In this document: in pieces, positions 1-64,000 of the stretch
Numbering within the stretch: position 1 is the stretch's first letter
How the letters are laid out: each line of letters starts with the position of its first letter
DNA from: Halobium salinum
GTDB lineage: Archaea; Halobacteriota; Halobacteria; Halobacteriales; Haloferacaceae
Assembly (NCBI RefSeq): GCF_026586625.1
Contig: NZ_JAODIW010000006.1
Span: 754,927-818,926, forward strand
Reading direction: 5' to 3'
DNA: 64,000 nt
Position numbers and translations under genes: made by a program
Notes under the pieces: generated by a model
The model's database searches: none
What the model was told of the DNA's origin: nothing
What the model saw: the letters and a program-made list of their open reading frames with translations, nothing else

Positions 1-2
1 CC

Positions 3-671
3 AACGTCCTGCAGCGGTACCTCGAACGCAACGAGTACCCCCGCATCGTCGCCCACGTCCCGCCGGGCGGTTACACGGACATCGTCGAACGCGTCGAGGC
101 CGAACTCGACTTGGACGTCGAGTACACCGTCCCGGACCACCCGACGACCGACGAGTCGCTGGCGAACCTCTCCTCGACGCTCTCGGGCGAACTGAAGTTC
201 CCGAAGCGCGAGCGCGAGCACAACACGGTGAAGGCCATCGCCGACTACATGATGGGGCCGGGCGCCGGTGACGACCTGTTCGCCGACGTGGAGATTACGA
301 TGACGAGTCGCTACCCCAAACTCCAGATTCGGAACGCGAACGCCGAAATCGAGGGTCACGGCGGCGAGAACGCCCAACTCGCGACGATGGTGCCCCAGTA
401 CGGCGTGCTCTCCTTCACCCTCGAAGGGGCGAGGGTGTGGGCCGAGAGCGACGCCCCGACGAAGCGCGTCGAGATAGACAACTTCGTTCCCCGCGGTTCC
501 GTGCTCGCCCCCGGCGTCGTCGACGCGGACGACGACATCCGCGTCGGCGACGAGGTGGTCATCGAGGGGCCGAAGGCGTTCGCCGTCGGCCGCGCCGTCA
601 TGTCCGGCCCGGAGATGGTCGAGTCGACGCGGGGCATCGCGAGCGAGGTCCGCCACTGCGAGGAGACGTAG
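3..671 (+). CDS. arcS: Archaeosine synthase ArcS, C-terminal part (5' end outside window)
   Basis: The reading frame is open from the left edge and 222 codons are visible, so the N-terminal catalytic part is missing. The last ~75 residues look like a PUA RNA-binding domain (PRGSVLAPGV, then GDEVVIEG, then AVGRAVMSG), preceded by a block (QLATMVPQYGVLSFTLEGA) usual in the C-terminal half of archaeal TGT-related proteins. In the known pathway ArcS attaches lysine to preQ0 at position 15 of tRNA and the radical SAM protein RaSEA then releases archaeosine. RaSEA lies at 6569-7651 in this window, which supports ArcS over the paralogous tRNA-guanine transglycosylase TgtA. TgtA also carries a PUA domain and is the main alternative. 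Confidence 0.78.
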   Translation, partial: NVLQRYLERNEYPRIVAHVPPGGYTDIVERVEAELDLDVEYTVPDHPTTDESLANLSSTLSGELKFPKREREHNTVKAIADYMMGPGAGDDLFADVEITMTSRYPKLQIRNANAEIEGHGGENAQLATMVPQYGVLSFTLEGARVWAESDAPTKRVEIDNFVPRGSVLAPGVVDADDDIRVGDEVVIEGPKAFAVGRAVMSGPEMVESTRGIASEVRHCEET

Positions 672-746
672 TCGGGCGAACGCGAGGGGGACGAGAGACG
701 TAACCCGAGCGAAACGTTTTCGCGGACCGGCCGGGTGGGTCGACGC

Positions 747-1208
747 ATGCGTCCCCGAACCGCCCTCCCCGTCGCGCTCCTCGCCGCCGTCGTCGGCGCC
801 ATCACCGTCGTCCGGCCGTTCCTCCCGATGCTGACCGACACGTCCCCCACGGGCGGCGTGTCACTCCTCCACCTCGTCGGCCTCCTCGGTCTCCTGTTGA
901 ACCCCGGCGCCGTCTTCCTACTCGGTCGCCGAGTCGGCTGCGAGTACGGCGTCGCCGGCGAGACGACGACCCTCCTCGGTGGGTTCGTCGCCACTGGGGT
1001 CGCGGGGGTCGCCGTCGGGAGCGCAGTCGCCGGCGCGTACGTCTTCGAGGCGGTGTCGCTGACGCCCCCCACCGGACTGGTCGCGACGGCCGCGGACCTC
1101 CTCTTACGGTCGCTCCTCACCGGCGTGCCGTTCGGTATCGCCGGGTTCGCCGGAGCGGCGTGGGCGGCGCTTCGGACCGGAGGCGGCCGTTCGGCGATGG
1201 CCCCGTAA
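747..1208 (+). CDS. Predicted integral membrane protein, unknown function
   Basis: A 153-residue hydrophobic protein with about four predicted membrane helices: roughly residues 6-26, 38-58, 74-98 and 115-138. The frame opens with an in-frame GTG at 735, but ATG at 747 gives the usual short basic N-terminus (MRPRTALP) and is preferred. It lies 75 bases after arcS on the same strand and converges with the propeller lipoprotein gene that ends at 1227. I recognise no family. The even GC3 bias and clean hydrophobic pattern make it a credible gene. Confidence 0.6.
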   Translation: MRPRTALPVALLAAVVGAITVVRPFLPMLTDTSPTGGVSLLHLVGLLGLLLNPGAVFLLGRRVGCEYGVAGETTTLLGGFVATGVAGVAVGSAVAGAYVFEAVSLTPPTGLVATAADLLLRSLLTGVPFGIAGFAGAAWAALRTGGGRSAMAP

Positions 1209-1226
1209 CGTCCGAGTCGGCACCGG

Positions 1227-2525
1227 TCACTCGAAGGCGACGAGCCGCGTCGGCATCCCCCCGTCCGTCGGGACGGTCGCGTACAGCCGACTCTCGGCGA
1301 CGGAGAGGCCCCGGACCGACGCGGCGAACGACAGGCCCCAGAGCCGGTCGCCGGTGTCGACGTCGAACGCTTCGACCGTCGAGGGCTCCGGTCCGTCCTC
1401 CCGCGGTTCGACCGTCGGGACGACCACCGTGTCGCCTCCGGCCGCGGGTCGTGCCCAGAAGCCGGGGACGCCGTCGAGGTCGGTCCGCCAGCGACGGCGA
1501 CCGTCGTGGCCGAGACAGCGGAGCGTCCCGTCGGCGGCCGCGAGGAGGACTGCGTCGTCGGTGACGACGGGCGGGGCGTGGAGGCGACCGCCGGTCTCGG
1601 CGCCTCCGTCGGCTTCGGTGTCGGTCGTGGCCACGTCGTCGACCGACCACCGAAGTTCGCCCGTCTCCCGGTCGAACGCTCGGACGGTTCCGGCGCGGTC
1701 CCGGTGGTAGCCGACGACGGCGAGGTCGTCGGTCAGTGCCGGACTGAAGGTGGGCGCAGGGTCGCCGAGCGTCCATCCCGGCGGGGTGAACTCCCAACGG
1801 GTCGACCGCTCCTTCGGTATCGACGGCGGCCAGTCCTCGTCGCGGTCCTCCCACGGCCACTCGATGGCGACGCTGCCGAGGTCGAGGGCGGCCACCTCCG
1901 GGTACGCGGAGACGTACACCGTCCCGTCGTCGACGGCGGGGTGCCCCTTCACGTCGCCGTACCAGGTGTGCCACGCGACCCGGCCGGTCGCGTCGAGCGC
2001 CGACACGCCGTAGTACGGGAGGACGAGTCGTCCGGCCGCGACCGTCGATGTCCCCGTGTTGACGAGTCGCTGGTTCTCGGCACGCCACGTCTCCGCCCCG
2101 TCGGTGAGCGCGTAGCCGGCGAACAGGTCGCCGCCGAGGAGGTACGCCGTGTCGCCGCCGGCGACCGGCGACCGGTGTCCCAGGGTTTCGACGTCGACGC
2201 TCCACGCTTCGGTCCCGTCCGGAGCCCACGCCCGGAGCACGTCGTCGCCGACGGCGACCACCCGGTCCCCGGTGACGACCGGGGTCCCGCCGACGCCCGG
2301 TTCGGTCGCCCACTCCCGCTCGGGGGTCGACCGCGGTGGCGACGCGCCGGGGTTGTAGTACGTGTTCCGGGCGTCGTGGCCGCGCTGTGGCCACGCCGCC
2401 GGACCGGACGGTGGCTCCGGAATCGGCTCGGGGTCGAGCGCGGTGGTGTCGGTGCCGGCGACGACCGCGCCGCCGGCGACACCGAACCCGCCGAGTGCGG
2501 CGAGATACTGGCGTCTGGAGGGCAT
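1227..2525 (-). CDS. PQQ-like beta-propeller protein with Tat signal
   Basis: A 432-residue exported protein. The N-terminus has a twin-arginine motif (SRRQYLA) and a hydrophobic stretch, so Tat export is expected, as for most haloarchaeal secreted proteins. The body consists of repeats of the PQQ/BamB type: WPQRGHDARNTYY near residue 56, then units such as VRAFDRETGELRW and VEAFDVDTGDRLWG. These families form 7- or 8-bladed propellers; many are scaffolds without bound PQQ. Start: the frame is open further upstream, but the Tat signal begins at the ATG at 2525. Its start faces the peroxiredoxin gene (2648) across a divergent promoter region of 122 bases. Fragments of similar propellers occur at 13663-13782 and 37948-38130. 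Confidence 0.82.
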   Translation of the reverse strand: MPSRRQYLAALGGFGVAGGAVVAGTDTTALDPEPIPEPPSGPAAWPQRGHDARNTYYNPGASPPRSTPEREWATEPGVGGTPVVTGDRVVAVGDDVLRAWAPDGTEAWSVDVETLGHRSPVAGGDTAYLLGGDLFAGYALTDGAETWRAENQRLVNTGTSTVAAGRLVLPYYGVSALDATGRVAWHTWYGDVKGHPAVDDGTVYVSAYPEVAALDLGSVAIEWPWEDRDEDWPPSIPKERSTRWEFTPPGWTLGDPAPTFSPALTDDLAVVGYHRDRAGTVRAFDRETGELRWSVDDVATTDTEADGGAETGGRLHAPPVVTDDAVLLAAADGTLRCLGHDGRRRWRTDLDGVPGFWARPAAGGDTVVVPTVEPREDGPEPSTVEAFDVDTGDRLWGLSFAASVRGLSVAESRLYATVPTDGGMPTRLVAFE

Positions 2526-2647
2526 CGGTGGCGGCTCTCGGTGGCAGGAACAAGTCAGTTTCGGAGAGGGAAGACTCGAGACGGCCGGAGGGAAGAACCC
2601 ACCGCGACCGACACAACGCTTTTTCGCCGACCACCCAATCGACGGGT

Positions 2648-3220
2648 ATGCTCGACGTCGGCGACACCGCACCGGAGTTCACCGTACCGATGGCGACCCC
2701 CGAACACGCGGGGGACGCCGGGGCGTACACCAGCGACCACGTCGAACGCTTCGACCTCGGCGAGGCGCTCGAAGACGGCCCGGTCGCCCTCGCGTTCTTC
2801 CCGGGGGTGTTCTCGCGCACCTGCACGCAGGAGCTGTGTGAGATGCGCGACTGGCACGGCGAGATGGCCGAGTTGGGCGGGAGCGCGGGCGGTGCTGACG
2901 ACACGGCCGCCCGGGTGTACGGCGTCAGCGTCGACACCCCGTGGTCACAGCTCCGGTTCGTCGACGAGTACGACCTCGACTACCCGCTCCTCTCGGGATT
3001 CAACTCCGACCTCGTCGCCGACTACGGCGTGCGCCGCGAGGACGGCATCCTCCGCGGCATCGCGAAGCGCGCGGTGTACGTCGTCGCGCCGGACCGGACC
3101 GTCGCGTACGCGTGGCTGACCGAAGAGTCGCTCACCTTCCCCGACCTCGACGCCGTCGCGGAGGCGATGGCGGCCAGCGCGCGCGGCGACGAGAGCGCCC
3201 ACGGCGACCGCGACGACTGA
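2648..3220 (+). CDS. Peroxiredoxin (AhpC/TSA, thioredoxin fold)
   Basis: A 190-residue thioredoxin-fold peroxidase that should reduce H2O2 or organic peroxides in the cytoplasm. The active-site block is FFPGVFSRTCTQELC around residues 50-64: peroxidatic Cys59 sits in a P-x3-S-x2-C version of the usual PxxxTxxC motif, and Cys64 follows five residues later. The next core segments (YGVSVDTPWSQLRFV, YPLLSGFNSDLVADYGV) are also typical. Length suits the 1-Cys/atypical 2-Cys bacterioferritin-comigratory type. ATG at 2648 lies ~22 bases after a TTTTTCG T-rich element that may be part of its promoter. Divergent to the propeller gene. Confidence 0.88.
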   Translation: MLDVGDTAPEFTVPMATPEHAGDAGAYTSDHVERFDLGEALEDGPVALAFFPGVFSRTCTQELCEMRDWHGEMAELGGSAGGADDTAARVYGVSVDTPWSQLRFVDEYDLDYPLLSGFNSDLVADYGVRREDGILRGIAKRAVYVVAPDRTVAYAWLTEESLTFPDLDAVAEAMAASARGDESAHGDRDD

Positions 3221-3226
3221 TTCGGT

Positions 3227-3391
3227 GTGACGCTCCGCCGTCCCCACGACTGTCGGCGCTGTGGGTGCCGTATCGAGCCGGACGACACCTTCGCGGCCGT
3301 CGACGTGCTCGACGCCGACGGCGAGCTCCGGGCCCTGCTCTGTCCCGACTGCGGGCGGGCGCTCCGGGAGTTCGTGGACGGCGATTCGTGA
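3227..3391 (+). CDS. Small zinc-ribbon protein (54 aa)
   Basis: A short ORF starting with GTG six bases after the peroxiredoxin stop. It has two Cys pairs, C9-x2-C12 and C39-x2-C42 (CPDC followed by GRALREF), which is the arrangement of a treble-clef or zinc-ribbon fold; an extra Cys14 is present. The first knuckle reads DCRRCGCRIEPDD. Such stand-alone zinc ribbons are common and poorly characterised in haloarchaea. The tight spacing suggests co-transcription with the peroxiredoxin. It could bind zinc for nucleic-acid or protein contact; no function is claimed. Real-gene evidence is the paired cysteines and GC3-rich codons. Confidence 0.62.
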   Translation: MTLRRPHDCRRCGCRIEPDDTFAAVDVLDADGELRALLCPDCGRALREFVDGDS

Positions 3392-3450
3392 GACGCCCAC
3401 GACCGTCGGACGGCGCCGGGCTTTTTCGGCCGCCGACCCCATGCCCGACC

Positions 3451-3840
3451 ATGGACGAGATATCACTCGGCGTACCGCGACCCATCCTCGACTCGCTCCC
3501 GGCCGACGACGACGTGGCCGGACAGGACATGCAGCGCGCCGTCGCTGGCATCGAGGAGTCGGTCAACCGCGTGATTCGTGAGACGGGCGACGAGACGGCC
3601 GTCGCCGAACGGGTGGCTGACGTGCTCGAGCGATTGGAGTCGCAGGCCGAACGCTACGACGAGTTCGTCCCCGAGATGCGGGCGTGGGGGCAGTCGCCCA
3701 TCTACGCTATCGCGTGGCGAAACCTGCAGTTGGACCTCGTCGGACAGATTATGGAGGTCGACTGGCTGGCCGAACATTTGGACCGCGAGCGTAACTCGCG
3801 GCTCGTTGAGGACGGGATTCGGTTCGGAAAGCGCGACTGA
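3451..3840 (+). CDS. Hypothetical acidic haloarchaeal protein, helical
   Basis: A 129-residue soluble protein, probably all alpha-helical, with heptad-like stretches between residues 25 and 75 (VNRVIRETGDETAVAERVADVLERL written as two helices). It ends with basic FGKRD. ATG at 3451 is ten bases after an out-of-frame ATG and ~25 bases after a T-rich TATA-like element at 3421-3427, so leaderless expression is likely. No catalytic motif or membrane segment is visible. I do not recognise the family. It converges with the DUF7521-like gene ending at 3854. Confidence 0.6.
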   Translation: MDEISLGVPRPILDSLPADDDVAGQDMQRAVAGIEESVNRVIRETGDETAVAERVADVLERLESQAERYDEFVPEMRAWGQSPIYAIAWRNLQLDLVGQIMEVDWLAEHLDRERNSRLVEDGIRFGKRD

Positions 3841-3853
3841 GGGCTCGCCCCGT

Positions 3854-4144
3854 TCAGCGGCCTCGCCGGGTGGCCCACAGCGAGTAGCCGATGATGCCGA
3901 AGCCGACGCTCGTGAGCGCGTTCTCGACCAGCAGCGCGCTGCCGCCGGAGACGGCGAGTAGTTGGTCCGCGACCCCGGCGAGGATAGAGCCGAAGGTGAC
4001 GATGCCGAAGCCGACGGCGAGCAGCGCCATCGGCTCCGACCCGCTCCGGCGCGCCGCCTTCGCCGCGTTGTAGGTGATGAACCCACCGAACGCGAGCGTG
4101 ATAGTCTTGAACACGAGCACCAGTGGCGGGACAACGGCGCTCAT
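3854..4144 (-). CDS. Small three-helix membrane protein, DUF7521-like
   Basis: A 96-residue protein with three hydrophobic segments (about 4-26, 38-58 and 66-88), each with small residues and a Gly-rich middle. The start codon overlaps the stop of the upstream HTH gene by four bases (ATGA at 4141-4144), so translational coupling is expected. Pairs of a short wHTH regulator with this kind of three-helix membrane protein recur in haloarchaeal genomes; the membrane partner may sense or transmit an envelope signal, but that is inference. Confidence 0.7.
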   Translation of the reverse strand: MSAVVPPLVLVFKTITLAFGGFITYNAAKAARRSGSEPMALLAVGFGIVTFGSILAGVADQLLAVSGGSALLVENALTSVGFGIIGYSLWATRRGR

Positions 4145-4497
4145 AGTTCCTCCCCGATGCGCGCCCAGAGTCGTTCCAGCCGCTCGTCCGGACTCTCGGG
4201 CTCTCGAACGACGTCTACCGACACCGACTCCGACCCTTCGTCGACCGAGACGAACACACCGGCGCAGTCCCGGACGTAGGCGGTGACGTGGTTCCCGTCC
4301 GTTCGGACCCGGGTTCGTTCCTCGACCAACCCCGCCTCGCTGAGGGCGGTCAGCTTTCGGTACGCGCTCGTCCGCGGGAGGTCACACGACGCCGTCACCT
4401 CCTTTGCGGTGTGTGGCTCGTCCAAAAGACAGAGAATCGCGCGACAGTCGGCGTCCGAGAGCGGTTCGAGCACGGTGTCGGCGTCGGTGCCGGTCAT
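4141..4497 (-). CDS. Winged helix-turn-helix transcriptional regulator
   Basis: A 118-residue DNA-binding protein of the ArsR/TrmB-like winged-helix group. The HTH covers about residues 14-60 (DCRAILCLLDEPHTAKEV, then LPRTSAYRKLTALSEAGL), followed by a beta wing (VEERTRVRTDGNHVTAY). The C-terminal tail is acidic and ends in a short helix. Start at ATG 4497; longer upstream reading is an antisense artefact. It overlaps the membrane gene at 3854-4144 and is divergent from the halocyanin gene. A perfect 8+1+8 palindrome at 4736-4752 in the shared upstream region is a candidate operator for it. Confidence 0.82.
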   Translation of the reverse strand: MTGTDADTVLEPLSDADCRAILCLLDEPHTAKEVTASCDLPRTSAYRKLTALSEAGLVEERTRVRTDGNHVTAYVRDCAGVFVSVDEGSESVSVDVVREPESPDERLERLWARIGEEL

Positions 4498-4735
4498 GCG
4501 CCATCGGTCGCTGACGCTGCGTTCGCGACTCGGTGCGGCGATGCGGGTCGGTCGTCGCTGGAGGGGTGAAGCGTTCTGCGGGGCATGAGAGGGTCCGGAC
4601 CGGGTGGTCGGATGGGCCTGCGAGGTCATCCCGGGGAGGCCTCCTCGTCGAACCGTACTGTGTCTGTCGGTGCTCGGACATGACACGCTCGGTCGGCCGC
4701 GAGACGTCGGCCGGAAGCAAAGGGTCCGGTGGGCG
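4498..4735. other. Intergenic region between HTH gene and halocyanin
   Basis: The whole gap (4498-4797) is 300 bases. Apart from the palindrome and TATA element listed separately, no credible gene was found. Antisense ORFs here read through in alternative frames with Arg-rich translations and are not supported. Confidence 0.5.
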
Positions 4736-4752
4736 GTTCCAGAATCTGGAAC
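4736..4752. promoter_or_regulatory. Perfect inverted repeat, candidate operator
   Basis: GTTCCAGA-A-TCTGGAAC, two perfect 8-base arms around one central base. It ends 11 bases ahead of the TATA element at 4763-4770 and about 46 bases ahead of the halocyanin ATG. That position suits an activator, or a repressor blocking TFB. The divergent HTH protein (4141-4497) is the obvious candidate binder. Confidence 0.55.
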
Positions 4753-4762
4753 GACCCGGTGG

Positions 4763-4770
4763 TGATTATT
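4763..4770 (+). promoter_or_regulatory. TATA-like element of the halocyanin gene
   Basis: TGATTATT stands out in GC-rich surroundings, centred 31 bases before the ATG at 4798. This spacing predicts a transcription start only a few bases before the start codon, the usual near-leaderless arrangement. Confidence 0.45.
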
Positions 4771-4797
4771 GTCGAGCGAGCGAAAGGTTCGCACGCG

Positions 4798-5670
4798 ATG
4801 AGACGGTCCCTCACGAGACGAACGGCCCTCCGCACCGCCGCTCTGAGCGCTACCGCAGCCGTCGCCGGCTGTATCGGCTCCGGGGTCACCCCACCGAGCG
4901 CCGATCCCGGCAACGGGTCGGGAGACGCTGCCGACCCCGACGCGCTCGACGAATCGCTCGAGACGTGGCTCGCGAACGCGAACGGCTACGCCGGCTACGT
5001 GCGACGCGTCCCCGCCGATGGCTCGCCTCGTGTTCGCGTCGGCTCCAGCGCGAACGAGGACGACCCGCTCCAGTTCCAGTACCCCGGAATCCGAGTCGCT
5101 CCGGGGACGACCGTCACGTGGGTGTGGACCGGCCACGGTGGATCGAACAACGTGGTCGCAACCGGCGGTTCGTTCGACAGCGGCGATCCGGTGGACCGAC
5201 ACGGGGCGACCTTCGAGCACACCTTCGAGTCGGTCGGCACGTATCAGTACGCCTCCGAGCCTCACGGCGAAGACGGGATGCGAGGGGCCGTGCTGGTCCG
5301 CGAGCCACCCGAGACCGGGTACCCAGCCGTCGACGAATGGCTGAAAAACACGGCCCATTGGCAGGGACACGTCGTCGACGAGACCGGGCGCGACGCTGCG
5401 ACCGTGACGGTGGGCACCCGGGGTGACGGCCCGACGTTTGCCTTCGGGCCCTCCGTCCTGAAGATCTCGCGGGGGACGACCGTCTCCTGGAAGTGGTCGG
5501 GCGACGGGCCACACACGGTTACCTTCCGAGACGGGTCGATTCCCGGAACCGAAGTGCACAACGAACCCGGCGTTCACTACGAGCACACGTTCGACGCGAC
5601 CGGTGTCTACCAGTACTTCTGCGCCCCACACCGGAGCATCGGCATGAAAGGCGCCGTCGTCGTCGAGTAG
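4798..5670 (+). CDS. Two-domain halocyanin (blue copper lipoprotein)
   Basis: A 290-residue exported lipoprotein: Tat-like RRTALRTAALS and lipobox AVAGC (Cys25), then two cupredoxin domains. Domain 2 (about 183-290) has the full type-1 copper set: His239 (DGPHTV), Cys275, His278 and Met283 (YQYFCAPHRSIGMKG). Domain 1 (about 58-168) has Asn117 where the first His belongs and Ser153 where Cys belongs, keeping only His156 and Met161 (YQYASEPHGEDGMRG). So only domain 2 should carry a blue copper centre. Halocyanins are peripheral electron carriers at the outer face of the membrane. The gene has its own palindrome and TATA box upstream. Confidence 0.88.
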   Translation: MRRSLTRRTALRTAALSATAAVAGCIGSGVTPPSADPGNGSGDAADPDALDESLETWLANANGYAGYVRRVPADGSPRVRVGSSANEDDPLQFQYPGIRVAPGTTVTWVWTGHGGSNNVVATGGSFDSGDPVDRHGATFEHTFESVGTYQYASEPHGEDGMRGAVLVREPPETGYPAVDEWLKNTAHWQGHVVDETGRDAATVTVGTRGDGPTFAFGPSVLKISRGTTVSWKWSGDGPHTVTFRDGSIPGTEVHNEPGVHYEHTFDATGVYQYFCAPHRSIGMKGAVVVE

Positions 5671-5944
5671 TACCCCGCGACCTCCCCGCTGACGAAGCGA
5701 CTGCCGTTTCGGCCGCTCCTCCCGCAACACCCTCTTCGACCGCGTCGGCGGCCATCGGCAGCCGACCACTTGATAAACCTCTAACGACGATACTGAATCG
5801 GCTCCGCCGCCGGTGCCGTTCACTCGGAACGCCCCGACCGCCACTCGATGGCGGCCGTGCCCTCCGTACCGTTGACCATCTACACAACCGACCACCACTA
5901 CGTCGTCGACGCGTTCGCTCGAGCGTCGACGAACGGAGTGCCCG

Positions 5945-6415
5945 GTGCCACGAATCAACGAGGAACGGCTACACGCGGCGGTCGAGGACGACTTCGTCGT
6001 CTTCATCATCGGGGTGCGAATCAACCGCTTGCGGGCGGTTCGGGAGTGGCTGCCGGTCGCACGGGTGATGCCGCGGATGCTCCGGGAGCTGCGCGAACAG
6101 CCGACGCGGGGGCTGCTCGACTCCCGAAGTGCGTTCGGCCTCCGGAACTTCACGATGGTCCAGTACTGGCGCTCCTTCGAGGACCTTCGCACGTACACCC
6201 GTGACCACGACGCCGAGTACTTCCCGGCGTGGATGCGGTTCGACCACGAGGCGGCCGAGAGCGGCGCGGTCGGCATCTCGCACGAGACGTACGTCGTTCG
6301 TGCCGGCGAGTACGAGACGGCCTACAACAACGCGCCGGAGTACGGACTCGGTGAGGTCGGGAAGCTGTCCCGGCTTCGGAAGGGAGACGGAGTGCGGCGG
6401 GTCGACCGGGGCTGA
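5945..6415 (+). CDS. DUF4188 family protein (monooxygenase-like)
   Basis: A 156-residue protein resembling DUF4188, a family with a dimeric alpha/beta barrel fold related to small heme-type monooxygenases. Diagnostic blocks are VFIIGVRINRLRAVREWLPV near residue 19, MPRMLRELREQP, and FTMVQYWRSFEDLRTY followed by HDAEYFPAW. The start is a GTG at 5945; no in-frame ATG precedes the conserved block closely. The region 5671-5944 before it contains nothing else I can support, only TATA-like AT-rich bits near 5770-5790. Cytoplasmic; substrate unknown. Confidence 0.8.
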   Translation: MPRINEERLHAAVEDDFVVFIIGVRINRLRAVREWLPVARVMPRMLRELREQPTRGLLDSRSAFGLRNFTMVQYWRSFEDLRTYTRDHDAEYFPAWMRFDHEAAESGAVGISHETYVVRAGEYETAYNNAPEYGLGEVGKLSRLRKGDGVRRVDRG

Positions 6416-6568
6416 CCGACGGTGAGGACGTAGTTGCGGACTCCGGCGGCGTAGTCCTCGAGGAGACAGGGCCCGGGTCGGAGTAGGGGAGTTCGCAGTT
6501 CGTTCGCCGACGACAGCGGCCGCACGACGACCGAAGCCGACTTACGCGCCACCGCCCGAACGGAACCA

Positions 6569-7651
6569 ATGAGCGAGAGCGAACCCAGCCCGGAGGTCTA
6601 CGAACGGGGCCGCGGGATGGACGCGCACAATCAGGTGATGCGCGACATCCGGTCGGAGAAGGAGAAGACGTACGACCCCCACGAGCCCACGCGAGTCTGG
6701 ATCGACGAGGACAACACGCCCGACGGCGTCCGCCAGTCCCTGACCATCATCCTCAACACCGGCGGCTGCCGGTGGGCGCGCGCCGGTGGCTGTACGATGT
6801 GTGGCTACGTCGCCGAATCGGTGGAGGGTGGCTCCGTCGCCCACGAGGCGCTGATGGACCAGATTGGAGTGTGTCTCGACCACGAAGCCGAGGAGGCCGA
6901 CGAGCCCTCCGAACTCATCAAAATCTACACCTCCGGGTCGTTTCTCGACGAACGCGAGGTCGGCGCCGAGACGCGCGACGCCATCGCCGAGACGTTCGCG
7001 GACCGCGAGCGCATAGTCGTCGAGTCCCTCCCGGACTTCGTCGACGTCGACAAACTCGAGGACTTCACCGAGCGCGGCCTCGAGACGGACGTGGCGGTCG
7101 GTCTGGAGACTGCAACCGACCGCGTGCGCCACGACTGCGTGAACAAGTACTTCGACTTCGCGGACTTCGAGGCCGCCTGCAAGTCGGCCGCCGAGGCCGA
7201 CGCGGGCATCAAGGCGTACCTCCTGATGAAGCCCCCGTTCCTCTCGGAGCCCGAGGCGCTCGAGGATATGAAGTCCTCCGTCCGCCGATGCGCCGCGGTC
7301 GACAACTGCCACACGGTGTCGATGAACCCCTGTAACGTCCAGCGCTACACGATGGTCGACGAACTCCACTTCGCGGGCGGCTACCGTCCGCCGTGGCTCT
7401 GGTCGGTCGCGGCCGTCCTGGAATCGACGGCCGACGTCGACGCCATCGTCGTCTCGGACCCCGTCGGCCACGGCTCCGACCGGGGACCCCACAACTGCGG
7501 CGACTGTGACGACCGCGTCCAGACGGCCATCAAGGACTTCGACCTCCGACAGGACCCGTCGGTGTTCGAGCAGGTCTCGTGTGAGTGTGAGGCGACCTGG
7601 GAACACGTCGTCGAGGAAGAGTCGAGTTACGCCGCACCGCTGGTTCGGTAG
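6569..7651 (+). CDS. Archaeosine biosynthesis radical SAM protein RaSEA
   Basis: A 360-residue radical SAM enzyme. The N-terminal signature is LNTGGCRWARAGGCTMCGY (about residues 53-71), whose three cysteines bind the [4Fe-4S] cluster in the Elp3/MiaB-like spacing seen in RaSEA proteins. Further conserved blocks are IYTSGSFLDEREV, VESLPDFV, GLETATDRVR and YLLMKPPFLSEPEAL. The C-terminal third holds extra cysteines (HNCGDCDD and VSCECEATW). RaSEA works with ArcS: ArcS makes a lysine-preQ0 tRNA intermediate and RaSEA cleaves it to archaeosine. arcS lies at the left edge of this window. ATG at 6569 precedes a hydrophilic leader typical of haloarchaeal orthologues. Confidence 0.88.
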   Translation: MSESEPSPEVYERGRGMDAHNQVMRDIRSEKEKTYDPHEPTRVWIDEDNTPDGVRQSLTIILNTGGCRWARAGGCTMCGYVAESVEGGSVAHEALMDQIGVCLDHEAEEADEPSELIKIYTSGSFLDEREVGAETRDAIAETFADRERIVVESLPDFVDVDKLEDFTERGLETDVAVGLETATDRVRHDCVNKYFDFADFEAACKSAAEADAGIKAYLLMKPPFLSEPEALEDMKSSVRRCAAVDNCHTVSMNPCNVQRYTMVDELHFAGGYRPPWLWSVAAVLESTADVDAIVVSDPVGHGSDRGPHNCGDCDDRVQTAIKDFDLRQDPSVFEQVSCECEATWEHVVEEESSYAAPLVR

Positions 7652-7923
7652 TCGCCGCCGCGGCGCCGTCGACCGACCAGCAGCGGGGTCGACGGGTAGG
7701 GCGGACGATAGTCGGAAAGCGAAGTTTCACCCAGGAAAACGGTGCGTTTCTGGGGAACCGGTCATCAGTAAGGGCACCCTGTCGTCGCGCTAGTGAGCAC
7801 ATGGCTATCCCCTCTTGGCGTGTTATCAGTTAGCATACGGTGCGTTCGCCGCCGTCGAACCGGACCTGCACGGCGTGCACGGCCGACGCCACGAACGCCC
7901 GTACGGTCACGACGGTGAACACG

Positions 7924-8049
7924 ATGACACACACGCACGACGCCCGGTGGGTCGGGTACTACGACGAGGACGGCTGGCTGGAGATTAGAGAGCCCGAGGC
8001 GGCCGGCGCCTGGCTGGCCACCGACCGGCCCATCGACATCGAGGACTGA
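7924..8049 (+). CDS. Small acidic protein (41 aa), haloarchaeal
   Basis: A short ORF: MTHTHDARWVGYYDEDG, then WLEIREPEAAGAWL and TDRPIDIED. It is acidic, aromatic-rich and has GC3-biased codons, so it looks translated. A promoter-like AT-rich stretch (GTTATCAGTTAGCATAC, 7821-7837) lies about 90 bases upstream. Homologous short proteins of unknown role are common in haloarchaea; I give no family number with confidence. The gap 7652-7923 holds nothing else I can support. Confidence 0.55.
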   Translation: MTHTHDARWVGYYDEDGWLEIREPEAAGAWLATDRPIDIED

Positions 8050-8146
8050 CATCCACACGCGACCGCTGTGCCGGCAGGTATCCGCGGGTCCTGTCGAGCG
8101 GTCGAGCGCCGTTCTTCGGCCGACTCCGCCGGTTTCGTGTCGTTCG

Positions 8147-8836
8147 TTACGCGTTCGAGACGGCCTCGAACCCGCGAAGGACGCCCTGACCGTCGGTCGA
8201 GCCGAGGTCCGGGAGCGTCGCCCGCTCCGGATGGGGCATCAGCACGGCGACCGTGTCGCGTTCGCCGAGCACGCCCGCGACGTTCCCGCGGGAGCCGTTG
8301 GGGTTCGCGTCGTCGGTGACGTTCCCGTCCGCGTCGCAGTAGCGAAAGAGTACGCGCCCCTCCGAGTCGAGGCGTTCGTACCGCTCCTCGCCGATCTCGA
8401 AGCGCCCCTCACCGTGCGCGATGGGGACCGAGAGTACGTCGCCCTCGTCGTAGGCTCGAGTCCACGGGGTGTCTGCGTTCTCGACGCGGAGATACGCGTT
8501 CTCACACTGGAAGCGCGCGGAGGCGTTCGTGGTGAACGCCCCGTCGGTGAGGCCGGTCTCGCAGCCGATTTGGGCGCCGTTGCAGACGCCGAGGACGGGG
8601 ACACCGTCCTCGGCGGCGGCCCGGACCTCGGCCATCACGGGCGAGCGGGCGGCCATCGCGCCCGCACGCAAGTAATCGCCGTAGGAGAACCCGCCGGGCA
8701 GGACGATACCAGTAGTATCCTCCGGGAGGCCGTCCTCGTGCCAGACGCGCTCTGCGTCGATGCCGAGATGTGACAGGGCCCCGACCGCGTCGCGGTCGCA
8801 GTTGCTGCCGCCGAACTGTACTACTGTAACCGTCAT
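8147..8836 (-). CDS. purQ: Phosphoribosylformylglycinamidine synthase subunit PurQ
   Basis: A 229-residue class I glutamine amidotransferase that hydrolyses glutamine and channels ammonia to PurL for FGAM formation in purine synthesis. The nucleophile elbow is PVLGVCNGAQIG (Cys near residue 85), the catalytic His is in MPHPERATLP near the C-terminus, and the N-terminal VVQFGGSNCDRD and LPGGFSYGDYLRAG blocks are diagnostic. It overlaps purS by four bases (8833-8836), so the two are translationally coupled. PurL itself is not in the window. A perfect inverted repeat precedes the operon at 9127-9145. Confidence 0.95.
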   Translation of the reverse strand: MTVTVVQFGGSNCDRDAVGALSHLGIDAERVWHEDGLPEDTTGIVLPGGFSYGDYLRAGAMAARSPVMAEVRAAAEDGVPVLGVCNGAQIGCETGLTDGAFTTNASARFQCENAYLRVENADTPWTRAYDEGDVLSVPIAHGEGRFEIGEERYERLDSEGRVLFRYCDADGNVTDDANPNGSRGNVAGVLGERDTVAVLMPHPERATLPDLGSTDGQGVLRGFEAVSNA

Positions 8837-9084
8837 CGCTCCCGGACCTCGACCTCGTAATCGTGGATGGTCGGGTTCGCGAGGAGGCGTTCGGCCATCT
8901 CGTCGGCGCGTTCCTCGGCCGCCGCGGGGTCGGCGGCCTCGAGGTCGACCTCGAAACGGTCCATCGAGCGAAGCCCGTCGAGTTCGAATCCGAGGCGTTC
9001 GAGGGCTCGGCGGGTCGTCTCCGCCTCGGGGTCGAGCACCCCGCGCTTCAGGCGGACGGTCACCGTCGCGGTGTAGGCCGTCAT
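8833..9084 (-). CDS. purS: Phosphoribosylformylglycinamidine synthase subunit PurS
   Basis: An 83-residue small subunit that bridges PurQ and PurL in the FGAM synthase complex. It has the characteristic alternating beta/alpha pattern: YTATVTVRLKRGVLDPEAE, ALERLGFE, then RFEVDLEA and AERLLANPTIHDYEVEV. Start at ATG 9084; the frame continues upstream into promoter sequence, which is not coding. First gene of a purSQ operon, with a TATA-like CTTTACTG about 25-30 bases ahead on the minus strand. Confidence 0.93.
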   Translation of the reverse strand: MTAYTATVTVRLKRGVLDPEAETTRRALERLGFELDGLRSMDRFEVDLEAADPAAAEERADEMAERLLANPTIHDYEVEVRER

Positions 9085-9126
9085 CGGTCGGTGGTGCGCG
9101 GTCGTGCAGTAAAGAGGTTTTGGATA

Positions 9127-9145
9127 GTACGTGTTAGGCACGTAC
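9127..9145. promoter_or_regulatory. Inverted repeat upstream of purSQ
   Basis: GTACGTG-N5-CACGTAC, two perfect 7-base arms. On the minus strand it sits just upstream of the TATA-like element (about 9106-9118) of purSQ, where a regulator could act. It also lies ~31 bases beyond the end of the HTH/zinc-ribbon gene (9176-10045), which points toward purS. Confidence 0.5.
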
Positions 9146-9175
9146 GTGCACATCCAGTGCGTCCGGTCGACGAGT

Positions 9176-10045
9176 TCAGGCGCCGACCGCCACCGTCTCT
9201 ACCACGCGCAAGTGCTCGTCGACGACGAGTTCGAGCGTGTCGCTGTCACCGTTCACATCGACCGCCACACGCACGCGGACCGGGTCGTCGGACTCGACGA
9301 CCGGCTCCCGCCGGGTCCAGCCCAGCGTCCACGACGGCACCCGTCGGAGGTCGACGCCGCGCTCGTGGTGGAAGGCGACGACGACGGGGTGGTCGAGCAA
9401 CGCGTTCCCCACGGAGACGGTGACGAGTTCGGGACAGCGATGGCACTCGTAGACGACGAGGGGCGCCTCGTCGTCGTCGACCGGGAGGTCGTGCAGGTCG
9501 AGTCGAAGCGTCGGCTCCAGACGGCCCGCACAGGAGATACAGACGCCGTTCCGGGCTTGTGCGACGAGGGAGTTCATGTAGCGTTCGAACGCGAGGGGGA
9601 GTTCGTCGCGGTCGTACCCCTCCAGTGCGCCCGGCGGCACTCCTGCGGACGAGAACTGCTCGTCGCAGTCCGTACAGACCACGCGCATCCGCTCGTCGGC
9701 GTAAGTCGCGAGCACGTGCCCGCCGCAGGCGGGGCAGGGTTCCTCGTAGGGGACCGGTTCTGTATAGCCACTATCGGTGTACGTTCCGGAGAGGACGCCA
9801 CCGAGGACGGCCCAACCGGCGAGGGTGAGCTCGTAGCCGTCGTCCGTTTTCCGGACGAACTGGCCGACGAGTTTCCCGAGATGGTAGTTGAAGCGGCCCG
9901 AGTCGCGGGTGCCGACCCGCTCGCGGAGCTCGGAGAAGCTCAGCGGCTCGTAGGGGTTCTCGAACAGCGCGCGGAGGATGGCGATGCGGGTCTCGTCGCC
10001 GAGGAGGGCGAACGCCGCGTCGGGGGTGAGCGTGTCGGAAGACAT
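9176..10045 (-). CDS. wHTH and double zinc-ribbon regulator (ArsR-like, DUF7351 type)
   Basis: A 289-residue protein. Residues 8-75 form an ArsR-type winged helix (FALLGDETRIAILRALFEN, then FSELRERVGTRDSGRFNYHL). A hydrophobic Gly-rich hinge (LTLAGWAVLGGVLSGTY) follows, then two zinc-binding modules: C104-x2-C107 with C124-x2-C127, and C169-x2-C172 with C201-x2-C204. The C-terminal part is a beta-rich sensor-like domain. This HTH plus zinc-ribbon layout is widespread in haloarchaea and thought to be regulatory. It lies upstream of purSQ in the same direction (92-base gap), so it might control them, but that is inference. Confidence 0.8.
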   Translation of the reverse strand: MSSDTLTPDAAFALLGDETRIAILRALFENPYEPLSFSELRERVGTRDSGRFNYHLGKLVGQFVRKTDDGYELTLAGWAVLGGVLSGTYTDSGYTEPVPYEEPCPACGGHVLATYADERMRVVCTDCDEQFSSAGVPPGALEGYDRDELPLAFERYMNSLVAQARNGVCISCAGRLEPTLRLDLHDLPVDDDEAPLVVYECHRCPELVTVSVGNALLDHPVVVAFHHERGVDLRRVPSWTLGWTRREPVVESDDPVRVRVAVDVNGDSDTLELVVDEHLRVVETVAVGA

Positions 10046-10114
10046 GTGGAGCGATACACCTGTCGAGGGCTTAACCGAAGCGAGAGTCCACGTGACAGCC
10101 CGAGGGCGAGTCGC

Positions 10115-10342
10115 TCACCGGCCGAGACCCCCACCAACGGCCCGGACGAACGTGAACGCGACCGCTACGGCGGCCGTGACGCCAACCAGCCAGACGGCGA
10201 CCGTGAGGACGATGCGCACGGCGACGACGGCGGTGCCGGCCGTGCCGACGCCGACGGCGAGCGCCGCGAGGAGGGCGGTCAGGACGACGAGTTCGAGGGT
10301 CGGGAGTCGCAGGACCGAACGGGTGGGGAGTCGGGCGTTCAT
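10115..10342 (-). CDS. Small membrane protein (75 aa), two helices
   Basis: Two predicted membrane helices (about 18-38 and 42-68) after a short basic N-terminus (MNARLPTRSVLRLPTLE). A TATA-like ACTTATCC lies at about 10374-10381 on the minus strand, 25-30 bases before a start very near the ATG at 10342. It is divergent from purU. No family recognised. Confidence 0.55.
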   Translation of the reverse strand: MNARLPTRSVLRLPTLELVVLTALLAALAVGVGTAGTAVVAVRIVLTVAVWLVGVTAAVAVAFTFVRAVGGGLGR

Positions 10343-10527
10343 CTGTTCTCGTCCGTTCCATCGGCGCGCCAGGGGATAAGTATCAGCAGGACGTTATTTC
10401 TGTCGGAGAGCCGGCCGAACGGCGATTCGGTCGTTTATTTGATAATTCTGGTCGGTGATTCCCCACTGGGCGGGCCAATCCTGCGAGGAACGGAAGCGGT
10501 TTAGGCGTCGACGGCACAGGAGAGGGC

Positions 10528-10572
10528 ATGTTCGGTCTCGAACAGCCGACACCGGAGGTGACGGACGCGTGA
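10528..10572 (+). other. Possible 14-codon upstream ORF overlapping purU
   Basis: ATG at 10528 opens MFGLEQPTPEVTDA and stops with TGA at 10570-10572. The purU start GTG (10569-10571) overlaps that stop as GTGA. A TATA-like TTTAGG (10500-10505) is about 25 bases before this ATG, so a leaderless transcript would begin with this short frame. It may couple translation into purU, or be chance. Confidence 0.35.
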
Positions 10573-11564
10573 CCCGCGAACTGACCGAGATCACCGTCAT
10601 CGGAGACGACAAGACCGGAATCGTCGCGGGCGTCACCTCGCTGCTGTTCGAGCGGGGCGTCAACATCGAGGACATCGACCAGGCGGTCCAGGAGGGCATC
10701 TTCCGGATGACCCTCCACGCGGACACGACGGAGATGGTGTGCACCGCGGACACCCTGCGCGACGCACTCGAGGACCTGGGCGACGACCTCGGCGTCGAGA
10801 TTCACGTGCGCTTCCCCGCCGACCGCGAGACCCAGCGCATCGCGGTGCTCGCGACGAAGGAGTCTCACCCGCTCGAACGACTGTTCGAGGCGTGGGCCAA
10901 CGGCGACCTCGGGGAGGGCGGCGCGGACGTGGCCTGCGTCATCGCCAACCGACCCGACCTCGAACCGCTCGCCGACCACTACGACGTGCCGTTCCACGAC
11001 GTCGGCGGCGAGAAGGGCGTCCCGGACGAGGACGACCTGCTCGACCTGCTCGCCGAGTACGACGTGGACCTCATCGTCCTCGGGCGCTACATGCGCATCC
11101 TCGGCCCGGAGGTCGTGTTCCGGTACGAGGACCGCATCATCAACGTCCACCCGAGCCTCCTGCCGGCGTTCCCCGGCGCGGCCGCGTACCGACAGGCCAA
11201 GGAGGAGGGCGTGCGCGTCGCCGGCGTCACCGCCCACTACGTGACGACCGACCTCGACCAGGGACCCATCATCACCCAGCGGGCGTTCAACGTCCCGGAC
11301 GACGCCAGCCTCGACGACATCAGGGAGCGCGGTCAGCCCCTCGAAGCCGAGGCCCTGCTGGAGGCCGTGCGGCTCCACCTCGACGACGCCGCGACGGTCC
11401 ACCGCGGTCGGACGAGCCTGCGCGACGACGCCGACGAGGAGGCCTACCAACTCGGCATGGACCCCGAAGTCGACCGCATCAACCCCGACCGACCGATCGA
11501 CGGGAAGGTCGACGTGCTGCGCGGGAAGGAAGAGAAGGAAGCGGAAGCCGGAGCGGACGACTGA
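10569..11564 (+). CDS. purU: Formyltetrahydrofolate deformylase PurU
   Basis: A 331-residue protein with an N-terminal ACT domain (ITVIGDDKTGIVAGVTSLL, residues 6-80) and a C-terminal formyltransferase fold. Key blocks are RIAVLATKESHPLERL, VIANRPDLEPLADHY, LGRYMRILGPEVV and NVHPSLLPAFPGAAAYRQA, followed by TAHYVTTDLDQGPIITQ with the catalytic Asp. PurU hydrolyses 10-formyl-THF to THF and formate; in archaea without folate-dependent PurN the formate can feed formate-dependent purine steps. An acidic/charged C-terminal tail extends beyond the bacterial enzyme. The GTG start at 10569 matches the MTRELTEITV N-terminus expected for the family. Nearby purS/purQ/purC fit the role. Confidence 0.88.
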   Translation: MTRELTEITVIGDDKTGIVAGVTSLLFERGVNIEDIDQAVQEGIFRMTLHADTTEMVCTADTLRDALEDLGDDLGVEIHVRFPADRETQRIAVLATKESHPLERLFEAWANGDLGEGGADVACVIANRPDLEPLADHYDVPFHDVGGEKGVPDEDDLLDLLAEYDVDLIVLGRYMRILGPEVVFRYEDRIINVHPSLLPAFPGAAAYRQAKEEGVRVAGVTAHYVTTDLDQGPIITQRAFNVPDDASLDDIRERGQPLEAEALLEAVRLHLDDAATVHRGRTSLRDDADEEAYQLGMDPEVDRINPDRPIDGKVDVLRGKEEKEAEAGADD

Positions 11565-11613
11565 CGAAAGCGGGGCGTCCCGCGGCCGTGCCGGGAGGGC
11601 GGCGGGGTCTCGC

Positions 11614-12195
11614 CTACCCCTTCGTTTTCAGGGTTCCGAGTGACGCCTCCCCGTAGTCGGACGCACTCCACTCCCCGTCCAGATACCGGTTCGCCCACGC
11701 CTCGTGGAGTTGGAACGAGCCGTAGGCGTCGCCGCCGACGTCGACAATGGTGCCGTCGAGCCGGACGAGGGGCGTGCCGTGTTCGACGAGTGCGGCGTAC
11801 GTTCCGGCGACGTGGGCGACTGCGGCGACGGCGCCCCCTTCGGCGCCGGGATCCACCTCGCAGGTCAGTTCGAGGAGTTTTCCCTCCGTCTTCGCCTTCG
11901 CCCCCGACACCGACGGTCCGCCGCGCTCGACGGCGGCGACGAGCGAGTCGACCTCCGTCACGTCGGCGTCGGCGGCCACCTCGACCCGACGCGCCGCGCG
12001 GTCCCACCGTTCCACGACAGGGAGCGACGGGCGTTCGTCCTGAACCGGCGTCTGCTCCTTCGACGGGGTCGCGGTGGTCGGCTTCTCGCCCGCCGTCTGG
12101 GCACAGCCGGCGCAGGCACCGAGCGAAGCTACCGCCGCTAACCCGCCGAGGACTCGACGCCTGGTGGGGGCGGAAGAACCGGGTGAGGGCGTCAC
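11614..12195 (-). CDS. Tat-exported lipoprotein, unknown function
   Basis: A 193-residue protein with TRRRVLGGLAAVASLGACAGC at its N-terminus: a twin-arginine motif and a lipobox ending at Cys31. The mature part starts with a Thr/Pro/Glu-rich linker and continues as an alpha/beta domain (VVERWDRAARRVEVAADADV, then GKLLELTCEVDP and VAHVAGTYAALVE). It may be anchored at the outer membrane face. A TATA-like CTTATTC (12222-12228, minus strand) sits 27-33 bases before the start, giving a leaderless mRNA. Divergent from the antiporter gene. I cannot assign a function. Confidence 0.7.
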   Translation of the reverse strand: MTPSPGSSAPTRRRVLGGLAAVASLGACAGCAQTAGEKPTTATPSKEQTPVQDERPSLPVVERWDRAARRVEVAADADVTEVDSLVAAVERGGPSVSGAKAKTEGKLLELTCEVDPGAEGGAVAAVAHVAGTYAALVEHGTPLVRLDGTIVDVGGDAYGSFQLHEAWANRYLDGEWSASDYGEASLGTLKTKG

Positions 12196-12270
12196 GATGA
12201 CCGGGTCGAGCGGGGAGCGAATAAGTCCTTTTGCAGGGGACTCTTACGCGGTCTCACCGACTCGACACTG

Positions 12271-13560
12271 ATGGCATTGGAACCGTACTTCGTCGCCCAA
12301 CTCACCCTCGGCGTCGCGCTGGTCCTCGTCGCCGTCCTCCCGCGGCTCATCTCCGACTGGCCGGTGTCGCTGCCGCTGTTCTCCCTCGCGCTCGGCTACC
12401 TCCTCTTCACTCTCCCGGTCGGTCTGCCGTCGCCGGACCCGCTTGTCCACGGCTCTCTAGTCGAGAAGCTGACCGAACTAGGGGTAATCCTCGCGCTGAC
12501 CGGCGCCGGACTGAAACTCGACCGCACGCCCGGGCTCCGGGACTGGGCGTCGACGTGGCGGCTGCTCGCGGTGACGATGCCGCTGTCCATCGCCGCCGCC
12601 GCCGTACTGGGGTGGGGTCTCGCCGGCCTCGTGGTTCCGTCGGCGCTCCTCCTCGGCGCGGTGCTCGCACCCACCGACCCGGTGTTGGCGGCCGAGATGC
12701 AGGTGGAGGAGCCAGGGGAGGGGAGCGAGGCCGAGTCGACCGAAGGACGGGCCGGCGGCGAGGACGAAGTCCGCTTCGCGCTCACCTCGGAAGCGGGACT
12801 CAACGACAGCCTCGCCTTTCCGTTCACCAACCTCGCCATCGCCGTCGCGTTGCTGGGGGTCGCCCCGGCCGCCTGGGCGGGGGAGTGGCTGCTCGTCGAC
12901 GTGGGGTACAAACTCGTGGTCGGCCTCCTCGTCGGTCTCGTACTCGGTCGGCTGCTCGCCTGGGTCGTGTTCGCCGTCTCGGTCGAGGAGGGACTCGGAC
13001 GGAGCCTCCACGGGCTTGAAGCGCTCGGGGGGACGCTGGTCGTGTTCCCGCTGACCGAACTCGTCGGCGGCTACGGTTTCCTCGCCGTGTTCGTCGCCGC
13101 GCTGGTCGTCCGACACGTCGAACGCCAGCACGAGTATCACGAGGCGCTCCACGAGGTGGCGGAGAAGGGCGAGCACGTCATGATGGCCGTCGTGATGCTC
13201 CTGTTCGGCGGAGCGTTGGCCGCGGGGCTCCTCGACCCGCTGACACTCGCGGACGCCGCGGTCGTCCTCGCGGTCGTGTTCCTCGTTCGACCTGCCGCCG
13301 GCCTCGTCGGCCTCCTCGGGTTCGACCGCGACGCGGCGGAGAGGGGGGTCGTCGCCTTCTTCGGAATCCGTGGGCTCGGGTCGTTCTACTACCTGGCCTA
13401 CGCGCTGAACGTCGCAGCGTTCCCGGACGCGCGACGTCTGTGGGCACTCGTCGGGTTCACGGTACTGGTCTCGGTAGTCGTCCACGGGGTCACCGCGACG
13501 CCGGCACTCGAAGCGCTCGAACGGCGCATGGAGCGAAAGGGCGCCGCAGACGCCGGGTGA
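12271..13560 (+). CDS. Cation:proton antiporter (CPA1/NhaP type)
   Basis: A 429-residue membrane protein with about 12 helices. The first core motif is LGAVLAPTDPVLAAEM (about 129-144) and the second is SEAGLNDSLAFPFTNLA (about 172-188); the Asn-Asp pair of the second is the ion-binding site of electroneutral CPA1 exchangers. An acidic cytoplasmic insert (residues 146-168, Glu/Gly-rich) separates them, a haloarchaeal feature. The last helices include VVAFFGIRGLGSFYYLAYAL, also conserved. It exchanges Na+ (or K+) for H+ across the membrane. Start ATG 12271, with a likely promoter in the 75-base divergent gap. Confidence 0.9.
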   Translation: MALEPYFVAQLTLGVALVLVAVLPRLISDWPVSLPLFSLALGYLLFTLPVGLPSPDPLVHGSLVEKLTELGVILALTGAGLKLDRTPGLRDWASTWRLLAVTMPLSIAAAAVLGWGLAGLVVPSALLLGAVLAPTDPVLAAEMQVEEPGEGSEAESTEGRAGGEDEVRFALTSEAGLNDSLAFPFTNLAIAVALLGVAPAAWAGEWLLVDVGYKLVVGLLVGLVLGRLLAWVVFAVSVEEGLGRSLHGLEALGGTLVVFPLTELVGGYGFLAVFVAALVVRHVERQHEYHEALHEVAEKGEHVMMAVVMLLFGGALAAGLLDPLTLADAAVVLAVVFLVRPAAGLVGLLGFDRDAAERGVVAFFGIRGLGSFYYLAYALNVAAFPDARRLWALVGFTVLVSVVVHGVTATPALEALERRMERKGAADAG

Positions 13561-13662
13561 ACGCCCGCACAGTTCCAGAGCGCTGGCGAGGTTCCTGTCA
13601 CGGTGCTCAGTTGACTCGAGTTCGTTACCAGCTGCGGTACAGGCCGTACTCGGAGTGTTCGC

Positions 13663-13782
13663 CGACCGTCGCTTCCCTACGGCGGGGCGGCGGCCGACGG
13701 TGACGCCGACGCGTCGTTCCCAGCGCTCTTCGCCGGTTGCCACGTTGAGCGCGAGCACCGCGTCCCGCTGTCGTTCAAGCAA
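13663..13782 (-). pseudogene. Remnant of a PQQ-like propeller gene
   Basis: On the minus strand, a short open stretch reads LLERQRDAVLALNVATGEER then WERRVGVTVGRRPAVGKRRS. The core VLALNVATGEERW is the signature of a PQQ/BamB propeller blade. No start, no further blades in frame, and stops in all frames nearby. A neighbouring frame ends GEHSEYGLYRSW, possibly the decayed C-terminus. This fills most of the 256-base gap between the antiporter and purC. Confidence 0.5.
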
Positions 13783-13816
13783 ACGTGTTCTCCTCGTTCG
13801 GCCCGCAGGGAGGCGG

Positions 13817-14839
13817 CTACAGGTCCCGAACGGCGTCGACGGCGACGTCCAGCGCCGGCGCGTCGAACCAGTCGCTCCCGGTGTAGGCGTTGGTGCCAGC
13901 GGCGTAGAGGTCCGAGACGGTGTCGACCACGTCGTCGGGGAGCGGTTCGGGTTCGTCCGCACAGAGCGTTCGCCAGTCGGCGACGCCCTGTGTCTCGGCT
14001 TCCGTCTTCGCCGCGCTCACCGCGTCGACCCAGTCGGGGTCGTATCCCCTGTAGAACTGCCGAACGACCTCCTTCGACACCTGCTGGCCGTCGTAGCTGA
14101 AGCGGTTCTCGTCGAAGGTGCCGGCCACGTCGGCGACCTTGATGGTGCCGTCGTCGTAGAGGCACTCGATTTTTCCGTCCTCGTGGGTCAGTCCCGCGCG
14201 CTCGGCGCGGTCGGTGAGGATGTGGTTCACCGCGAGTGCGAGTTCCTCGAGACGGTCGATTTCGGCCGGGCCCGAGATGGCGCCGGCTTCCTCCCGGGTG
14301 AGGTAGCGGTCCTGCTCCTCGAACTTCGTGGAGAACTCGACGACCGGCTCGGGGAGGGAGACGGGTTCGTCGGGCCAGTCGTCGCCGTCGAGTTCGTAAT
14401 CCGCGGGCTCGCCGCGGGAGCGCAGACTGGAGCCGACGGGGACCGTGTTGCGGAAGACGATTTCGAGCGGAATCAGGTAGTTCGACCCCACCTCGTCGTA
14501 GAACCCCTCGTAATCGTATTCGGTGTCGTACGCCAGGTTCGGCACCTGCACGAGGTCGATGGCCATCTCGGCGGGTGGGGACGTACACTCCCCCAACTCC
14601 TTCGGCTCGCCGCCCGGTTCGTCGACGGCACCGACGTAGTGGGTCGGCACGTGGTTCACGTCCAGCAGTTCGAAGTTGAACGACCCCATCGTACAGAGGG
14701 CGGCGCCCTTCCCCGGAATCTCGTCGGGCATCTTCCCCCAGTCGAAGACGGAGTAGTCGTCGGTGAAGACGAACCGGCCCCGCCCGAGCGAGTCGGCCGT
14801 CGGCTCCCGTTCGACTCGGAACTCCTTGACGCTCGTCAT
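13817..14839 (-). CDS. purC: SAICAR synthetase PurC
   Basis: A 340-residue phosphoribosylaminoimidazole-succinocarboxamide synthase, joining CAIR and aspartate with ATP in purine synthesis. Recognisable blocks: FVFTDDYSVFDWGKMPDEIP, GKGAALCTMG, IPLEIVFRNTVPVGSSL, EFSTKFEEQDRYLT, LTHEDGKIECLYDDGTIKVA and DENRFSYDGQQVSKE. It is longer than the E. coli enzyme, as is usual in haloarchaea. ATG 14839 is chosen because MTSVKEFRVE matches family N-termini; an in-frame ATG at 14866 is possible. A TATA-like GATATTATC near 14905-14915 on the minus strand is shared with the divergent oxidoreductase promoter. Confidence 0.92.
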   Translation of the reverse strand: MTSVKEFRVEREPTADSLGRGRFVFTDDYSVFDWGKMPDEIPGKGAALCTMGSFNFELLDVNHVPTHYVGAVDEPGGEPKELGECTSPPAEMAIDLVQVPNLAYDTEYDYEGFYDEVGSNYLIPLEIVFRNTVPVGSSLRSRGEPADYELDGDDWPDEPVSLPEPVVEFSTKFEEQDRYLTREEAGAISGPAEIDRLEELALAVNHILTDRAERAGLTHEDGKIECLYDDGTIKVADVAGTFDENRFSYDGQQVSKEVVRQFYRGYDPDWVDAVSAAKTEAETQGVADWRTLCADEPEPLPDDVVDTVSDLYAAGTNAYTGSDWFDAPALDVAVDAVRDL

Positions 14840-15010
14840 GCCCGAGAGCGCGTGCGGGGAGGCCATGAATCTTTCACTTCCGTGCTGTACCTCGACCGCT
14901 TGGAGACGATAATATCCACGTATGTGGTGTGACTCATGACAACACGCATCCGTCGTTACCTCGGGCTTCGACGCCGGGGTTTACTTCACCGCCCGACCCG
15001 AGCACCGACC

Positions 15011-16000
15011 ATGCGACTTGGCGTACTCCTGCCGGAGGGAACAGCCGACGTCCCGCTCGACACCGCCGAACTGGCGGCGACGACGGGGTACGACGCGATT
15101 TGGGCGGGTGAACTGTGGGGCGCCGACGCGTTCGTCCAACTGACGACCGTCGCCCACCGACTCGGCGACGCCGTCTCGGACGTGGCGCTCGGCACCGCCA
15201 TCGCAAACGTCTACTCGCGCTCGCCCGCGGCGCTCGCCGCGGCGGCGACGACGCTCGACTCGGTCCACGACGGGCCCGTCCGACTGGGAGTCGGCCCGAG
15301 CACGCCGAAGGCCATCGAGGACCTCCACGGCGCCAGCTACGACCGTCCGGTGCGCAGAACCCACGAGGCGGCCGAACTCGTCCACCGGTTCACCGCCGGC
15401 GAGGGACGCGTCGACTACGACGGCGAACTCTTCGAGACGGCGGACTTTCCGGCACTCGACGCCGACGTGCCGGTGTACACCGCCGCGCTCGGCCCCGCCG
15501 CGCGACGGATGACCGGCCGCGTCGCCGACGGCTGGATTCCGCACAACGTCCCCTTCGAACGCCTCGACGAGTCCTTCGAGACGGTCGCGGAGACGGCCCG
15601 CGAGGCCGGGCGCGACCCGAGTGCCATCGACACCGCGCCGTACGTTCCCGCCGCCGTGGGCGACGACGCCGAGGCGGCGTACGAGGCCGTTCGTGGACAT
15701 CTCGCCTACTACGTCGGGAGCGGCGAGGGGTACCGAAAGGCGGTCGCGACGGCGTTCCCGGACGCCGCGGACACCGTCGCCGAGCGGTGGCGCGGAGGCG
15801 ACCGCGACGGTGCCCGCGAGGCCATCTCCGAGGGGATGGTCGACGCGCTCGGCGTGGCCGGAACGCCCGAATCGGCCCGCGAGCGTCTCCGCGAAATCCT
15901 CGCCCTCGACGCCGTCGACGAGGCCATCCTCGTGCCGTCGATGCGCGCCGACGAACTCCGGGAGGGGACGATTCGGGAGTTGGCACCCGAGAAGCTCTGA
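15011..16000 (+). CDS. LLM-class F420-dependent oxidoreductase (TIGR04024-like)
   Basis: A 329-residue bacterial-luciferase-fold protein. N-terminal MRLGVLLPEGTADVPLDTAE and DAIWAGELWGADAF, then LGTAIANVYSRSPAALAAAA and RLGVGPSTPKAIEDLHG are typical of the F420-using branch; GRVADGWIPHNVP and LGVAGTPESARERL close the barrel. Such enzymes use coenzyme F420 (less often FMN) as hydride carrier; the substrate is unknown. The genes for F420 synthesis (cofC, cofG, cofH) lie 10-16 kb downstream. ATG 15011; a TATA-like element near 14908-14915 may serve as promoter with a leader of moderate length. Confidence 0.85.
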   Translation: MRLGVLLPEGTADVPLDTAELAATTGYDAIWAGELWGADAFVQLTTVAHRLGDAVSDVALGTAIANVYSRSPAALAAAATTLDSVHDGPVRLGVGPSTPKAIEDLHGASYDRPVRRTHEAAELVHRFTAGEGRVDYDGELFETADFPALDADVPVYTAALGPAARRMTGRVADGWIPHNVPFERLDESFETVAETAREAGRDPSAIDTAPYVPAAVGDDAEAAYEAVRGHLAYYVGSGEGYRKAVATAFPDAADTVAERWRGGDRDGAREAISEGMVDALGVAGTPESARERLREILALDAVDEAILVPSMRADELREGTIRELAPEKL

Positions 16001-16199
16001 GGGACAGAACCGCGCCGGCGCGTGCTGGCGACGCCTCTGTGCGCCGCCAGATTCACGCGAGGGACCGCGGCCGGCCTTGGGCCCAGTCGCACCAGGTTGG
16101 GAGGGCGTGAGGTTTCGGGGCACGGAAAAACACCTACCAGGTGACAACCCGGAAACCAGGACCGACAGACGAAAGACCCGCGACGCCCGAACCGGAGAC

Positions 16200-16538
16200 A
16201 TGAGCGAGGACGTCCTTCGGCCCAGCGACGTCGGCTCCGACGCCGACGCCCCGCCGGTGGAGGAGAAGCCCTACAAGATAATCTTCGAGGCGAACAAGTG
16301 CATCGGCGCGGGCCGCTGTGCCGAAGTCGCCAGGAACTGGGAGATGGACATGACGACGGGGCTCGCCAAACCGAAGTCGTACTTCGTCGGCGAGGACGAA
16401 CTCGAGGAGAACCTCAAGGCCGCCGAGGTGTGCCCGGCGAAGAAGGACAAGGGTGTCATCCACGTCGTCGACCGCCGTACCGACGAGGAAATCGCGCCGA
16501 ACCCACACGGCGACGGGACGCTGAGCGTCGACTGGTAG
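16200..16538 (+). CDS. [3Fe-4S]-type ferredoxin
   Basis: A 112-residue acidic ferredoxin. Cysteines are C34 (NKCIGAGRC) and C40, with C78 in the C-terminal motif EVCPAKK. Only three ligands of one cluster are present, as in [3Fe-4S] actinobacterial-type ferredoxins. There is no 2Fe-2S plant-type motif (the major haloarchaeal ferredoxin). It could pass electrons to a monooxygenase or oxidoreductase; the LLM-family enzyme upstream is one candidate by position only. The start ATG spans 16200-16202. The C-terminus is hydrophilic (IAPNPHGDGTLSVDW). Confidence 0.85.
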   Translation: MSEDVLRPSDVGSDADAPPVEEKPYKIIFEANKCIGAGRCAEVARNWEMDMTTGLAKPKSYFVGEDELEENLKAAEVCPAKKDKGVIHVVDRRTDEEIAPNPHGDGTLSVDW

Positions 16539-16615
16539 GCAATCGGAGCGGTCGGGAACACGATACGGTACCGGACCGAAACCCACTTGCGGGGCCGACC
16601 TGAACCGTCTTCTGC

Positions 16616-16700
16616 GCGGGGGTGGCTGAGCCTGGCCAAAAGCGGCGGGCTTAAGACCCGCTTCCGTAGGGATTCGCGCGTTCGAATCGCGTCCCCCGCA
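16616..16700 (+). tRNA. tRNA-Leu (anticodon UAA)
   Basis: An 85-base class II tRNA. Acceptor stem GCGGGGG (16616-16622) pairs with CCCCCGC (16693-16699), with discriminator A at 16700. The anticodon stem GCGGG/CCCGC encloses loop CTTAAGA, anticodon TAA at 16652-16654. The long variable arm is usual for leucine. The T-loop reads TTCGAAT. CCA is not encoded. No intron is seen. It is followed by 1.2 kb of decayed non-coding DNA, which fits use of the tRNA as an integration site, though no duplicate of its 3' end was found. Confidence 0.95.
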
Positions 16701-17423
16701 CTGCTACCGCAGGGCCGTCTTGCGTTTCTCGCGGTTCTCAAAGACATGATAGTCGAATGTCTGTAGAACATCTCCATCGAACTGAACGGCGTAACCGCAC
16801 GACTGCGGCGACGCTGTCGAGTAAGCCATCCCCGAATCCACCCGCACGACGACCGCCGTTCTCGCAGCAGTACGACAGTCCGGACTTATCTAATTTTAAT
16901 ACATCTAAATAAATAGATGAACCAAACTCTGTTGGAAATAACGGTTTAGCAATCCACGAACAGTGTTAGGTACGGTGCTCGACACACGTCGGGTGCCGTG
17001 GCATTCCGGCGGCGCTGACACACCACCATCGTCGCTATCGACGCGCGGTGGGAGGACGGGTTCGGGCTGTCTGCCTTCACTCGGCAGGCGCTTTTTCGCG
17101 GAGCCATCGAATCACCCGCCCACAGAGCCTTCGACGGTTGGTGGGCGTCTTCAGCCTCGACCCCGGTCGAGCGAGGGTAGTAATAGCAAATCCGGTAGGA
17201 CTGTGAGGCGCTCCGGCCGTTCGAGCGCGGCGTAAGCCGCCGTCCTCGGCTCCCTGCTCCCGAGTCGGGGTAAGCGTCCCTTCGCGGTGATTCCCGAGGA
17301 AAGTGCAGTCGACTCGTGTGAATCGGAACGTTCCGGACTTCCACGAAGCGGTGGGAGCGGTAAACACTGGGACGCGTCGCTGCAGGGTTCGTGGGGCTGT
17401 AAGTGTGAGTGACCGGTATGAGT

Positions 17424-17460
17424 GAGACCCCACCAGAACACTGAGCCCTGAAGGGGTCTC
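17424..17460. repeat. Strong hairpin 1 in the decayed region
   Basis: GAGACCCC (17424-17431) and GGGGTCTC (17453-17460) form a perfect 8-bp stem with a 21-base loop; an inner alternative CCC-TGAA-GGG hairpin is also possible. It directly follows the possible coding tails. Confidence 0.6.
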
Positions 17461-17480
17461 GGCATTCCGGTAGGGTCGGA

Positions 17481-17501
17481 TGTCCATGCAGAACATGGAC
17501 A
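17481..17501. repeat. Strong hairpin 2 in the decayed region
   Basis: TGTCCATG-CAGAA-CATGGACA, a perfect 8-bp inverted repeat with a 5-base loop, 20 bases after hairpin 1. Confidence 0.6.
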
Positions 17502-17903
17502 CGTGAACGGTTCTCGTCCACGGTGTTAAACGTGGTTATCGAGTCGCCGTCGCGTGTGAGTGGTGTGGTGACAGGTTCGACGGGGTTGCCGTCAGTCGGT
17601 GCGAGGGAGTGATTCGGGGACAAATCGTCAGATTGGTCGGACGAGCACCTGCACGCGGCTTTTATGCGACGGACCGTGCACCTCCGGCCGACGAGCGACT
17701 CGAGACCGATTCCGGGGGGTTCGAGCGTCCGCATCGCAGTCCCCGTGCTCCGCTCTGCTTCGACCGACTTCAGAAACGGTCGCGTACGGCGTCGTTTATC
17801 ACCGGTTTACGTTACCGCTGGACTTCGTTATCACCGAGCAGACGGGATGCAGCAACCGAACTCGTGCGTTCGACCGCCGGGCACAACTTTCACAAGGCCA
17901 GCA

Positions 17904-17921
17904 GTAATTACATGTAATTAC
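17904..17921. promoter_or_regulatory. Perfect 18-bp palindrome at a start codon
   Basis: GTAATTACATGTAATTAC is its own reverse complement, is AT-rich in GC-rich DNA, and ends two bases before the ATG at 17924. With leaderless transcription it would cover about -20 to -3, where a bound dimer would block initiation. Confidence 0.6.
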
Positions 17922-17923
17922 GC

Positions 17924-18118
17924 ATGACCAGCCCGATTCCGCCCGCCGCGCCGACGCGGTTCGACCTGATGCTCGTGCTCATCGGTCTCTCCCTCCTAAC
18001 CGGTGGGCTCGTCGGGGTGCTCTCTGCCGTGCCGGTCTACCTGGCCAGCGGCGCGAGCTCGCTCGCGGCGAGCGCGGTCGTCTACGAAGGGACCGTCCGC
18101 AACCCGCCGACGGAGTAA
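17924..18118 (+). CDS. Small membrane protein (64 aa)
   Basis: The protein has an N-terminal Pro-rich stretch (MTSPIPPAAPTRFD) and two hydrophobic helices (about 15-33 and 37-58). Codons are GC3-rich, unlike the decayed DNA before it, so it is probably a living gene. It may be controlled through the palindrome two bases upstream. Related small two-helix proteins with this N-terminus occur in haloarchaea; function unknown. Confidence 0.6.
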   Translation: MTSPIPPAAPTRFDLMLVLIGLSLLTGGLVGVLSAVPVYLASGASSLAASAVVYEGTVRNPPTE

Positions 18119-18402
18119 TCGGTCGACAGACCGCACCACGCCCCACTGCCCGACCAGCGTTCGTGAGCGCTGCGGGCTCCGCCGGCTTCGGGCTCCACCG
18201 CTCTCGTCGTTCCTCGTTTCTGACTCCCGTCGCTCCCCTCCCACCGTTCGCGTTCTTCGCCGTCGACGACCCGACCGCTCCGGACGCGGCTTCGTCGAAC
18301 GATACGCGACGCTGACCGCCTCGTCGTGCGATGCGAAGCCGGGCGTATGACTCGTGTATTCCTGAGCGCACACCGAGCGCGGTCGCTCGTCGGTCGAGTA
18401 TC
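18119..18402. other. Intergenic, no gene seen
   Basis: 284 bases without convincing coding potential; translations on both strands are Arg/Ser-rich shadows. It leads into the candidate RNA at 18403-18505. Confidence 0.45.
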
Positions 18403-18505
18403 GCAAAAGGGTAAGCGCTCGTGCGCGGGAAAATCCCGGCGCACGACGCTTGCCGCCCTGAATTGGTCCCCGCTGACGCTTCGGCCCTCCAAAGCGAAGC
18501 GTCAC
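18403..18505 (-). ncRNA. Candidate structured non-coding RNA
   Basis: Two strong stems in about 100 bases. Hairpin A: TGACGCTTCG (18474-18483) with CGAAGCGTCA (18495-18504), a perfect 10-bp stem. Hairpin B: GGTAAGCG (18410-18417) with CGCTTGCC (18447-18454), continuing after a one-base bulge as TCGTGCGC (18419-18426) with GCGCACGA (18439-18446) and a GGG/CCC cap. On the minus strand a TATA-like TTTTAAGTA (18526-18534) lies ~26 bases before hairpin A, and a TTTT tract (18405-18408) follows hairpin B, as for a short RNA with its own promoter and terminator. No known RNA family recognised. Confidence 0.5.
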
Positions 18506-18807
18506 TTGCGACAAGCCCTCCCGAGTACTTAAAACTGGCGTAGCCGGCAGGCGAACACGGGTCCGAACCAGACGGCCGCCCCGAGCAGGCTCGTCCCGAC
18601 CTCACTGGGCCGTCCTCCGGTACTCGCCACGGAACACTGTCTTCGGCTCACCGGAGTACTCGGCGAATCTTCGGGACCGAGACGGCCGGACCGGACCGTC
18701 GTCGACGGCCGCCCGGTCCTATCGGGCTGACGAGGCCGTTCGACCGGGTCGACTCTCCGCGCCCGCACCACGACGGGCTTTTCTGCCGTCGCTCCCTGCG
18801 TCGGAGT

Positions 18808-19305
18808 ATGAGCGACGAAGCGGTTCCGAGCCGCGCGGAGCGGGCGTTCGCCGACCACGGCTCGTTCGAGGCCTTGGACGACGGACGCTACGAGGCAGTG
18901 ACGACGCCGTTCGACGGCACGGTCGTCGTGTTCGACGCCGGCGACGGGGAGATCGGTTTCGACGTCGAGGTACGCGTCCCCATGCTCGACGCGGTCGCCG
19001 CCGACGAAGTCGCGCCGGTCGTCGAGGAGGGGTGGTACGAGACGTTCGAACGCCGGATGGAGGACCTGGGTGGCGTCACGGCCGCCGAACACAACCTCGA
19101 CCCGGCGGTCGAGACCGTAGACAGCGAGGCGGTCGTCACCGTCGGGTTCACCGACCTGAACGAGCGCCGCGGGGTCGACGACGCGGCCGCGGTCGTCGAC
19201 TACGTCGAGGGGACGTTCGTGCAGGGGATGATTCCCGGCTACGACTACGTCGACCCGGCGGCGTCGCTGTTGGAGCGGGCACAGGGGACGGGGAAGTCGG
19301 CGTAG
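18808..19305 (+). CDS. DUF5813 family protein
   Basis: A 165-residue acidic soluble protein. Blocks such as AERAFADHGSFEALDDGRYE, TPFDGTVVVFD and EVRVPMLDAV, then YVEGTFVQGMIPGYDYVDP, match my memory of the haloarchaeal DUF5813 family. It shows an alpha+beta pattern with no membrane segment or catalytic motif. ATG 18808 follows a TATA-like TTTTCTG about 30 bases upstream. Convergent with the AsnC-type gene at 19358. Confidence 0.75.
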   Translation: MSDEAVPSRAERAFADHGSFEALDDGRYEAVTTPFDGTVVVFDAGDGEIGFDVEVRVPMLDAVAADEVAPVVEEGWYETFERRMEDLGGVTAAEHNLDPAVETVDSEAVVTVGFTDLNERRGVDDAAAVVDYVEGTFVQGMIPGYDYVDPAASLLERAQGTGKSA

Positions 19306-19357
19306 CGGGAGCGACGCAAGAAGGGTAGGTGAATGTGAAGTCCGGAACGCGACCGCC

Positions 19358-19588
19358 TCAGTCCATCGAGATGTACGTCTGGGTATCCTCGACGCCGTCG
19401 ATGGCCTGGATGTGGTCGGCGACGATCTCCTTGACCTGCGCCGGCTGGTCGACGCTCACCTTCACGATGAAGTCGACGTCACCGGCGACGATGTTGACGC
19501 TCTCCACCCCGTCGAGGCCGACCATCTCGGACTTGAGGCGGTCGGCCTCGCCGGTGTTCGCTTTCACCATGACGTAGGCGGTGACCAT
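19358..19588 (-). CDS. Stand-alone AsnC/Lrp ligand-binding domain protein (copy 1)
   Basis: A 76-residue protein made only of the RAM/AsnC effector domain, without an HTH: MVTAYVMVKANTGEADRLKS, then VNIVAGDVDFIVKVSV and the Gly-rich end DGVEDTQTYISMD. RAM domains form dimers or octamers and bind amino acids. ATG 19588 is preferred; a GTG at 19597 would overlap trkA. It lies one base after the stop of the RCK protein and is surely co-transcribed with it. A paralogue sits at 20378-20608, the other side of the same gene. Confidence 0.85.
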   Translation of the reverse strand: MVTAYVMVKANTGEADRLKSEMVGLDGVESVNIVAGDVDFIVKVSVDQPAQVKEIVADHIQAIDGVEDTQTYISMD

Positions 19589-19589
19589 C

Positions 19590-20282
19590 TCAGGCACCCC
19601 CCATCTCCGCGGCGGCGGCCGGCGTCTCCACGCCGACGAGCAGCTGGCGCACCTCGCCGAGCACGTCGAAGTCCGCGAGGACGGCGATGCGGTCGCCCGC
19701 CTCCAACGAGTCGTCCGGGAGCGGAATGCCCATCGACGCCTCCTTCTTGCCGAAGGCGAGGATGCGCGCCTGCGCGGGCAGGGCGACCTCGCTGATGGTG
19801 TACCCCTTCATCGGCGACTCGTCGGTGATGGTGAACAGAATCACTTGGAGGTGCTGGGCGATGTCGGCGATGGCGCGGATGGAGCCGCCGAGGAGGGCGT
19901 TCTTCGCACCGATGGCGCCGAGGCGCTCGGGGTAGACGATCTCGTCGACCTCGTCGGCGTACTTCTGGTATATCTCCTCGCGGTAGTCCTCGTCGATACG
20001 CATCACGGTCCGACAGCCGTTGTGCTTCCCGATCATGCAGGCCGCGAAGTTGACGTTGAGGTCGCTGGTGAGCGCCCCCAGCGCGTCGGCGTCGGCGACG
20101 CCCGCCTCCTCGAGCACGTCCTCGCGGGAGCCGTCGCCCTCAACGACCTCGAAATCGGCGGTTCGCGCCCGCTCTGCGATGTCGCGGTCGCGTTCGACGA
20201 GCGTCACCTCGTGTCCCTCCTCGCGGAGTACCCGGGCGGTCCGGAGGCCGACCCGTCCCGCACCGATGATAACGAATCGCAT
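19590..20282 (-). CDS. TrkA-type potassium uptake RCK protein
   Basis: A 230-residue cytoplasmic regulator of potassium transport. Residues 1-120 form an RCK_N Rossmann domain (RFVIIGAGRVGLRTARVL; acidic residue at the end of strand 2 in TLVERD), binding NAD(H) or ATP. Residues about 135-220 form an RCK_C domain (YTISEVALPAQARILAFGKK, then AGDRIAVLADFDVL). No membrane channel is fused, so it must act with a separate Trk/Ktr subunit, which is not in the window. The AsnC-type domain genes on both sides suggest ligand input to potassium control. Confidence 0.87.
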   Translation of the reverse strand: MRFVIIGAGRVGLRTARVLREEGHEVTLVERDRDIAERARTADFEVVEGDGSREDVLEEAGVADADALGALTSDLNVNFAACMIGKHNGCRTVMRIDEDYREEIYQKYADEVDEIVYPERLGAIGAKNALLGGSIRAIADIAQHLQVILFTITDESPMKGYTISEVALPAQARILAFGKKEASMGIPLPDDSLEAGDRIAVLADFDVLGEVRQLLVGVETPAAAAEMGGA

Positions 20283-20377
20283 GGAGACGCGTACGACAGC
20301 GGAGGTGAATAACCTTGCCCCGGCGCCGACCCGTCCCTGGAGGAAGGCTTTTGCCGTGCCCCACAGTATCACGTCAC

Positions 20378-20608
20378 ATGGTTCACGCGTTCATCATGGT
20401 GAAGACGGCGGCGGGCGAGTCCGAGCGACTGGTCGAGGCCATCCGGGAGGTGGGGGAGGTCGCGGAGGCCCACATCGTCGCCGGCGCCTGGGACATCATC
20501 GTCGAGGTGGACGCGGAGGAGGTGTACAACGTCCTGAAGGTGGCCTCCAGCGAGGTGCAGGGGTTACAGGGCGTCAACGACACCAAGACGTACATCGCGA
20601 TGGACTGA
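20378..20608 (+). CDS. Stand-alone AsnC/Lrp ligand-binding domain protein (copy 2)
   Basis: A 76-residue RAM domain, paralogous to the protein at 19358-19588: MVHAFIMVKTAAGESERLVE, HIVAGAWDIIVEVDAEEVY and the end GVNDTKTYIAMD. No HTH. ATG 20378 is divergent from the RCK gene with 95 bases between; TATA-like elements occur on both strands in that gap (GGTTATTC on minus near 20310, GCTTTTGCC on plus near 20347). Confidence 0.85.
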   Translation: MVHAFIMVKTAAGESERLVEAIREVGEVAEAHIVAGAWDIIVEVDAEEVYNVLKVASSEVQGLQGVNDTKTYIAMD

Positions 20609-20699
20609 CCGGCGCAGAACGTCTCACGTCTCTCTCACTGAGTCGCCCTGCTCTCGCTCCGGCCGTCGGAGCGCCGCGCACGGGTCTCGCGGCCTCGCC

Positions 20700-21788
20700 T
20701 CAGTCTTCGCGGCGCTCCCACTCGACTCCCTGTGGGTCGTGTGTCTCGAGGAACGCCCGGAGCTCCTCGCGCTGTCCCCGAAGCTCGTCGGGGAGGTCGG
20801 CGAACACGTACTCGAACACGTCGTCGGGGTCGCTCGGCGGTTCGTCCTCGACAGCCCTTACCGCGGCCGAGAGCTCCTCGTCGGCCTCCTCGCGGACGCT
20901 CTCGACGAACGCGTCGTCGAGGACGCCCTCCTCGCGGAGGAACGCCTCGTAGCGGTCGAGCGGGTCGCGGGTGCGCCACTCCGGGAGGTCGGGCTCCTCG
21001 TCGCGGTAGCGACTCGGGTCGTCTGCGGTGGTGTGAGCGCCCCGTCGGTAGGTGAGCGACTCGACGAGCACGGGGTCGCCCGCGCGGGCCGAGGCGAGTG
21101 CGTCGGAGACCGTCTCGTAGACGGCGAGCGGGTCGTTGCCGTCGACGCGTACCCCCTCGAATCCGTAGGCGTTCGCCTTCTCGGCGATGGTCTCGCTCAT
21201 CGTCTGGCGGTCGCGGGGCAGGGAGATGGCCCACTCGTTGTTCTCACAGAAGAAGACCACTGGAGCGTCGAACACGCCGGCGAAGTTGAGCCCCTCGTGG
21301 AAGTCGCCCTCGCTCGTGGCGCCGTCGCCGAAACAGACCACCATCGCCTCGTCGCCGCCGGCGTAGTTGCGTGCCATCCCCGCGCCCGTCGCGTGGGGAA
21401 TCTGCGTCGCGATGGGGACGGCCTGCGGGAACACCTCGTGGCCGTGCTCGGAGTCGAACTCGGGGCCGCCGCGGCGGAACCGGAGGAGGTCCGCGGGCGG
21501 GACGCCGCGGGCGACCTGGAAGGCGTTCGAGCGGTAGGTCGGGAACAGCCAGTCGTCCTCATCCATGGCGTGTGCGGCGCCGACCTGGGAGGCCTCCTGC
21601 CCGCGGTAGGGCGGGTAGCCACTCATCCAGCCGCGGCGCTGGAGCGCCAGCGCGCGCTCGTCGAAGCGACGTGTCCGGACCATATCCCGGTAGATGTCGC
21701 GGGCCTGCTCCGGGGGGATGAGCGTGTCGCCGAGCGACCCCTCGTCGATGACTCGGTGCATGTCGGGGGCGACACCGGGAGCCGGCAT
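20700..21788 (-). CDS. 2-oxoacid dehydrogenase E1 component, alpha subunit
   Basis: A 362-residue thiamin-diphosphate enzyme subunit of the pyruvate/branched-chain 2-oxoacid dehydrogenase type. The ThDP/Mg motif is VVCFGDGATSEGDFHEGLN followed by VVFFCENNEWAIS. Upstream blocks are LALQRRGWMSGYPPYRGQEA and WLFPTYRSNAFQVARG; the phosphorylation-loop-like region YRRGAHTTADDPSRYR is also conserved. E1 alpha normally pairs with E1 beta and passes the acyl group to lipoyl-E2. None of those genes lies next to it here, so it is an orphan or its partners are elsewhere. Confidence 0.87.
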   Translation of the reverse strand: MPAPGVAPDMHRVIDEGSLGDTLIPPEQARDIYRDMVRTRRFDERALALQRRGWMSGYPPYRGQEASQVGAAHAMDEDDWLFPTYRSNAFQVARGVPPADLLRFRRGGPEFDSEHGHEVFPQAVPIATQIPHATGAGMARNYAGGDEAMVVCFGDGATSEGDFHEGLNFAGVFDAPVVFFCENNEWAISLPRDRQTMSETIAEKANAYGFEGVRVDGNDPLAVYETVSDALASARAGDPVLVESLTYRRGAHTTADDPSRYRDEEPDLPEWRTRDPLDRYEAFLREEGVLDDAFVESVREEADEELSAAVRAVEDEPPSDPDDVFEYVFADLPDELRGQREELRAFLETHDPQGVEWERRED

Positions 21789-21830
21789 AATTGGGCGGGG
21801 TTCGTCGGCCGACGACGTCGACGCTCCGGG

Positions 21831-22061
21831 TCAGTCCCGGCGCCGACGCACCAGCGCCGCGGCGGCGAGGAAGCCGGCGCCGACGAGTCGGACCCGGCGC
21901 TTCGAGTCGTCTCCCGCCTCGAAGCGCACGTCGAGGGCGCGGTCGTAGCCGACGCTCGCGAGCCACAGCAGGAGGCCGGGTGCGAGGAGGTGGACGAGCC
22001 CGTTTCCGAGGAGGAACAGCCGCCCGAGCCACGACTCGGTCCGCGTGAGGTCGAGGTCCAT
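21831..22061 (-). CDS. Small membrane protein (76 aa)
   Basis: One or two hydrophobic helices: GRLFLLGNGLVHLLAPGLLLWLA written in part around residues 13-35, and VRLVGAGFLAAAALV near the C-terminus, ending in basic RRRRD. ATG 22061. No family recognised. Divergent from the membrane gene at 22175. Confidence 0.5.
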   Translation of the reverse strand: MDLDLTRTESWLGRLFLLGNGLVHLLAPGLLLWLASVGYDRALDVRFEAGDDSKRRVRLVGAGFLAAAALVRRRRD

Positions 22062-22174
22062 GTGGACGCTCGGGACTCGGAGAGTGTGTGTGTCGGTCGG
22101 CCGCTGCGGAGATGTGGGGCGACGTGCCCGTCGCCATCCGACGGGGTGAAGTCGACGCGGTCCCAACCTCGGGT

Positions 22175-22495
22175 ATGGCCACGGTCCTCAACCTCGTCCT
22201 GTTCGGGGGGGTGCTGGTCCTCCACACGCTCGTCGCGGCCGTCTCGACCCGCTTCTTCCGCATTCGCATGGGGACCCAGTGGGGGTCGGTGCTGTACGCC
22301 CTCCTCGTCACGCCACTCCTGTTGCTCGTCTCGACGCTCCTGTTCACGGGCGTGCTGGGCATCGGCGTGAACCTCGGCAACTCGGCGACGGCGGTGGGCG
22401 TGATGATCGGCCTCCCCCTCGCGCTGGGGTTCACCATCGACGTACTCTACATGCCGACGCCCGACGAGTACGACGTCCCGGACACGACGAACTGA
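22175..22495 (+). CDS. Three-helix membrane protein, haloarchaeal
   Basis: A 106-residue protein with helices at about 3-24, 40-62 and 70-92. The loop RFFRIRMGTQWGSVLYALL between helices 1 and 2 and the acidic C-terminus (MPTPDEYDVPDTTN) look conserved-type. ATG 22175. A T-rich run (TTTTCCCTCTCTTT) follows the stop and may end transcription. Function unknown. Confidence 0.6.
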   Translation: MATVLNLVLFGGVLVLHTLVAAVSTRFFRIRMGTQWGSVLYALLVTPLLLLVSTLLFTGVLGIGVNLGNSATAVGVMIGLPLALGFTIDVLYMPTPDEYDVPDTTN

Positions 22496-22524
22496 GTTTT
22501 CCCTCTCTTTCGGCCTTCGGAACG

Positions 22525-23115
22525 TCAGCGCGGCTCCAGAATCCGGTCCATCGCGTCCTCCACCTCGGCGAGCACGTCCTCCGGCGGCTGCGTCGCGTCG
22601 ACGCGCACGAACCGCTCGGGCTCGTACTCAAGTAGCTGTTCGTAGTTCGCGCGGACCTCGGCGAGGTAGCCGGCCTGTTCGAACTTGTTGGTCGCGCCGC
22701 TCCGGGCGGCGGCCGTCTGCGGGTCCACGTCGAGGTAGATGGTCGCGTCGGGCGCCCGGGAGAACGCCTCGTGGATGCCCCGAACGTAGTCCATCGGGCG
22801 TTTCAGGTCGGTGTCCGCAAGCTCGACGGCTTGGTAGGCGAACCGGGAGTCGGAGTAGCGGTCGGAGACGACGACCTCCCCGTCGGCGAGGGCGGGGCGG
22901 ACGACCCGCGAGAGGTGGTCGGCGTGGTCGGCCGTGAACAGGAAGAGCGAGGCGAGGGGGTCGGCGTCGTCGTCCGCGATGGCGCGGTCGACGGCTTCGC
23001 CGTACCACGACCCGGTCGGCTCGCGGGTGTAGACGGCGTCCGGGTGGGAGTCCTGCAGCGCCTCCCACACCGTGGTCTTCCCGCTGCCGTCGAGACCCTC
23101 CAGCGTGATGAGCAT
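22525..23115 (-). CDS. tmk: Thymidylate kinase (dTMP kinase)
   Basis: A 196-residue P-loop kinase converting dTMP to dTDP. The Walker A motif is [11 protein letters not shown] (residues 5-15), the DR motif is [15 protein letters not shown] (about 81-95), and [15 protein letters not shown] with the lid region completes the family pattern. The TREP motif ([11 protein letters not shown]) near residue 29 binds the nucleotide. It is shorter than E. coli Tmk by about 15 residues. Divergent from the NAD-binding gene at 23271. Confidence 0.93.
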
Positions 23116-23270
23116 GGCCGACGGTGAGCCGCGACGGCGCTTAAGCGGTGGGGAATCGAGGCGCGCGGGGTCGGGAGCATCTCGACCCGACCGACTGCGC
23201 GCCCGGAAACCGGCACACTCGGCCGCAATCGCACAGTAGCTTTACGTCGAATCCAGCCTACATATCGGAC

Positions 23271-24155
23271 ATGAAGGTTCTCGTCGTCGGCGGCACCGGG
23301 TTCATCGGCTCGAAGCTCTCCACGGAACTGCACGAGCGCGACCACGAGGTGACGGTGCTCTCGCGCGACCCCGACGACGCCGACCTCCCGGCGGGCGTCG
23401 AACGGGTCGAGGGGGACGTGACCGAGTACGACTCCATCGAGGGCGCCTTCGAGGGCCAGGAGGCCGTCTACTTCCTCCCGGCGCTCTCGCCGCTGTTCAA
23501 GCCCGACGGCGGCGACCGGATGCACTTCAAGATTCACCTGCAGGGGACGGAGAACGCCGTCCGCGCCGCCGAGGAACACGGCGTCTCCCGCTTCGTCCAG
23601 ATGAGCGCCCTCGGCGCCGACCCGAACGGGGAGACGGCGTACATCCAGGCGAAGGGGCAGGCCGAGGAGGCCGTACAGGGCTCCGAGCTCGATTGGACCA
23701 TCTTCCGTCCCTCCGTCGTGTTCGGCGACGGCGGGGAGTTCGTCTCCTTCACGAAGAAGCTCGCCCCGCCGTACGTCACGCCGTTGCCGGGCGGCGGGAA
23801 GACGCGGTTCCAACCCATCTGGGTCGGCGACCTCGTGCCGATGCTCGCCGACGCGCTCGAAGACGACGCCCACGTGGGCCAGACCTATGAGGTGGCAGGC
23901 CCGGAGAAGCTCTCGCTCGCCGAGGTGGCGAAGCTCGCCCACGGCGCGGCCGGGCGCTCGGTGAACGTCGTCCCCGTCCCGATGGGGCTAACCAAGGTCG
24001 GGCTCAGCATCGGCGGACAGATTCCCGGCTTCCCGATGGGGACCGACCAGTACCGCTCGCTGAAGTTCGACAACACCACCGACGACAACGACGTGGGCGC
24101 GTTCGGCCGGGACGAGTCCGACCTGACGACGCTCTCCTCGTACCTCAACGGGTAG
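23271..24155 (+). CDS. NAD(P)-binding protein, NDUFA9-like atypical SDR
   Basis: A 294-residue Rossmann protein of the NmrA/NDUFA9 branch of short-chain dehydrogenases. The dinucleotide motif is VLVVGGTGFIGSKLSTEL (residues 3-20). Later blocks are YFLPALSPLFKP, GVSRFVQMSALGADPNGETA, LDWTIFRPSVVFGDGGEF and QPIWVGDLVPMLADAL. The YxxxK active site is degenerate (YIQAKGQAEE keeps Tyr and Lys with altered spacing), typical of atypical SDRs. It could be a quinone-oxidoreductase accessory or sugar-nucleotide enzyme; no partner genes are adjacent. TATA-like CTTTACG about 30 bases upstream. Confidence 0.85.
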   Translation: MKVLVVGGTGFIGSKLSTELHERDHEVTVLSRDPDDADLPAGVERVEGDVTEYDSIEGAFEGQEAVYFLPALSPLFKPDGGDRMHFKIHLQGTENAVRAAEEHGVSRFVQMSALGADPNGETAYIQAKGQAEEAVQGSELDWTIFRPSVVFGDGGEFVSFTKKLAPPYVTPLPGGGKTRFQPIWVGDLVPMLADALEDDAHVGQTYEVAGPEKLSLAEVAKLAHGAAGRSVNVVPVPMGLTKVGLSIGGQIPGFPMGTDQYRSLKFDNTTDDNDVGAFGRDESDLTTLSSYLNG

Positions 24156-24284
24156 TCGTCGTCCGCCGAATTTCTCAACCCACGCTGTCACCCTCGCTCC
24201 TCGACCGGGTATCGGTAGAACAGCCCACTGACACGCCCTCTCAGGGCCTCTCCGTCCCCCGGTTCCGACCCATCATGTCATCCG

Positions 24285-24306
24285 TTATGATTCTCAACCA
24301 TCATAA
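24285..24306. promoter_or_regulatory. Inverted repeat just upstream of the cetZ TATA box
   Basis: TTATGAT-N8-ATCATAA, perfect 7-base arms, ending three bases before the TATA-like CTTATACG (24309-24316). A further partial copy (ATCATG) lies at 24272-24277. Placed where a regulator would contact TFB/BRE. Confidence 0.5.
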
Positions 24307-24360
24307 GACTTATACGCTGAATTCTCATCGCAATTGACCAATGACGAGGGGAAAGAAACG

Positions 24361-25539
24361 ATGAAGCTGGCGATGATCGGGTTCGGACAGGCCGGGGGGA
24401 AGATTGTCGACAAGTTCCTCGAGTACGACGAGCGCCACAACTCCGGAATCGTGCGCGCCGCCGTCGCGGTCAACTCCGCGAAGGCCGACCTCATGGGGTT
24501 GGAACACATCCCCGAGGAACAGCGCGTGCTCATCGGTCAGGCCCGGGTGAAGGGTCACGGCGTCGGCGCCGACAACGAACTCGGCGCGGAGGTCGCAGAG
24601 GAGGACATGGACGAGATTCAGGGCGCCATCGACGGCATCCCGGTCCACGAGGTCGACGCGTTCCTCGTGGTCGCCGGCCTCGGCGGCGGAACGGGCTCCG
24701 GCGGCGCGCCGGTGCTCGCGAAGCACCTGAAGCGCATCTACACCGAACCGGTGTACGGCCTCGGCGTGCTGCCCGGCAGCGACGAGGGTGGCATCTACAC
24801 GCTCAACGCCGCGCGCTCGTTCCAGACGTTCGTCCGGCAGGTCGACAACCTGCTCGTGTTCGACAACGACTCCTGGCGCAACTCCGGCGAGTCGGTGCAG
24901 GGCGGCTACGACAAGATCAACGAGGAGATCGTCCAGCGTTTCGGCATCCTGTTCGGCGCCGGCGAGTTGGAGGGCGGCGAGATAGCCGAGTCCGTCGTCG
25001 ACTCCTCCGAAATCATCAACACGCTCTCGGGAGGCGGCGTCTCCACCGTCGGCTACGCCGAGGAGGAGGTCGAGGCGACCGGCGGCTCCTCTGGCGGCCT
25101 CCTCTCCCGGTTCACCGGCGGCGGCGGCGCCGACGAACTGGACAGCGCCCACACGACCAACCGCATCACGAGCCTCGTGCGCAAGGCCGCCCTCGGGCGC
25201 CTCACGCTCCCGTGTGAGGTCCAGGGCACCGAGCGCGCCCTCCTCGTGATGGCCGGTCCCACGGAGTATCTCAACCGGAAAGGCATCGAGCGCGGGCGGA
25301 AGTGGCTCGAGGAGCAGACCGGCAGCATGGAGGTCCGGGGCGGCGACTACCCGCTCCAGCGGGGCTTCGTCGCCTCCTGTGTGCTCCTCTCGGGCGTGAC
25401 GAACGTCCCGCGCATCAAGGAGCTTCAGCAGGTCGCCATCGAGGCGCAGGACAACCTCGACGAGATTCGCGACGAGTCCGAAGAGAACCTCGACGGCCTC
25501 GTCAACGACGGCGAAGACGAACTCGAATCGCTGTTCTGA
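24361..25539 (+). CDS. CetZ tubulin-like cell-shape protein
   Basis: A 392-residue tubulin/FtsZ-superfamily GTPase of the archaeal CetZ group, closest in look to CetZ1. N-terminal MKLAMIGFGQAGGKIVDKFL is diagnostic, the GTP-binding G-box is GLGGGTGSGGAPVLA (about 106-120), and the T7-like region and the acidic C-terminus (NDGEDELESLF) fit. CetZ1 in Haloferax controls rod shape and motility, forming membrane-associated filaments. ATG 24361 is chosen because it matches family N-termini; a Shine-Dalgarno-like GAGGGG precedes it by about 10 bases and a TTG at 24334 is a weaker option. Own promoter with an inverted repeat. Confidence 0.92.
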   Translation: MKLAMIGFGQAGGKIVDKFLEYDERHNSGIVRAAVAVNSAKADLMGLEHIPEEQRVLIGQARVKGHGVGADNELGAEVAEEDMDEIQGAIDGIPVHEVDAFLVVAGLGGGTGSGGAPVLAKHLKRIYTEPVYGLGVLPGSDEGGIYTLNAARSFQTFVRQVDNLLVFDNDSWRNSGESVQGGYDKINEEIVQRFGILFGAGELEGGEIAESVVDSSEIINTLSGGGVSTVGYAEEEVEATGGSSGGLLSRFTGGGGADELDSAHTTNRITSLVRKAALGRLTLPCEVQGTERALLVMAGPTEYLNRKGIERGRKWLEEQTGSMEVRGGDYPLQRGFVASCVLLSGVTNVPRIKELQQVAIEAQDNLDEIRDESEENLDGLVNDGEDELESLF

Positions 25540-25570
25540 ACCGGGTTCGACTGCGTCGGACTTCTCCGTT

Positions 25571-25602
25571 CTTTTTTGTCGTGAGCGACGGCGTCGCTCA
25601 CG
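25571..25602 (+). terminator. Terminator region after cetZ
   Basis: A T6 tract (25572-25577), the usual archaeal termination signal, is followed by a perfect 10-bp hairpin CGTGAGCGAC-GGC-GTCGCTCACG (25580-25602). Confidence 0.55.
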
Positions 25603-25746
25603 TCGCAGGATTCGGTGCATCTGATACGGAAACGCTGGTTCTCGGAGGTCCCACCCTGACGGTTGTCGGGCCGGACGAGGTCCGGGGGGAAGTCGGCGTC
25701 GCCGTCGATGCCAACGCCTTATGTCGTCGTGGCCGAACGCCCCCCA

Positions 25747-26355
25747 ATGCGCGTCGTCGTCCCGTTCTCCGCCGACCGCCCGAAGACGCGACTCAGCGAC
25801 ACCCTGGACCCGACCGAGCGCCGGGCCTTCGCCCGCGCGATGCTCGGCGACGTGGTCGAGACCGTCCGCGATGCCGGCGCCGACCCCGAGGTGCTCGCGA
25901 CCGAACCGGTCGAGGTGGACGCGCCGGTCGAAGTCGACGACCGCCGGCTCTCGCTCGCCGTCAACGACGCCCTGCGCGACGGGCTCCCGGCCGCCGTCGT
26001 CATGGCGGACCTCGCGCTCGCGACCCAGCGGAGCGTCCGTCGCCTCGTCGACACCGAGGGCGACGTTGTCGTCGCCCCCGGCAGAGGTGCGGGGACGAAC
26101 GCCATCGTCGTCCGCCACCCGGAGTTCCGCGTCGATTACCACGGCGCCTCCTTTCTCGACCACGCCGACGCCGCCCGCGAACTGGGCGCCGCGATACGCG
26201 TGGTGGACTCGTTCCGCCTCGCCACCGACGTCGACGAACCCTCCGACTTGGTGGAGCTGCTCGTCCACGGCGACGGTGCGGCCCGCGACTGGCTCGTCGA
26301 CGCCGGCTTCGAACTCGACGACGACGGCGGTCGGGTCGGGATTCGACGGCGCTGA
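25747..26355 (+). CDS. cofC: 2-phospho-L-lactate guanylyltransferase CofC
   Basis: A 202-residue nucleotidyltransferase of the MobA-like fold, activating 2-phospho-lactate (or phosphoenolpyruvate) with GTP for coenzyme F420 synthesis. MRVVVPFSADRPKTRLSDTL holds the nucleotide-binding start; VVMADLALATQRSVRRLV and VVVAPGRGAGTNAIVVRH are the metal and substrate blocks (a typical Asp pair is MAD-L here). The C-terminus SFRLATDVDEPSDLVEL is also family-typical. ATG 25747. It precedes the cofG gene by ~0.8 kb with a lipoprotein gene between on the opposite strand. Confidence 0.92.
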   Translation: MRVVVPFSADRPKTRLSDTLDPTERRAFARAMLGDVVETVRDAGADPEVLATEPVEVDAPVEVDDRRLSLAVNDALRDGLPAAVVMADLALATQRSVRRLVDTEGDVVVAPGRGAGTNAIVVRHPEFRVDYHGASFLDHADAARELGAAIRVVDSFRLATDVDEPSDLVELLVHGDGAARDWLVDAGFELDDDGGRVGIRRR

Positions 26356-26361
26356 GGCTGG

Positions 26362-26991
26362 CTACGCCGCCACCAATCGGAACGCGGCGAGGCAGGCTAG
26401 CCAGCCGTCCTCGGAGTCCGGGTCCGGCACGTCAAGCACGAGAGCGTAGGTGCCGGGCCACGGTCGGTCGCCGCCACCCCATCGGTCGTCCAGTTGGACC
26501 GGCCCGCCCAGGTTCAACGCGACCGTCTCGCCGGGACCCAACTCCACGAACCCGTTCCCGGAGTCCCGTCGCGGGAGCCGCCACCACGGACCCTCGGACG
26601 CGCCGTCCGCTTCGCCGCTATCGCCGCCGACGAACGCGTACAGGTCGGGGTTGTGTGGGTTGAAATTCCGGAGCGTCCCGTCCGAACCGTTGTGTATCGC
26701 CACGACGAGCGACTCGGCCAACTCGTCGCCGTAGACGCGGACGGTCCGCCGGTTCACCGTCGGGTAGACGGAGGTGTCCGTTCGGCCGAACGAGCAGGCG
26801 ACTCGTCCGGCGTCGACCGCGAACGGCGGGCAGGCGAGGCTCTCGGGCGGCGGACCGTTCGGGTCGGGCGTCGGCACTGCGGTTCCAGCATCGTTGCCGT
26901 CGGCGGGAGGGAGCGGACTCGACTTTCCGAAGCAGCCGGCGACGCTGCCGGTGCCGACGGCGACCGCAGTCAGGAGAGGGCGACGGCGCAC
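26362..26991 (-). CDS. Secreted lipoprotein, unknown function
   Basis: 209 residues from a GTG start at 26991: MRRRPLLTAVAVGTGSVAGC is a signal with lipobox Cys20. The mature part is beta-rich (RRTVRVYGDELAESLVVAIH; GPGETVALNLGGPVQLD; GTYALVLDVPDPDSEDGW), suggesting an immunoglobulin-like domain of the kind found in small haloarchaeal lipoproteins. Cysteines at CPPF and VACSFG could form a disulfide. It sits between cofC and cofG on the opposite strand; no link to F420 synthesis is implied. Confidence 0.65.
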   Translation of the reverse strand: MRRRPLLTAVAVGTGSVAGCFGKSSPLPPADGNDAGTAVPTPDPNGPPPESLACPPFAVDAGRVACSFGRTDTSVYPTVNRRTVRVYGDELAESLVVAIHNGSDGTLRNFNPHNPDLYAFVGGDSGEADGASEGPWWRLPRRDSGNGFVELGPGETVALNLGGPVQLDDRWGGGDRPWPGTYALVLDVPDPDSEDGWLACLAAFRLVAA

Positions 26992-27134
26992 ACCGGCACT
27001 GGACGGGCAACCGAGAAAAAACCCTCCGCGAGGGTCGAAGACCCGCCGCACCCTTCGGAGTGGTGGGTCCGGCAGAACCCCCACGCCGTGCCGCGGTGGA
27101 CACGCTTTTGCCGACGCCCCACCGACGACGGCGT

Positions 27135-28253
27135 GTGTTCCCCGCGGCCGAAGAGTACGACATCGACATCGCGGTCGACGACGCCGAGGTCGAGCGCCTG
27201 CTCTCCGTCGGTCCCGCGGACGTGGACGCCGCCCCTCGCCTCACCTACGCGCGGAACGTGTTCCTCCCGCTGACGACCGCCTGCCGCTACACCTGCACCT
27301 ACTGCACGTTCTACGACGTGCCCGGACAGGCGACGCTGATGTCTCCCGAGGACGTCCGCGAAACCCTGCGGATGGGCGCCGACGCGGGCTGTACCGAGGC
27401 GCTGTTCACCTTCGGCGACGAACCCGACGAGCGCTACACCGAGATTCACGCGCAGCTGGACGAGTGGGGGTACGACGACATTCTGGAGTACCTGTACCGG
27501 GTCTGTGAAATCGCGCTCGAGGAGGGGCTCCTCCCGCACTCGAACCCCGGCGACCTCACGGAGGCCGACTTCGAGCGCCTGCGGGAGGTGAACGCCAGCA
27601 TGGGGACGATGCTGGAGACGACCGCCGAGGTGCAGGCACACTCGGGTGGGCGCCGTAAGACGCCCGGCCAGCGCCTCAACACCCTCCGCGCGGCCGGTCG
27701 GGCGAAGGTACCCTTCACCACCGGCATCCTCGTCGGCATCGGCGAGTCCTGGCGCGACCGCGCCGAGAGCCTGCTCGCCGTCCGCGAACTCCACGAGCGT
27801 CACGGGCACGTCCAGGAGGTCATCGTCCAGAACGTCGTCCCCAACGAGCGCTCGGCCTTCGAGACGCCCGACCTGGAGACGATGCGCCGGGTCGTCGCGA
27901 TGGCCCGCGCCGCGCTCCCGGAGGCGGTGTCCGTGCAGGTGCCGCCGAACCTCTCGCCGGCCCGCGACCTGCTCGACTGTGGCATCGACGACCTCGGCGG
28001 GGTCTCCCCCGTCACCGACGACTACGTCAACCCGGACTACGCGTGGCCCGCCCTGCGGGAACTCGAGTCGATTGCCGACGACGGCGGCGTCCCGCTCGGT
28101 GAGCGGCTTCCCGTCTACGACCGGTTCCTCCCCGAGGACCCTGACGCGCCCGCCGCCGAGTGGGAGTGGACCGGAGAACCGGTTCGCGAGGCGATGCGGG
28201 CCGACGACGACGCGGGTCGGCGGTACCGGTCGCTGGTCGACGGGTGGACGTAG
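27135..28253 (+). CDS. cofG: F0 synthase subunit CofG (radical SAM)
   Basis: A 372-residue radical SAM enzyme. The cluster motif is ACRYTCTYCTFYD (about residues 53-65, CxxxCxxC). With CofH it makes 7,8-didemethyl-8-hydroxy-5-deazariboflavin (F0), the chromophore of F420. Other blocks: ALFTFGDEPDERY, LPHSNPGDLTEADF, SMGTMLETTAEV, PFTTGILVGIGESWRDR and QEVIVQNVVPNERSAFE. A GTG start at 27135 (FPAAEEYD follows) matches family N-termini better than the in-frame upstream start. cofH lies at 30146-31582 on the other strand. Confidence 0.93.
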   Translation: MFPAAEEYDIDIAVDDAEVERLLSVGPADVDAAPRLTYARNVFLPLTTACRYTCTYCTFYDVPGQATLMSPEDVRETLRMGADAGCTEALFTFGDEPDERYTEIHAQLDEWGYDDILEYLYRVCEIALEEGLLPHSNPGDLTEADFERLREVNASMGTMLETTAEVQAHSGGRRKTPGQRLNTLRAAGRAKVPFTTGILVGIGESWRDRAESLLAVRELHERHGHVQEVIVQNVVPNERSAFETPDLETMRRVVAMARAALPEAVSVQVPPNLSPARDLLDCGIDDLGGVSPVTDDYVNPDYAWPALRELESIADDGGVPLGERLPVYDRFLPEDPDAPAAEWEWTGEPVREAMRADDDAGRRYRSLVDGWT

Positions 28254-28375
28254 GTGAACACAGCGACCGGCGGCCGGGGCGGCGGATTTCCTGCAACACT
28301 GGCCGCAAACTGCCCGCAGACCCAACAAAATCGGGTGGACTTCTATAACGGTCGCCACCGAACGGGCTGACACAT

Positions 28376-29308
28376 ATGACGTTAGCGACCGTGCTGCTGC
28401 AGACGGAGAACCCGACGAGCCCCGACTGGTGGCCGTTCCAGAGCATCATCGAGTGGAGCGTCCTCCTGAACGACTACCTCGTCCCGGCGGTCCTGTTCGT
28501 CCTGACGCTGGTCGTCGTCGTCGCGCTCGGGCGCGCGCTCCTCGTCCCGGTCGTCAAACGGGTCCTCGACAGTCAGGGCCACGACCCGACGGTGAAGACC
28601 CTCGCCGACAGCGTGATGGGCGCCGTCGTCTGGGTGCTCGCGTTCGCCATCGCGTTCACGGTCGCCGGCTTCGGCAGCGTCATCGCCGCCTTCGGTGTGT
28701 TCGCCGGCGCCATCGCCCTCGCCGTCGGGTTCGCCGCACAGGACCTCCTCGGCAACTTCGTCGCCGGCATCTTCATCCTGAAGGACAAACCCTTCGAGGT
28801 CGGTGACTGGATCGAGGTGAACGACATCGTCGGCCGCGTCGAGGACATCGACCTGCGCGTCTCGCGGCTCCGGACGTTCGACAACGAGATGATCACCGTC
28901 CCGAACGGCGAACTCGCCAACAACGCGCTGAAGAACCCGGTCGCGTACGACAAGCTCCGCCAGAAGTTCGTCTTCGGCATCGGCTACGACGACGACATCG
29001 CGGCCGCGAAGGAGGCCATCCTCGACGAGGCCGCGAAGACCGAGGGCATCCTCGACGACCCCGAGACCTCCATCCGCGTCACGGAGCTCGCCGACTCCTA
29101 CGTCGGCCTCCAGACGCGCTTCTGGATAGACCAGCCCAGCCGCGCCGACTTCATGAAGGTGCGCTCTGACCTCGTCGAAAACGTGAAGAACCGCCTCGAC
29201 GCCGAGAACATCGAGATGCCGTACCCCTACCGCACGCTGGAGGGAGCGCCCTTCGAGGTCAGCGGCGAGGTGCAGACGAAGGAGACGCAGGCGACGGCGG
29301 ACGACTGA
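28376..29308 (+). CDS. Small-conductance mechanosensitive channel (MscS family)
   Basis: A 310-residue membrane protein. Three helices: about 30-55, 72-97 and 101-130; the last is the Gly/Ala-rich pore helix (FAGAIALAVGFAAQDLLGNF). The beta domain follows (FEVGDWIEVNDIVGRVEDID, then VPNGELANNALKNP), and a C-terminal alpha/beta domain. It opens on membrane tension to release solutes in hypo-osmotic shock. ATG 28376, TATA-like TCTATAAC centred 30 bases upstream. Divergent hydrolase gene begins beyond repeats at 29345-29496. Confidence 0.92.
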   Translation: MTLATVLLQTENPTSPDWWPFQSIIEWSVLLNDYLVPAVLFVLTLVVVVALGRALLVPVVKRVLDSQGHDPTVKTLADSVMGAVVWVLAFAIAFTVAGFGSVIAAFGVFAGAIALAVGFAAQDLLGNFVAGIFILKDKPFEVGDWIEVNDIVGRVEDIDLRVSRLRTFDNEMITVPNGELANNALKNPVAYDKLRQKFVFGIGYDDDIAAAKEAILDEAAKTEGILDDPETSIRVTELADSYVGLQTRFWIDQPSRADFMKVRSDLVENVKNRLDAENIEMPYPYRTLEGAPFEVSGEVQTKETQATADD

Positions 29309-29344
29309 GCGCCACGACGCCGAGCCGTTTCATCGGCTCGGCAA

Positions 29345-29367
29345 TCGCTGACGCGGTGGTGTGGACG
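29345..29367 (+). repeat. 23-bp direct repeat, copy 1
   Basis: Identical over 23 bases to 29474-29496 (core CGCTGACGCGGTGGTGTGG). A third, inverted copy with one mismatch over 20 bases lies at 35300-35319. All are intergenic. Confidence 0.6.
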
Positions 29368-29473
29368 ACTACCCCGAAGCGACCGCGACCGGGACGCGTC
29401 TATCGCGGCCCGAAGCGCCGTCGCGCAGGTGCGACCGAGCGCCACCCCGAGCAGCGGCGGGCCGCTGCTCCTC

Positions 29474-29496
29474 TCGCTGACGCGGTGGTGTGGACG
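29474..29496 (+). repeat. 23-bp direct repeat, copy 2
   Basis: Second exact copy, 129 bases after the first, in the 242-base gap between the MscS gene and the hydrolase gene. No gene was found in this gap. Confidence 0.6.
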
Positions 29497-29550
29497 GCCG
29501 AGCGCCGTGACGAACGCGCGTTCGTGTCCGGCCGACCCCGCCACCGTCGC

Positions 29551-30105
29551 CTACTGAATGAACTCGAGCGCCACGTCCGGCAGCCGCTTCCGGACGGCGG
29601 TGTACACCGCGGCGACCACTAGCCCGCCGAGCGAGAGGGAGGTGACGAGGTCCCCGTAGAGGAACAGTCCGGGAACCAACAGCACGGCACTGAGCCCGAA
29701 GTCCTCCGGCGCCCCGTCGTACCTGACCCACCCGCGGGGCGGTAGCCACCGGTCCCCGACGTGGTAGTAGACGGCTCGCTCGCTCTCCTGCTCCCACGGT
29801 CGGTCGGCGAGACCGCCGTCGAAGGCGTCCGAGACGGCGTGGAGCGCGGCTGCGAGGAGGAACAGCGCGACGGCGACCGTGACCGGTCCGGGGGCGACTA
29901 TCGCGGCCGCCCCCGCCGGCACGGCCGGCACCCACCCGAGCGCCGGGTAGTGGAGCGTTCGCCGGTGCTGTCCGACCAGCATATCGAGGTCGGGGAACGC
30001 GCCGCCGGCGAACGCTGCCAGACCGGCCACGGGAGCGAGTTCGGGAACGAGCAGCGCCACGGGGAGCGCCAGCAGCAGTCCGGCGCCGGCGTGGGTTGTG
30101 ACCAT
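29551..30105 (-). CDS. Membrane-bound metal-dependent hydrolase (YdjM-like)
   Basis: A 184-residue membrane protein of the PF04307-like group. Metal-ligand motifs: MVTTHAGAGLLLALP (His5), GGAFPDLDMLVGQHRRTLHYP (Asp pair and His residues, about 35-54) and ALHAVSDAFDGGL near residue 88. About five hydrophobic segments. The family is annotated as inner-membrane hydrolase of unknown substrate. ATG 30105 (a GTG lies one codon earlier). It starts 41 bases before the stop of cofH and is read in the same direction, so it could be co-transcribed with it. Confidence 0.82.
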   Translation of the reverse strand: MVTTHAGAGLLLALPVALLVPELAPVAGLAAFAGGAFPDLDMLVGQHRRTLHYPALGWVPAVPAGAAAIVAPGPVTVAVALFLLAAALHAVSDAFDGGLADRPWEQESERAVYYHVGDRWLPPRGWVRYDGAPEDFGLSAVLLVPGLFLYGDLVTSLSLGGLVVAAVYTAVRKRLPDVALEFIQ

Positions 30106-30145
30106 CACGTGCGTGGACTCCCGGTCTCTCGAGCGGTCCGCACGG

Positions 30146-31582
30146 TCAGTCGTCCGCCCGCGCGCCCGCGGCCGCGTCCTTGGCGTGCCGACCGAGCAAC
30201 GGGGTGCCGTCGGCCTCCGGCCCGAGGCGGGGGCCGTGCGGTCCGTCGTCGGGGTCGATGCGGCGTCGCGTGCGGTAGTCGGTCGAGCGTTCGACCGGGA
30301 CGCGCCCGATGGCCGAGACCATCTCCACGTAGTCGTCGAACGAGCGGAACTCGCCGTAGCCGCCGCCGGCGCGGGTGGTGATCTCCTCCGAGAGGATGGT
30401 CCCCATGAAGTCGTCGGCGCCGCAGTTGAGCAGTTTGAGCGCCTTCGCGTCGCCGAACTTCACCCACGAGGACTGGATATGGTCGATATTGTCGAGAAAG
30501 AGCCGGGAGACCGCGATGACGAGTTCGTCCTCGTCGTCGCTCGCGCCGCCGGTGACGAGTCCGCGCTCGTACAGTGGGGTGTTCCCGTGGACGAACGAGA
30601 GCGGGACGAACTCCGTGATGGCGCCCGTGCGGTCCTGGAGGTCGCGAATCTCCTTCAGGTGCATGGCCCGGTGCATCTCGTTCTCGACGTGACCGTACAT
30701 CATCGTGGCCGTCACGTCGAGGCCGGCGGCGACCGCTCCCTCCATCCCGACGAGCCATTCGTCGGTGCCGATTTTGCCGGGGCAGATGACTTCGCGGACT
30801 TCGGGAACGAGAATCTCGGCGGCAGTGCCGGGCACCGACGCGAGACCGGCGTCGGCTATGCGTCGATACACGTCCTCGTAACTCCAGTCGGTGCCGCGCT
30901 TCGCGTGGTACGCCTCCTCCGGCGTCATCGAGTGGACGTGTGCGCCCGTCTCCGACATCGCCCGAATCTGGTCGGTGTAGCTGCCGGGGTCCGTGTCGTA
31001 CACGGCCGGCGGTTTGTAGTCGACCTGTTGGGCCGGCCGGTCGTACGACTCGAGAACCTCCCGGTGTTCCTCGTCGAGGACGAGCGCGGGGTGGAGTCCC
31101 GAGACGGAGGTGACCTCGTAGACGCCGCGCTCGACCGCGTCGGCGACGACCTCCCGGGACTCCTCGACGGTCTTCGTGAACCCCGTGTGTTCGCCCTCGT
31201 AGTCGGACTCGAACTGGTGGGCGGTGTTCTTGAAGTTGCAGAACAGACAGCCGGTGTTACAGGCGGTGGTGACGTTGTTGTTGACGTTGGCGACGAACGT
31301 CACCTCCTCGCCGACGACCTCCGCCCGGCGGCGGTCGGCAGCCTCCAACACCTGTTCCTTTCTGACGGGGTCTATCCCGTCCCGGTCGGTCCCCGTCGTC
31401 AGCAGTTCGACCCCGTCGTCCACCGTGAGTCGGTCGCCGTCGCGCGCCTTCGCGAGCGCGTTTTCGAACGACTGGTCCGTCTCCGGGACGTGTACGAAGT
31501 CGAACTCCTCCGGCGTGCCGGCGGCGGCGCTGGCGTCGTCCTCGGCGTCTCCGGGGGGTGCGGAGGCGGCGGGGTCGGTCAT
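30146..31582 (-). CDS. cofH: F0 synthase subunit CofH (radical SAM)
   Basis: A 478-residue enzyme that joins tyrosine and 5-amino-6-ribitylaminouracil in F0 synthesis. The radical SAM motif is TACNTGCLFCNFKNT (about residues 107-121). Blocks VTSVSGLHPALVLDEE, YTDQIRAMSETGAHVHSMTP, VPGTAAEILVPEVREVICPG and ATMMYGHVENEMHRAMHLK are CofH/MqnC-like; ALKLLNCGADDFMGTILSEE closes the barrel. The ~40-residue N-terminal extension is Ala/Asp-rich and the tail is extra, both common in haloarchaea. ATG 31582. It is 1.9 kb from cofG, on the opposite strand. Confidence 0.93.
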   Translation of the reverse strand: MTDPAASAPPGDAEDDASAAAGTPEEFDFVHVPETDQSFENALAKARDGDRLTVDDGVELLTTGTDRDGIDPVRKEQVLEAADRRRAEVVGEEVTFVANVNNNVTTACNTGCLFCNFKNTAHQFESDYEGEHTGFTKTVEESREVVADAVERGVYEVTSVSGLHPALVLDEEHREVLESYDRPAQQVDYKPPAVYDTDPGSYTDQIRAMSETGAHVHSMTPEEAYHAKRGTDWSYEDVYRRIADAGLASVPGTAAEILVPEVREVICPGKIGTDEWLVGMEGAVAAGLDVTATMMYGHVENEMHRAMHLKEIRDLQDRTGAITEFVPLSFVHGNTPLYERGLVTGGASDDEDELVIAVSRLFLDNIDHIQSSWVKFGDAKALKLLNCGADDFMGTILSEEITTRAGGGYGEFRSFDDYVEMVSAIGRVPVERSTDYRTRRRIDPDDGPHGPRLGPEADGTPLLGRHAKDAAAGARADD

Positions 31583-31729
31583 ACGAACCCTCTGTCGGGC
31601 GACGGCTAAAAAGCGCTGGGTCGCGGCGAGTCCGCGGGGCGAGCGACCGGGACGTCGTTCGACCACCCCCGCCGACGCGGACGCTGCCGGGGGTGGCAGC
31701 TTTTTACGCCGGCGGCCGCATCCCGTCAC

Positions 31730-32008
31730 ATGGAACTCGAACTCCGCTTCTTCGCGACCTTCCGGGAGGCGGTCGGCACCAAAGTCGTCTCCCGCGAAGT
31801 CGACGACGGCGCCACCGTCGGCGACGTGCTGCACGAACTCGAGGCGTCGTACGACGGGTTGGAGGGCCAACTCGTCGAGGACGGCGACCTCCGCCCACAG
31901 ATAAACGTCCTGAAGAACGGCCGTGAGGTGCTGCACATGGACGGGATGGACACCACGCTGGAGGACGGCGACTCACTGTCGGTGTTCCCGCCGGTGGCCG
32001 GCGGATGA
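31730..32008 (+). CDS. samp1: Ubiquitin-like small archaeal modifier SAMP1/MoaD type
   Basis: A 92-residue beta-grasp protein ending in VFPPVAGG. The C-terminal Gly-Gly is the site that UbaA adenylates, for isopeptide linkage to proteins or for carrying sulfur in molybdopterin synthesis. MELELRFFATFREAVGTKV is the MoaD/SAMP1 N-terminus and LEDGDSLSVFPP the last strand. In Haloferax SAMP1 does both jobs. TATA-like CTTTTTACG lies 35-40 bases upstream. The next gene overlaps by four bases. A pterin-dependent aldehyde oxidoreductase lies 3.5 kb downstream. Confidence 0.9.
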   Translation: MELELRFFATFREAVGTKVVSREVDDGATVGDVLHELEASYDGLEGQLVEDGDLRPQINVLKNGREVLHMDGMDTTLEDGDSLSVFPPVAGG

Positions 32009-32304
32009 TCGGCGACGACGTGGGCGAGGGCTCCCGGCGCGAGAAGTCCTACCGCGGCATCTCCCAGCGCCTCGCCGCCCACTACCTCGGAAACCTCGGC
32101 GGCGAGGCGGTGAGCGAGGGCGACGAGGGCACCGTCGACGCCGTCGAGGGCGACGGCTGGTCGGCCGACCTGTCGAGCGAGAAAGTCGAGGTCGGCCCCT
32201 CGGTCACACTCACCGAGGTCACCGTCGTCTTCGCGGGCGACCCCGAGACGCTGGACGAGTTGGTGAAGAAGTTCTCGCAGAAGGCGATGCGGGCCGGAGG
32301 GTAG
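32005..32304 (+). CDS. SAMP1-linked protein with C-terminal Gly-Gly
   Basis: A 99-residue protein overlapping samp1 by ATGA (32005-32008). Sequence features: basic start (RREKSYRGISQRLAAHYLGN), then a beta-rich middle (EVGPSVTLTEVTVVFAG) and a helix ending KKFSQKAMRAGG. The terminal Gly-Gly resembles the SAMP tail, which may be chance. It may correspond to the C-terminal domain found fused to MoaD-like proteins in some bacteria (Thermus); this is from memory and unverified. Tight coupling implies joint function with SAMP1. Confidence 0.7.
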   Translation: MIGDDVGEGSRREKSYRGISQRLAAHYLGNLGGEAVSEGDEGTVDAVEGDGWSADLSSEKVEVGPSVTLTEVTVVFAGDPETLDELVKKFSQKAMRAGG

Positions 32305-32305
32305 C

Positions 32306-32704
32306 GTGACGGACGGCGACGGGGGTGGTAGCGACAACTCCGGCGGGAGCGAGCACCCGATCGAGGGGCAGGTACTCCTGCTGACGGCCGCGAAGGCGAG
32401 CGTCGGTCCCGGCGCGCTCCCCGACCTCCTCACGCGGGTGCAGGCGGACCTCGGCCCCCGAATCGAGGAGTACCGTCGGCGCTACGAACTCGCCAGTGAG
32501 GACGACGGGCGGGCAACCTTCTTCGTCGAACCCGACCACTGGGACGCCGTCGGCGACCGACTGGGGTTCGGGCGCCGCGAGACCGACGCCGTCCGCCGCG
32601 CCCACGAGGAACAGCTTCGGCGGGTCGGCTCACGAACGGACCGGCGCGACGAGTTCGAGACGGCCCTAGAACTGCGGGCCGCGGCGGTGGTCGGCCTCGA
32701 CTGA
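32306..32704 (+). CDS. Hypothetical protein, third gene of the samp1 cluster
   Basis: 132 residues from GTG at 32306, one base after the preceding stop, so in the same operon. N-terminal Gly/Ser/Asp-rich linker (residues 1-16), then EGQVLLLTAAKASVGPGALP and helical DLLTRVQADLGPRIEEYRR; the C-terminal half is acidic/basic helical (DAVRRAHEEQLRRVG). I recognise no domain. It ends before the short gap ahead of the SIMPL gene at 32776. Confidence 0.6.
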   Translation: MTDGDGGGSDNSGGSEHPIEGQVLLLTAAKASVGPGALPDLLTRVQADLGPRIEEYRRRYELASEDDGRATFFVEPDHWDAVGDRLGFGRRETDAVRRAHEEQLRRVGSRTDRRDEFETALELRAAAVVGLD

Positions 32705-32775
32705 CACGGCTCACTCCACCGAGCGGTCGATCGTTCCCACCGAACAGTTTTGTCGAGACGCCGTGACACCGGCTC

Positions 32776-33380
32776 ATGAACGACAGAACCGTCAGCACGA
32801 CCGCGACGGGGCGCGCCGCCGGCCACCCAAATAGGGCCGAACTCAAGCTCTCGGCGGAGGCCGTCGACCCGGAGCCCATGGCCGCACGGCGCGCCGTCGG
32901 CGGCCAGTCCGTCGCGCTCAGGCAGAGCCTCCGAGAGGCGGGCGTCCCCGACGACACGGTTCGAACGAGCGAGTTCCGAATCGTCCGGCGACCGAGGCGA
33001 CCCGAACGACCGGAGCGGTCGGAGGCGGCCGACGAACCCGACCCCTACACCGCGACGGAGTCCGTGCACGTGACAGTCGCCGACCCGGACGACGTCGGGC
33101 CGGTTCTCACCGGCGCCGTCGACGACGCGGGCGTCGGCGTCGACGAGGTGACGTTCACCTTCTCCGAGGAGCGCCGCGCCGAACTCGTCCGGACGGCCAC
33201 CCGGAAGGGGGTCGCCGTGGCGCGACGGCCGCCGACGCGCTGGCGCTCGACGTCACCGAGCGGAGTCGAACTCGACAGCGCACGTCCGGGCTGGCGCTGG
33301 ACACGGCGGAGGACGTCGGTCCGTCGAGCGGACCGGTCGAGGTCGTCGTCGCGGTCGACGCCACGTTCCGACTGGACTGA
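32776..33380 (+). pseudogene. SIMPL/DUF541-like gene with a frameshift
   Basis: From ATG 32776 the frame encodes a SIMPL-like start (VSTTATGRAAGHPNRAELKL; VRTSEFRIVRR) and a second domain half (TATESVHVTVADPDDVGPVL; VDEVTFTFSEERRAELVRTA). After about 33215 it becomes Arg/Pro/Ser-rich, while the +2 frame there gives the expected end: SGLALDTAEDVGPSSGPVE then VVVAVDATFRLD and stop at 33378-33380. One base is missing (or two added) relative to an intact gene. It could be a real mutation or a sequencing error. Confidence 0.6.
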
Positions 33381-33600
33381 GCGCGGCAGTCGCGGAAGGT
33401 GGGCTGGAGGACCGCGGAGCCCTTGGCGACGACGACGAGGAACTGCACGTAGGCGTCGGAGTGCTTCGGCGCCCGGCGGTGTGGCCCGCCGTGGCTCATC
33501 ACGACCGCCGGTGCCGTCTCGCCGGGTGCGGCGCCGGCCGGTTTCGGGCGCCGTACCGGAGCACGCCGATGTCGCGCCCGTCTACCGGTTCGCGGGCGAC
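33377..33600 (-). pseudogene. Remnant of an S9 (prolyl oligopeptidase-type) peptidase
   Basis: On the minus strand the frame reads PGETAPAVVMSHGGPHRRAP then SDAYVQFLVVVAKGSAVLQP and TFRDCRA. This matches the strand-turn core of acylaminoacyl/prolyl oligopeptidases (pattern VVMxHGGP, then AVLQPNFRG). Just upstream another minus frame gives EPVDGRDIGVLRYGARNRPA, like the preceding family block. So only a shred of the catalytic domain persists, split by a frameshift near 33540, with no Ser-His-Asp region. It overlaps the end of the frameshifted SIMPL gene by four bases. Confidence 0.55.
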
Positions 33601-33634
33601 CGCGGTCGCCCCAACTCGCCGTCGTCCGACCCGC

Positions 33635-35011
33635 TCAGTTCGAGGTCGGTAGCGAGAGGTCTCCCGGCTTCACGACTTCGACCTTCCCCTGGTCCCGGTA
33701 GTTCGCGACGTGCTTGCACATCTTGCGGAACTCCGAGGGCGTGTTGACGAACTGGTCGCCGCCGTCGACACCGTGGAGGAACGGCGTGTAGAGCCCGCGG
33801 TAGGCCGCCACCTCGTCGAGCTGGTTCTTCACCGCTGCGGGCGTGTTCGGCCGTGAGCGGTTGACGAACGCCGGCTCGAACAGCGTCGACTGTGACAGCC
33901 CCTTCTCGCTCCCCCTGAACGCGAGGAACCCGTAGTCGTGGTACTCCGTGACGAGTTCGAACGTGTTGCGGTCGCAGGCGCCGCCGGGGTACATGAACGC
34001 CCGCACGTCGCCGAAGCCCATCTCCTGGAGCTGTTGCTTGGTGTACTCTATTTTCTTTCGCTGTGTCGCGCGGTCCATCCCGTAGAGGTTCTGGAGGTCG
34101 TTACTGTGGCTGGCGATCTCCCAGCCGGCGTCCGAGAGCTCCTGCAACTGCGCCTCCGAGAGGCGACCGCTGTCGCCGAGGAGGTCGACCGGAACGGCGG
34201 CGACCCCCTGTAGGTCGAACTCCTGCATGATGGGGAAGATTTCGTTGTACAGCGACGGGGTGATGTCGTCGAACGTCAGCATCACCTGTCCCTTCTTCGC
34301 CATCTTGTCGTGGAAGAGCAGTTCGTCGACGTTGTACGTCGGCGCCGTCGACCCTCGCCCGTCGACCGTGATGAGCATCGACTCGATACCCCCGAGGTTG
34401 CGCTGGTACGCGTCGTTGATGGAGGGGTTGATGCGCAGCCACCCGCTCGGGTGGTTCTGGCTGATCTGCTGGATGAGCTTGATGGTCTTCCCCCCGGTGT
34501 CCTGCATCCAGATTCGGACGTTCGTCGGTCGGGGCTCCTCCAATCTGATGGCTATCGAGAGGTCCCGATTCGAGAGGTCGAGCGGCACCGGAAAGTCCCG
34601 ACGGATGGTCCCCGGTCCACCCTGGACGCGGAACGACTGCTCCCCGCCGTAGACGGTCTCCGTGTCCGCTTTCATCGTGACGTTGTTGTCGGGTTCCCAC
34701 GCCGAGACGTCCTCGAATCCGGCCGCCTTCGGAATCATCGGCTCGTAACTCCCCGGGGCGTCGCCCGAGGGTTGGGGAGTGTCGCTCCCCTCCTCGCCGG
34801 CGGACTCGTTGCCGGCGGACTCGTTGCCGGCGGTCCCGTTTCCGGTCGTCGTTCCGGCTGTCGGCGTAGCCGTCGTCTCCGTCGCCGTCGTTCCGTTCTC
34901 GGTGGTCGTCCCACCGGAGCCCTCGCTGCTACATCCTGCCAGTCCCACCAGGCCGGCCACGCCAAGCGCCTTGAGGTACGCCCGGCGGTTCTGCCGTCGG
35001 TCACCGTCCAT
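33635..35011 (-). CDS. Polysaccharide deacetylase-family lipoprotein (CE4)
   Basis: A 458-residue Tat lipoprotein: RRAYLKALGVAGLVGLAGC (lipobox Cys27), then a Thr/Gly/Glu-rich linker including near-identical 5-residue units (GNESA repeated; DNA 34795-34840 repeats in 15-base units). Residues 85-215 form a beta-sandwich-like module. The NodB domain follows with motif 1 VMLTFDD (about residue 240) and motif 2 IASHSND. It should act on cell-surface glycans. A TATA-like GATAATAAA (35038-35046, minus strand) is 27-35 bases ahead of the start, so the mRNA is leaderless or nearly so. Confidence 0.87.
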   Translation of the reverse strand: MDGDRRQNRRAYLKALGVAGLVGLAGCSSEGSGGTTTENGTTATETTATPTAGTTTGNGTAGNESAGNESAGEEGSDTPQPSGDAPGSYEPMIPKAAGFEDVSAWEPDNNVTMKADTETVYGGEQSFRVQGGPGTIRRDFPVPLDLSNRDLSIAIRLEEPRPTNVRIWMQDTGGKTIKLIQQISQNHPSGWLRINPSINDAYQRNLGGIESMLITVDGRGSTAPTYNVDELLFHDKMAKKGQVMLTFDDITPSLYNEIFPIMQEFDLQGVAAVPVDLLGDSGRLSEAQLQELSDAGWEIASHSNDLQNLYGMDRATQRKKIEYTKQQLQEMGFGDVRAFMYPGGACDRNTFELVTEYHDYGFLAFRGSEKGLSQSTLFEPAFVNRSRPNTPAAVKNQLDEVAAYRGLYTPFLHGVDGGDQFVNTPSEFRKMCKHVANYRDQGKVEVVKPGDLSLPTSN

Positions 35012-35299
35012 ACGGGAACCCCTTGGCCCCCTCGGCCTTTATTATCACGCCCATAAGCACAACCCGCGGGCAACCGTGTCGCCGTCGCAGCCCACCACGC
35101 CACCGACGGCGAACGCAACGGGGCGTTGATTCCGGGCGCTCGGGAGCGCGGTCGCCGGCCGTCGACACCCCTCTCCCGGCCCGCGACGCCGTCGGGTCCG
35201 GGGGACGACCACCGACGAACCGACAGTCGTCGTCTCGCTCGGTCGAACGTCCGCGACTGCTGTCACTCCGGGCTCGTGGTTTCCCGAAAACGTAGTCTG

Positions 35300-35319
35300 C
35301 CACGCCACCGCGTCAGCGA
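35300..35319 (-). repeat. Dispersed repeat, third copy (inverted)
   Basis: The reverse complement matches 19 of 20 bases of the repeat found twice at 29345-29367 and 29474-29496. It lies in intergenic DNA 5.8 kb away. Confidence 0.55.
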
Positions 35320-35322
35320 GGC

Positions 35323-35343
35323 GGCCAGAGACGAACTCTGGCC
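35323..35343. terminator. Hairpin downstream of the aor gene
   Basis: GGCCAGAG-ACGAA-CTCTGGCC, a perfect 8-bp stem with a 5-base loop, four bases from the dispersed repeat. Could stabilise the 3' end of the aor transcript (minus strand). Confidence 0.4.
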
Positions 35344-35378
35344 GTCGTGGCGCTCAGTCGCACCTCCGCGACGGCGAG

Positions 35379-35404
35379 TCGGAGCACGACGAGCCGTGCT
35401 CCGA
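35379..35404. terminator. Hairpin 17 bases after the aor stop
   Basis: TCGGAGCACG-N6-CGTGCTCCGA, a perfect 10-bp stem. Its position just after the stop of the minus-strand aor gene (35421) suggests a 3'-UTR or termination structure. Confidence 0.45.
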
Positions 35405-35420
35405 CCGCGGTCGCTCCGGG

Positions 35421-37355
35421 CTAGTCGTCTGCCGGCGCGGCCGAGTCACCGCTACTTACACCGGTGCCGGGGCCGATGTCGATGCCGAGGTCGTCGAGCT
35501 TCTCGTCGGGGACGACGCCGTCGACCCAGCCGCGGTGTGCGTAGTACTCCTCTTTCATCTCGTCCAGCTCACACAGCTCGCCCTCGCTCGCGCCCTGACC
35601 GGGAACGGCGTTCTCGTTGCCCTTCACGAAGCGGTCCGGCAGGGAGTCGTCGTCGCCGTCGAAGCCGGCGAGGTTGTTGTAGTACCGTTCGAGGGTGTAG
35701 ATGCGCTCGCCGGTCTCCATCAGCTCGTCCTCGGTCACGTCGAGGCCGGTCATCCCGTTGTACTGGAGGACGTACTCCTCGATGCCCTCCGCGAACGCGT
35801 TGAACTTGCAGATGTCGAACGAGTCCGAGATGGCGTGGAGGTCCTGGAACGTCGCCGCGAGTTCGCCCTTCCCCTCGTACGCGTAGGGGTCGACCTTCTC
35901 CGGGAAGCCGAGGATTTCGGCCGACGGCGTGTACGCCCGTAGGTGGCAGGCGCCGCGGTTCGAGGTGGCGAAGCCGATGCCCATCCCCTTCATGCAACGG
36001 GGGTCGTACGCCGCGATGGACTGCCCCTTCACGTCGAGGCGGCAGTCGTGGGCGTCCTTCGCCTCCGCGACGCGACGCTGGCCCTCCGCGAGCAGGTCGG
36101 CGAGGTCGTCCTCGCGCTTTCCGATGCGGGTGATGAGTTCGACCATCGTGTCGGCGTCGCCCCAGTCGATGCCGTCCCCGAGGTCGTCGAGGTACCCCTT
36201 CTCGGTCATCTCCATCGCCATCGCCATGATGTTACCCACCTCGATGGTGTCGACCCCCATGTCGTTACAGCGGTCGATCATCACGGCGATCTTGTCGCGC
36301 TCGGTGTGCTGGGAGTTCGGCCCGAGCGCCCACGCGGACTCGTACTCGTAGGACTCCATCCGGACGTTCATCTCCTCGCCCTTCACCGTCGCGGAGGTCT
36401 CGACCTCCTTCTTGCAGGCGACCGGACAGGAGTGACAGGTCGGCTCGTCGACGAGGATGTTCTCGCGGACGTTCTCCCCCGAGACCTCCTCGGAGTCGAT
36501 GTCGCTTCCGGTGTCGTCGTCGAACGAGCGCGTCGACGTGTACTTCCCGTTCTTCGTCGGGAGTCCGTCCATCTCCTCGGTGATGTTCATCAGGACGTTC
36601 GTCCCGTACATCGAGAGGCCGCCCTCGTTCGGGGCGGTCACGTCGGACTCCTGGATGACCTGCATCGCCTGCTGGTACCCCTCCTGGAACGTCTCGGGGT
36701 TCTTCGGCTTGGGCATCTTCGTGCCGGACTTGACGACGACGGCTTTGAGCCCCTTGTTGCCCATCACACAGCCGGTGCCGCCCCGGCCCGAGGCGCGGTC
36801 GTCCTCGTTCATCACGCAGGCGTAGCGCACCTCGTTCTCGCCGCCGGGGCCGATGGCCATCACGGAGAGGTTCTTGCCGACGCTCCCCTCCACTTCCTCG
36901 CCGAGCCCTTCGATGGTCTCGTGGACGCCCGTCCCCCAGTAGTCGGAGGCGTCGCGGAGTTCGACCTCGCCGTCCTCGACGAACGCGTAGACGGGGTCGT
37001 CGCTCTGTCCCTCGAAGACGAGGCCGTCGAAGCCCGACCACTTGAGTCGCGCACCGGACCAGCCACCGTGGTGCGAGTCGGTGACGGTCCCGGTGAGCGG
37101 CGACTTCGTACAGAGCGCGATGCGACCGCTCATCACGGTCTGGGTGCCCGTCAGCGGGCCGGTCATGAACGCGAGCACGTTCTCCGAGCCGAGCGGGTCG
37201 ACGTCCGGGCCGGCGTCGAACACGTACTTCACACCGAGGCCGCGGGCGCCGATGTACTTCTTCGCGTCCTCGTCGTCGATTCCCTCGTAGTTCACGTCAC
37301 CCGACGACAGGTCGACGCGAGCCACGCGGTCCTGGTAGCCGCCCATTTCTGTCAT
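35421..37355 (-). CDS. Aldehyde ferredoxin oxidoreductase family enzyme
   Basis: A 644-residue tungsten/molybdenum bis-pterin enzyme oxidising aldehydes to acids with ferredoxin. N-terminal blocks (VDLSSGDVNYEGIDDEDAKK; IGARGLGVKYVFD; VLAFMTGPLTGTQTVMSGR) form the cofactor-binding domain. The [4Fe-4S] site is CHSCPVACKKE (about 312-322) with a fourth Cys in SFDICKFNAF (about 530). The Asp/Gly-rich N-terminus after GARG and GTGCVMGNKGLKAVVV fit the family. Start ATG 37355; the upstream minus strand carries AT-rich AACCATA/AACCATG direct repeats near 37353-37377. It needs MoaD/SAMP1-dependent pterin synthesis; SAMP1 lies 3.4 kb away. Confidence 0.9.
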   Translation of the reverse strand: MTEMGGYQDRVARVDLSSGDVNYEGIDDEDAKKYIGARGLGVKYVFDAGPDVDPLGSENVLAFMTGPLTGTQTVMSGRIALCTKSPLTGTVTDSHHGGWSGARLKWSGFDGLVFEGQSDDPVYAFVEDGEVELRDASDYWGTGVHETIEGLGEEVEGSVGKNLSVMAIGPGGENEVRYACVMNEDDRASGRGGTGCVMGNKGLKAVVVKSGTKMPKPKNPETFQEGYQQAMQVIQESDVTAPNEGGLSMYGTNVLMNITEEMDGLPTKNGKYTSTRSFDDDTGSDIDSEEVSGENVRENILVDEPTCHSCPVACKKEVETSATVKGEEMNVRMESYEYESAWALGPNSQHTERDKIAVMIDRCNDMGVDTIEVGNIMAMAMEMTEKGYLDDLGDGIDWGDADTMVELITRIGKREDDLADLLAEGQRRVAEAKDAHDCRLDVKGQSIAAYDPRCMKGMGIGFATSNRGACHLRAYTPSAEILGFPEKVDPYAYEGKGELAATFQDLHAISDSFDICKFNAFAEGIEEYVLQYNGMTGLDVTEDELMETGERIYTLERYYNNLAGFDGDDDSLPDRFVKGNENAVPGQGASEGELCELDEMKEEYYAHRGWVDGVVPDEKLDDLGIDIGPGTGVSSGDSAAPADD

Positions 37356-37536
37356 GGTTAATAGTCTATGGTTATGTATGGGCCGAACTCCGTTAGTCGT
37401 TGGTGTAGGGGCGTAACCGAATTCAGTTTCGTCCGCCGAGTCGGGCGATTCGGTGGTGGCCGTCGCGGCGTGCTCGGTGGGGGTCGGCGGCTCGGACCGC
37501 GGGAGTTTTGACCCGCCATCGCCTCCGACCCGTCGA

Positions 37537-37947
37537 ATGAGGCTCCCGTCACCGGGGCGTCGGCTCCGCTGGACCGCCGTCCTCGTCGTCGCGGTCGCCA
37601 TCCTCGCCGCCTCCGTGGCGCCGCCGGGTCCGGACACCGGCGAGCCGTTCGTCCTCCTCGGCGTCGCGGGCGACAAGTGGCTTCACGCCGCCGCCTACGC
37701 CGGACTGGCGGCGACGGCCGGGTGGGCAGTGTTCCTCGACCGACCGGTCCCGCGGGCGCTCGTCCTCGCCGTCTGTCTCTCGGCCGGCTACGGCGTCGCG
37801 ATGGAGGTCGTGCAGGCACCGCTCCCGGCACGGCAGTTCGACGTCGCGGATATGCTCGCCAACGCGGTCGGTGCGGTCGTCGCGGCGGTCGGGATGTGGG
37901 TTCTCGTCGGGACCGTCGAGGAGTCGGACTCCGCCGACCGGGACTGA
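37537..37947 (+). CDS. VanZ-like membrane protein
   Basis: A 136-residue protein with about four helices. GDKWLHAAAYAGLAATAGWA (about residues 44-63) and AMEVVQAPLPARQFDVADML (about 87-106, with ANAVGA after) are the VanZ signature (DKxxH, ExxQ, DxxD-like). VanZ relatives are linked to glycopeptide resistance in bacteria and to unknown membrane functions in archaea. ATG 37537. Immediately after its stop the same frame continues as a propeller remnant. Confidence 0.8.
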   Translation: MRLPSPGRRLRWTAVLVVAVAILAASVAPPGPDTGEPFVLLGVAGDKWLHAAAYAGLAATAGWAVFLDRPVPRALVLAVCLSAGYGVAMEVVQAPLPARQFDVADMLANAVGAVVAAVGMWVLVGTVEESDSADRD

Positions 37948-38130
37948 CCGCCCGGCGACCGCGCGCTCACCCGACCGTGGAAGGGAGCGCCGACCGTCGA
38001 GGCGTTCGCTCCGTCGGGCGAGCGGGCGTGGGCGTTCGACGTCGACAGAGGTGTCGCCGACGTGACCGTCGACGGCCGACGGGCCTACGTGAGCACCCGT
38101 GACGGGACGTTCCACGCGCTCGACGTCTGA
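37948..38130 (+). pseudogene. Remnant of a PQQ-like propeller, C-terminal end
   Basis: The frame directly following the VanZ stop codon runs 60 codons without a start and ends in a stop at 38128-38130. It reads EAFAPSGERAWAFDVDRG, then VADVTVDGRRAYVSTRDG and TFHALDV. The units WAFDVDRG and AYVSTRDGTFHALDV are typical last blades of PQQ/BamB propellers. Upstream blades are absent, so this is a leftover of a deleted gene. Confidence 0.5.
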
Positions 38131-38167
38131 GCCGCGGTTCCGCCCCGTCCCCCGCCCTCGCCCGGGT

Positions 38168-38512
38168 TCAGAAGTGGCCGCCGCTCACGGGGCGGTGGCG
38201 GTTCGGCCTCGCGTCGCGGCCGGGGCCGTCGAACTCCGTCTCGACCGACTCGACCATCCCGAGTACGTCCCAGGTCGGGTCGGTCCCGCCCTCGGCGACC
38301 CGACGCGCCTCGACCGGGTCCCACTTCCGGTCCTCGCAGGCCGCGGACGCGTCGTAGCGCTCGCCGTCTCCCCGGAGTTCGACCCGCACGCGTCGGCCGG
38401 GAACGTACTCGACCGGCCCCGCCAGCCCCTCGACCGTCGTCCCGTCTGCCAGCGTCAGCCGGATTCGCTCGCCCAGTTCCGCGCCGCCCAACTGCTCGAC
38501 GATGGCTTTCAT
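38168..38512 (-). CDS. Hypothetical protein, Sm-like beta strand start
   Basis: 114 residues. The first half (MKAIVEQLGGAELGERIRLT, then LADGTTVEGLAGPVEYVPGR and RVRVELRGDG) alternates strands like an Sm/SH3-type barrel; the second half is charged. ATG 38512. It converges with the propeller remnant. No confident family; I would not extend beyond a fold guess. Confidence 0.55.
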   Translation of the reverse strand: MKAIVEQLGGAELGERIRLTLADGTTVEGLAGPVEYVPGRRVRVELRGDGERYDASAACEDRKWDPVEARRVAEGGTDPTWDVLGMVESVETEFDGPGRDARPNRHRPVSGGHF

Positions 38513-38575
38513 CGACGCTAGTGCGTTCGTCGCGGGAGGAGTTGAGTGGGCGGTTACTCGCCGTTACCCGGGACG

Positions 38576-38673
38576 CCGGCGGACGAGCCACGGCTCCGGC
38601 GGACGGGCCGGGGCTCCGGCGGCCGAACCGAACCCCGACGACCGAACCGGACCTCAACGGCCGAGCCGGGACT
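38576..38673. repeat. Imperfect ~20-bp tandem repeat, about 5 units
   Basis: Units start at 38576, 38596, 38616, 38636 and 38656; the first two (CCGGCGGACGAGCCACGGCT and CCGGCGGACGGGCCGGGGCT) differ at four positions, later ones drift more. It lies just after the stop of the M20 gene (minus strand), in its 3' region. Confidence 0.6.
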
Positions 38674-39925
38674 ACTCCCCGAGCAGGTCGGCCGCGGCCT
38701 CGACCAGAATCTCCGTCACCTCGACCACCTCGTCGGTGTAGACGAACTCGCCCGCCGAGTGGATGTTCTCGCCGTCGGGGCCGAGGATGACCGTCGGGAG
38801 GTTCCCCCGGTCCGGGTCGCCGAGGTAGTTGAAGTCGCCGACGCTGGCGAAGTAGGCGGTCTCGGGGGCGACGCCGGTGACGCGCCTCGTCGCCCCTTCG
38901 AGCGAGCCCACGAGCGCGTGGTCCGGGTCGGTGACGTACGGACCGTACTTGATGCCGGGGTCCGGCGACTCGCGGAAGCCGACCGCGACCTCGCTGTCGA
39001 GGTCGAGCGCCTCGACGGCGGCCTCGGCCTGCTCGCGGACGACCTCGCGGCTCTCGCCGGGGACGACGTGTCGGTCGACCATCAGTCGGGCGCGCTCGGG
39101 CACCGAGAGGGTCTGGCTTCCCCCCTCGACCTTGATGGGACAGACCGACCCGTCGCCGAGTTTCTCGTGGGAGTCCACGTCGAGCCCGTCGAGCGTCTCC
39201 GCCACCCGACCGGCGTCGACGACGGCGTTGATGCCCTTGTGCGGCTGCGAGCCGTGTGCGGCCCGCCCCCGAATCTCCATGTCGTAGAGGAACCGGCCGC
39301 GAGCGCCGAGAATCAGCGCCGGGTTCGACACGTCCGACTGGGCGAGAATGGGCCCCGGCTCCGTCACGACTGCGGCGTCCACGTCGTCGAGGAGACCGTC
39401 CCGGAGCAAGCGGTCGGTGCCGAGTCCGTACGGGCCCTCCTCGTCGACGACCGCAGTCAGCAGGAGGTCGCCCGCGAGGTCGAGGTCGCCGGCGTCGACG
39501 GCCTCGGCGAGGATCCGGAACGCGACCAGCACCGCGGCGAGGCCGCCCTTCATGTCACAGGCCCCCTGTCCGTACAGCTTCCCGTCCTCGATGCGGCCGG
39601 AGAAGGGGTCCTCCTCCCAGGCGTCGACGATCTTCACCGTGTCGACGTGGGCGTTGAGGAGGAGCGTCGGCGCGTCCGGGTCCGACCCCTCCAGCCGGGC
39701 GAGGACGTTTCGCCCCTCGTAACCGGTGATGTCGGGCTCCTCGACGCGGTGGTACTCCGGGTCGAGACCAGCCTCGTCGAGCCAGTCGTGGACGAACTCG
39801 ACGATCTCCTCCTCCTCGAAGTAGGGGCTGGGGATGCGGACGAGGTCCTGCAGCAGCGAGAGGGTGTCGTCGGCGTCGACGCGTTGGGCTACGGTCTCGG
39901 ACGCCGTGTGTTCCGACTCCGCCAT
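38672..39925 (-). CDS. M20 family metallopeptidase/deacylase
   Basis: A 417-residue zinc amidohydrolase of the ArgE/DapE/CPG2 type. Metal ligands: His and Asp in LLLNAHVDTVK (about 93-103), Asp in CDMKGGLAAVLVA, Glu in VVDEEGPYGLG, and the last His near IHSAGEFVYTDEV. It could remove acyl groups from amino acids or cut dipeptides. Its start is two bases from the stop of the APC permease upstream (39928), so the two form an operon and probably act on imported amino-acid derivatives or peptides. Confidence 0.88.
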   Translation of the reverse strand: MAESEHTASETVAQRVDADDTLSLLQDLVRIPSPYFEEEEIVEFVHDWLDEAGLDPEYHRVEEPDITGYEGRNVLARLEGSDPDAPTLLLNAHVDTVKIVDAWEEDPFSGRIEDGKLYGQGACDMKGGLAAVLVAFRILAEAVDAGDLDLAGDLLLTAVVDEEGPYGLGTDRLLRDGLLDDVDAAVVTEPGPILAQSDVSNPALILGARGRFLYDMEIRGRAAHGSQPHKGINAVVDAGRVAETLDGLDVDSHEKLGDGSVCPIKVEGGSQTLSVPERARLMVDRHVVPGESREVVREQAEAAVEALDLDSEVAVGFRESPDPGIKYGPYVTDPDHALVGSLEGATRRVTGVAPETAYFASVGDFNYLGDPDRGNLPTVILGPDGENIHSAGEFVYTDEVVEVTEILVEAAADLLGE

Positions 39926-39927
39926 CG

Positions 39928-41352
39928 TCAGTCACCCCCCGCCGCCGGCGCTCGGTCCGGCTCGACCTCCGGCTCCTCGCGGATGGCCGGGTCGTACTCG
40001 TCGCTCGGGACGCCCGGGAGCGTGTCGAGGATGGCCTCCACGTCGGTGTCCGCGCTGTCGCGGTACCAGTAGAAGACGAGCAGGCCGACCGCGAGCCAGG
40101 GGAGGTAGATCTCCAGCGAGCCCTGGTACGCCTGCGTCAGGAGCGCACCGGAGCCGAGGACGGCGACGACGACCGGGACGTATATCCAGTTCCCGGGGTC
40201 GAAGGCGGCGCGCTCGGCGATTTCGGGGCGCTTCACGTACACGTAGCCGGCGGTCAGCGACACCGCGAAGTACGCGATGAGGTAGCTGAACGTCGCGATG
40301 GCGAGCGCCTGGTTCAGCCCGGTGCTCCAGAAGGTGAGGAAGCTGGCGACGACGTACAGCGTCAGCAGGGACCAGTGGGGCGTGTTGAATCGCTCGCTCA
40401 CCTGCGAGAACTGCCTCGGGAAGATGCCGTCCCACGACCAGGAGTACGGCATCTTGATGCCAGCGGCCATCACCGCGTGGACCGAGGAGGCGGTGGCGAG
40501 CAGGCCGCCGACTGCGACGACGGTGATGCCGAGGTCGCCGAGGAACGCCTCCGCCGCGGTGGCGAGCGGACGCGCTGAGTCCGCGAGGACGGTGTACTCG
40601 GCGACCACGCCGTAGATGACCGCCGCGGTCCACATGTAGAGGACGATGAGCACGAGCGTCCCGCCGACCATCGCGAGCGGGAGGTTCCGTGAGGGGTTCT
40701 TCACCTCCGCACCCATCTGCCCGGCGACGGCGATGCCGATGTAGGCATAAAAGAGGGGAACGGCGGCGGCGACGAACCCGTCGAACCCGCCGGTGAAGAA
40801 CGGCTGGTAGTTCGCCGGGTCGACGTTCATCGACCCCGGAATCACGAGCACGAGGATGGAGAGGATGAGGAAGCCGAAGATGACGTTCTGCGAGACGCTG
40901 TACCCCTTCGTGCCGACGAGGTTCACGAGGAAGAGGACGGTGAGCAGGCCGAACCCGGCGAGCGCGGGGTCGACGCTCGGGTAGAACACCTGCAGGTACG
41001 AGCCGAACCCGATGGCGAGGACGGCGTCGGCGGCCATGTAGCCGAGCCACTTCGACCACGTCACGACGAAGCCCGGCAACCGATTCCGGAACGTCCGCGT
41101 GATGTAGCTGTACGACCCGGCGGCGCCGGGGAAGATGGTCGCCATCCAACTGTAGTTCGTCGCGATGGCCATCGCGAGCAGCCCCGAGACCGCCACCACG
41201 AGGATGACGCTCGGCCCGGTGGTGCTGCTCGCCGTCCCGAGCGTGACGAACAGCCCGGCCCCGAGCGTGCCGGCGACGACGGTGCTTATCGCCGCGAGCG
41301 GCCCCATGTTGCGTGCGAGGCTGTTCCCCTCGTTCGCGTCAGTCGATGCCAT
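39928..41352 (-). CDS. APC superfamily amino acid permease
   Basis: A 474-residue transporter with about 12 helices. The N-terminal motif MGPLAAISTVVAGTLGAGLF (after a short hydrophilic leader) is the APC substrate-binding helix 1; GQMGAEVKNPSRNLPLAM is the typical helix 6/loop signature (GxExxNPxRxxP). ATG 41352 is preferred; an in-frame ATG at 41364 also exists. A TATA-like GGTTTACC near 41379-41386 (minus strand) predicts a start very close to 41352. Upstream, read in the same direction, is a Bat-type regulator (41552-42292), likely to control this unit. Confidence 0.87.
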   Translation of the reverse strand: MASTDANEGNSLARNMGPLAAISTVVAGTLGAGLFVTLGTASSTTGPSVILVVAVSGLLAMAIATNYSWMATIFPGAAGSYSYITRTFRNRLPGFVVTWSKWLGYMAADAVLAIGFGSYLQVFYPSVDPALAGFGLLTVLFLVNLVGTKGYSVSQNVIFGFLILSILVLVIPGSMNVDPANYQPFFTGGFDGFVAAAVPLFYAYIGIAVAGQMGAEVKNPSRNLPLAMVGGTLVLIVLYMWTAAVIYGVVAEYTVLADSARPLATAAEAFLGDLGITVVAVGGLLATASSVHAVMAAGIKMPYSWSWDGIFPRQFSQVSERFNTPHWSLLTLYVVASFLTFWSTGLNQALAIATFSYLIAYFAVSLTAGYVYVKRPEIAERAAFDPGNWIYVPVVVAVLGSGALLTQAYQGSLEIYLPWLAVGLLVFYWYRDSADTDVEAILDTLPGVPSDEYDPAIREEPEVEPDRAPAAGGD

Positions 41353-41551
41353 GCGAAGAGACATCACGGATTCGACGGTAAACCCCGTCCCTAGCATGGT
41401 TGGGTCGTCGGAGGTGGGACAGGATGCGGCGGGCTCGACCGACGCCTGCCCGCGTGCTTGCCCGAGGTCGGCTCGTTCGGGGAGGCTCGCTCGTGATTGG
41501 TCTCCCCGGCGCCGGGCCGACTTCCTCGCGGTCGCCCTCCCGGCGCCCGAC

Positions 41552-42292
41552 TCACTCCGGGTCGAGCAGTTTGGCCTCGGCCTTCCGGAGATGTTCGAGC
41601 ACCGTCGCCTTCGAGAGGCCGAGGTCGTCGGCGAGCTCCGACGCCGACACTTCCCGGGGCCAGGTGTAGTACCCCCGTTTGCGCGCGAGTTCGAACACCT
41701 CGCGCTGGCGCTCCGAGAGGCCGTCGCTGCGGAAGATGCCGGAGCCGACGCCGTCCTCCAGGGTGGCGATGTGCTCGACTTCCACGTCGGCGCGCATCTC
41801 CTCGCGCACCTCGTCGAGCGCCCGAGTCACGGCGTCGCGGTCCTTGTCGACGACGACGGTCCAGTACTCCCGGCCGCGGTACATCCGCACCGGCTCGTCG
41901 GGGATGAACCCCCGCGAGACGAGCGCGTCGTTGATTGAGTTCTCGATGGCGTAGCGGACGACGATACCCTGCGCCGCGGCGCCGGGGGCGAGCCGGTCGT
42001 CGGCGAGCTGGTGGGGTTCGTCGACCCCCCACACGTCGTCGACGAGGTCGCTGTCGGCGATGGTCTCCACGAGCGTCTCCAGCTCCGCCGTCGAGTCGGC
42101 GTAGGCCGTGAACCGCCCTTGGGCCTTCCCCTCGACGTGGTGGACGCCGTGGCCCAGCAGGCCACCCGGGACGGCCGCCGTCACCTGGAGCGTCCAGCAG
42201 TTCGGGTGCCAGATGTCGAGGGTCAGACGCGACCCACCGGCTCCGGCACTCCCCTCGGACGCCTCCGTCGGCTCCTCCCGGTCGGCTGCCAT
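41552..42292 (-). CDS. Bacterio-opsin activator-type HTH regulator
   Basis: A 246-residue transcription regulator. The N-terminal ~160 residues form a ligand- or partner-sensing domain (IWHPNCWTLQVTAAVPGGLL; YRGREYWTVVVDKDRDAV). The C-terminal HTH_10 domain is SERQREVFELARKRGYYTWP followed by REVSASELADDLGLSKATVL (about 195-235), as in Bat and many haloarchaeal paralogues. ATG 42292; the extension upstream is not supported. It lies upstream of the permease/peptidase operon in the same direction with a 200-base gap, so amino-acid-linked control is a fair guess. Confidence 0.87.
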   Translation of the reverse strand: MAADREEPTEASEGSAGAGGSRLTLDIWHPNCWTLQVTAAVPGGLLGHGVHHVEGKAQGRFTAYADSTAELETLVETIADSDLVDDVWGVDEPHQLADDRLAPGAAAQGIVVRYAIENSINDALVSRGFIPDEPVRMYRGREYWTVVVDKDRDAVTRALDEVREEMRADVEVEHIATLEDGVGSGIFRSDGLSERQREVFELARKRGYYTWPREVSASELADDLGLSKATVLEHLRKAEAKLLDPE

Positions 42293-42388
42293 ACGGGTAG
42301 TCGGTACGGGAATAGCCGTGTTAAGGCTTCCCAATGTGCGGGTTCGTGACGTGTCCGACCGACGTGCGACGAGCGTCTGCCGGGGCGA

Positions 42389-43288
42389 CTACACCCGGTA
42401 CAGCCGGGTCGTCCAGAAGTCCCGGAACGCCGCCGTCAGCGCCTCGTCGGGGTCGCCGCTGGCGTCGCTGACGGCCGTGTGGTCGGCGAGGTCCCGAAGC
42501 TCGCGGACGGCCCGACGGTCACCGACGACGATGAGCCGGTCGGGACGCCGCTCCGCAATCGCCTCCCGGCATCGGTCGAGGTGTTCGTCCACCTGGTCCT
42601 CGCGGCGGCGCTCGAAGCGGGCCTGCGAGAAGCCGCCCTTCGAGTGGCGGTTCATCACGTCGCTCTCGAACCCCGCCGCCGACGCGAACTCGCTCCCGTC
42701 GTACTCGCCGTAGGCGAACAGGTCGGCGCGGACCAGCGCGAAGCCGAACTCGTCGGTGGGTCGGAACGGGGCGTCGTCGACGCGGAACCCGTCGGCCCAC
42801 TGGGCGAACGGCTCCGGCGGGAGCGGCGGCGCGAGCGCGACGCTCACCAGCCCCGCGTCGTCGGCGTAGGCGAGACAGGGCGCGGCCTCGGCGACGAGCG
42901 GCGCCCGGTCGCCGAACGCCGCTTCGACCGCTTCGGGCAGGTCGTCGGCGCGGTCGGAGACGACGGCGGCGCTCATCGCCCCCTCGCGGCCGGCGTCGAC
43001 GCTCCGCAGGCGGGCGAGCACGTCGTCCAGCCGACTCCCGCGCAGGCTCTCCACGCCCCGGTAGTCGAGGTCGGCGGCGTCCCCGCCGAGTCGTTCGACG
43101 CGGTCCTCTAGCTCCTCGACGCGGTCCTCCAGCCGGTTGACGCGCTCCTCGGCCGCCTGACGGGCGGTGACGGCCTCGCTCCGTCGCTCGCCCTCGGCTT
43201 CGAGGCGTTCCTCCAGCCGACGCTTCTCCTCCTCTAGCTCCTCGATCCGCGCCTTGAGCTCGCTGCGGCCGAGCAGCTCGTCGAGCAT
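42389..43288 (-). CDS. Vms1/Ankzf1-like peptidyl-tRNA hydrolase (archaeal VLRF1)
   Basis: A 299-residue protein with an N-terminal coiled coil (about residues 5-68; ELEEEKRRLEERLEAEGE is a clear heptad stretch) and a C-terminal eRF1-domain-3-like fold. The hallmark is NRHSKGGFSQARFERRRED (about 214-232), where the Gln in the GGFSQ loop corresponds to the catalytic Gln of Vms1/Ankzf1 release factors that cut nascent chains from stalled 60S/50S ribosomes. DRLIVVGDRRAVRELRD precedes the end. Cytoplasmic, ribosome-rescue role inferred. ATG 43288 faces a dispersed repeat. Confidence 0.85.
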   Translation of the reverse strand: MLDELLGRSELKARIEELEEEKRRLEERLEAEGERRSEAVTARQAAEERVNRLEDRVEELEDRVERLGGDAADLDYRGVESLRGSRLDDVLARLRSVDAGREGAMSAAVVSDRADDLPEAVEAAFGDRAPLVAEAAPCLAYADDAGLVSVALAPPLPPEPFAQWADGFRVDDAPFRPTDEFGFALVRADLFAYGEYDGSEFASAAGFESDVMNRHSKGGFSQARFERRREDQVDEHLDRCREAIAERRPDRLIVVGDRRAVRELRDLADHTAVSDASGDPDEALTAAFRDFWTTRLYRV

Positions 43289-43375
43289 ACTCGTTTCGTC
43301 GCGTGCGGGTACGTATAGTTTGGGAGTCTTTTCGCAGCCGATGTCGTCGGTGCCGTCGGGTCGGAGTTCGCGACT

Positions 43376-43503
43376 CTCGAAAGCCCCCTGCCGCTCGACT
43401 CGGGAGGCTCGCTGCGCTCCTCAGTCGCTCGCGTTGCTCGCTCCCTGCGGTGCTTGCGTCGCCCGCCTTCGTCGACCGACAGGCCCCTTTCGGAGCCCCA
43501 CCC
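43376..43503 (+). repeat. ~125-bp dispersed repeat, copy 1
   Basis: Shares five blocks in the same order with 53120-53242 read on the minus strand: CTCGAAAGCCCCC, CGCTCGAC, GCTCGCTGCGCTCCTC, CGGTGCTTGCGTCG and GGCCCCTTTCGGAGCCCC followed by ACCC. It lies in the 291-base gap between the VLRF1-like gene and DUF5802 gene, and no gene is present in it. Confidence 0.65.
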
Positions 43504-43579
43504 TGTCGTTTCTCGATAGTCGTCGCTGGCGGCTGGTCGGCGGTCGTCGCCGGCGAACCGCGTCCGGCACCGACCCCGA

Positions 43580-43930
43580 CTACGCCGCGTCCGGCGCCTC
43601 GTAGCCGGAGATACGCAGGAGCTGGTACGCGCGCTCGGCTTTCGCGAGGAACACCTGGCGGCGGTCCGGCAGCGACCGAGGTTCGAGGTCGAGGTCGCGC
43701 GGGACGAGCAGCGTTCCGGCCGGCACCTCGTCGTCGCCGAGCACCGGGAAGTGTGTTCGGTCGAGCTTCATCACCAGCGGGGCGTCGATCCGCTCGACCC
43801 CCTCGCCGTCGGTGTACAACTGCTCGTTCATCCGCTCGTGGTCCGCGCGCTGAATCGCCGCTTTGGCACCGTCGTACGGCTCGACGAACATCTCGCCGAG
43901 GTAGTACCCGCTTGAGAAGCGTTCGAACAT
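43580..43930 (-). CDS. DUF5802 family protein
   Basis: A 116-residue acidic protein with the family-like start MFERFSSGYYLGEMFVEPYD and later VMKLDRTHFPVLGDDEVPAG. Soluble, no catalytic motif seen. ATG 43930. A TATA-like ACTTATCA (about 43960-43967, minus strand) predicts a short leader. Between it and the next gene (43931-44119) nothing else is supported. Function unknown. Confidence 0.75.
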   Translation of the reverse strand: MFERFSSGYYLGEMFVEPYDGAKAAIQRADHERMNEQLYTDGEGVERIDAPLVMKLDRTHFPVLGDDEVPAGTLLVPRDLDLEPRSLPDRRQVFLAKAERAYQLLRISGYEAPDAA

Positions 43931-44119
43931 CTGTGCATGTGAATATGACCCACGATAGTTGATAAGTATTGTCACGGTAGCTTATGTAGGACCGCATTCA
44001 GTGGGCTGTACGAACGGGCTACTCCGAGGAGGGGTCGACGACGAGCAGCACACAGAATTCGAGTGGCACGGGCGTGTTCGGTCAGCCTACCGGTGCCCGG
44101 AGGACCGGCCGGGGTCGGG

Positions 44120-44752
44120 TCAGCAGCCGCCGCCGGCTCCGGTGCCCGCCCCGCCCGCACCGGCACAGCTCGCGGCGCTCGCGCTCGCTCCGGCCGCCGC
44201 CGCGGCGCCACTCGTCACCACTGCGGCGTTCGTCCGACTGCTGTAGTCGCGACACTCGCCCCACGCGACGGGGGCGATCTCGTCGTCGATGTCGTCGGCG
44301 TCGAGCATCGCCTCCCGGAGCGCGTCGACGCCGAGCCCCGTGTCGGAGACGAACCGGTCGGCCAGTTCCGGGGTGACGGCGACGCGGCGGCACTCCTCGG
44401 CCTCGAACAGTTCGTCCCCGTCGAAGGTGAACTGGACGTCGTAGTGCCGGACGAAGACGCCCTCGAACGCCGGGACGAGCGCCGACAGCGCCTCGCCGAC
44501 CAGTCGCCAGACGCGGTCGTAGTCGGGTTCCGCCACGTCCTCGCCGAGGGAGAACCGGGCGATGGGGACGACTATCGGCTCGTCGTCCGGCCCTTCGTTG
44601 ACCACGGCCACGCCCGCCACGGCGGCGTCCTCGACGCCGACCGCGCCCGAGAGGCGGTCTTCGAGGGCGTCGTCGGCGCGATTCTGTCGGTCCTTCAGGT
44701 CGACCCCTTCGTCGGTCGTGTCGTCGCCGAGCAAGCGTTCGAGGAGGGACAT
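44120..44752 (-). CDS. Hypothetical protein with Ala/Gly-rich tail ending in Cys
   Basis: A 210-residue protein. The folded part (about 20-165) has blocks VAGVAVVNEGPDDEPIVVPI and ALVPAFEGVFVRHYDVQFTF. The last ~35 residues are low complexity (Ala, Ser, Gly), with tail GAGTGAGGGC. A C-terminal Cys after a Gly-rich linker is unusual. ATG 44752 lies 25 bases after a T6 terminator tract of the cyclophilin gene, with which it shares direction. No family assigned. Confidence 0.6.
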   Translation of the reverse strand: MSLLERLLGDDTTDEGVDLKDRQNRADDALEDRLSGAVGVEDAAVAGVAVVNEGPDDEPIVVPIARFSLGEDVAEPDYDRVWRLVGEALSALVPAFEGVFVRHYDVQFTFDGDELFEAEECRRVAVTPELADRFVSDTGLGVDALREAMLDADDIDDEIAPVAWGECRDYSSRTNAAVVTSGAAAAAGASASAASCAGAGGAGTGAGGGC

Positions 44753-44781
44753 CCAGGTCGGTAGTTAGCCGTCGTACCGAC

Positions 44782-44787
44782 AAAAAA
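44782..44787 (-). terminator. T6 termination tract after the cyclophilin gene
   Basis: TTTTTT on the minus strand, 45 bases past the cyclophilin stop and before the next gene start; oligo-T is the main archaeal termination signal. Confidence 0.5.
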
Positions 44788-44831
44788 GTGGGCTCCGGTG
44801 GCGGCGGTGAGGCGCTCTCGACTCGCCGGAG

Positions 44832-45359
44832 TTACCGGTACACCATCACGGACTCGATGGTGACGTCCTCGGTGGGCTTGTCCTGGGCGTCGGTGTCGAC
44901 GTTGCCGATGTCGCGGACGACGTCCATCCCGTCGATGACCTTCCCGAAGACGGCGTGGCGGCCGTCGAGGTGGGGTTGGGCGTCCAGCGTGATGAAGAAC
45001 TGCGAGCCGTTCGTGTTCGGCCCGGAGTTCGCCATCGAGAGGATACCCTCGCTCTCGTGGCTGAGTTCGTCGTGGAACTCGTCGTCGAACTGGTAGCCGG
45101 GGCCGCCGCGGCCGGTCCCGGTCGGGTCCCCGCCCTGCACCATGAAGTCGTCGATGACGCGGTGGAAGATGGTCCCCTCGTACAGCGAGTCGGTCCGCGT
45201 CTCGCCGGTCTCCGGGTCCTCCCACTCCTGACTGCCCGTCGCGAGGCCGACGAAGTTCTCGACGGTGCGGGGGGCGCGCTCCTCGAACAGTTCCACCGTG
45301 ATGTCGCCCTTGCTCGTCTGAATCTTCGCGGTCGGGTTGTCGGGGTTCTCCTGGTCCAT
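44832..45359 (-). CDS. Cyclophilin-type peptidyl-prolyl isomerase
   Basis: A 175-residue cyclophilin. Catalytic/binding blocks: FHRVIDDFMVQGGDPTGTG (Arg and Phe of the active site), ILSMANSGPNTNGSQFFIT (Ala-Asn-Gln-Phe), HLDGRHAVFGKVIDGMDVV. An acidic insert (SQEWEDPETGETRTDSL, about 44-60) is usual in haloarchaea. It accelerates Xaa-Pro isomerisation in the cytoplasm. Start ATG 45359; stop at 44832. Confidence 0.94.
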   Translation of the reverse strand: MDQENPDNPTAKIQTSKGDITVELFEERAPRTVENFVGLATGSQEWEDPETGETRTDSLYEGTIFHRVIDDFMVQGGDPTGTGRGGPGYQFDDEFHDELSHESEGILSMANSGPNTNGSQFFITLDAQPHLDGRHAVFGKVIDGMDVVRDIGNVDTDAQDKPTEDVTIESVMVYR

Positions 45360-45483
45360 ACCCGACCCGTATCGCTCCCGGGGGAAGAACCTACTGCCAC
45401 GCCCCGCTCACACTCCTCCTCCGGCCCGGTCGCTTCCCGGGGCCGTCACGCCCTTTCGGTTCGCGTCCGTATCCCCGTCCGCG

Positions 45484-45717
45484 ATGGCCCACGACTTCAC
45501 ACCGGACGACGTGTCGAAACCTGTCCTCGACTCGGAGGGGAACGAAATCGGCGAAGTATCGGACGTGGTCGACGGCGAGGCCCGCCTGACGGCCGACCCC
45601 GACGCGCCCGACGAGGTCCGGCAGGCCCTCGACGTCGACGACACCGGAAGCGCCACGCTGGAGAGCCACCGCGTCGATGGCGTCACCGACGACGCGGTCC
45701 GGCTGAACAAGCTCTGA
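45484..45717 (+). CDS. PRC-barrel-like small protein
   Basis: 77 residues: VSKPVLDSEGNEIGEVSDVV, then DGEARLTADPDAPDEVRQAL and LNKL end. The DSEGNEIGEVSDV turn is typical of PRC-barrel domains, which appear in RNA-processing and surface proteins. ATG 45484. Short, soluble, acidic. Codons are GC3-biased. It ends 75 bases before the aspartoacylase-family gene. Confidence 0.7.
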   Translation: MAHDFTPDDVSKPVLDSEGNEIGEVSDVVDGEARLTADPDAPDEVRQALDVDDTGSATLESHRVDGVTDDAVRLNKL

Positions 45718-45792
45718 ACCGGGCGTTTCCGCGGAACGAGGGCCGGCGGAGGGGCCCCCAGATTCATACTGCCGGCGGGCCTGTCACCCCCT

Positions 45793-46821
45793 ATGCACAC
45801 CGCGGAACGAATCTCCCTCGCGCGGTTGCCCTCCGGCGTCGACGTGGAGACGACGGTCCACGTCTACGAGGGTAACGAATCGGGGCCGACGCTCTACGTG
45901 CAGGCGGCTCAGCACGGCCGCGAGGTCAACGGTACCGAGGTGCTCCGCCGGCTCCACGGTCGCATCGACCACGAGGCGCTCGCCGGCCGTCTCGTCGCCG
46001 TCCCCGTCGCCGACCCGCTCACCTTCGACCGCGTCTCCTACACCACGCCCGAGGTGCTCGACTCGGTCAACGCCAACATGAACCGGTGTTGGCCGGGCGA
46101 CCCCGAGGGGACGCTCCACGAGCGCATGGCCGCCCGGCTCTGGGAGTTCGCGAGCGACGCCGACGCCCTCGTCGACCTCCACACGGGGAGCCCGACGATG
46201 CTCACCCACACCGTCTTCCAGGAGGGCGACCCCGGCTCCGCCGCGCTCGCGGAGGCGTTCGGCACCGAACTCCTCCTCGCAGAGGCCGCCGGCGACGAAG
46301 CGGACGTGGAGTGGTCCGAACGCGGCTTCGACGGAAAGCTCCGCGTCACCGCGACCAGGGACGGCGTCCCCGCCATCACGCCCGAACTCGCCCACAGCAA
46401 GCAACTGGTGGAGCAAGCCATCGAGACCGGCGTCCGCGGCGTGTTCAACGTCCTCCGGCACCTCGACATGCTGCAGGGAGCTCCCGATCCCCATCCCGAA
46501 CAGCGCCTCGGGCGCAACCATCTCGGCCGCGTCGTCGCCGAGGATTCGGGCCTGTACCGGCCGAGTGCGAACGCCGAACTCGGCGAGACCGTCGAGGAGG
46601 GTGACTTCCTCGGGCGCGTCTACGACCCGACGAGCTACGAGGAACTGCAGGAGGTCGAGGCGGTCCGAGACGGTCTGGTGTACTCGGTCGCCCGGGAGGC
46701 GACAGTCACCGCCGGCCAGACGCTCGTCGGCGTCGCGATGCCGTACCACGACGAGACGTGGGCCGACGAGGACGCCGAGGCGGATGCCGACGAGCCGGTC
46801 GGGGACGACGGCGGAGCGTGA
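45793..46821 (+). CDS. Succinylglutamate desuccinylase/aspartoacylase family hydrolase
   Basis: A 342-residue zinc carboxypeptidase-fold enzyme. The first metal motif is VQAAQHGREVNGTEVLRRL (His and Glu, about 37-55), the second His is in ALVDLHTGSPTMLTHTVF, and an Arg-Asn pair in NANMNRCWPGDPEG (about 95-108) fits the M14/AstE-type binding site. The last ~90 residues form a beta-barrel-like domain (VVAEDSGLYRPSANAELGET). It would hydrolyse an N-acyl amino acid; the substrate is unknown. ATG 45793. Confidence 0.88.
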   Translation: MHTAERISLARLPSGVDVETTVHVYEGNESGPTLYVQAAQHGREVNGTEVLRRLHGRIDHEALAGRLVAVPVADPLTFDRVSYTTPEVLDSVNANMNRCWPGDPEGTLHERMAARLWEFASDADALVDLHTGSPTMLTHTVFQEGDPGSAALAEAFGTELLLAEAAGDEADVEWSERGFDGKLRVTATRDGVPAITPELAHSKQLVEQAIETGVRGVFNVLRHLDMLQGAPDPHPEQRLGRNHLGRVVAEDSGLYRPSANAELGETVEEGDFLGRVYDPTSYEELQEVEAVRDGLVYSVAREATVTAGQTLVGVAMPYHDETWADEDAEADADEPVGDDGGA

Positions 46822-46930
46822 ACCCGGGTCGACGTCTCCGGCGTCGTCACGTTCTCCCCGAGTGAGACGCCGCAAGCCCCGCCGGTTGGCGCGCCACTAA
46901 CCCCGTGCCCATCGAACCCACAGTCGTTCT

Positions 46931-47944
46931 ATGTCCCAGATGAGAGCGGTTCAGGTTCCGGAGCCGGGCGCCGACTTCGAGGTCGTCGAGACCGAGATTC
47001 CCGACCCGGCGGCCGACGAAGTCCGAATCGAGGTCGAGGCCTGCGGCGTCTGTCACAGCGACGTGTTCGTCAAGGAGGGCCAGTGGCCCGGCGTCGAGTA
47101 CCCCCGCGTCCCCGGCCACGAAATCGCCGGCTACGTCGACGCCGTCGGCGACGACGTAACCGAGTGGAACGAGGGCGACCGCGTCGGTGTCGGCTGGCAC
47201 GGCGGCCACTGCTTCACCTGCGAGCCGTGTCGCCGCGGCGACTTCATCGCCTGCGAGAACGCGGGCGTCACCGGCATCAGCTTCGACGGCGGCTACGCCG
47301 AGTACGTCGTCGCGCCCCACGAGGCGCTGGCGTCGATGCCCGAGGACCTCGACGCGACGAGCGCCGCACCGCTTCTGTGTGCCGGCGTGACGACGTTCAA
47401 CTCGCTTCGAAACAGCAGCGCCGAGCCGGGCGACCTGGTCGCCGTGCAGGGCGTCGGGGGGCTCGGCCACCTCGGCATCCAGTTCGCCCGCGCGTCGGGG
47501 TTCGAGGTCGCGGCGGTGTCGCGAGGCACCGACAAGCGCGACCTCGCGATGGAACTCGGCGCGGACCACTTCGTCGACAGCGAGGCCGAGGACCCGGCCG
47601 AGGCGCTCCAGGAGCTCGGCGGCGCGGACGTGCTCCTCGCGACCGCCCCGAGCGCCGACGCCATCGCCTCGGTCGTCGGCGGCCTCGGCGTCGAGGGCGA
47701 ACTGCTCACCGTCGCCGTTCCCGGCGAGGAGGTGCCCGTGTCGGTGCAGGCGCTCGTGCAGGGTCGCCGCCGCGTCCAGGGGTGGCCCTCGGGCACGGCG
47801 AAGGACTCACAGGACACCCTGGAGTTCGGCGCGCTCCGCGACGTGGAGTCGATGGTCGAGACGTACTCGCTGGAGGAGGCGGCCGACGCCTACGAGGCGA
47901 TGCTCTCGGGGGACGCCCGTTTCCGGGCCGTCATCGAACCCTAA
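46931..47944 (+). CDS. Zinc-dependent alcohol dehydrogenase (MDR)
   Basis: A 337-residue medium-chain dehydrogenase. Catalytic zinc ligands: Cys41 (CGVCHSD), His63 (PGHE) and a Cys near residue 156. The structural zinc has all four cysteines, C94, C97, C100 and C108 (HCFTCEPCRRGDFIAC). The NAD(P) motif is VQGVGGLGHLGIQFARASG (about 174-192). It oxidises alcohols or reduces aldehydes; substrate not evident. An in-frame second ATG gives MRAVQVPEPG, but ATG 46931 has a better promoter distance. Confidence 0.9.
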   Translation: MSQMRAVQVPEPGADFEVVETEIPDPAADEVRIEVEACGVCHSDVFVKEGQWPGVEYPRVPGHEIAGYVDAVGDDVTEWNEGDRVGVGWHGGHCFTCEPCRRGDFIACENAGVTGISFDGGYAEYVVAPHEALASMPEDLDATSAAPLLCAGVTTFNSLRNSSAEPGDLVAVQGVGGLGHLGIQFARASGFEVAAVSRGTDKRDLAMELGADHFVDSEAEDPAEALQELGGADVLLATAPSADAIASVVGGLGVEGELLTVAVPGEEVPVSVQALVQGRRRVQGWPSGTAKDSQDTLEFGALRDVESMVETYSLEEAADAYEAMLSGDARFRAVIEP

Positions 47945-48048
47945 CCGGCTGGAGCGTCCCGTAGCCGACCGTACCGTCCCGTCCACCGGACTTTCTTCCG
48001 ACGCCCGGCCACGAGGGTTAAGCCCGTGGCTCGCGCTACCGTTGCCCC

Positions 48049-48336
48049 ATGAGTGGAACCCGGGAGCCGGGGGACGTGCGGAAAGAAGACGAGTACGAGG
48101 AGCGCCTGCAGGCGGACCTCTCGGAGCTACTGGGCGTCGACGTCGACGTGTCGCTCGCACAGGTACACGAACACGGCCGGGAGGTAGACCTGGAGTTCGA
48201 GGTCCAGCCCGACCCGGCGGCGCTCGCCGACCTCCTCCGGGAGCACGACGCCGACCGGTACGGCGACGTCGCCGCCGGCGAGCGGGGTCGGGTCGTCCAA
48301 CGGGTCGAATCCGGGAATGGCGACGCTACCGACTAA
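48049..48336 (+). CDS. Hypothetical acidic protein (95 aa)
   Basis: An alpha+beta-type short protein: DEYEERLQADLSELLGVDVD, VSLAQVHEHGREVDLEFEVQ and PDPAALADLLREHDADRYGD. It is acidic and soluble, without motifs. ATG 48049. Its 3' end overlaps the convergent membrane gene (48326-48874) by 11 bases, so the true end of one of them is slightly uncertain. Confidence 0.55.
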   Translation: MSGTREPGDVRKEDEYEERLQADLSELLGVDVDVSLAQVHEHGREVDLEFEVQPDPAALADLLREHDADRYGDVAAGERGRVVQRVESGNGDATD

Positions 48337-48874
48337 CCCGGCGAAACAGACCCGTCGGAGTCGTCGACGCTCCCCGGCGCCATCGGTACGCGAGGCTGCC
48401 CAGGACCCCCCCGAGCGCACCGACGCCGACGAGGTACGCGAGGTAGCCGCCGAACCACGCGACCCCGAACAGCGACGGGGTATCGGTCACGAACCGAACC
48501 ATGCCGAACCCGACGAACGTCGCGAGCGTGGCGAGCGTGGTGGCGACGACCCAGCCGTCGACCGCCCAGCGCAGGCCGACCTCCGCGTCGGCACCGACGG
48601 CGAGGAGGACGGTCCAGCCGACCCCGAGCGGAACGAGCACGTACGCGCCCCCGAGCAGGAGCGGAATCGACGCGGTGTCGAGGTCGAGTCCGGTGAGACC
48701 GGCGAGGAAGCCGCCGACGACCAGCGGGACCGCGAGGGCGCCGGCTAGCCCGCGGCCGAACCCACCGAGGGGTCGCCGCAGGAGGTGCGCGAGGAACGTC
48801 ACGGGGAGTGCGAGCAGAGGCAAGGCTGCCAGCGCGAACAGCCCGTACACGAACCCCGGCCCGACGTTAGTCAC
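48326..48874 (-). CDS. Six-helix membrane protein, unknown
   Basis: A 182-residue hydrophobic protein with about five or six helices (8-28, 45-66, 72-92, 103-128, 138-160). It has a short hydrophilic start MTNVGPGFVYGLF and a basic tail (RWRRGASTTPTGLFRRVSR). No transporter motif is clear. ATG 48874. GC3 bias and hydrophobic periodicity support it being real. Confidence 0.6.
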   Translation of the reverse strand: MTNVGPGFVYGLFALAALPLLALPVTFLAHLLRRPLGGFGRGLAGALAVPLVVGGFLAGLTGLDLDTASIPLLLGGAYVLVPLGVGWTVLLAVGADAEVGLRWAVDGWVVATTLATLATFVGFGMVRFVTDTPSLFGVAWFGGYLAYLVGVGALGGVLGSLAYRWRRGASTTPTGLFRRVSR

Positions 48875-48960
48875 GACAGGCTAGACGTTCGTTCTCGATA
48901 ATAAAGTCTTCTCCGGGGACTCCGGGCCCGCGGGCCGGCACGAACCTCGTGCTCGTGGCC

Positions 48961-50100
48961 TCAGAACGCCCGGAGGTCCGAGAGCACGGCCTCGGCGCTT
49001 CCGTCGTCGATGGCCGCGCGGGCCATCTCCAGCCCCTCGTCGAGCGAGTCGGCGTCCTCGCGGGCGTAGATACGGAAGGCGGCGTTGAGCGCAATCGCGT
49101 CCGCGAACTGGTCGTCGCGCTCGCCGGCGACGACCTCCTCGGCGATGCGGGCGGAGTCGGCGGCGACGTCGTCGACTTCGAGGTCCTCGTTCTCGAAGTC
49201 CATCCCGTAGTTGGGCGTCTCTATCTCGTAGTCGGTGAACTCCCCTGCTCGCGGCTCCTCACCGTCGCCGCTCGCCGTTTCCGAGCCGCTCCGCGGCTCG
49301 CGCGTCCACTCGGCCACTTTGGTGTACCCCGGTCGGATGTCGTCGTACCCCTCCATCCCCTGGAACATGATGACGCGGTGGAGGTCGTGGCTCTCCGACA
49401 GTTCGAACGTGTCGGTCACCTTCTTCGCGAAGGCGAGGTGGTAGAACGAGCCGAGGTGGACGTCGGCGCGGGCGGGGTTCGCCAGCGTCTCGACGGTGTT
49501 GACGAACGTGCGGACGCCCATCTGGTCCCGGCGCTCGTTCAGGGCGTCGACCGCGGGGTTGAACGCGGGCTGGTAGTAGAAGCCGAAGCCGGTCTCGTCG
49601 ACCATGTCGGCGGACTCCGCCGGTTCGAGTTCGGTGCGCACGCCCAACTCGTCGAGGACGTGTTTGTACGCGTCCTGTTTCTGGGTCGGCACGCGGTCGC
49701 CCGAGTGGGTGACGACCGGCGTCCCGGCGCCCGCGGCGACGATGCCGGCGCCGACGCCGAGGATGGCGGTGTCGCCCTTCCCGTCGTAGTTGGCGCCGCA
49801 GTCGACCGGGTCGGCGTCGGGTTCGGCGTACTCCACCTGCTCGCACATCACGTCGGTGAACGCCGCCAACTCCTCGGCGACGTTGTGCTTCCAGCGGTTC
49901 GCCAGCCAGAACGCACCCAGCGTCGTGTGGTCCGGTTCCCCGGCGAGGATTCGCCGCATCGCCTCGGTCGCCTGCTCGCGGTTCATGTCCTCGGCGGACT
50001 TCGTGCCCGTGCCGACCACCTCGGTCATCAGGCGCTTCAGCGGCCACTCGCCGAACTGTCCGGACACGTCGGCGCCGCTCGCGTCGTCGGTGTCGCTCAT
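48961..50100 (-). CDS. Anthranilate phosphoribosyltransferase-like protein (TrpD family)
   Basis: A 379-residue protein of the TrpD/class III nucleoside-phosphorylase fold. N-terminal helices (WPLKRLMTEVVGTGTKSAED, then ATEAMRRILAGEPDHTTLGA) match TrpD, and GANYDGKGDTAILGVGAGIV with PVVTHSGDRVPTQKQDAYKH corresponds to the PRPP-binding Gly-rich region. Canonical TrpD has GTGGDG and NxS-type loops that are altered here, so it may belong to the TrpD2 group with another substrate. Haloarchaeal insertions are present around residue 290. ATG 50100. It is not next to other trp genes. Confidence 0.75.
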   Translation of the reverse strand: MSDTDDASGADVSGQFGEWPLKRLMTEVVGTGTKSAEDMNREQATEAMRRILAGEPDHTTLGAFWLANRWKHNVAEELAAFTDVMCEQVEYAEPDADPVDCGANYDGKGDTAILGVGAGIVAAGAGTPVVTHSGDRVPTQKQDAYKHVLDELGVRTELEPAESADMVDETGFGFYYQPAFNPAVDALNERRDQMGVRTFVNTVETLANPARADVHLGSFYHLAFAKKVTDTFELSESHDLHRVIMFQGMEGYDDIRPGYTKVAEWTREPRSGSETASGDGEEPRAGEFTDYEIETPNYGMDFENEDLEVDDVAADSARIAEEVVAGERDDQFADAIALNAAFRIYAREDADSLDEGLEMARAAIDDGSAEAVLSDLRAF

Positions 50101-50656
50101 GGACGGGCGTTGGGATGGCGCGGAGAAAAGCGTCCCGTTACGGTCGGCGGGGTTGACGATGTGGCTCGATGCGGCGACGGATTGGACGGCGCGACCGCCC
50201 CGACGGGCGGCCGCGCGCCCCCGGCCGAATGCGAGCGGGACGTCCGGCCCGACCGGTGTGTCGGTCGGGCAACCTCCCTGTGTCTCCGCGAAACCCGGCG
50301 CACGCGCCGGAATGCCAGTTCTATCGCGTGTTCCGGAAAACGCGTATCGCATCCGTCCGCAGGAGTCGCCTCCTGCGTTAGCTATGTACCCACGGCGGCC
50401 GAATACCGTCCCTGCCTAATCACCTAAATAGGCGCCAGCGACTTTTCGTCTCAGTAGGGTTGGCGCACCCGCGGGGCGCGGGACCGCCCTAATCGAAACC
50501 TCCAGTGCGACCTCGCCCTCGCCGTCGATTCGGTGGGAGCGACTCACCAGAAACCGGTCCCGTCTCTACTCGTGACCCTGGGTGCGTCCGAGACCGGGGT
50601 CGGCGACCCGACGACCGGCGACCAAGGGTTTCCGTCTCGGCTTCGAACGTGGGCGT
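50101..50656. other. Intergenic region with three inverted repeats
   Basis: About 550 bases with no supported gene. It holds perfect inverted repeats at 50247-50270 (9-bp arms GCCCGACCG/CGGTCGGGC), 50295-50310 (7-bp arms) and 50358-50377 (8-bp arms CGCAGGAG/CTCCTGCG, 4-base loop), all within 130 bases, and an AT-rich promoter-like patch at about 50415-50432 (CCTAATCACCTAAATAGG). Confidence 0.45.
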
Positions 50657-51697
50657 ATGGACCCGGATGGTGGGACTGGGATGCGGATCGCGGAGGACGA
50701 CGACAGCGACCCGGAGGAGCGGTGGCTCGTCCTCAACCCGGAGAGCGGCGACGGCGGGCACCGCGAGCGGGTTCGCCGGCTCGCCGAGGAGCGGGGGTAC
50801 ACCGTCCGAGAGACGCAGTACGCGGGTCACGCACCCGAACTCGCACGCGAGGCTGCCGCGGCCGACGCGGACCTCGTCGCCGCCGCGGGTGGCGACGGGA
50901 CGCTCAACGGGGTCGTCTCTGGGCTCGACGACGCCGACGCGCTCCCGCGGACGGTAGTCGGGGTCGTCCCCGTCGGCACCGCGAACATCTTCGCGGACCT
51001 CGTCGGCGTCGAGGGCGTCGAACACGCCTTCGAGGTGTTAGCCGACGGGCGCGAACGCCGCGTCGACCTCGGGACGGTCGAGGGTGGGTCACCCGGTGAC
51101 GGGTCGGCCGCGCTGGCCGACGACCCCCGGAGCGGACGGGACGACGCGGACGACGACGACAGCCGCGGCCTGTTCGTCCTCTCCTCTCTCGCCGGGCTCC
51201 CTGCGGAGGCGAGTCTGGCCACCTCTTCGGCGCTGAAGTCCCGCCTCGGCACGGTCGCGTTCGTCGCCACGGCGCTCCGAGAGGCCATCGACTTCGACGG
51301 CATCCACCTCTCCGTCGAGGCGGTCGTAGATGGTGAGGAGACGACGTGGGAGGGGGACGCGCTCGTCGCGCTCGTGGGCAACCTCCGCGGGTTCGGCCCG
51401 CCTCGCGCCCGCGCGAACGCCGAGGACGGCCTGCTCGACGCCGTCATCGTCGAGCGGATGCCGACCCGCGAACTCCTCGCCGAGGCCGCTACCGGCGACC
51501 TGTTCGACCCCGACGCCGACCACGCCCGGCACTTCCGGTCGACCAGCCTCGAAATCGACGCCGCGAACGAACTCGCCTTCAGCGTCGACGGCGAGCGCCT
51601 CGCGACCGACCACCTCTCCGTCGGGGTCCGGCCGGGCGTCCTCCGAATCAAGGTCGGCCCCGACTACGACGCGGCGCTCCCGAACCCCGACGACTGA
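50657..51697 (+). CDS. Diacylglycerol kinase-family lipid kinase
   Basis: A 346-residue enzyme of the DAGK/YegS group. The catalytic-domain signature is LVAAAGGDGTLNGVVSGL (about 73-90) after WLVLNPESGDGGHRERV. The second half is the two-layer beta domain, with haloarchaeal acidic insert (about 160-175, DDADDDDSRG). It phosphorylates a lipid alcohol at the inner membrane face; substrate likely diacylglycerol or archaeal diether, unproved. ATG 50657 is chosen; MRIAED at 50681 is an alternative. Confidence 0.85.
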   Translation: MDPDGGTGMRIAEDDDSDPEERWLVLNPESGDGGHRERVRRLAEERGYTVRETQYAGHAPELAREAAAADADLVAAAGGDGTLNGVVSGLDDADALPRTVVGVVPVGTANIFADLVGVEGVEHAFEVLADGRERRVDLGTVEGGSPGDGSAALADDPRSGRDDADDDDSRGLFVLSSLAGLPAEASLATSSALKSRLGTVAFVATALREAIDFDGIHLSVEAVVDGEETTWEGDALVALVGNLRGFGPPRARANAEDGLLDAVIVERMPTRELLAEAATGDLFDPDADHARHFRSTSLEIDAANELAFSVDGERLATDHLSVGVRPGVLRIKVGPDYDAALPNPDD

Positions 51698-51756
51698 ACG
51701 TCCGGTCCCGCCCCGAACCCGAAAACCGTACGTGTACCCCTTCCTAAGTGCCGTCG

Positions 51757-52821
51757 ATGAGTGCCACGGACCCCGAGTCCAACGCCCCGGACTGGCAGGC
51801 CACCCTCGACGCCCTCGACGAGGTCGACGCCGCCCTCGTCGACGGCTACCAGAGCGGGTTTCCCGTCACGGAGCGGCCGTTTCGGGTCGTCGCCGACGAA
51901 CTCGGCGTGAGCGAGTACGAGGCTCTCGACCGGGTGCGTCGACTGCGCGAACAGGGGGTGTTCCGCCGGTTCGGCGCCGTGCTCAACCCGCCCGTCATCG
52001 GGAGTTCGACCCTCGCGGCGGTGCAGGCCCCCGAGGACCGATTCGACGAGGTGGCCGAGATAATCAACGGCTACCGCCAGGTGAACCACAACTACCGTCG
52101 GGACCACGCCTGGAACATGTGGTTCGTCGTCACCGCCGGGTGCCGGAAGACCCGGGACCGCATCCTCCGCGAAATCGAGGAGCGCACCGGCTGTGCGGTG
52201 CTGAACCTCCCGATGCTCACCGACTACTACATCGACCTCGAGTTCCCCGTCGTCAACCGGGACCGCTTCGCCCGGGAGTCGGTCGAAGAGACCCACGTGG
52301 AGGCCACCCGCATCAGCGAAGACGCCACCGGCGGGCTCACCGACCTCGAGGCCGACCTCCTCGTCGCGATTCAGGGCGGGCTTCCGCTGACGAAGACACC
52401 CTACGGGGACGTGGCCGACGAAATCGGCGCCGACGTGGCGGACGTGCTCGACGCCGTCCGGCGCCTGCTCGACGGGGGCCAGATAAAGCGCATCGGCTGT
52501 GTGGTGAACCACGTCGTCACCGGCTTCCGGAACAACTGCATGGTCGTCTGGAACGTCCCCGACGAGGAGTTAGACGAGCGGGGGGTCCGCGTCGGGTCGC
52601 TCCCCTACGTGACGCTGTGTTATCACCGGCCCCGACGGCCCGAGCAGGGGTGGGAGTACAACCTCTTCACCATGGTCCACGGACGCGAGGCCGACGCGGT
52701 GGACGAGAAGGTCGACGAACTCGCGAGCGAGCACCTTCCCTTCGAACACGAGCGGCTCTACTCCACCGAGACCCTGAAACAGACTGGGGCGCGCTACGAC
52801 GAACTGGTCTCCTCGGAGTGA
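51757..52821 (+). CDS. ahbAB: Fused siroheme decarboxylase (AhbA/AhbB-like)
   Basis: A 354-residue protein with two consecutive Lrp/AsnC-like units, each an HTH plus RAM-type fold. Unit 1 (about 15-165) has HNYRRDHAWNMWFVV (111-125); unit 2 (about 180-350) has VTLCYHRPRRPEQGWEYNLF. These match the two siroheme decarboxylase subunits AhbA and AhbB, which turn siroheme into 12,18-didecarboxysiroheme in the alternative heme pathway. Here they are joined in one chain. His and Arg/Lys residues needed for the reaction appear in both. ATG 51757. The downstream gap holds a dispersed repeat. I am fairly sure of the family, less of the exact catalytic split. Confidence 0.85.
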   Translation: MSATDPESNAPDWQATLDALDEVDAALVDGYQSGFPVTERPFRVVADELGVSEYEALDRVRRLREQGVFRRFGAVLNPPVIGSSTLAAVQAPEDRFDEVAEIINGYRQVNHNYRRDHAWNMWFVVTAGCRKTRDRILREIEERTGCAVLNLPMLTDYYIDLEFPVVNRDRFARESVEETHVEATRISEDATGGLTDLEADLLVAIQGGLPLTKTPYGDVADEIGADVADVLDAVRRLLDGGQIKRIGCVVNHVVTGFRNNCMVVWNVPDEELDERGVRVGSLPYVTLCYHRPRRPEQGWEYNLFTMVHGREADAVDEKVDELASEHLPFEHERLYSTETLKQTGARYDELVSSE

Positions 52822-52910
52822 GTTCTCCGGGTCGTCCGTAGGTTGCTTTCCTCGTTCGCAGTCGAGTAGACTCAGCGAGGTCCTCGTGCGCTACTCGCGG
52901 TAAGGAGCCG

Positions 52911-52930
52911 CGCTCGGCGCGCGCCGAGCG
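52911..52930. repeat. Perfect 20-bp GC palindrome
   Basis: CGCTCGGCGC-GCGCCGAGCG, two perfect 10-base halves with no spacer, in the gap between the ahb fusion and dgcN. Confidence 0.55.
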
Positions 52931-52971
52931 GCCTTTATGGCCGTCTTCGCGAGCGTAGCGAGCGAAGGGGA

Positions 52972-52990
52972 GCGAGACCGAAGGTCTCGC
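52972..52990. repeat. Perfect hairpin in the dispersed-repeat gap
   Basis: GCGAGACC-GAA-GGTCTCGC, an 8-bp stem with a 3-base loop. It lies in a GCGAG-rich stretch (about 52945-53090) that continues into the dispersed repeat. Confidence 0.55.
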
Positions 52991-53119
52991 GAGGCGAGCG
53001 ACCGTGCGAGGGATGAGCGAGCGATGCGAGGCGCGACCGAAGGGAGGGCCTCGGAGGGGCGAGCGGCGAAGCCGCGAGCCGGCGGGTGAATCGGCTGGGG
53101 AGGGTGTGGCGGTGCTGTT

Positions 53120-53242
53120 GGGTGGGGCTCCGAAAGGGGCCGGGCGCTCGGTCCGGTGAGACGACGCAAGCACCGGAGGCGAGCGCAGCGAGCCGAGGAG
53201 CGCAGCGAGTCGCAACCGGTCGAGCGCCCGGGGGCTTTCGAG
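53120..53242 (-). repeat. ~125-bp dispersed repeat, copy 2
   Basis: Minus-strand copy of the element at 43376-43503, with the five matching blocks in the same order. The gap 52822-53370 (549 bases) has no supported gene. Its long open frames are spurious. Confidence 0.65.
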
Positions 53243-53370
53243 GGTCCCCGTGACGTCCGTCACGCACGCACTATCATCTCGACCGTCTTTCCTCCGTCTT
53301 CTGATGAGACCTAGCCCACCCTCCCATGAACGACCCTCCCTTTATGACCCACCCTCCCGTCCGACAAGGC

Positions 53371-54462
53371 ATGACACCCGACGCAAACCACGCGACGGAG
53401 GGCGGCCGCCGCATCGCCGTCCTCGCCCACGGGAAGTTCCCGGACCGCGCGAAGACCGCCGTCGGCCTCCTGCGCTACGGTCCCCACGAGGTCGTCGCCG
53501 TCCTCGACCGGGACAACGCGGGGAGTCGCGTGAACGACCACGTCGCCGACGTCGACGACGCGCCGGTCGTCGAGCGCTTCGACGAGGTGCCGGAGTGTGA
53601 CGCGCTCGTCGTCGGCATCGCCCCAATCGGCGGCGGCTTCGACGACTCCTGGCGTCCGGACGTACGCGCGGCGCTCGAACGGGGCTGTGACGTGCAGGCG
53701 GGGCTCCACTACTTCCTCACCGAGGACGAGGAGTTCGTCGAACTCGCCGAGGAACACGACGCGACCCTCGACGACGTCCGAAAGCCCCACGACGGCATCG
53801 GCGTCGCCGAGGGAAAGGCGGCCGACGTGGACGCCGAAGTCGTCCTCACCGTCGGCACCGACTGCTCGACGGGGAAGATGACGACCACCCTCGAACTCGT
53901 CGAGGCGGCCCGCGAGCGCGGCGTCGACGCCGGGTTCATTCCGACCGGGCAGACGGGCATCATGATAGCCGGCTGGGGGAACCCCATCGACCGCGTCGTC
54001 TCGGACTTCACCGCGGGCGCCGTCGAGGAGATGATTCTGGAGACGGGGAACGACCACGACGTGCTGTTCGTCGAGGGGCAGGGCGCCATCGTCCACCCGG
54101 CCTACTCCGCCGTGACCTGCGGCATCCTCCACGGGTCGATGGCCGACAGACTCGTGCTGTGTCACGAGGTCGACCGCGACGCAATCCACGGCTACGAATC
54201 GTTCCCGACGACCGACGTGCCGACGCTCGTCGACCTCTACGAGGGGCTGGCGGCGCCGGTCCACGAGACCGAGGTCGTCGCCGGCGCACTCAACACCCGC
54301 ACTCACGGCGACGACGCGGAGGCCGCCCGTGACGCCGTCGAAGCCTACGCGGACGAACTCGACGCCCCCGCGACCGACCCGGTGCGGTTCGGCGCCGACG
54401 AGATTCTCGACGTGGTCCTCGACGGCGTCGCCGCCGAATCGAACGCCGTCGAGGGGGAGTGA
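53371..54462 (+). CDS. dgcN: DUF1611 protein, DgcN-like D-glutamate N-acetyltransferase
   Basis: A 363-residue protein. A Rossmann-like N-terminal domain (RIAVLAHGKFPDRAKTAVGL; LVVGIAPIGGGFDD) precedes a P-loop domain with VGTDCSTGKMTTTLELVEAA (about 168-187, Walker-A-like). Blocks IPTGQTGIMIAGWGNPID and VEGQGAIVHPAYSAVTCGIL are DUF1611 hallmarks. Bacterial DgcN (this family) acetylates D-glutamate, and DgcA (enolase-superfamily racemase) follows; the next gene here is just such a racemase. Start ATG 53371; TATA-like CTTTATG is about 30 bases upstream. Role in using D-Glu is inferred from family knowledge. Confidence 0.83.
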   Translation: MTPDANHATEGGRRIAVLAHGKFPDRAKTAVGLLRYGPHEVVAVLDRDNAGSRVNDHVADVDDAPVVERFDEVPECDALVVGIAPIGGGFDDSWRPDVRAALERGCDVQAGLHYFLTEDEEFVELAEEHDATLDDVRKPHDGIGVAEGKAADVDAEVVLTVGTDCSTGKMTTTLELVEAARERGVDAGFIPTGQTGIMIAGWGNPIDRVVSDFTAGAVEEMILETGNDHDVLFVEGQGAIVHPAYSAVTCGILHGSMADRLVLCHEVDRDAIHGYESFPTTDVPTLVDLYEGLAAPVHETEVVAGALNTRTHGDDAEAARDAVEAYADELDAPATDPVRFGADEILDVVLDGVAAESNAVEGE

Positions 54463-54469
54463 GCCTCGC

Positions 54470-55510
54470 GTGAGCCTCACCTGCGAGTTCGAGCGGGTCG
54501 AACTGCCGCTCTCCCACCCCTTCACCATCGCCCGCGGCACCCACGAGGTCGCCGAGAACGTCGTCGTCCGAATCACGGACGGCGGCGGGATGACCGGTGT
54601 CGGCGCCGCCGCGCCGTCGGCTCACTACGGCGAGACCGCGGCCACCGTCGAGGCCGTCCTCCCGAGCCTGCTCGACGAGGTCCGCGAGGTCGGCGACCCC
54701 CACGCCCTCGACGAGGTCGAGCGTCGCCTCCGCCGAGTCGTCGAGCGCAACCCCGCGGCCCGAGCGGCGGTGAGCATCGCGCTGCACGACCTCGCCGCGA
54801 AGCGCCTCGGCGTCCCGCTCTACCGGATGTGGGGCCACGACCCCGGCCGAACGCCGAAGACGTCGTTCACTATCGGCATCGACGAACCGGACGTGGTGCG
54901 CGAGAAGACCGAGGAGGCCGTCGAGGCGGGCTACCCACTGCTGAAAGTGAAGGTCGGCACCGACGACGACGAGGCCATCCTCGACGCGGTCCGCGACGCC
55001 GCGCCCGACGCCACCCTGCGGGTCGACGCCAACGAGGCGTGGACACCCCGCCAAGCGGTGGCGAACATCGAGTGGCTCACCGAGTACGACGTGGAGTTCG
55101 TCGAGCAGCCCGTCCCCGCCGGCGACCCGGAGGGCCTGAAGTTCGTCTACGAGCGCTCCGAACTCCCCATCGCGGCCGACGAGTCCTGCATCACGCTCGA
55201 AGACGTCCCCCGAATCGCCGACCGCGTCGACATCGCGAACGTGAAGCTGATGAAGTGCGGCGGCCTGCGCGAGGCGACCCGGCTGTTCCACGCCGCCCGG
55301 GCTCACGGGCTCGAGACCATGCTCGGCTGCATGGAGGAGACGAACGCCGCCATCGCCGCCGCCTGCCACCTCGCGCCCCTCCTCGACTACGTCGACCTCG
55401 ACGGCGCGCTCCTGCTCGCCGAGGACCCCTTCGAGGGAGTCGACCTCTCGGACGGTGAGATTCACCTCGCCGACCTCGACCGACCGGGTACCGGCGCGCG
55501 GGAGGTGTAG
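54470..55510 (+). CDS. dgcA: Enolase-superfamily epimerase, DgcA-like N-acetyl-D-Glu racemase
   Basis: A 346-residue enzyme of the muconate-lactonizing/dipeptide-epimerase branch. Catalytic Lys is in LLKVKVGTDD (about residue 160), metal ligands in LRVDANEAW (Asp), VEFVEQPV (Glu) and PIAADESC (Asp/Glu), and the second Lys in NVKLMKCGG (about 263). GTG start at 54470, 7 bases after the dgcN stop, so one operon. Similar enzymes are Ala-Glu dipeptide epimerases; the DUF1611 partner points to the DgcA role (racemising N-acetyl-D-glutamate). Confidence 0.83.
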   Translation: MSLTCEFERVELPLSHPFTIARGTHEVAENVVVRITDGGGMTGVGAAAPSAHYGETAATVEAVLPSLLDEVREVGDPHALDEVERRLRRVVERNPAARAAVSIALHDLAAKRLGVPLYRMWGHDPGRTPKTSFTIGIDEPDVVREKTEEAVEAGYPLLKVKVGTDDDEAILDAVRDAAPDATLRVDANEAWTPRQAVANIEWLTEYDVEFVEQPVPAGDPEGLKFVYERSELPIAADESCITLEDVPRIADRVDIANVKLMKCGGLREATRLFHAARAHGLETMLGCMEETNAAIAAACHLAPLLDYVDLDGALLLAEDPFEGVDLSDGEIHLADLDRPGTGAREV

Positions 55511-55554
55511 GTTCCGAACGACCTAGTGCCGAGACTCAAATAGCGGGACGCGAC

Positions 55555-55604
55555 CACACCCGTCGTGACCTGACCCCTCGGACCGGGAGGTCGAGGCGGG
55601 TGTG
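55555..55604 (+). terminator. Hairpin after dgcA
   Basis: CACACCCG (55555-55562) pairs with CGGGTGTG (55597-55604), with an inner GACCT/AGGTC stem. It lies 45 bases after the dgcA stop; a T5 run (55676-55680) follows later and may be the actual end of transcription. Confidence 0.45.
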
Positions 55605-55687
55605 CGGCGCGCCGTCCCGGTTTCCGACTTCGGAGCGCAGTCCGACGCGCCGCCTGTACGCCCCTTACTCGCCCCTTTTTGGCTCCC

Positions 55688-56731
55688 TTACTCGGTCCAG
55701 CTGATGTCGCCGGAGCGGTCCGTCTCGCGGAGCACGAACGGGCCGATGGCGAGCGTCCGCTTCGCGACGGTGGCGACGCGGAGCACGTACGACAGCAGGA
55801 GGAAGAAAGGTGCGAGCGTCACCGTCGTCGCCGCGGAGACGACGAGCACGAGGTTGTCGACGCCGAGCGTGAACCCCGAAATCGCGCCGGGACTCACGTA
55901 GAGGAGCATCACCAGCGTCACCGCGAGCGCCGGCACCGCCGAGTACAGCATCAGCCGCGAGAGGTTGACCAGCTCCCACTGGAAGTACAACGTCTTGAAG
56001 TGCTCGCGGGCGGGTCCGAAGAACTCCAGCATCTGTATCACGTCGTCGAGCGCCTCGGCCGTGTCGTCGTCGAAGTCGTCGGCGTAGCGGTTCTGGAGCC
56101 GTTCGGCCTCGTATATCTTCCAGGAGTAGTTGAAGTCGAGCGCGGCGTATATCACGCTGAACGAGCCGAACTGGGCGTCGCTCAGGCCTTCGCCGGCGGA
56201 CGTCGCGTGACTCGTGAGGCTGTCGACGTACTGTTGCATCTGCTCGCGCTGCTCCTCGTCACCCACCCGCTCGACGGCGTCCTCGAGTTCGTTGGCGTAC
56301 GTCTGGATGCCGTCGATGAGCGCCTCGAGAAAGGACGCCGGGTCCGGCGGGCTCGTCTCGTCTTCGAGCCACTCCTCCACGTCGTGTCGGAAGGCGAGCG
56401 ACCCTTGCATCCGCTCGCGCTGGTCGCCCAGCGGGCCGAGCTCCTGTGAGAGCACGAGCTGATTGAACGTGACGACGAGCGTCACGCCGGTGACGACCGA
56501 GTTGATGGCGGGCGAGAACAGCCACCAGAGCGCGTTGTACTGGCGGATTACCAGTCGCATGGGCGAGAGGCCGAGGAAACTGGCGAGGACGAGCACGAGA
56601 AACACGGCGAACGCGACGCCGGCGGCGACGAGCGGTCTGCTCGCGTTCATGAGCACCCACAGCTTCCACCGACTCTCCTCGACACGGCCGCGCATCGTGT
56701 CGCTCGGATTGTCCTCGTCCGTGTCGGGCAT
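55688..56731 (-). CDS. Four-helix membrane protein with large soluble loop
   Basis: A 347-residue protein with predicted helices at about 30-53, 64-92 (VTGVTLVVTFNQLVLSQELG continues), 265-288 and 298-322. Between helix 2 and 3 is a ~170-residue helical acidic loop. Seems conserved-type in haloarchaea but I do not recognise a family. ATG 56731 with a hydrophilic start (MPDTDEDNPSDTM). It precedes no obvious partner. Confidence 0.65.
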   Translation of the reverse strand: MPDTDEDNPSDTMRGRVEESRWKLWVLMNASRPLVAAGVAFAVFLVLVLASFLGLSPMRLVIRQYNALWWLFSPAINSVVTGVTLVVTFNQLVLSQELGPLGDQRERMQGSLAFRHDVEEWLEDETSPPDPASFLEALIDGIQTYANELEDAVERVGDEEQREQMQQYVDSLTSHATSAGEGLSDAQFGSFSVIYAALDFNYSWKIYEAERLQNRYADDFDDDTAEALDDVIQMLEFFGPAREHFKTLYFQWELVNLSRLMLYSAVPALAVTLVMLLYVSPGAISGFTLGVDNLVLVVSAATTVTLAPFFLLLSYVLRVATVAKRTLAIGPFVLRETDRSGDISWTE

Positions 56732-56919
56732 TGCCGTCGCTTCGGATGGCGACTACAAAGACCCGGCGGGCGGAACCCGGGGACGAAGCCGGGGGGCGGC
56801 GGTGGCGGCGCGTACAACTCGGGGCGCGGAGTCCGGGCGGGTTGACCGACGGACCGGTGGCGGTCGGCGGGGGACCGGAGCCGGAGCCGCGGGCCCGTGG
56901 GCCGGAGTCGAAGTCGGCG

Positions 56920-57816
56920 TTACTCGGCGCTTCGCTCCTCCTCGCGGAGTTCCTCCAGTTCGGCTTCGACCTCCGCGTCGGAGACGTCGGCCTCGACATC
57001 CTCGGTATCCACGTCCTCGGTGTCCACGTCGTCTGCGTCGAGGTCGTCTGCGTCGAGCGCGGCCGAGTTCGCCTCCGCCTCGGCGCTCTCGGCCTCGACG
57101 TCCTCGGCGGGTGCCTCGCCCTTGCCCATCTCGGCTTTCAGCGTCTCCAGTTCCGCGTCGACCTCGGAGTCGCTCTGGAGCGCCTCGAGTTCGCGGTCGA
57201 GCGAGTCCTTGTCCGAGAGGGCGTCGTCGAACGCGCCGGTGTCCTGCAGTTCGTCCATGGCGGCCGAACGAGCCTCCATCTCGTCGGTGCGCTCCTCTGC
57301 GCGCTCGATGGCCCGGGCGGTGTCCTCCATCTCGTCGCCGACGCCGCTCATCGCCTCCGAGACGCGGGTCGACGCCTCGGCGGCCTCGTAGCGGGCCTTC
57401 ATCGTCTCCTTCTTCGTGCGGAACTCCTCGATGCGGCTCTGGAGCTTGTTCTTCTTCTCGACGAGGTTGTCCTGCGTGTTCTGGAGGTCGGCGATCTGGC
57501 CCTCCAGTTCCTCGATCTGGCTCATCTTCGACTTCTTCTTCTCGAGAGCCTTGCGCGCGAGGTCCTCGCGGTCGGCGTTGATGGCCTGTCGAGCCTGGTC
57601 GTTGTGCTTCTCGACGTTCTCCTCTAATCGGCGCTTCTGAATCTCCAGGCGCTTCTTCTGGGTCGTCAGGTCCGCGATGCCCTGTTTGACCTGCTGGAGC
57701 TCGTCGCGCATCTTCTCGTAGGAGTAGTCGAGCGTCTCGTTGGGGTCCTCCGCCCGGTTCAAGATGGCGTTGAACTTCGAGCGGATGACGTACGACGCGC
57801 GAGAGAGGATTCCCAT
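56920..57816 (-). CDS. PspA/IM30 (Vipp1) family membrane-stress protein
   Basis: A 298-residue coiled-coil protein: MGILSRASYVIRSKFNAILN (amphipathic membrane-binding helix) followed by helices to about residue 215 (EKMRDELQQVKQGIADLTTQ; KKSKMSQIEELEGQIADLQN). These form ESCRT-III-like rods that protect the membrane. The C-terminal 60 residues are an acidic low-complexity tail with repeats such as LDADDVDTEDVDTEDVEAD, a haloarchaeal addition. ATG 57816. Between it and the membrane gene at 55688 is a GC-rich gap (56732-56919) with no gene. Confidence 0.9.
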   Translation of the reverse strand: MGILSRASYVIRSKFNAILNRAEDPNETLDYSYEKMRDELQQVKQGIADLTTQKKRLEIQKRRLEENVEKHNDQARQAINADREDLARKALEKKKSKMSQIEELEGQIADLQNTQDNLVEKKNKLQSRIEEFRTKKETMKARYEAAEASTRVSEAMSGVGDEMEDTARAIERAEERTDEMEARSAAMDELQDTGAFDDALSDKDSLDRELEALQSDSEVDAELETLKAEMGKGEAPAEDVEAESAEAEANSAALDADDLDADDVDTEDVDTEDVEADVSDAEVEAELEELREEERSAE

Positions 57817-57935
57817 ATCCCCCTCTTGGGCACCCGATGCTTAAAACCTCACGCGGTAAATAGGTCGCTCCGGTAGCGACGGAACGGCGTCCTCGACCGA
57901 GCGGGTCCCGACCCCGCTCGCCGCAGTCGGCCGAC

Positions 57936-59846
57936 TCAGTCGACCCGTTCCAGTTCGACCCGTCCCTCGGGGACGCGGTACTCGACGAGCCGTTCGCGCT
58001 CCGGGTAGGGTTCGTCCGTCGTCTTGTCGACGGCGTAGCCGGTGTAGGTGCACTCGTCGCGGGTGAACTCGACGACCGAGTACCCCCAGTGGTGGCTGTC
58101 GAAGTACTCGATGTGTGGGTTCATCGTCGTCGCGCCCCACCTGAGCAGGCGCTTCGCGACACCGCTGAACGGGCCGGTCGCGAGCCCCACCGCCTCCGAC
58201 CAGTTGAGGCTGGTCACCGGCGGCGTCATGAACTCGACGCCGATGCGCTCGTCCTCGCTCACGCCGTCGCCGAGCAAACGTCTGAACGGACCGGGGTAGC
58301 GCGTCTGTTTGTAGCCCGCGACGTAACAGTGCATGTCGCCGGTGAGGGTGACGAGGTTCTCCACGTCCCACTCGGCGAAGCGCTGGGAGATGTACGTCCG
58401 CTCCCGGCGGTAGCCGTCCCAGCCGCCCTGGACGGGGTAGAACGTGGCGGGGCCGGCGCCGACCTTGAACGGCATCGTCAACACCTCGTCACACCAGACG
58501 GTCCAGGTCGCCGTCGAAGCCTCGACGGCCTCGAGCAGCCAGGAGAGTTGGCGCTCGCCGAGCATCGTCCGGCCCGGCGGCTCGTTCTCCGGGGCGGTCG
58601 CGCGCTCGGTCGGGAGGAACACGTCCTCGCGGGGGCCGTCCCGAAAGAGACGTTCGTCGGAGAACGCCACGTCGACGAGGTCGCCGAAGGAGACGGTCCG
58701 CCACAGCTGGACGCGTTCGTGGAGGTCGTCGGCGGTCGGGTCGTACTCGACGCGGGCGGGCATGTACTCCCACCACGCGTGGAGCGCGTCGGCGACGAGG
58801 TTCGTCATGAACGCCGGGTCGTCGCTCTCGGGGTGGTTCGCCCGCGGGACGCCCGCCTCCCGGTCCCAGTAGACGTCGTCGGCGATCTCGTGGTCGTCCC
58901 ACGCCGGGAGGAGCGTGTGGCGCTCCAGCATCCGCTGGAGGTGTCGGTCCGAGCGGTAGGTCCGGTGGAGGAAGCGGTAGTCGTCGAGGCCCTCGACGCG
59001 GTCGTGGCCGTTCGGTAGCGGCAGGTGTCGGTCGGGGAGGTCCGGACTGCCGAGACCGGTGAAGGCGGCGCCGGAGTCCTCGTAGATGAAGTCGCCGACG
59101 TGGACCACGAAGTCCACGTCTTCGTCGGCGACGTGGTCGAACGCGCCGAAGTAACCGTTGGCGTAGTTCTGACAGGTGAGCACCGCGAAGGCGACCGACT
59201 CCGGGCTGGCGTCGGGGTCGGGGAGGGTCCGACAGCGACCCGTTCGGCTCGCCACGTCCCCGTGGACGAACCGGTAGTGGTAGGTCGTGCCGGGGGAGAG
59301 CGCGCCGTCGAGGTCGACCTTCACCGTGTGGTCGTGGGCGGTCACCGCCTCGCCGTCCTCGACGAGGCCACGATACACCACGTCCTCGAAGTCGGGGTCG
59401 GTCGCCACCTCGACGCCGAGGGGGTCCTCGGAGTCGTACGCCTCGGGGGCGACGCGCGTCCAGAGGATGACCCCCTCGGGTGTCGGACCGCCGCTGGCGA
59501 CCGACTGGGGGAAGACGACGTCGACCGCCTCGGGGTCCGCGTCGGCGTCGACGGTCGTCTCGAACGCCTCGGGGTCGTCGGCTTCACGCGGGTCCGCCGC
59601 CACAGCGAGGTCCCGGCCCGACAGCGCCGAGAGCAGGTCGCCGTGGTCCGGCGCCGCGTGGGCGGGGCTGTCCGAGGGTGGCGCGTTGCCGCCGGTGACG
59701 GCCCGCTCGTCGGTCGAACCGGTCGGCTCGTTCGGGCCGCTCGGGCCGTCCCCGTCGGTCGTGTCGTTCCCGTCGCTCGACTCCTCGCCGTCGTGCGTTT
59801 CGTCGCCGTCGTCCGTCCCCTCGCCGGACGACCGAGCACCGTCCAT
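57936..59846 (-). CDS. PhoD-like alkaline phosphatase/phosphodiesterase
   Basis: A 636-residue protein. An N-terminal fibronectin-like domain (PQSVASGGPTPEGVILWTRV; GTTYHYRFVHGD) precedes the metal-binding core: LTCQNYANGYFGA, VVHVGDFIYED, LPAWDDHEIADD and LTGDMHCYVAGYK (His of the last motif). The mature-looking N-terminus has an Asp/Gly/Ser-rich stretch (residues 10-45) but no twin-arginine signal, unlike most PhoD proteins, which are exported by Tat. It could act in the cytoplasm or a start further upstream may exist. Likely phosphodiesterase/phosphomonoesterase activity; Ca/Fe cofactor in family. Confidence 0.88.
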   Translation of the reverse strand: MDGARSSGEGTDDGDETHDGEESSDGNDTTDGDGPSGPNEPTGSTDERAVTGGNAPPSDSPAHAAPDHGDLLSALSGRDLAVAADPREADDPEAFETTVDADADPEAVDVVFPQSVASGGPTPEGVILWTRVAPEAYDSEDPLGVEVATDPDFEDVVYRGLVEDGEAVTAHDHTVKVDLDGALSPGTTYHYRFVHGDVASRTGRCRTLPDPDASPESVAFAVLTCQNYANGYFGAFDHVADEDVDFVVHVGDFIYEDSGAAFTGLGSPDLPDRHLPLPNGHDRVEGLDDYRFLHRTYRSDRHLQRMLERHTLLPAWDDHEIADDVYWDREAGVPRANHPESDDPAFMTNLVADALHAWWEYMPARVEYDPTADDLHERVQLWRTVSFGDLVDVAFSDERLFRDGPREDVFLPTERATAPENEPPGRTMLGERQLSWLLEAVEASTATWTVWCDEVLTMPFKVGAGPATFYPVQGGWDGYRRERTYISQRFAEWDVENLVTLTGDMHCYVAGYKQTRYPGPFRRLLGDGVSEDERIGVEFMTPPVTSLNWSEAVGLATGPFSGVAKRLLRWGATTMNPHIEYFDSHHWGYSVVEFTRDECTYTGYAVDKTTDEPYPERERLVEYRVPEGRVELERVD

Positions 59847-59943
59847 CACCGGTTCCTTCGGGCGAAGCGCCTGAAAGCTTCCGTTTCGCGCGCCGAGCGT
59901 CGGTCGGCAGCGTGATGTGGGGTCGCGGCCAACTCGGACGACG

Positions 59944-60624
59944 ATGACCGACCCGACCGGCGACGGGACGACCGAGGCCGCCGACGACGGCGCGGACGAC
60001 GGCGGCGCGACCGACCACCGCCGTGAGGACGTGCTCGTCCCCGGCGCCCGCGACGTTCGAGCGACGCTCGACGCCCGCGGCGGCGACGCCTGCGTCGTCG
60101 CCTGTCCGCCCCACCCGCAACACCGCGGCCACCGCGGCGACGAGCGCCTCGTGGCCGTCTCCGACGCCGCCGGCGAGGCCGGCATCGACTGTCTCCGCTT
60201 CGACTACGGCGACTGGGACGAGGGGGCCGGCGAGCGCGTCGACGCCCGGAACGCCGCTGAGTGGGCGACGGAGCGCTACGACCGGGTCGCGCTGTTCGGC
60301 TTCAGCTTCGGCGGGACGCTGGCGCTCGTTGTCGGGGGGGAGCGCGACGACCTCGCCGCGGTCGCGGCACTCGCCCCGGCGGCGCGAATCAGCGACGAAA
60401 TCGACGCCGTCGACGGCGTGGCGCGACTCGCCGAACGGGGCACGCCGACCCGGGTCGTCTACGCCGAGCGCGACGACACCGCCGACTGGGAACCCGTCGT
60501 CGACGCGGCCCGCGAGCGCGGAGTCGACGCGGTGGGACTCCCCGCGGACCACTTCTTCGTCGGCCAGTCGGCGAAAGTCGGCGAGCGCGTGGGGGAGTTC
60601 CTCGTGGCGCACCTCTCGGAGTGA
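59944..60624 (+). CDS. Alpha/beta hydrolase
   Basis: A 226-residue alpha/beta hydrolase, small. The nucleophile elbow is VALFGFSFGGTLALVVGG (Ser near residue 122), and VVACPPHPQHRGHRGDERL gives an oxyanion block; the last His is likely in LPADHFFVGQ (about 200). The N-terminal 25 residues are Asp/Ala/Gly-rich linker. Probably an esterase or dienelactone-like hydrolase; substrate unknown. ATG 59944. It is followed 53 bases later by a HAD phosphatase gene, likely co-transcribed. Confidence 0.82.
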   Translation: MTDPTGDGTTEAADDGADDGGATDHRREDVLVPGARDVRATLDARGGDACVVACPPHPQHRGHRGDERLVAVSDAAGEAGIDCLRFDYGDWDEGAGERVDARNAAEWATERYDRVALFGFSFGGTLALVVGGERDDLAAVAALAPAARISDEIDAVDGVARLAERGTPTRVVYAERDDTADWEPVVDAARERGVDAVGLPADHFFVGQSAKVGERVGEFLVAHLSE

Positions 60625-60677
60625 GCCCACGACACGAACCGAAGCGCCCTTGGCCGGACACCACCGAACGTGACGCA

Positions 60678-61262
60678 ATGAGTCACGACGCCGGCGGCGT
60701 GCGCGACGCCCTCTCCGCGCTCGACAGCGAGTACGACGCGGTCGTCTTCGACCTCGACGGCACCCTCGTCGAACTGCTGGTCGACTGGGACGCTACGGCC
60801 ACGGAGGCGGAAGCGGCCCTCGCCGAGCAGGGGGTCGACGCCGCCGGCGTCGACCTCTGGACGATGCTCGACCTCGCCGACAAACACGACGTGCGTCCGA
60901 CTATCGAGGATATCCTCTCGACCCGCGAGTGCGACGGCGCCGAGGTCTCCGAACGCCTCCCGCTCGCCGACACCGTCGCCGACCTCTCGGTGCCGGTCGG
61001 CGTCTGCTCGCTCAACTGCGAGCGCGCCTGCCGCGTCGCCCTCGACGTGCACGACCTCGACGCGGACGTCGACGCGGTCGTCGGCCGGGACTCGGTGGCG
61101 ACCCGGAAACCCCACCCCGAGCCGTTGCTCGCCACCCTTCGCGGGCTGAATGCCACCCCCGAGTCGGCGGTGTTCGTCGGCGACTCCCCCCGAGACGAGG
61201 AGTCCGCGCTGGCGGCGGAGGTGGACTTCCTCTACGTCGACGCCGAGCGGAGCGGGAACTGA
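60678..61262 (+). CDS. HAD-superfamily phosphatase
   Basis: A 194-residue hydrolase. Motif I is AVVFDLDGTLVELL (Asp25, Asp27), the Thr/Ser motif II is in VGVCSLNCERA, motif III Lys is in ATRKPHPEPLLATL, and motif IV is VFVGDSPRDEESAL. This set fits the phosphoglycolate phosphatase-like group. Substrate unclear; cap domain is short. ATG 60678. Codes right after the alpha/beta hydrolase gene and before malQ (61379), all on the plus strand. Confidence 0.88.
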   Translation: MSHDAGGVRDALSALDSEYDAVVFDLDGTLVELLVDWDATATEAEAALAEQGVDAAGVDLWTMLDLADKHDVRPTIEDILSTRECDGAEVSERLPLADTVADLSVPVGVCSLNCERACRVALDVHDLDADVDAVVGRDSVATRKPHPEPLLATLRGLNATPESAVFVGDSPRDEESALAAEVDFLYVDAERSGN

Positions 61263-61378
61263 CCGGGCACCCGGGTCCCGCTCCCCCGGTCGACCGGCGT
61301 CGACGACCGTCGCCCCGGCCGGTCGCCAATCTCACGCGGACCGCACCCTTCAAATCCCCGCCGCGGGAACGGTGAGCC

Positions 61379-62872
61379 ATGAGATTCGACCGCCAAAGCG
61401 GCGTCTTCATGCACGTCACGTCGCTTCCCGGCCCGCACGGAATCGGCGACCTCGGGCAGGGCGCCCGCGACTTCGTCGACTTCCTCGCGCGCGCCGACCA
61501 GTCGCTGTGGCAGTTCTGCCCGCTCGGCCCGACCTCTGACGCGATGGCCAACTCCCCGTACCAGGCGTTCTCCGCCTTCGCGGGCAACCCCCTGCTGGTC
61601 TCGCTCTCCGAACTCGAAGAGCGCGGCCTCTTGGAGGCGGAGGACCTCGAACCCGTCCCGGACTTCGACCGCCACGCGACCGACTACGAACGCGTCGAGG
61701 CGTACAAGACGCCCCTCCTGCAGACCGCCTTCGAGCGGTTCGACGACGAGAGTCACGACGCGGGCGACCACGACGCCTTCGAGGCGTTCCGCGAGGCCGA
61801 GGCGTACTGGCTCGACGGCTACGCGCTGTTCATGGCGCTCAAGTCGGAGTTCGACGGCGCGCTCTGGACCGAGTGGCCCCGCGAGCTGAAGACGCGCGAG
61901 GCGTCGGCCCTCGAAGAGTACCGCGAGAGGCTGGCCGAAGACGTGCGCTACCACGAGTTCGTCCAGTTCGTCTTCGACCGCCAGTGGTCCGCGCTCGCGG
62001 AGTACGCCCACGACAACGGCGTCGGCCTCGTCGGCGACCTGCCCATCTACGTTGCGCTCGACTCCGCGGACGTATGGTCGGCGCCCGAGGCGTTCCTGCT
62101 GGACGAGGAGAACGAACCCACGGCGGTCGCCGGCGTCCCGCCGAACCCCGGCGACGACGGTCAGCGCTGGGGGAACCCGCTGTACGACTGGGACCACCTG
62201 CAGGCGACCGACTACGGCTGGTGGATGGACCGCCTGCGCCGCCTGTTCGACCTCGTCGACATCACCCGACTCGACCACTTCAAGGGGTTCGACGAGTTCT
62301 GGGCCATCCCGGCCGACGCCGACGACCCGGCCGCCGGCGAGTGGCGCGACGCCCCCGGCTACGACTTCTTCGAGACGGCACAGGCGGAGTTCGGCGACCT
62401 CCCGTTCATCGCGGAGGACCTCGGCTTCATCGACCAGGGGCTCATCGACTTCCGCGAGGAGTTCGACCTCCCCGGGATGAAGGTGCCCCACTACGCCGAC
62501 TGGTGTCGCGCCGGCGACCCGAACCAGCCGATGCACTACCCGGAGAACGCCGTCGCCTACTCCGCCACCCACGACACCGACACGACGGTCGGCTTCTACA
62601 ACTCCATGTCCGACGAGCAGCGCGACTGTCTCCACTACAACCTCGGCACCGACGGGGGCGACATCCACTGGGACATGATAGACGCCGTCTGGAACTCGAA
62701 CGCGGTGCTCGCACTCGCGCCGATGCAGGACCTCCTCGGCCTCGACAGCCACGCCCGGTTCAACACCCCCGGTACGGAGGAGGGCAACTGGGAGTGGCGC
62801 GTCACCCGCGAGGGGTTCGACGGCGACGTGGCCGACCACCTTGCGATGCTGACGGACATGAGCATCCGCTGA
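61379..62872 (+). CDS. malQ: 4-alpha-glucanotransferase (amylomaltase)
   Basis: A 497-residue GH77 enzyme that moves alpha-1,4-glucan segments between maltodextrins. Starts with QSGVFMHVTSLPGPHGIGDL and PLGPTSDAMANSPYQAFSAF. The catalytic Asp is in ITRLDHFKGFDEFW (about 298-311), the acid/base Glu in FIAEDLGFI (about 345), and the third Asp in SATHDTDTTVGF (about 395). Length matches bacterial MalQ. ATG 61379. Suggests maltodextrin or glycogen metabolism; no linked genes in this window. Likely last gene of the plus-strand group. Confidence 0.94.
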   Translation: MRFDRQSGVFMHVTSLPGPHGIGDLGQGARDFVDFLARADQSLWQFCPLGPTSDAMANSPYQAFSAFAGNPLLVSLSELEERGLLEAEDLEPVPDFDRHATDYERVEAYKTPLLQTAFERFDDESHDAGDHDAFEAFREAEAYWLDGYALFMALKSEFDGALWTEWPRELKTREASALEEYRERLAEDVRYHEFVQFVFDRQWSALAEYAHDNGVGLVGDLPIYVALDSADVWSAPEAFLLDEENEPTAVAGVPPNPGDDGQRWGNPLYDWDHLQATDYGWWMDRLRRLFDLVDITRLDHFKGFDEFWAIPADADDPAAGEWRDAPGYDFFETAQAEFGDLPFIAEDLGFIDQGLIDFREEFDLPGMKVPHYADWCRAGDPNQPMHYPENAVAYSATHDTDTTVGFYNSMSDEQRDCLHYNLGTDGGDIHWDMIDAVWNSNAVLALAPMQDLLGLDSHARFNTPGTEEGNWEWRVTREGFDGDVADHLAMLTDMSIR

Positions 62873-62891
62873 GCGCACGTTCCCCGACCGT

Positions 62892-63983
62892 TCAGGTGTC
62901 GTCGCCGGCGACGACCCGCCTCCTCCCTCGCGAGCGACCGGTCGACAGGTACAGCGACGCCGCCCCGCCGACGGCGACGACGCCCCAGTACGAACACACC
63001 CGGTAGAGGAGGACGCCGGCGGCGGCGACGTCGACGCCGACCCCGGCGAGGAGCACCACGCCGGCGGTCAACCCCACTTCGGCGCCGCCGAGGCCGCCGG
63101 GCGTCGGGAGGAGTCCCGCGAGGCCGGCCGCCGGGACGAGCAGGAACGCGACGGCGAGCGGCAACTCCGCGCCGACCGCCCGCACGGCGAAGTACAGCGG
63201 GAGCGCCCACACGAACCAGCCGGCGAGCGCGAACCCCGCCGCCCGGACGACGGCGCGTCGGTCGGCGGTCGCGCGCGAGAACGCGTCGGCGAAGCCGTCG
63301 ACGCCCCGCCCGACGGTGTCGGGGTCGAGACGGCGACGGAGCGACGGGACGGGCCGGGCGAGGGTCGCCCGACCGACGGCGGCGAACAGGAGCGCGACCC
63401 GGCGCAGGACGGCGCGGCGCCGAGTGGCTCCCTGGGCGGCGGCCGCGAGACCGAGCGCCGAGAGGGCGACGCCGCCGACCACGGCGGTCGCCGCCTCCCG
63501 CCCGAGAGACGGCGCGACGGCCGCGAGTCCCCCGGTGAGCCCGAACCACACCGCTCCGACGACCGCGACTGCGACCGAGGCGAGGAAGACGACGAGTTCG
63601 CTCGCCGTGACGGCGGGGAACAGCCGCCGGTACTCGATGTCGAGGTCGCGCGAGAACACGTACGAGAGGAGCGGCGCGCCCCCGGCGTGGCCGAACGGGA
63701 GCACCTGCTTCGCGAACGTGCCCGCGAGGTAGCCGAGCTGGACGCGCCGGGTCGGGGCGTCGCCGACCGACCGGAGGAAGGTTGCGGTCGTCGACGCCCA
63801 CGCCAGTTGGGCGAGGAGCGCGGCCCCGAACGCCACTCCGAGGGTCGCCGGGTCGGCGCCGCCGACCGCGGTGGTGATGCCGGTCCAGTCGACGCCCGAG
63901 ACCGCGAGGAGCCCGCCGAGGCCGACGACGACGCCGAAGCCGGCGACGACCCGCCGGCGGGCGCTCTCGGACTCGACCGCCAC
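62892..63983 (-). CDS. Lysylphosphatidylglycerol synthase TM/UPF0104-like membrane protein
   Basis: A 363-residue protein with about eight helices. QLGYLAGTFAKQVLPFGHAG (about residues 82-101) followed by the PLLSYVF loop, and LPTPGGLGGAEVGLTAGVVL (about 312-331), are the hallmark regions of the UPF0104/AglD-like flippase group. In haloarchaea this group includes proteins for lipid-linked glycan or lipid handling. The start ATG 63983 leaves 17 bases to the window end, so an upstream start is possible but the N-terminus (MAVESESARRRVVAGFGVVV) looks complete. Confidence 0.85.
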   Translation of the reverse strand: MAVESESARRRVVAGFGVVVGLGGLLAVSGVDWTGITTAVGGADPATLGVAFGAALLAQLAWASTTATFLRSVGDAPTRRVQLGYLAGTFAKQVLPFGHAGGAPLLSYVFSRDLDIEYRRLFPAVTASELVVFLASVAVAVVGAVWFGLTGGLAAVAPSLGREAATAVVGGVALSALGLAAAAQGATRRRAVLRRVALLFAAVGRATLARPVPSLRRRLDPDTVGRGVDGFADAFSRATADRRAVVRAAGFALAGWFVWALPLYFAVRAVGAELPLAVAFLLVPAAGLAGLLPTPGGLGGAEVGLTAGVVLLAGVGVDVAAAGVLLYRVCSYWGVVAVGGAASLYLSTGRSRGRRRVVAGDDT

Positions 63984-64000
63984 CGGCTCCGGGGGTCGCG

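Follow-up and report, generated by a model that had tools for sequence, protein, structure and literature searches.

The window analysed here, a stretch of 64,000 nucleotides from the haloarchaeon Halobium salinum, contains three short genes packed head to tail on the forward strand. An aldehyde ferredoxin oxidoreductase gene on the opposite strand converges on them, and a fourth small gene, which belongs with them in other genomes, is placed far from them in this one. The features are the following:

31730-32008, plus strand: SAMP3 orthologue, as judged from sequence comparison; MoaD/ThiS family, 92 residues, ending PPVAGG (ThiS, E 7.6e-17)
32005-32304, plus strand: putative TBP-like/DUF1952-type partner, 99 residues, ending KAMRAGG (fold model, tail and census)
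32306-32704, plus strand: third gene, 132 residues, GTG start; its family, of unknown fold, comes after the 99-residue gene
3451-3840, plus strand: 129-residue gene whose orthologues often stand upstream of SAMP3 elsewhere (profile match, E 1e-56)
35421-37355, minus strand: aldehyde ferredoxin oxidoreductase, 644 residues (AFOR_C, E 9e-118; AFOR_N, E 1.3e-72)

The three short frames are found exactly where the original prediction had placed them. The SAMP3 gene and the gene of the 99-residue protein overlap by the four bases ATGA, and the GTG of the third gene, at 32306, stands one base past the TAG of the second. The oxidoreductase, for which 37355 is a likely start inferred from its relatives, is convergent with the SAMP3 genes. 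Its 3' end (35421) is 3.4 kb from the end of the SAMP3 gene, which agrees with the distance given in the original prediction when measured end to end.

Other genes were noted in the surroundings. CofG and CofH of F420 synthesis, each above an NCBIfam CofG/CofH cut-off, flank the region at 27060-28253 (plus strand) and 30146-31582 (minus strand). After the third gene comes a DUF541 (SIMPL) gene (32776-33747) whose frame is seemingly lost past about 150 residues; a similar gene with an intact frame follows the module at locus L011 (2148-2828). The window also carries the archaeosine radical SAM protein RaSEA at 6569-7651 (plus strand), and at locus L197 the oxidoreductase has as its neighbour a radical SAM gene about as long as RaSEA.

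The first gene had been labelled SAMP1, which turned out to be wrong. Among PDB sequences its best match is 2m19 (E 8.5e-41), which we take to be HVO_2177 of Haloferax volcanii, and HvSAMP1 is matched at only 5.5e-13. The product is 72% identical to HVO_2177 (66 of 92 residues) versus 43% to HvSAMP1. A separate protein of the same genome, encoded 207 kb along the same contig and ending PPVSGG, is itself 72% identical to HvSAMP1. With this low identity and a separate SAMP1 in the genome, an assignment of the first gene as the orthologue of HVO_2619 is ruled out. HVO_2177 is known as SAMP3 (PMC4500146), and by sequence comparison the product of 31730-32008 is its orthologue. The NCBIfam model NF041918, named 'SAMP1', scores the first gene at 112.6 bits against a cut-off of 60; consequently, automatic annotation may call SAMP3 genes SAMP1. 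The same genome also encodes a ubiquitin-like protein with a Cys-Cys end (FMFCC; locus L134, frame ending near 1620, G000:C11:1402721), which resembles the CC-ending arCOG00539 group described in PMC2948915.

The 99-residue family is present in 223 of 292 haloarchaeal genomes. A wider search, through 392 genomes of the phylum, found matches in 60, all of them in the order to which the window belongs, and a scan of genome contigs returned one locus only. Relatives were met in three haloarchaeal plasmid records and in none of the viral contigs searched. The loci compared below were drawn from the best-scoring matches and then widened by 12 more divergent genomes; duplicate stretches were dropped before counting, nine short loci giving way to longer ones and L044 being from the same genome as L031.

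The C-terminal end of the protein is strikingly uniform. The tails were read in about 100 of the 223 carrier genomes. All 90 distinct homologous frames end in [MI]RAGG directly before the stop codon, and so do the 12 later stretches from more divergent genomes, two of which have RAL or RGV in place of RGI; relatives in two further genomes end KAVRSGG. In view of the 90 frames and the later divergent stretches, the terminal Gly-Gly is not a matter of chance, and the proposal that the tail should recur in orthologues held. Residues R17, G18, I19, R22, Y27, L28, W52, V61, F76, K93, A94, R96, A97, G98 and G99 are invariant in all 41 sequences of the alignment (A1). Four paralogues were found away from SAMP genes; three of them end in FRASG, FRAPG and FRAPG, while a TAG interrupts the fourth:

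Paralogues of the 99-residue protein apart from SAMP genes: L191, 1615-1956; L192, 1680-2021; L193, about 2089; L190

These tails suggest, from as few as four paralogues, that the Gly-Gly is kept near SAMP3 and lost elsewhere.

The second Gly-Gly protein had been proposed as a possible further ubiquitin-like modifier or a mimic of the SAMP tail, and structure prediction speaks against a beta-grasp fold. Single-sequence scans of the 99-residue protein against Pfam, NCBIfam and PDB gave matches at chance level only. An AlphaFold2 model (pLDDT 82, pTM 0.70, from an alignment of two sequences) has the elements E10-17, H21-30, E34-38, E44-49, E52-64, E67-78 and H80-98, i.e., a beta-alpha-beta4-alpha arrangement, in which the tail caps the long helix of residues 80-98 and forms no flexible extended arm. 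The best PDB match of the model in Foldseek is 1v8c, the MoaD-related protein of Thermus thermophilus (E 9.4e-4, probability 1.00, query TM 0.64), and the domain matched is not of the grasp type. A second aligner, VIA, also places 1v8c first (Z 11.6, the next entry having 7.9), with an rmsd of 7.0 over 88 residues and a chain range of 49-165 that extends partly into the N-terminal domain. A fold that is not beta-grasp counts against a second classical ubiquitin-like modifier.

Sequence searches add weaker traces of the same relationship. The relative at locus L061 has 1v8c residues 92-168 as its sole PDB sequence match (E 0.59, weak); the alignment is collinear across the whole domain and sets RAGG opposite the terminal RGGG of 1v8c. 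A profile of 41 relatives missed 1v8c and had a designed protein as its best PDB match (E 0.042). The Pfam model DUF1952, to which we take 1V8C to belong, matches 5 of the 41 relatives weakly (best E 3e-4) and gives no match for the protein of the window. With a cut-off of 22 bits, the L061 protein scores 18.3 and the relative in genome G037 scores 20.1; the cut-off was reached in none of the 392 genomes. PF09189 returned mostly short sub-threshold pieces over the same 392 genomes, with two full-length matches (G037 and G040), both at loci of the 99-residue family. Among 14 named control genomes the DUF1952 model matches only Thermus composti and Haloferax volcanii, and these two, together with three other controls, have the oxidoreductase domain. 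Another candidate, DUF5376 (17 of 41 relatives, best E 0.002), was dropped because the fold search and one end-to-end sequence match favour 1v8c. DUF1952 and HVO_2178, the latter assumed from its number to be the neighbour of HVO_2177, were without mention in the literature searched, outside which most subscription papers lay.

The model and the 1v8c matches indicate that the 99-residue protein most likely corresponds to the C-terminal domain of a Thermus-type MoaD protein, present as a stand-alone copy. The likeness to 1V8C includes the fold, the order of a MoaD part ending PPVAGG followed by the domain, and the terminal glycines. The two differ in that two genes are found here and one chain there, with a sequence similarity that stays under the Pfam cut-off.

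The family has been seen before. Makarova and Koonin listed arCOG06308 in 2010 as a possible analogue of ubiquitin-like proteins: a family with a TBP-like fold and a C-terminal GG, confined to Halobacteria, which adjoins a MoaD-like gene and two small uncharacterized genes (PMC2948915). The 99-residue family shares each of these features, namely the predicted TBP-like fold, the GG end, the restriction to Halobacteria and, as neighbours, a MoaD-like gene with two small genes, and by these matching features it is almost certainly arCOG06308. On the other hand, the identity of the MoaD-like protein as SAMP3, the oxidoreductase link and the SAMP3 fusions described below are not stated in the available part of that account. 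Within the literature searched, which left most subscription papers outside, arCOG06308 is named in PMC2948915 only.

Two further small families accompany the pair formed by SAMP3 and the 99-residue protein. The 132-residue family occurs in 58 of 61 stretches taken one per genome, in all 58 on the strand of the 99-residue gene. A census at genome level, covering 18 genomes with the pair and 22 without it, found this family in 17 of the former (it is absent from G235) and, among the latter, strongly in one (G076) and weakly in two. The 129-residue family, which is upstream of SAMP3 in many genomes and 28 kb away in this window, was found in every one of the 18 genomes with the pair; the 22 without it gave no strong match and two weak ones. 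We take these families to be, probably, arCOG06307 and arCOG06309 of the 2010 paper. Genome G076 carries its 132-residue gene at C6:244693-245022 (L194) and has no match for SAMP3, the 99-residue gene, the 129-residue gene or the oxidoreductase; the gene is likely a remnant after loss of the module. The AlphaFold2 model of the 132-residue protein (pLDDT 51) is too poor for interpretation.

SAMP3 and the 99-residue protein belong together, as the original prediction had supposed for the two neighbours. SAMP3 (E <= 1e-18) is present in 226 of 292 genomes, comprising all 223 with the 99-residue family and three without it (G020, G044 and G087), whose SAMP3 matches are weak (E 5e-20 to 1e-19). The two proteins are moreover joined in some genomes. 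In 61 loci, one per genome, the SAMP3 C-terminus is an exact AGG in 30, is followed by 1-27 extra residues in 21 and continues in frame through a linker into the 99-residue domain in 6; in the remaining 4, SAMP3 falls outside the stretch. SAMP3 is thus extended or fused in 27 of 57 readable loci, whereas the tail of the 99-residue protein is extended in none of the 90 frames. In the fused proteins the sole free end is RAGG; in 1v8c it is RGGG. Locus L014, a candidate for a fusion of the SAMP3 domain, has a 15-residue extension instead and was ruled out. At locus L040 (870-1709, reverse-complement coordinates), of family f4, SAMP3 and the 99-residue gene are separated by a gene for a permease-like protein (AzlC-like by eye), and several other f4 loci have a gap of more than 1 kb between the two.

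Residues after the Gly-Gly are not a peculiarity of SAMP3, as SAMP1 is extended too: its orthologues (L165-L188) carry 1-12 such residues in 9 of 22 readable loci out of 24. Processing before activation may therefore be common. Each of the 22 genomes examined, the six with fusions among them, has a JAMM-family gene (PF14464), and HvJAMM1 cuts a linear SAMP1-MoaE fusion (PMC4443979).

The pair is also associated with the oxidoreductase. The census took in 75 of the 223 genomes with the pair and every one of the 69 without it, and detected the oxidoreductase domain in 75 of 75 versus 1 of 69 (36 of 36 versus 1 of 36 in a first batch, then 39 of 39 versus 0 of 33). The exception, G131, has two oxidoreductases of a lower-scoring group (about 285 bits) and neither SAMP3 nor the 99-residue protein. 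The independence of this co-occurrence is that of the nine genera in which both states exist (g3, g7, g24, g26, g27, g32, g48, g54 and g69), and the oxidoreductase tracks the pair in each of them. MoaE was considered as a tracked partner and rejected, being present irrespective of the pair in 71 of 72 genomes (36 of 36 with it and 35 of 36 without it).

The genes also tend to be close. In the 64 of the 75 genomes with a placed 99-residue gene, distances measured between domain matches put the oxidoreductase within 5 kb in at least 40 and within 15 kb in at least 50; these counts are a lower bound, since each genome contributed between one and three oxidoreductase positions. The 50 layouts are convergent in 42 cases, divergent in 5 and on the same strand in 3, and the other 14 genomes yielded no oxidoreductase within that distance. 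In genome G156 (L196) an oxidoreductase of the lower-scoring group lies directly upstream of SAMP3 on the same strand, and G159 and G080 have same-strand copies upstream too. The oxidoreductase that had been singled out as a neighbour is consequently relevant to the pair, at genome level as well as by position, and the link fits the role in pterin sulfur transfer that had been suggested.

The presence of the 99-residue protein and SAMP3 almost only where the oxidoreductase is found suggests that the pair helps to build its cofactor. There is precedent for such an association. The nearness of archaeal MoaD-type genes to oxidoreductase genes has been remarked on in general terms (PMC2948915), and a MoaD-oxidoreductase fusion is known in Azoarcus (Iyer and colleagues, PMC1779556). 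In Haloferax, DMSO reductase does not depend on SAMP3 (PMC4443979), and molybdenum-dependent growth does without it. In Thermococcus kodakarensis UblB acts in tungsten-cofactor synthesis and the UblC gene adjoins an aldehyde:ferredoxin oxidoreductase gene (PMC11323500). UblB and UblC thus resemble the system described here as MoaD-type carriers tied to tungsten enzymes, but the available text of that paper mentions no TBP-like GG partner for them. It is the only paper in the literature searched, with most subscription papers outside the search, in which SAMP3 and aldehyde ferredoxin oxidoreductase occur together. A role of Haloferax SAMP3 with this oxidoreductase was not found in the literature searched, nor was the oxidoreductase link of the 99-residue family found in print.

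The locus is therefore best read, with somewhat better than even confidence, as a carrier module that serves specifically the oxidoreductase's pterin cofactor, with SAMP3 as the carrier and the 99-residue protein as its accessory domain. The gene structure, the identity of SAMP3, the fold match, the conserved tail, the fusions, the co-occurrence and the nearness to the oxidoreductase are observed; we infer the sulfur transfer, the client specificity, the binding of SAMP3, the docking of the tail, the use of tungsten and the processing by JAMM. SAMP3 and the 99-residue protein would be two halves of one carrier. UbaA would activate the C-terminal glycine of SAMP3 and load it with sulfur. Then SAMP3, with MoaE, would give the dithiolene sulfur for the pterin of aldehyde ferredoxin oxidoreductase, while the 99-residue protein would bind SAMP3 and steer it to the oxidoreductase client. 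The fixed RAGG end would dock in a pocket of a partner—UbaA, MoaE or the apo-oxidoreductase—and would not be freely conjugated. Where SAMP3 is extended past its Gly-Gly or fused, a JAMM protease would first free its glycine.

The literature on Haloferax volcanii SAMP3, to which the 92-residue protein of the window is 72% identical, gives a different emphasis. There, unlike in the reading proposed for the window, SAMP3 is described as a protein modifier, isopeptide-linked to MoaE (PMC4443979, PMC7305310). This means that regulation could be its principal function; alternatively, SAMP3 could have an additional, regulatory function through its attachment to MoaE.

The invariant Gly-Gly raises the question of whether the 99-residue protein is itself activated. 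It would then be a carrier or modifier in its own right, with UbaA adenylating its RAGG end, and the pair would offer two tails for thiocarboxylate formation or conjugation on two folds. The tail closes the protein in all 90 frames, unextended, next to a SAMP3 that is extended or fused in 27 of 57 loci; it has lost its Gly-Gly (ASG, APG, APG) in three paralogues unlinked to SAMP; it is the sole free end of the fusions, as RGGG is in 1v8c; and the family was proposed as a ubiquitin-like analogue in 2010 (PMC2948915). The model, however, has the tail capping the long helix 80-98, without a flexible arm, and no conjugate of the protein was met in a literature search that was not aimed at conjugates. 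An activated tail is possible though unlikely. A specific form of it is doubtful: two activatable diglycine ends on unrelated folds, each contributing one thiocarboxylate, could supply the two dithiolene sulfurs of the oxidoreductase pterin.

SAMP3 and the 99-residue protein could on the contrary form a module mainly for conjugation or inhibition, which silences MoaE or the oxidoreductase, the 99-residue tail mimicking that of SAMP and blocking the glycine pocket. SAMP3 is joined to MoaE at its active-site lysine and is no substitute for SAMP1 in DMSO respiration (PMC4443979). Such a module is nevertheless improbable, as MoaE is independent of the pair (71 of 72 genomes) whereas the oxidoreductase tracks it, and a TBP-like domain is fused to MoaD in a bacterium too (1v8c). 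That the pair merely shares a mobile or ancestral cluster with the oxidoreductase, with no joint function, is very improbable: neighbouring genes do travel together, and 14 of 64 genomes have no oxidoreductase found within 15 kb, but the co-occurrence holds at genome level even when the genes are far apart and in nine mixed genera, the relative orientations are three, and fusions exist.

The dedicated carrier module thus remains the preferred reading, and it leaves the question of why a fold other than that of ubiquitin keeps a strictly terminal Gly-Gly. If both ends of the pair were activatable, a carrier tail on a fold other than beta-grasp would have been kept from bacteria to archaea. The GG-ending family listed in 2010 gains a place in the cell's biology and a link to the solved Thermus structure. 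The near-perfect match with the oxidoreductase across the haloarchaeal genomes examined points to a likely original job for SAMP3.
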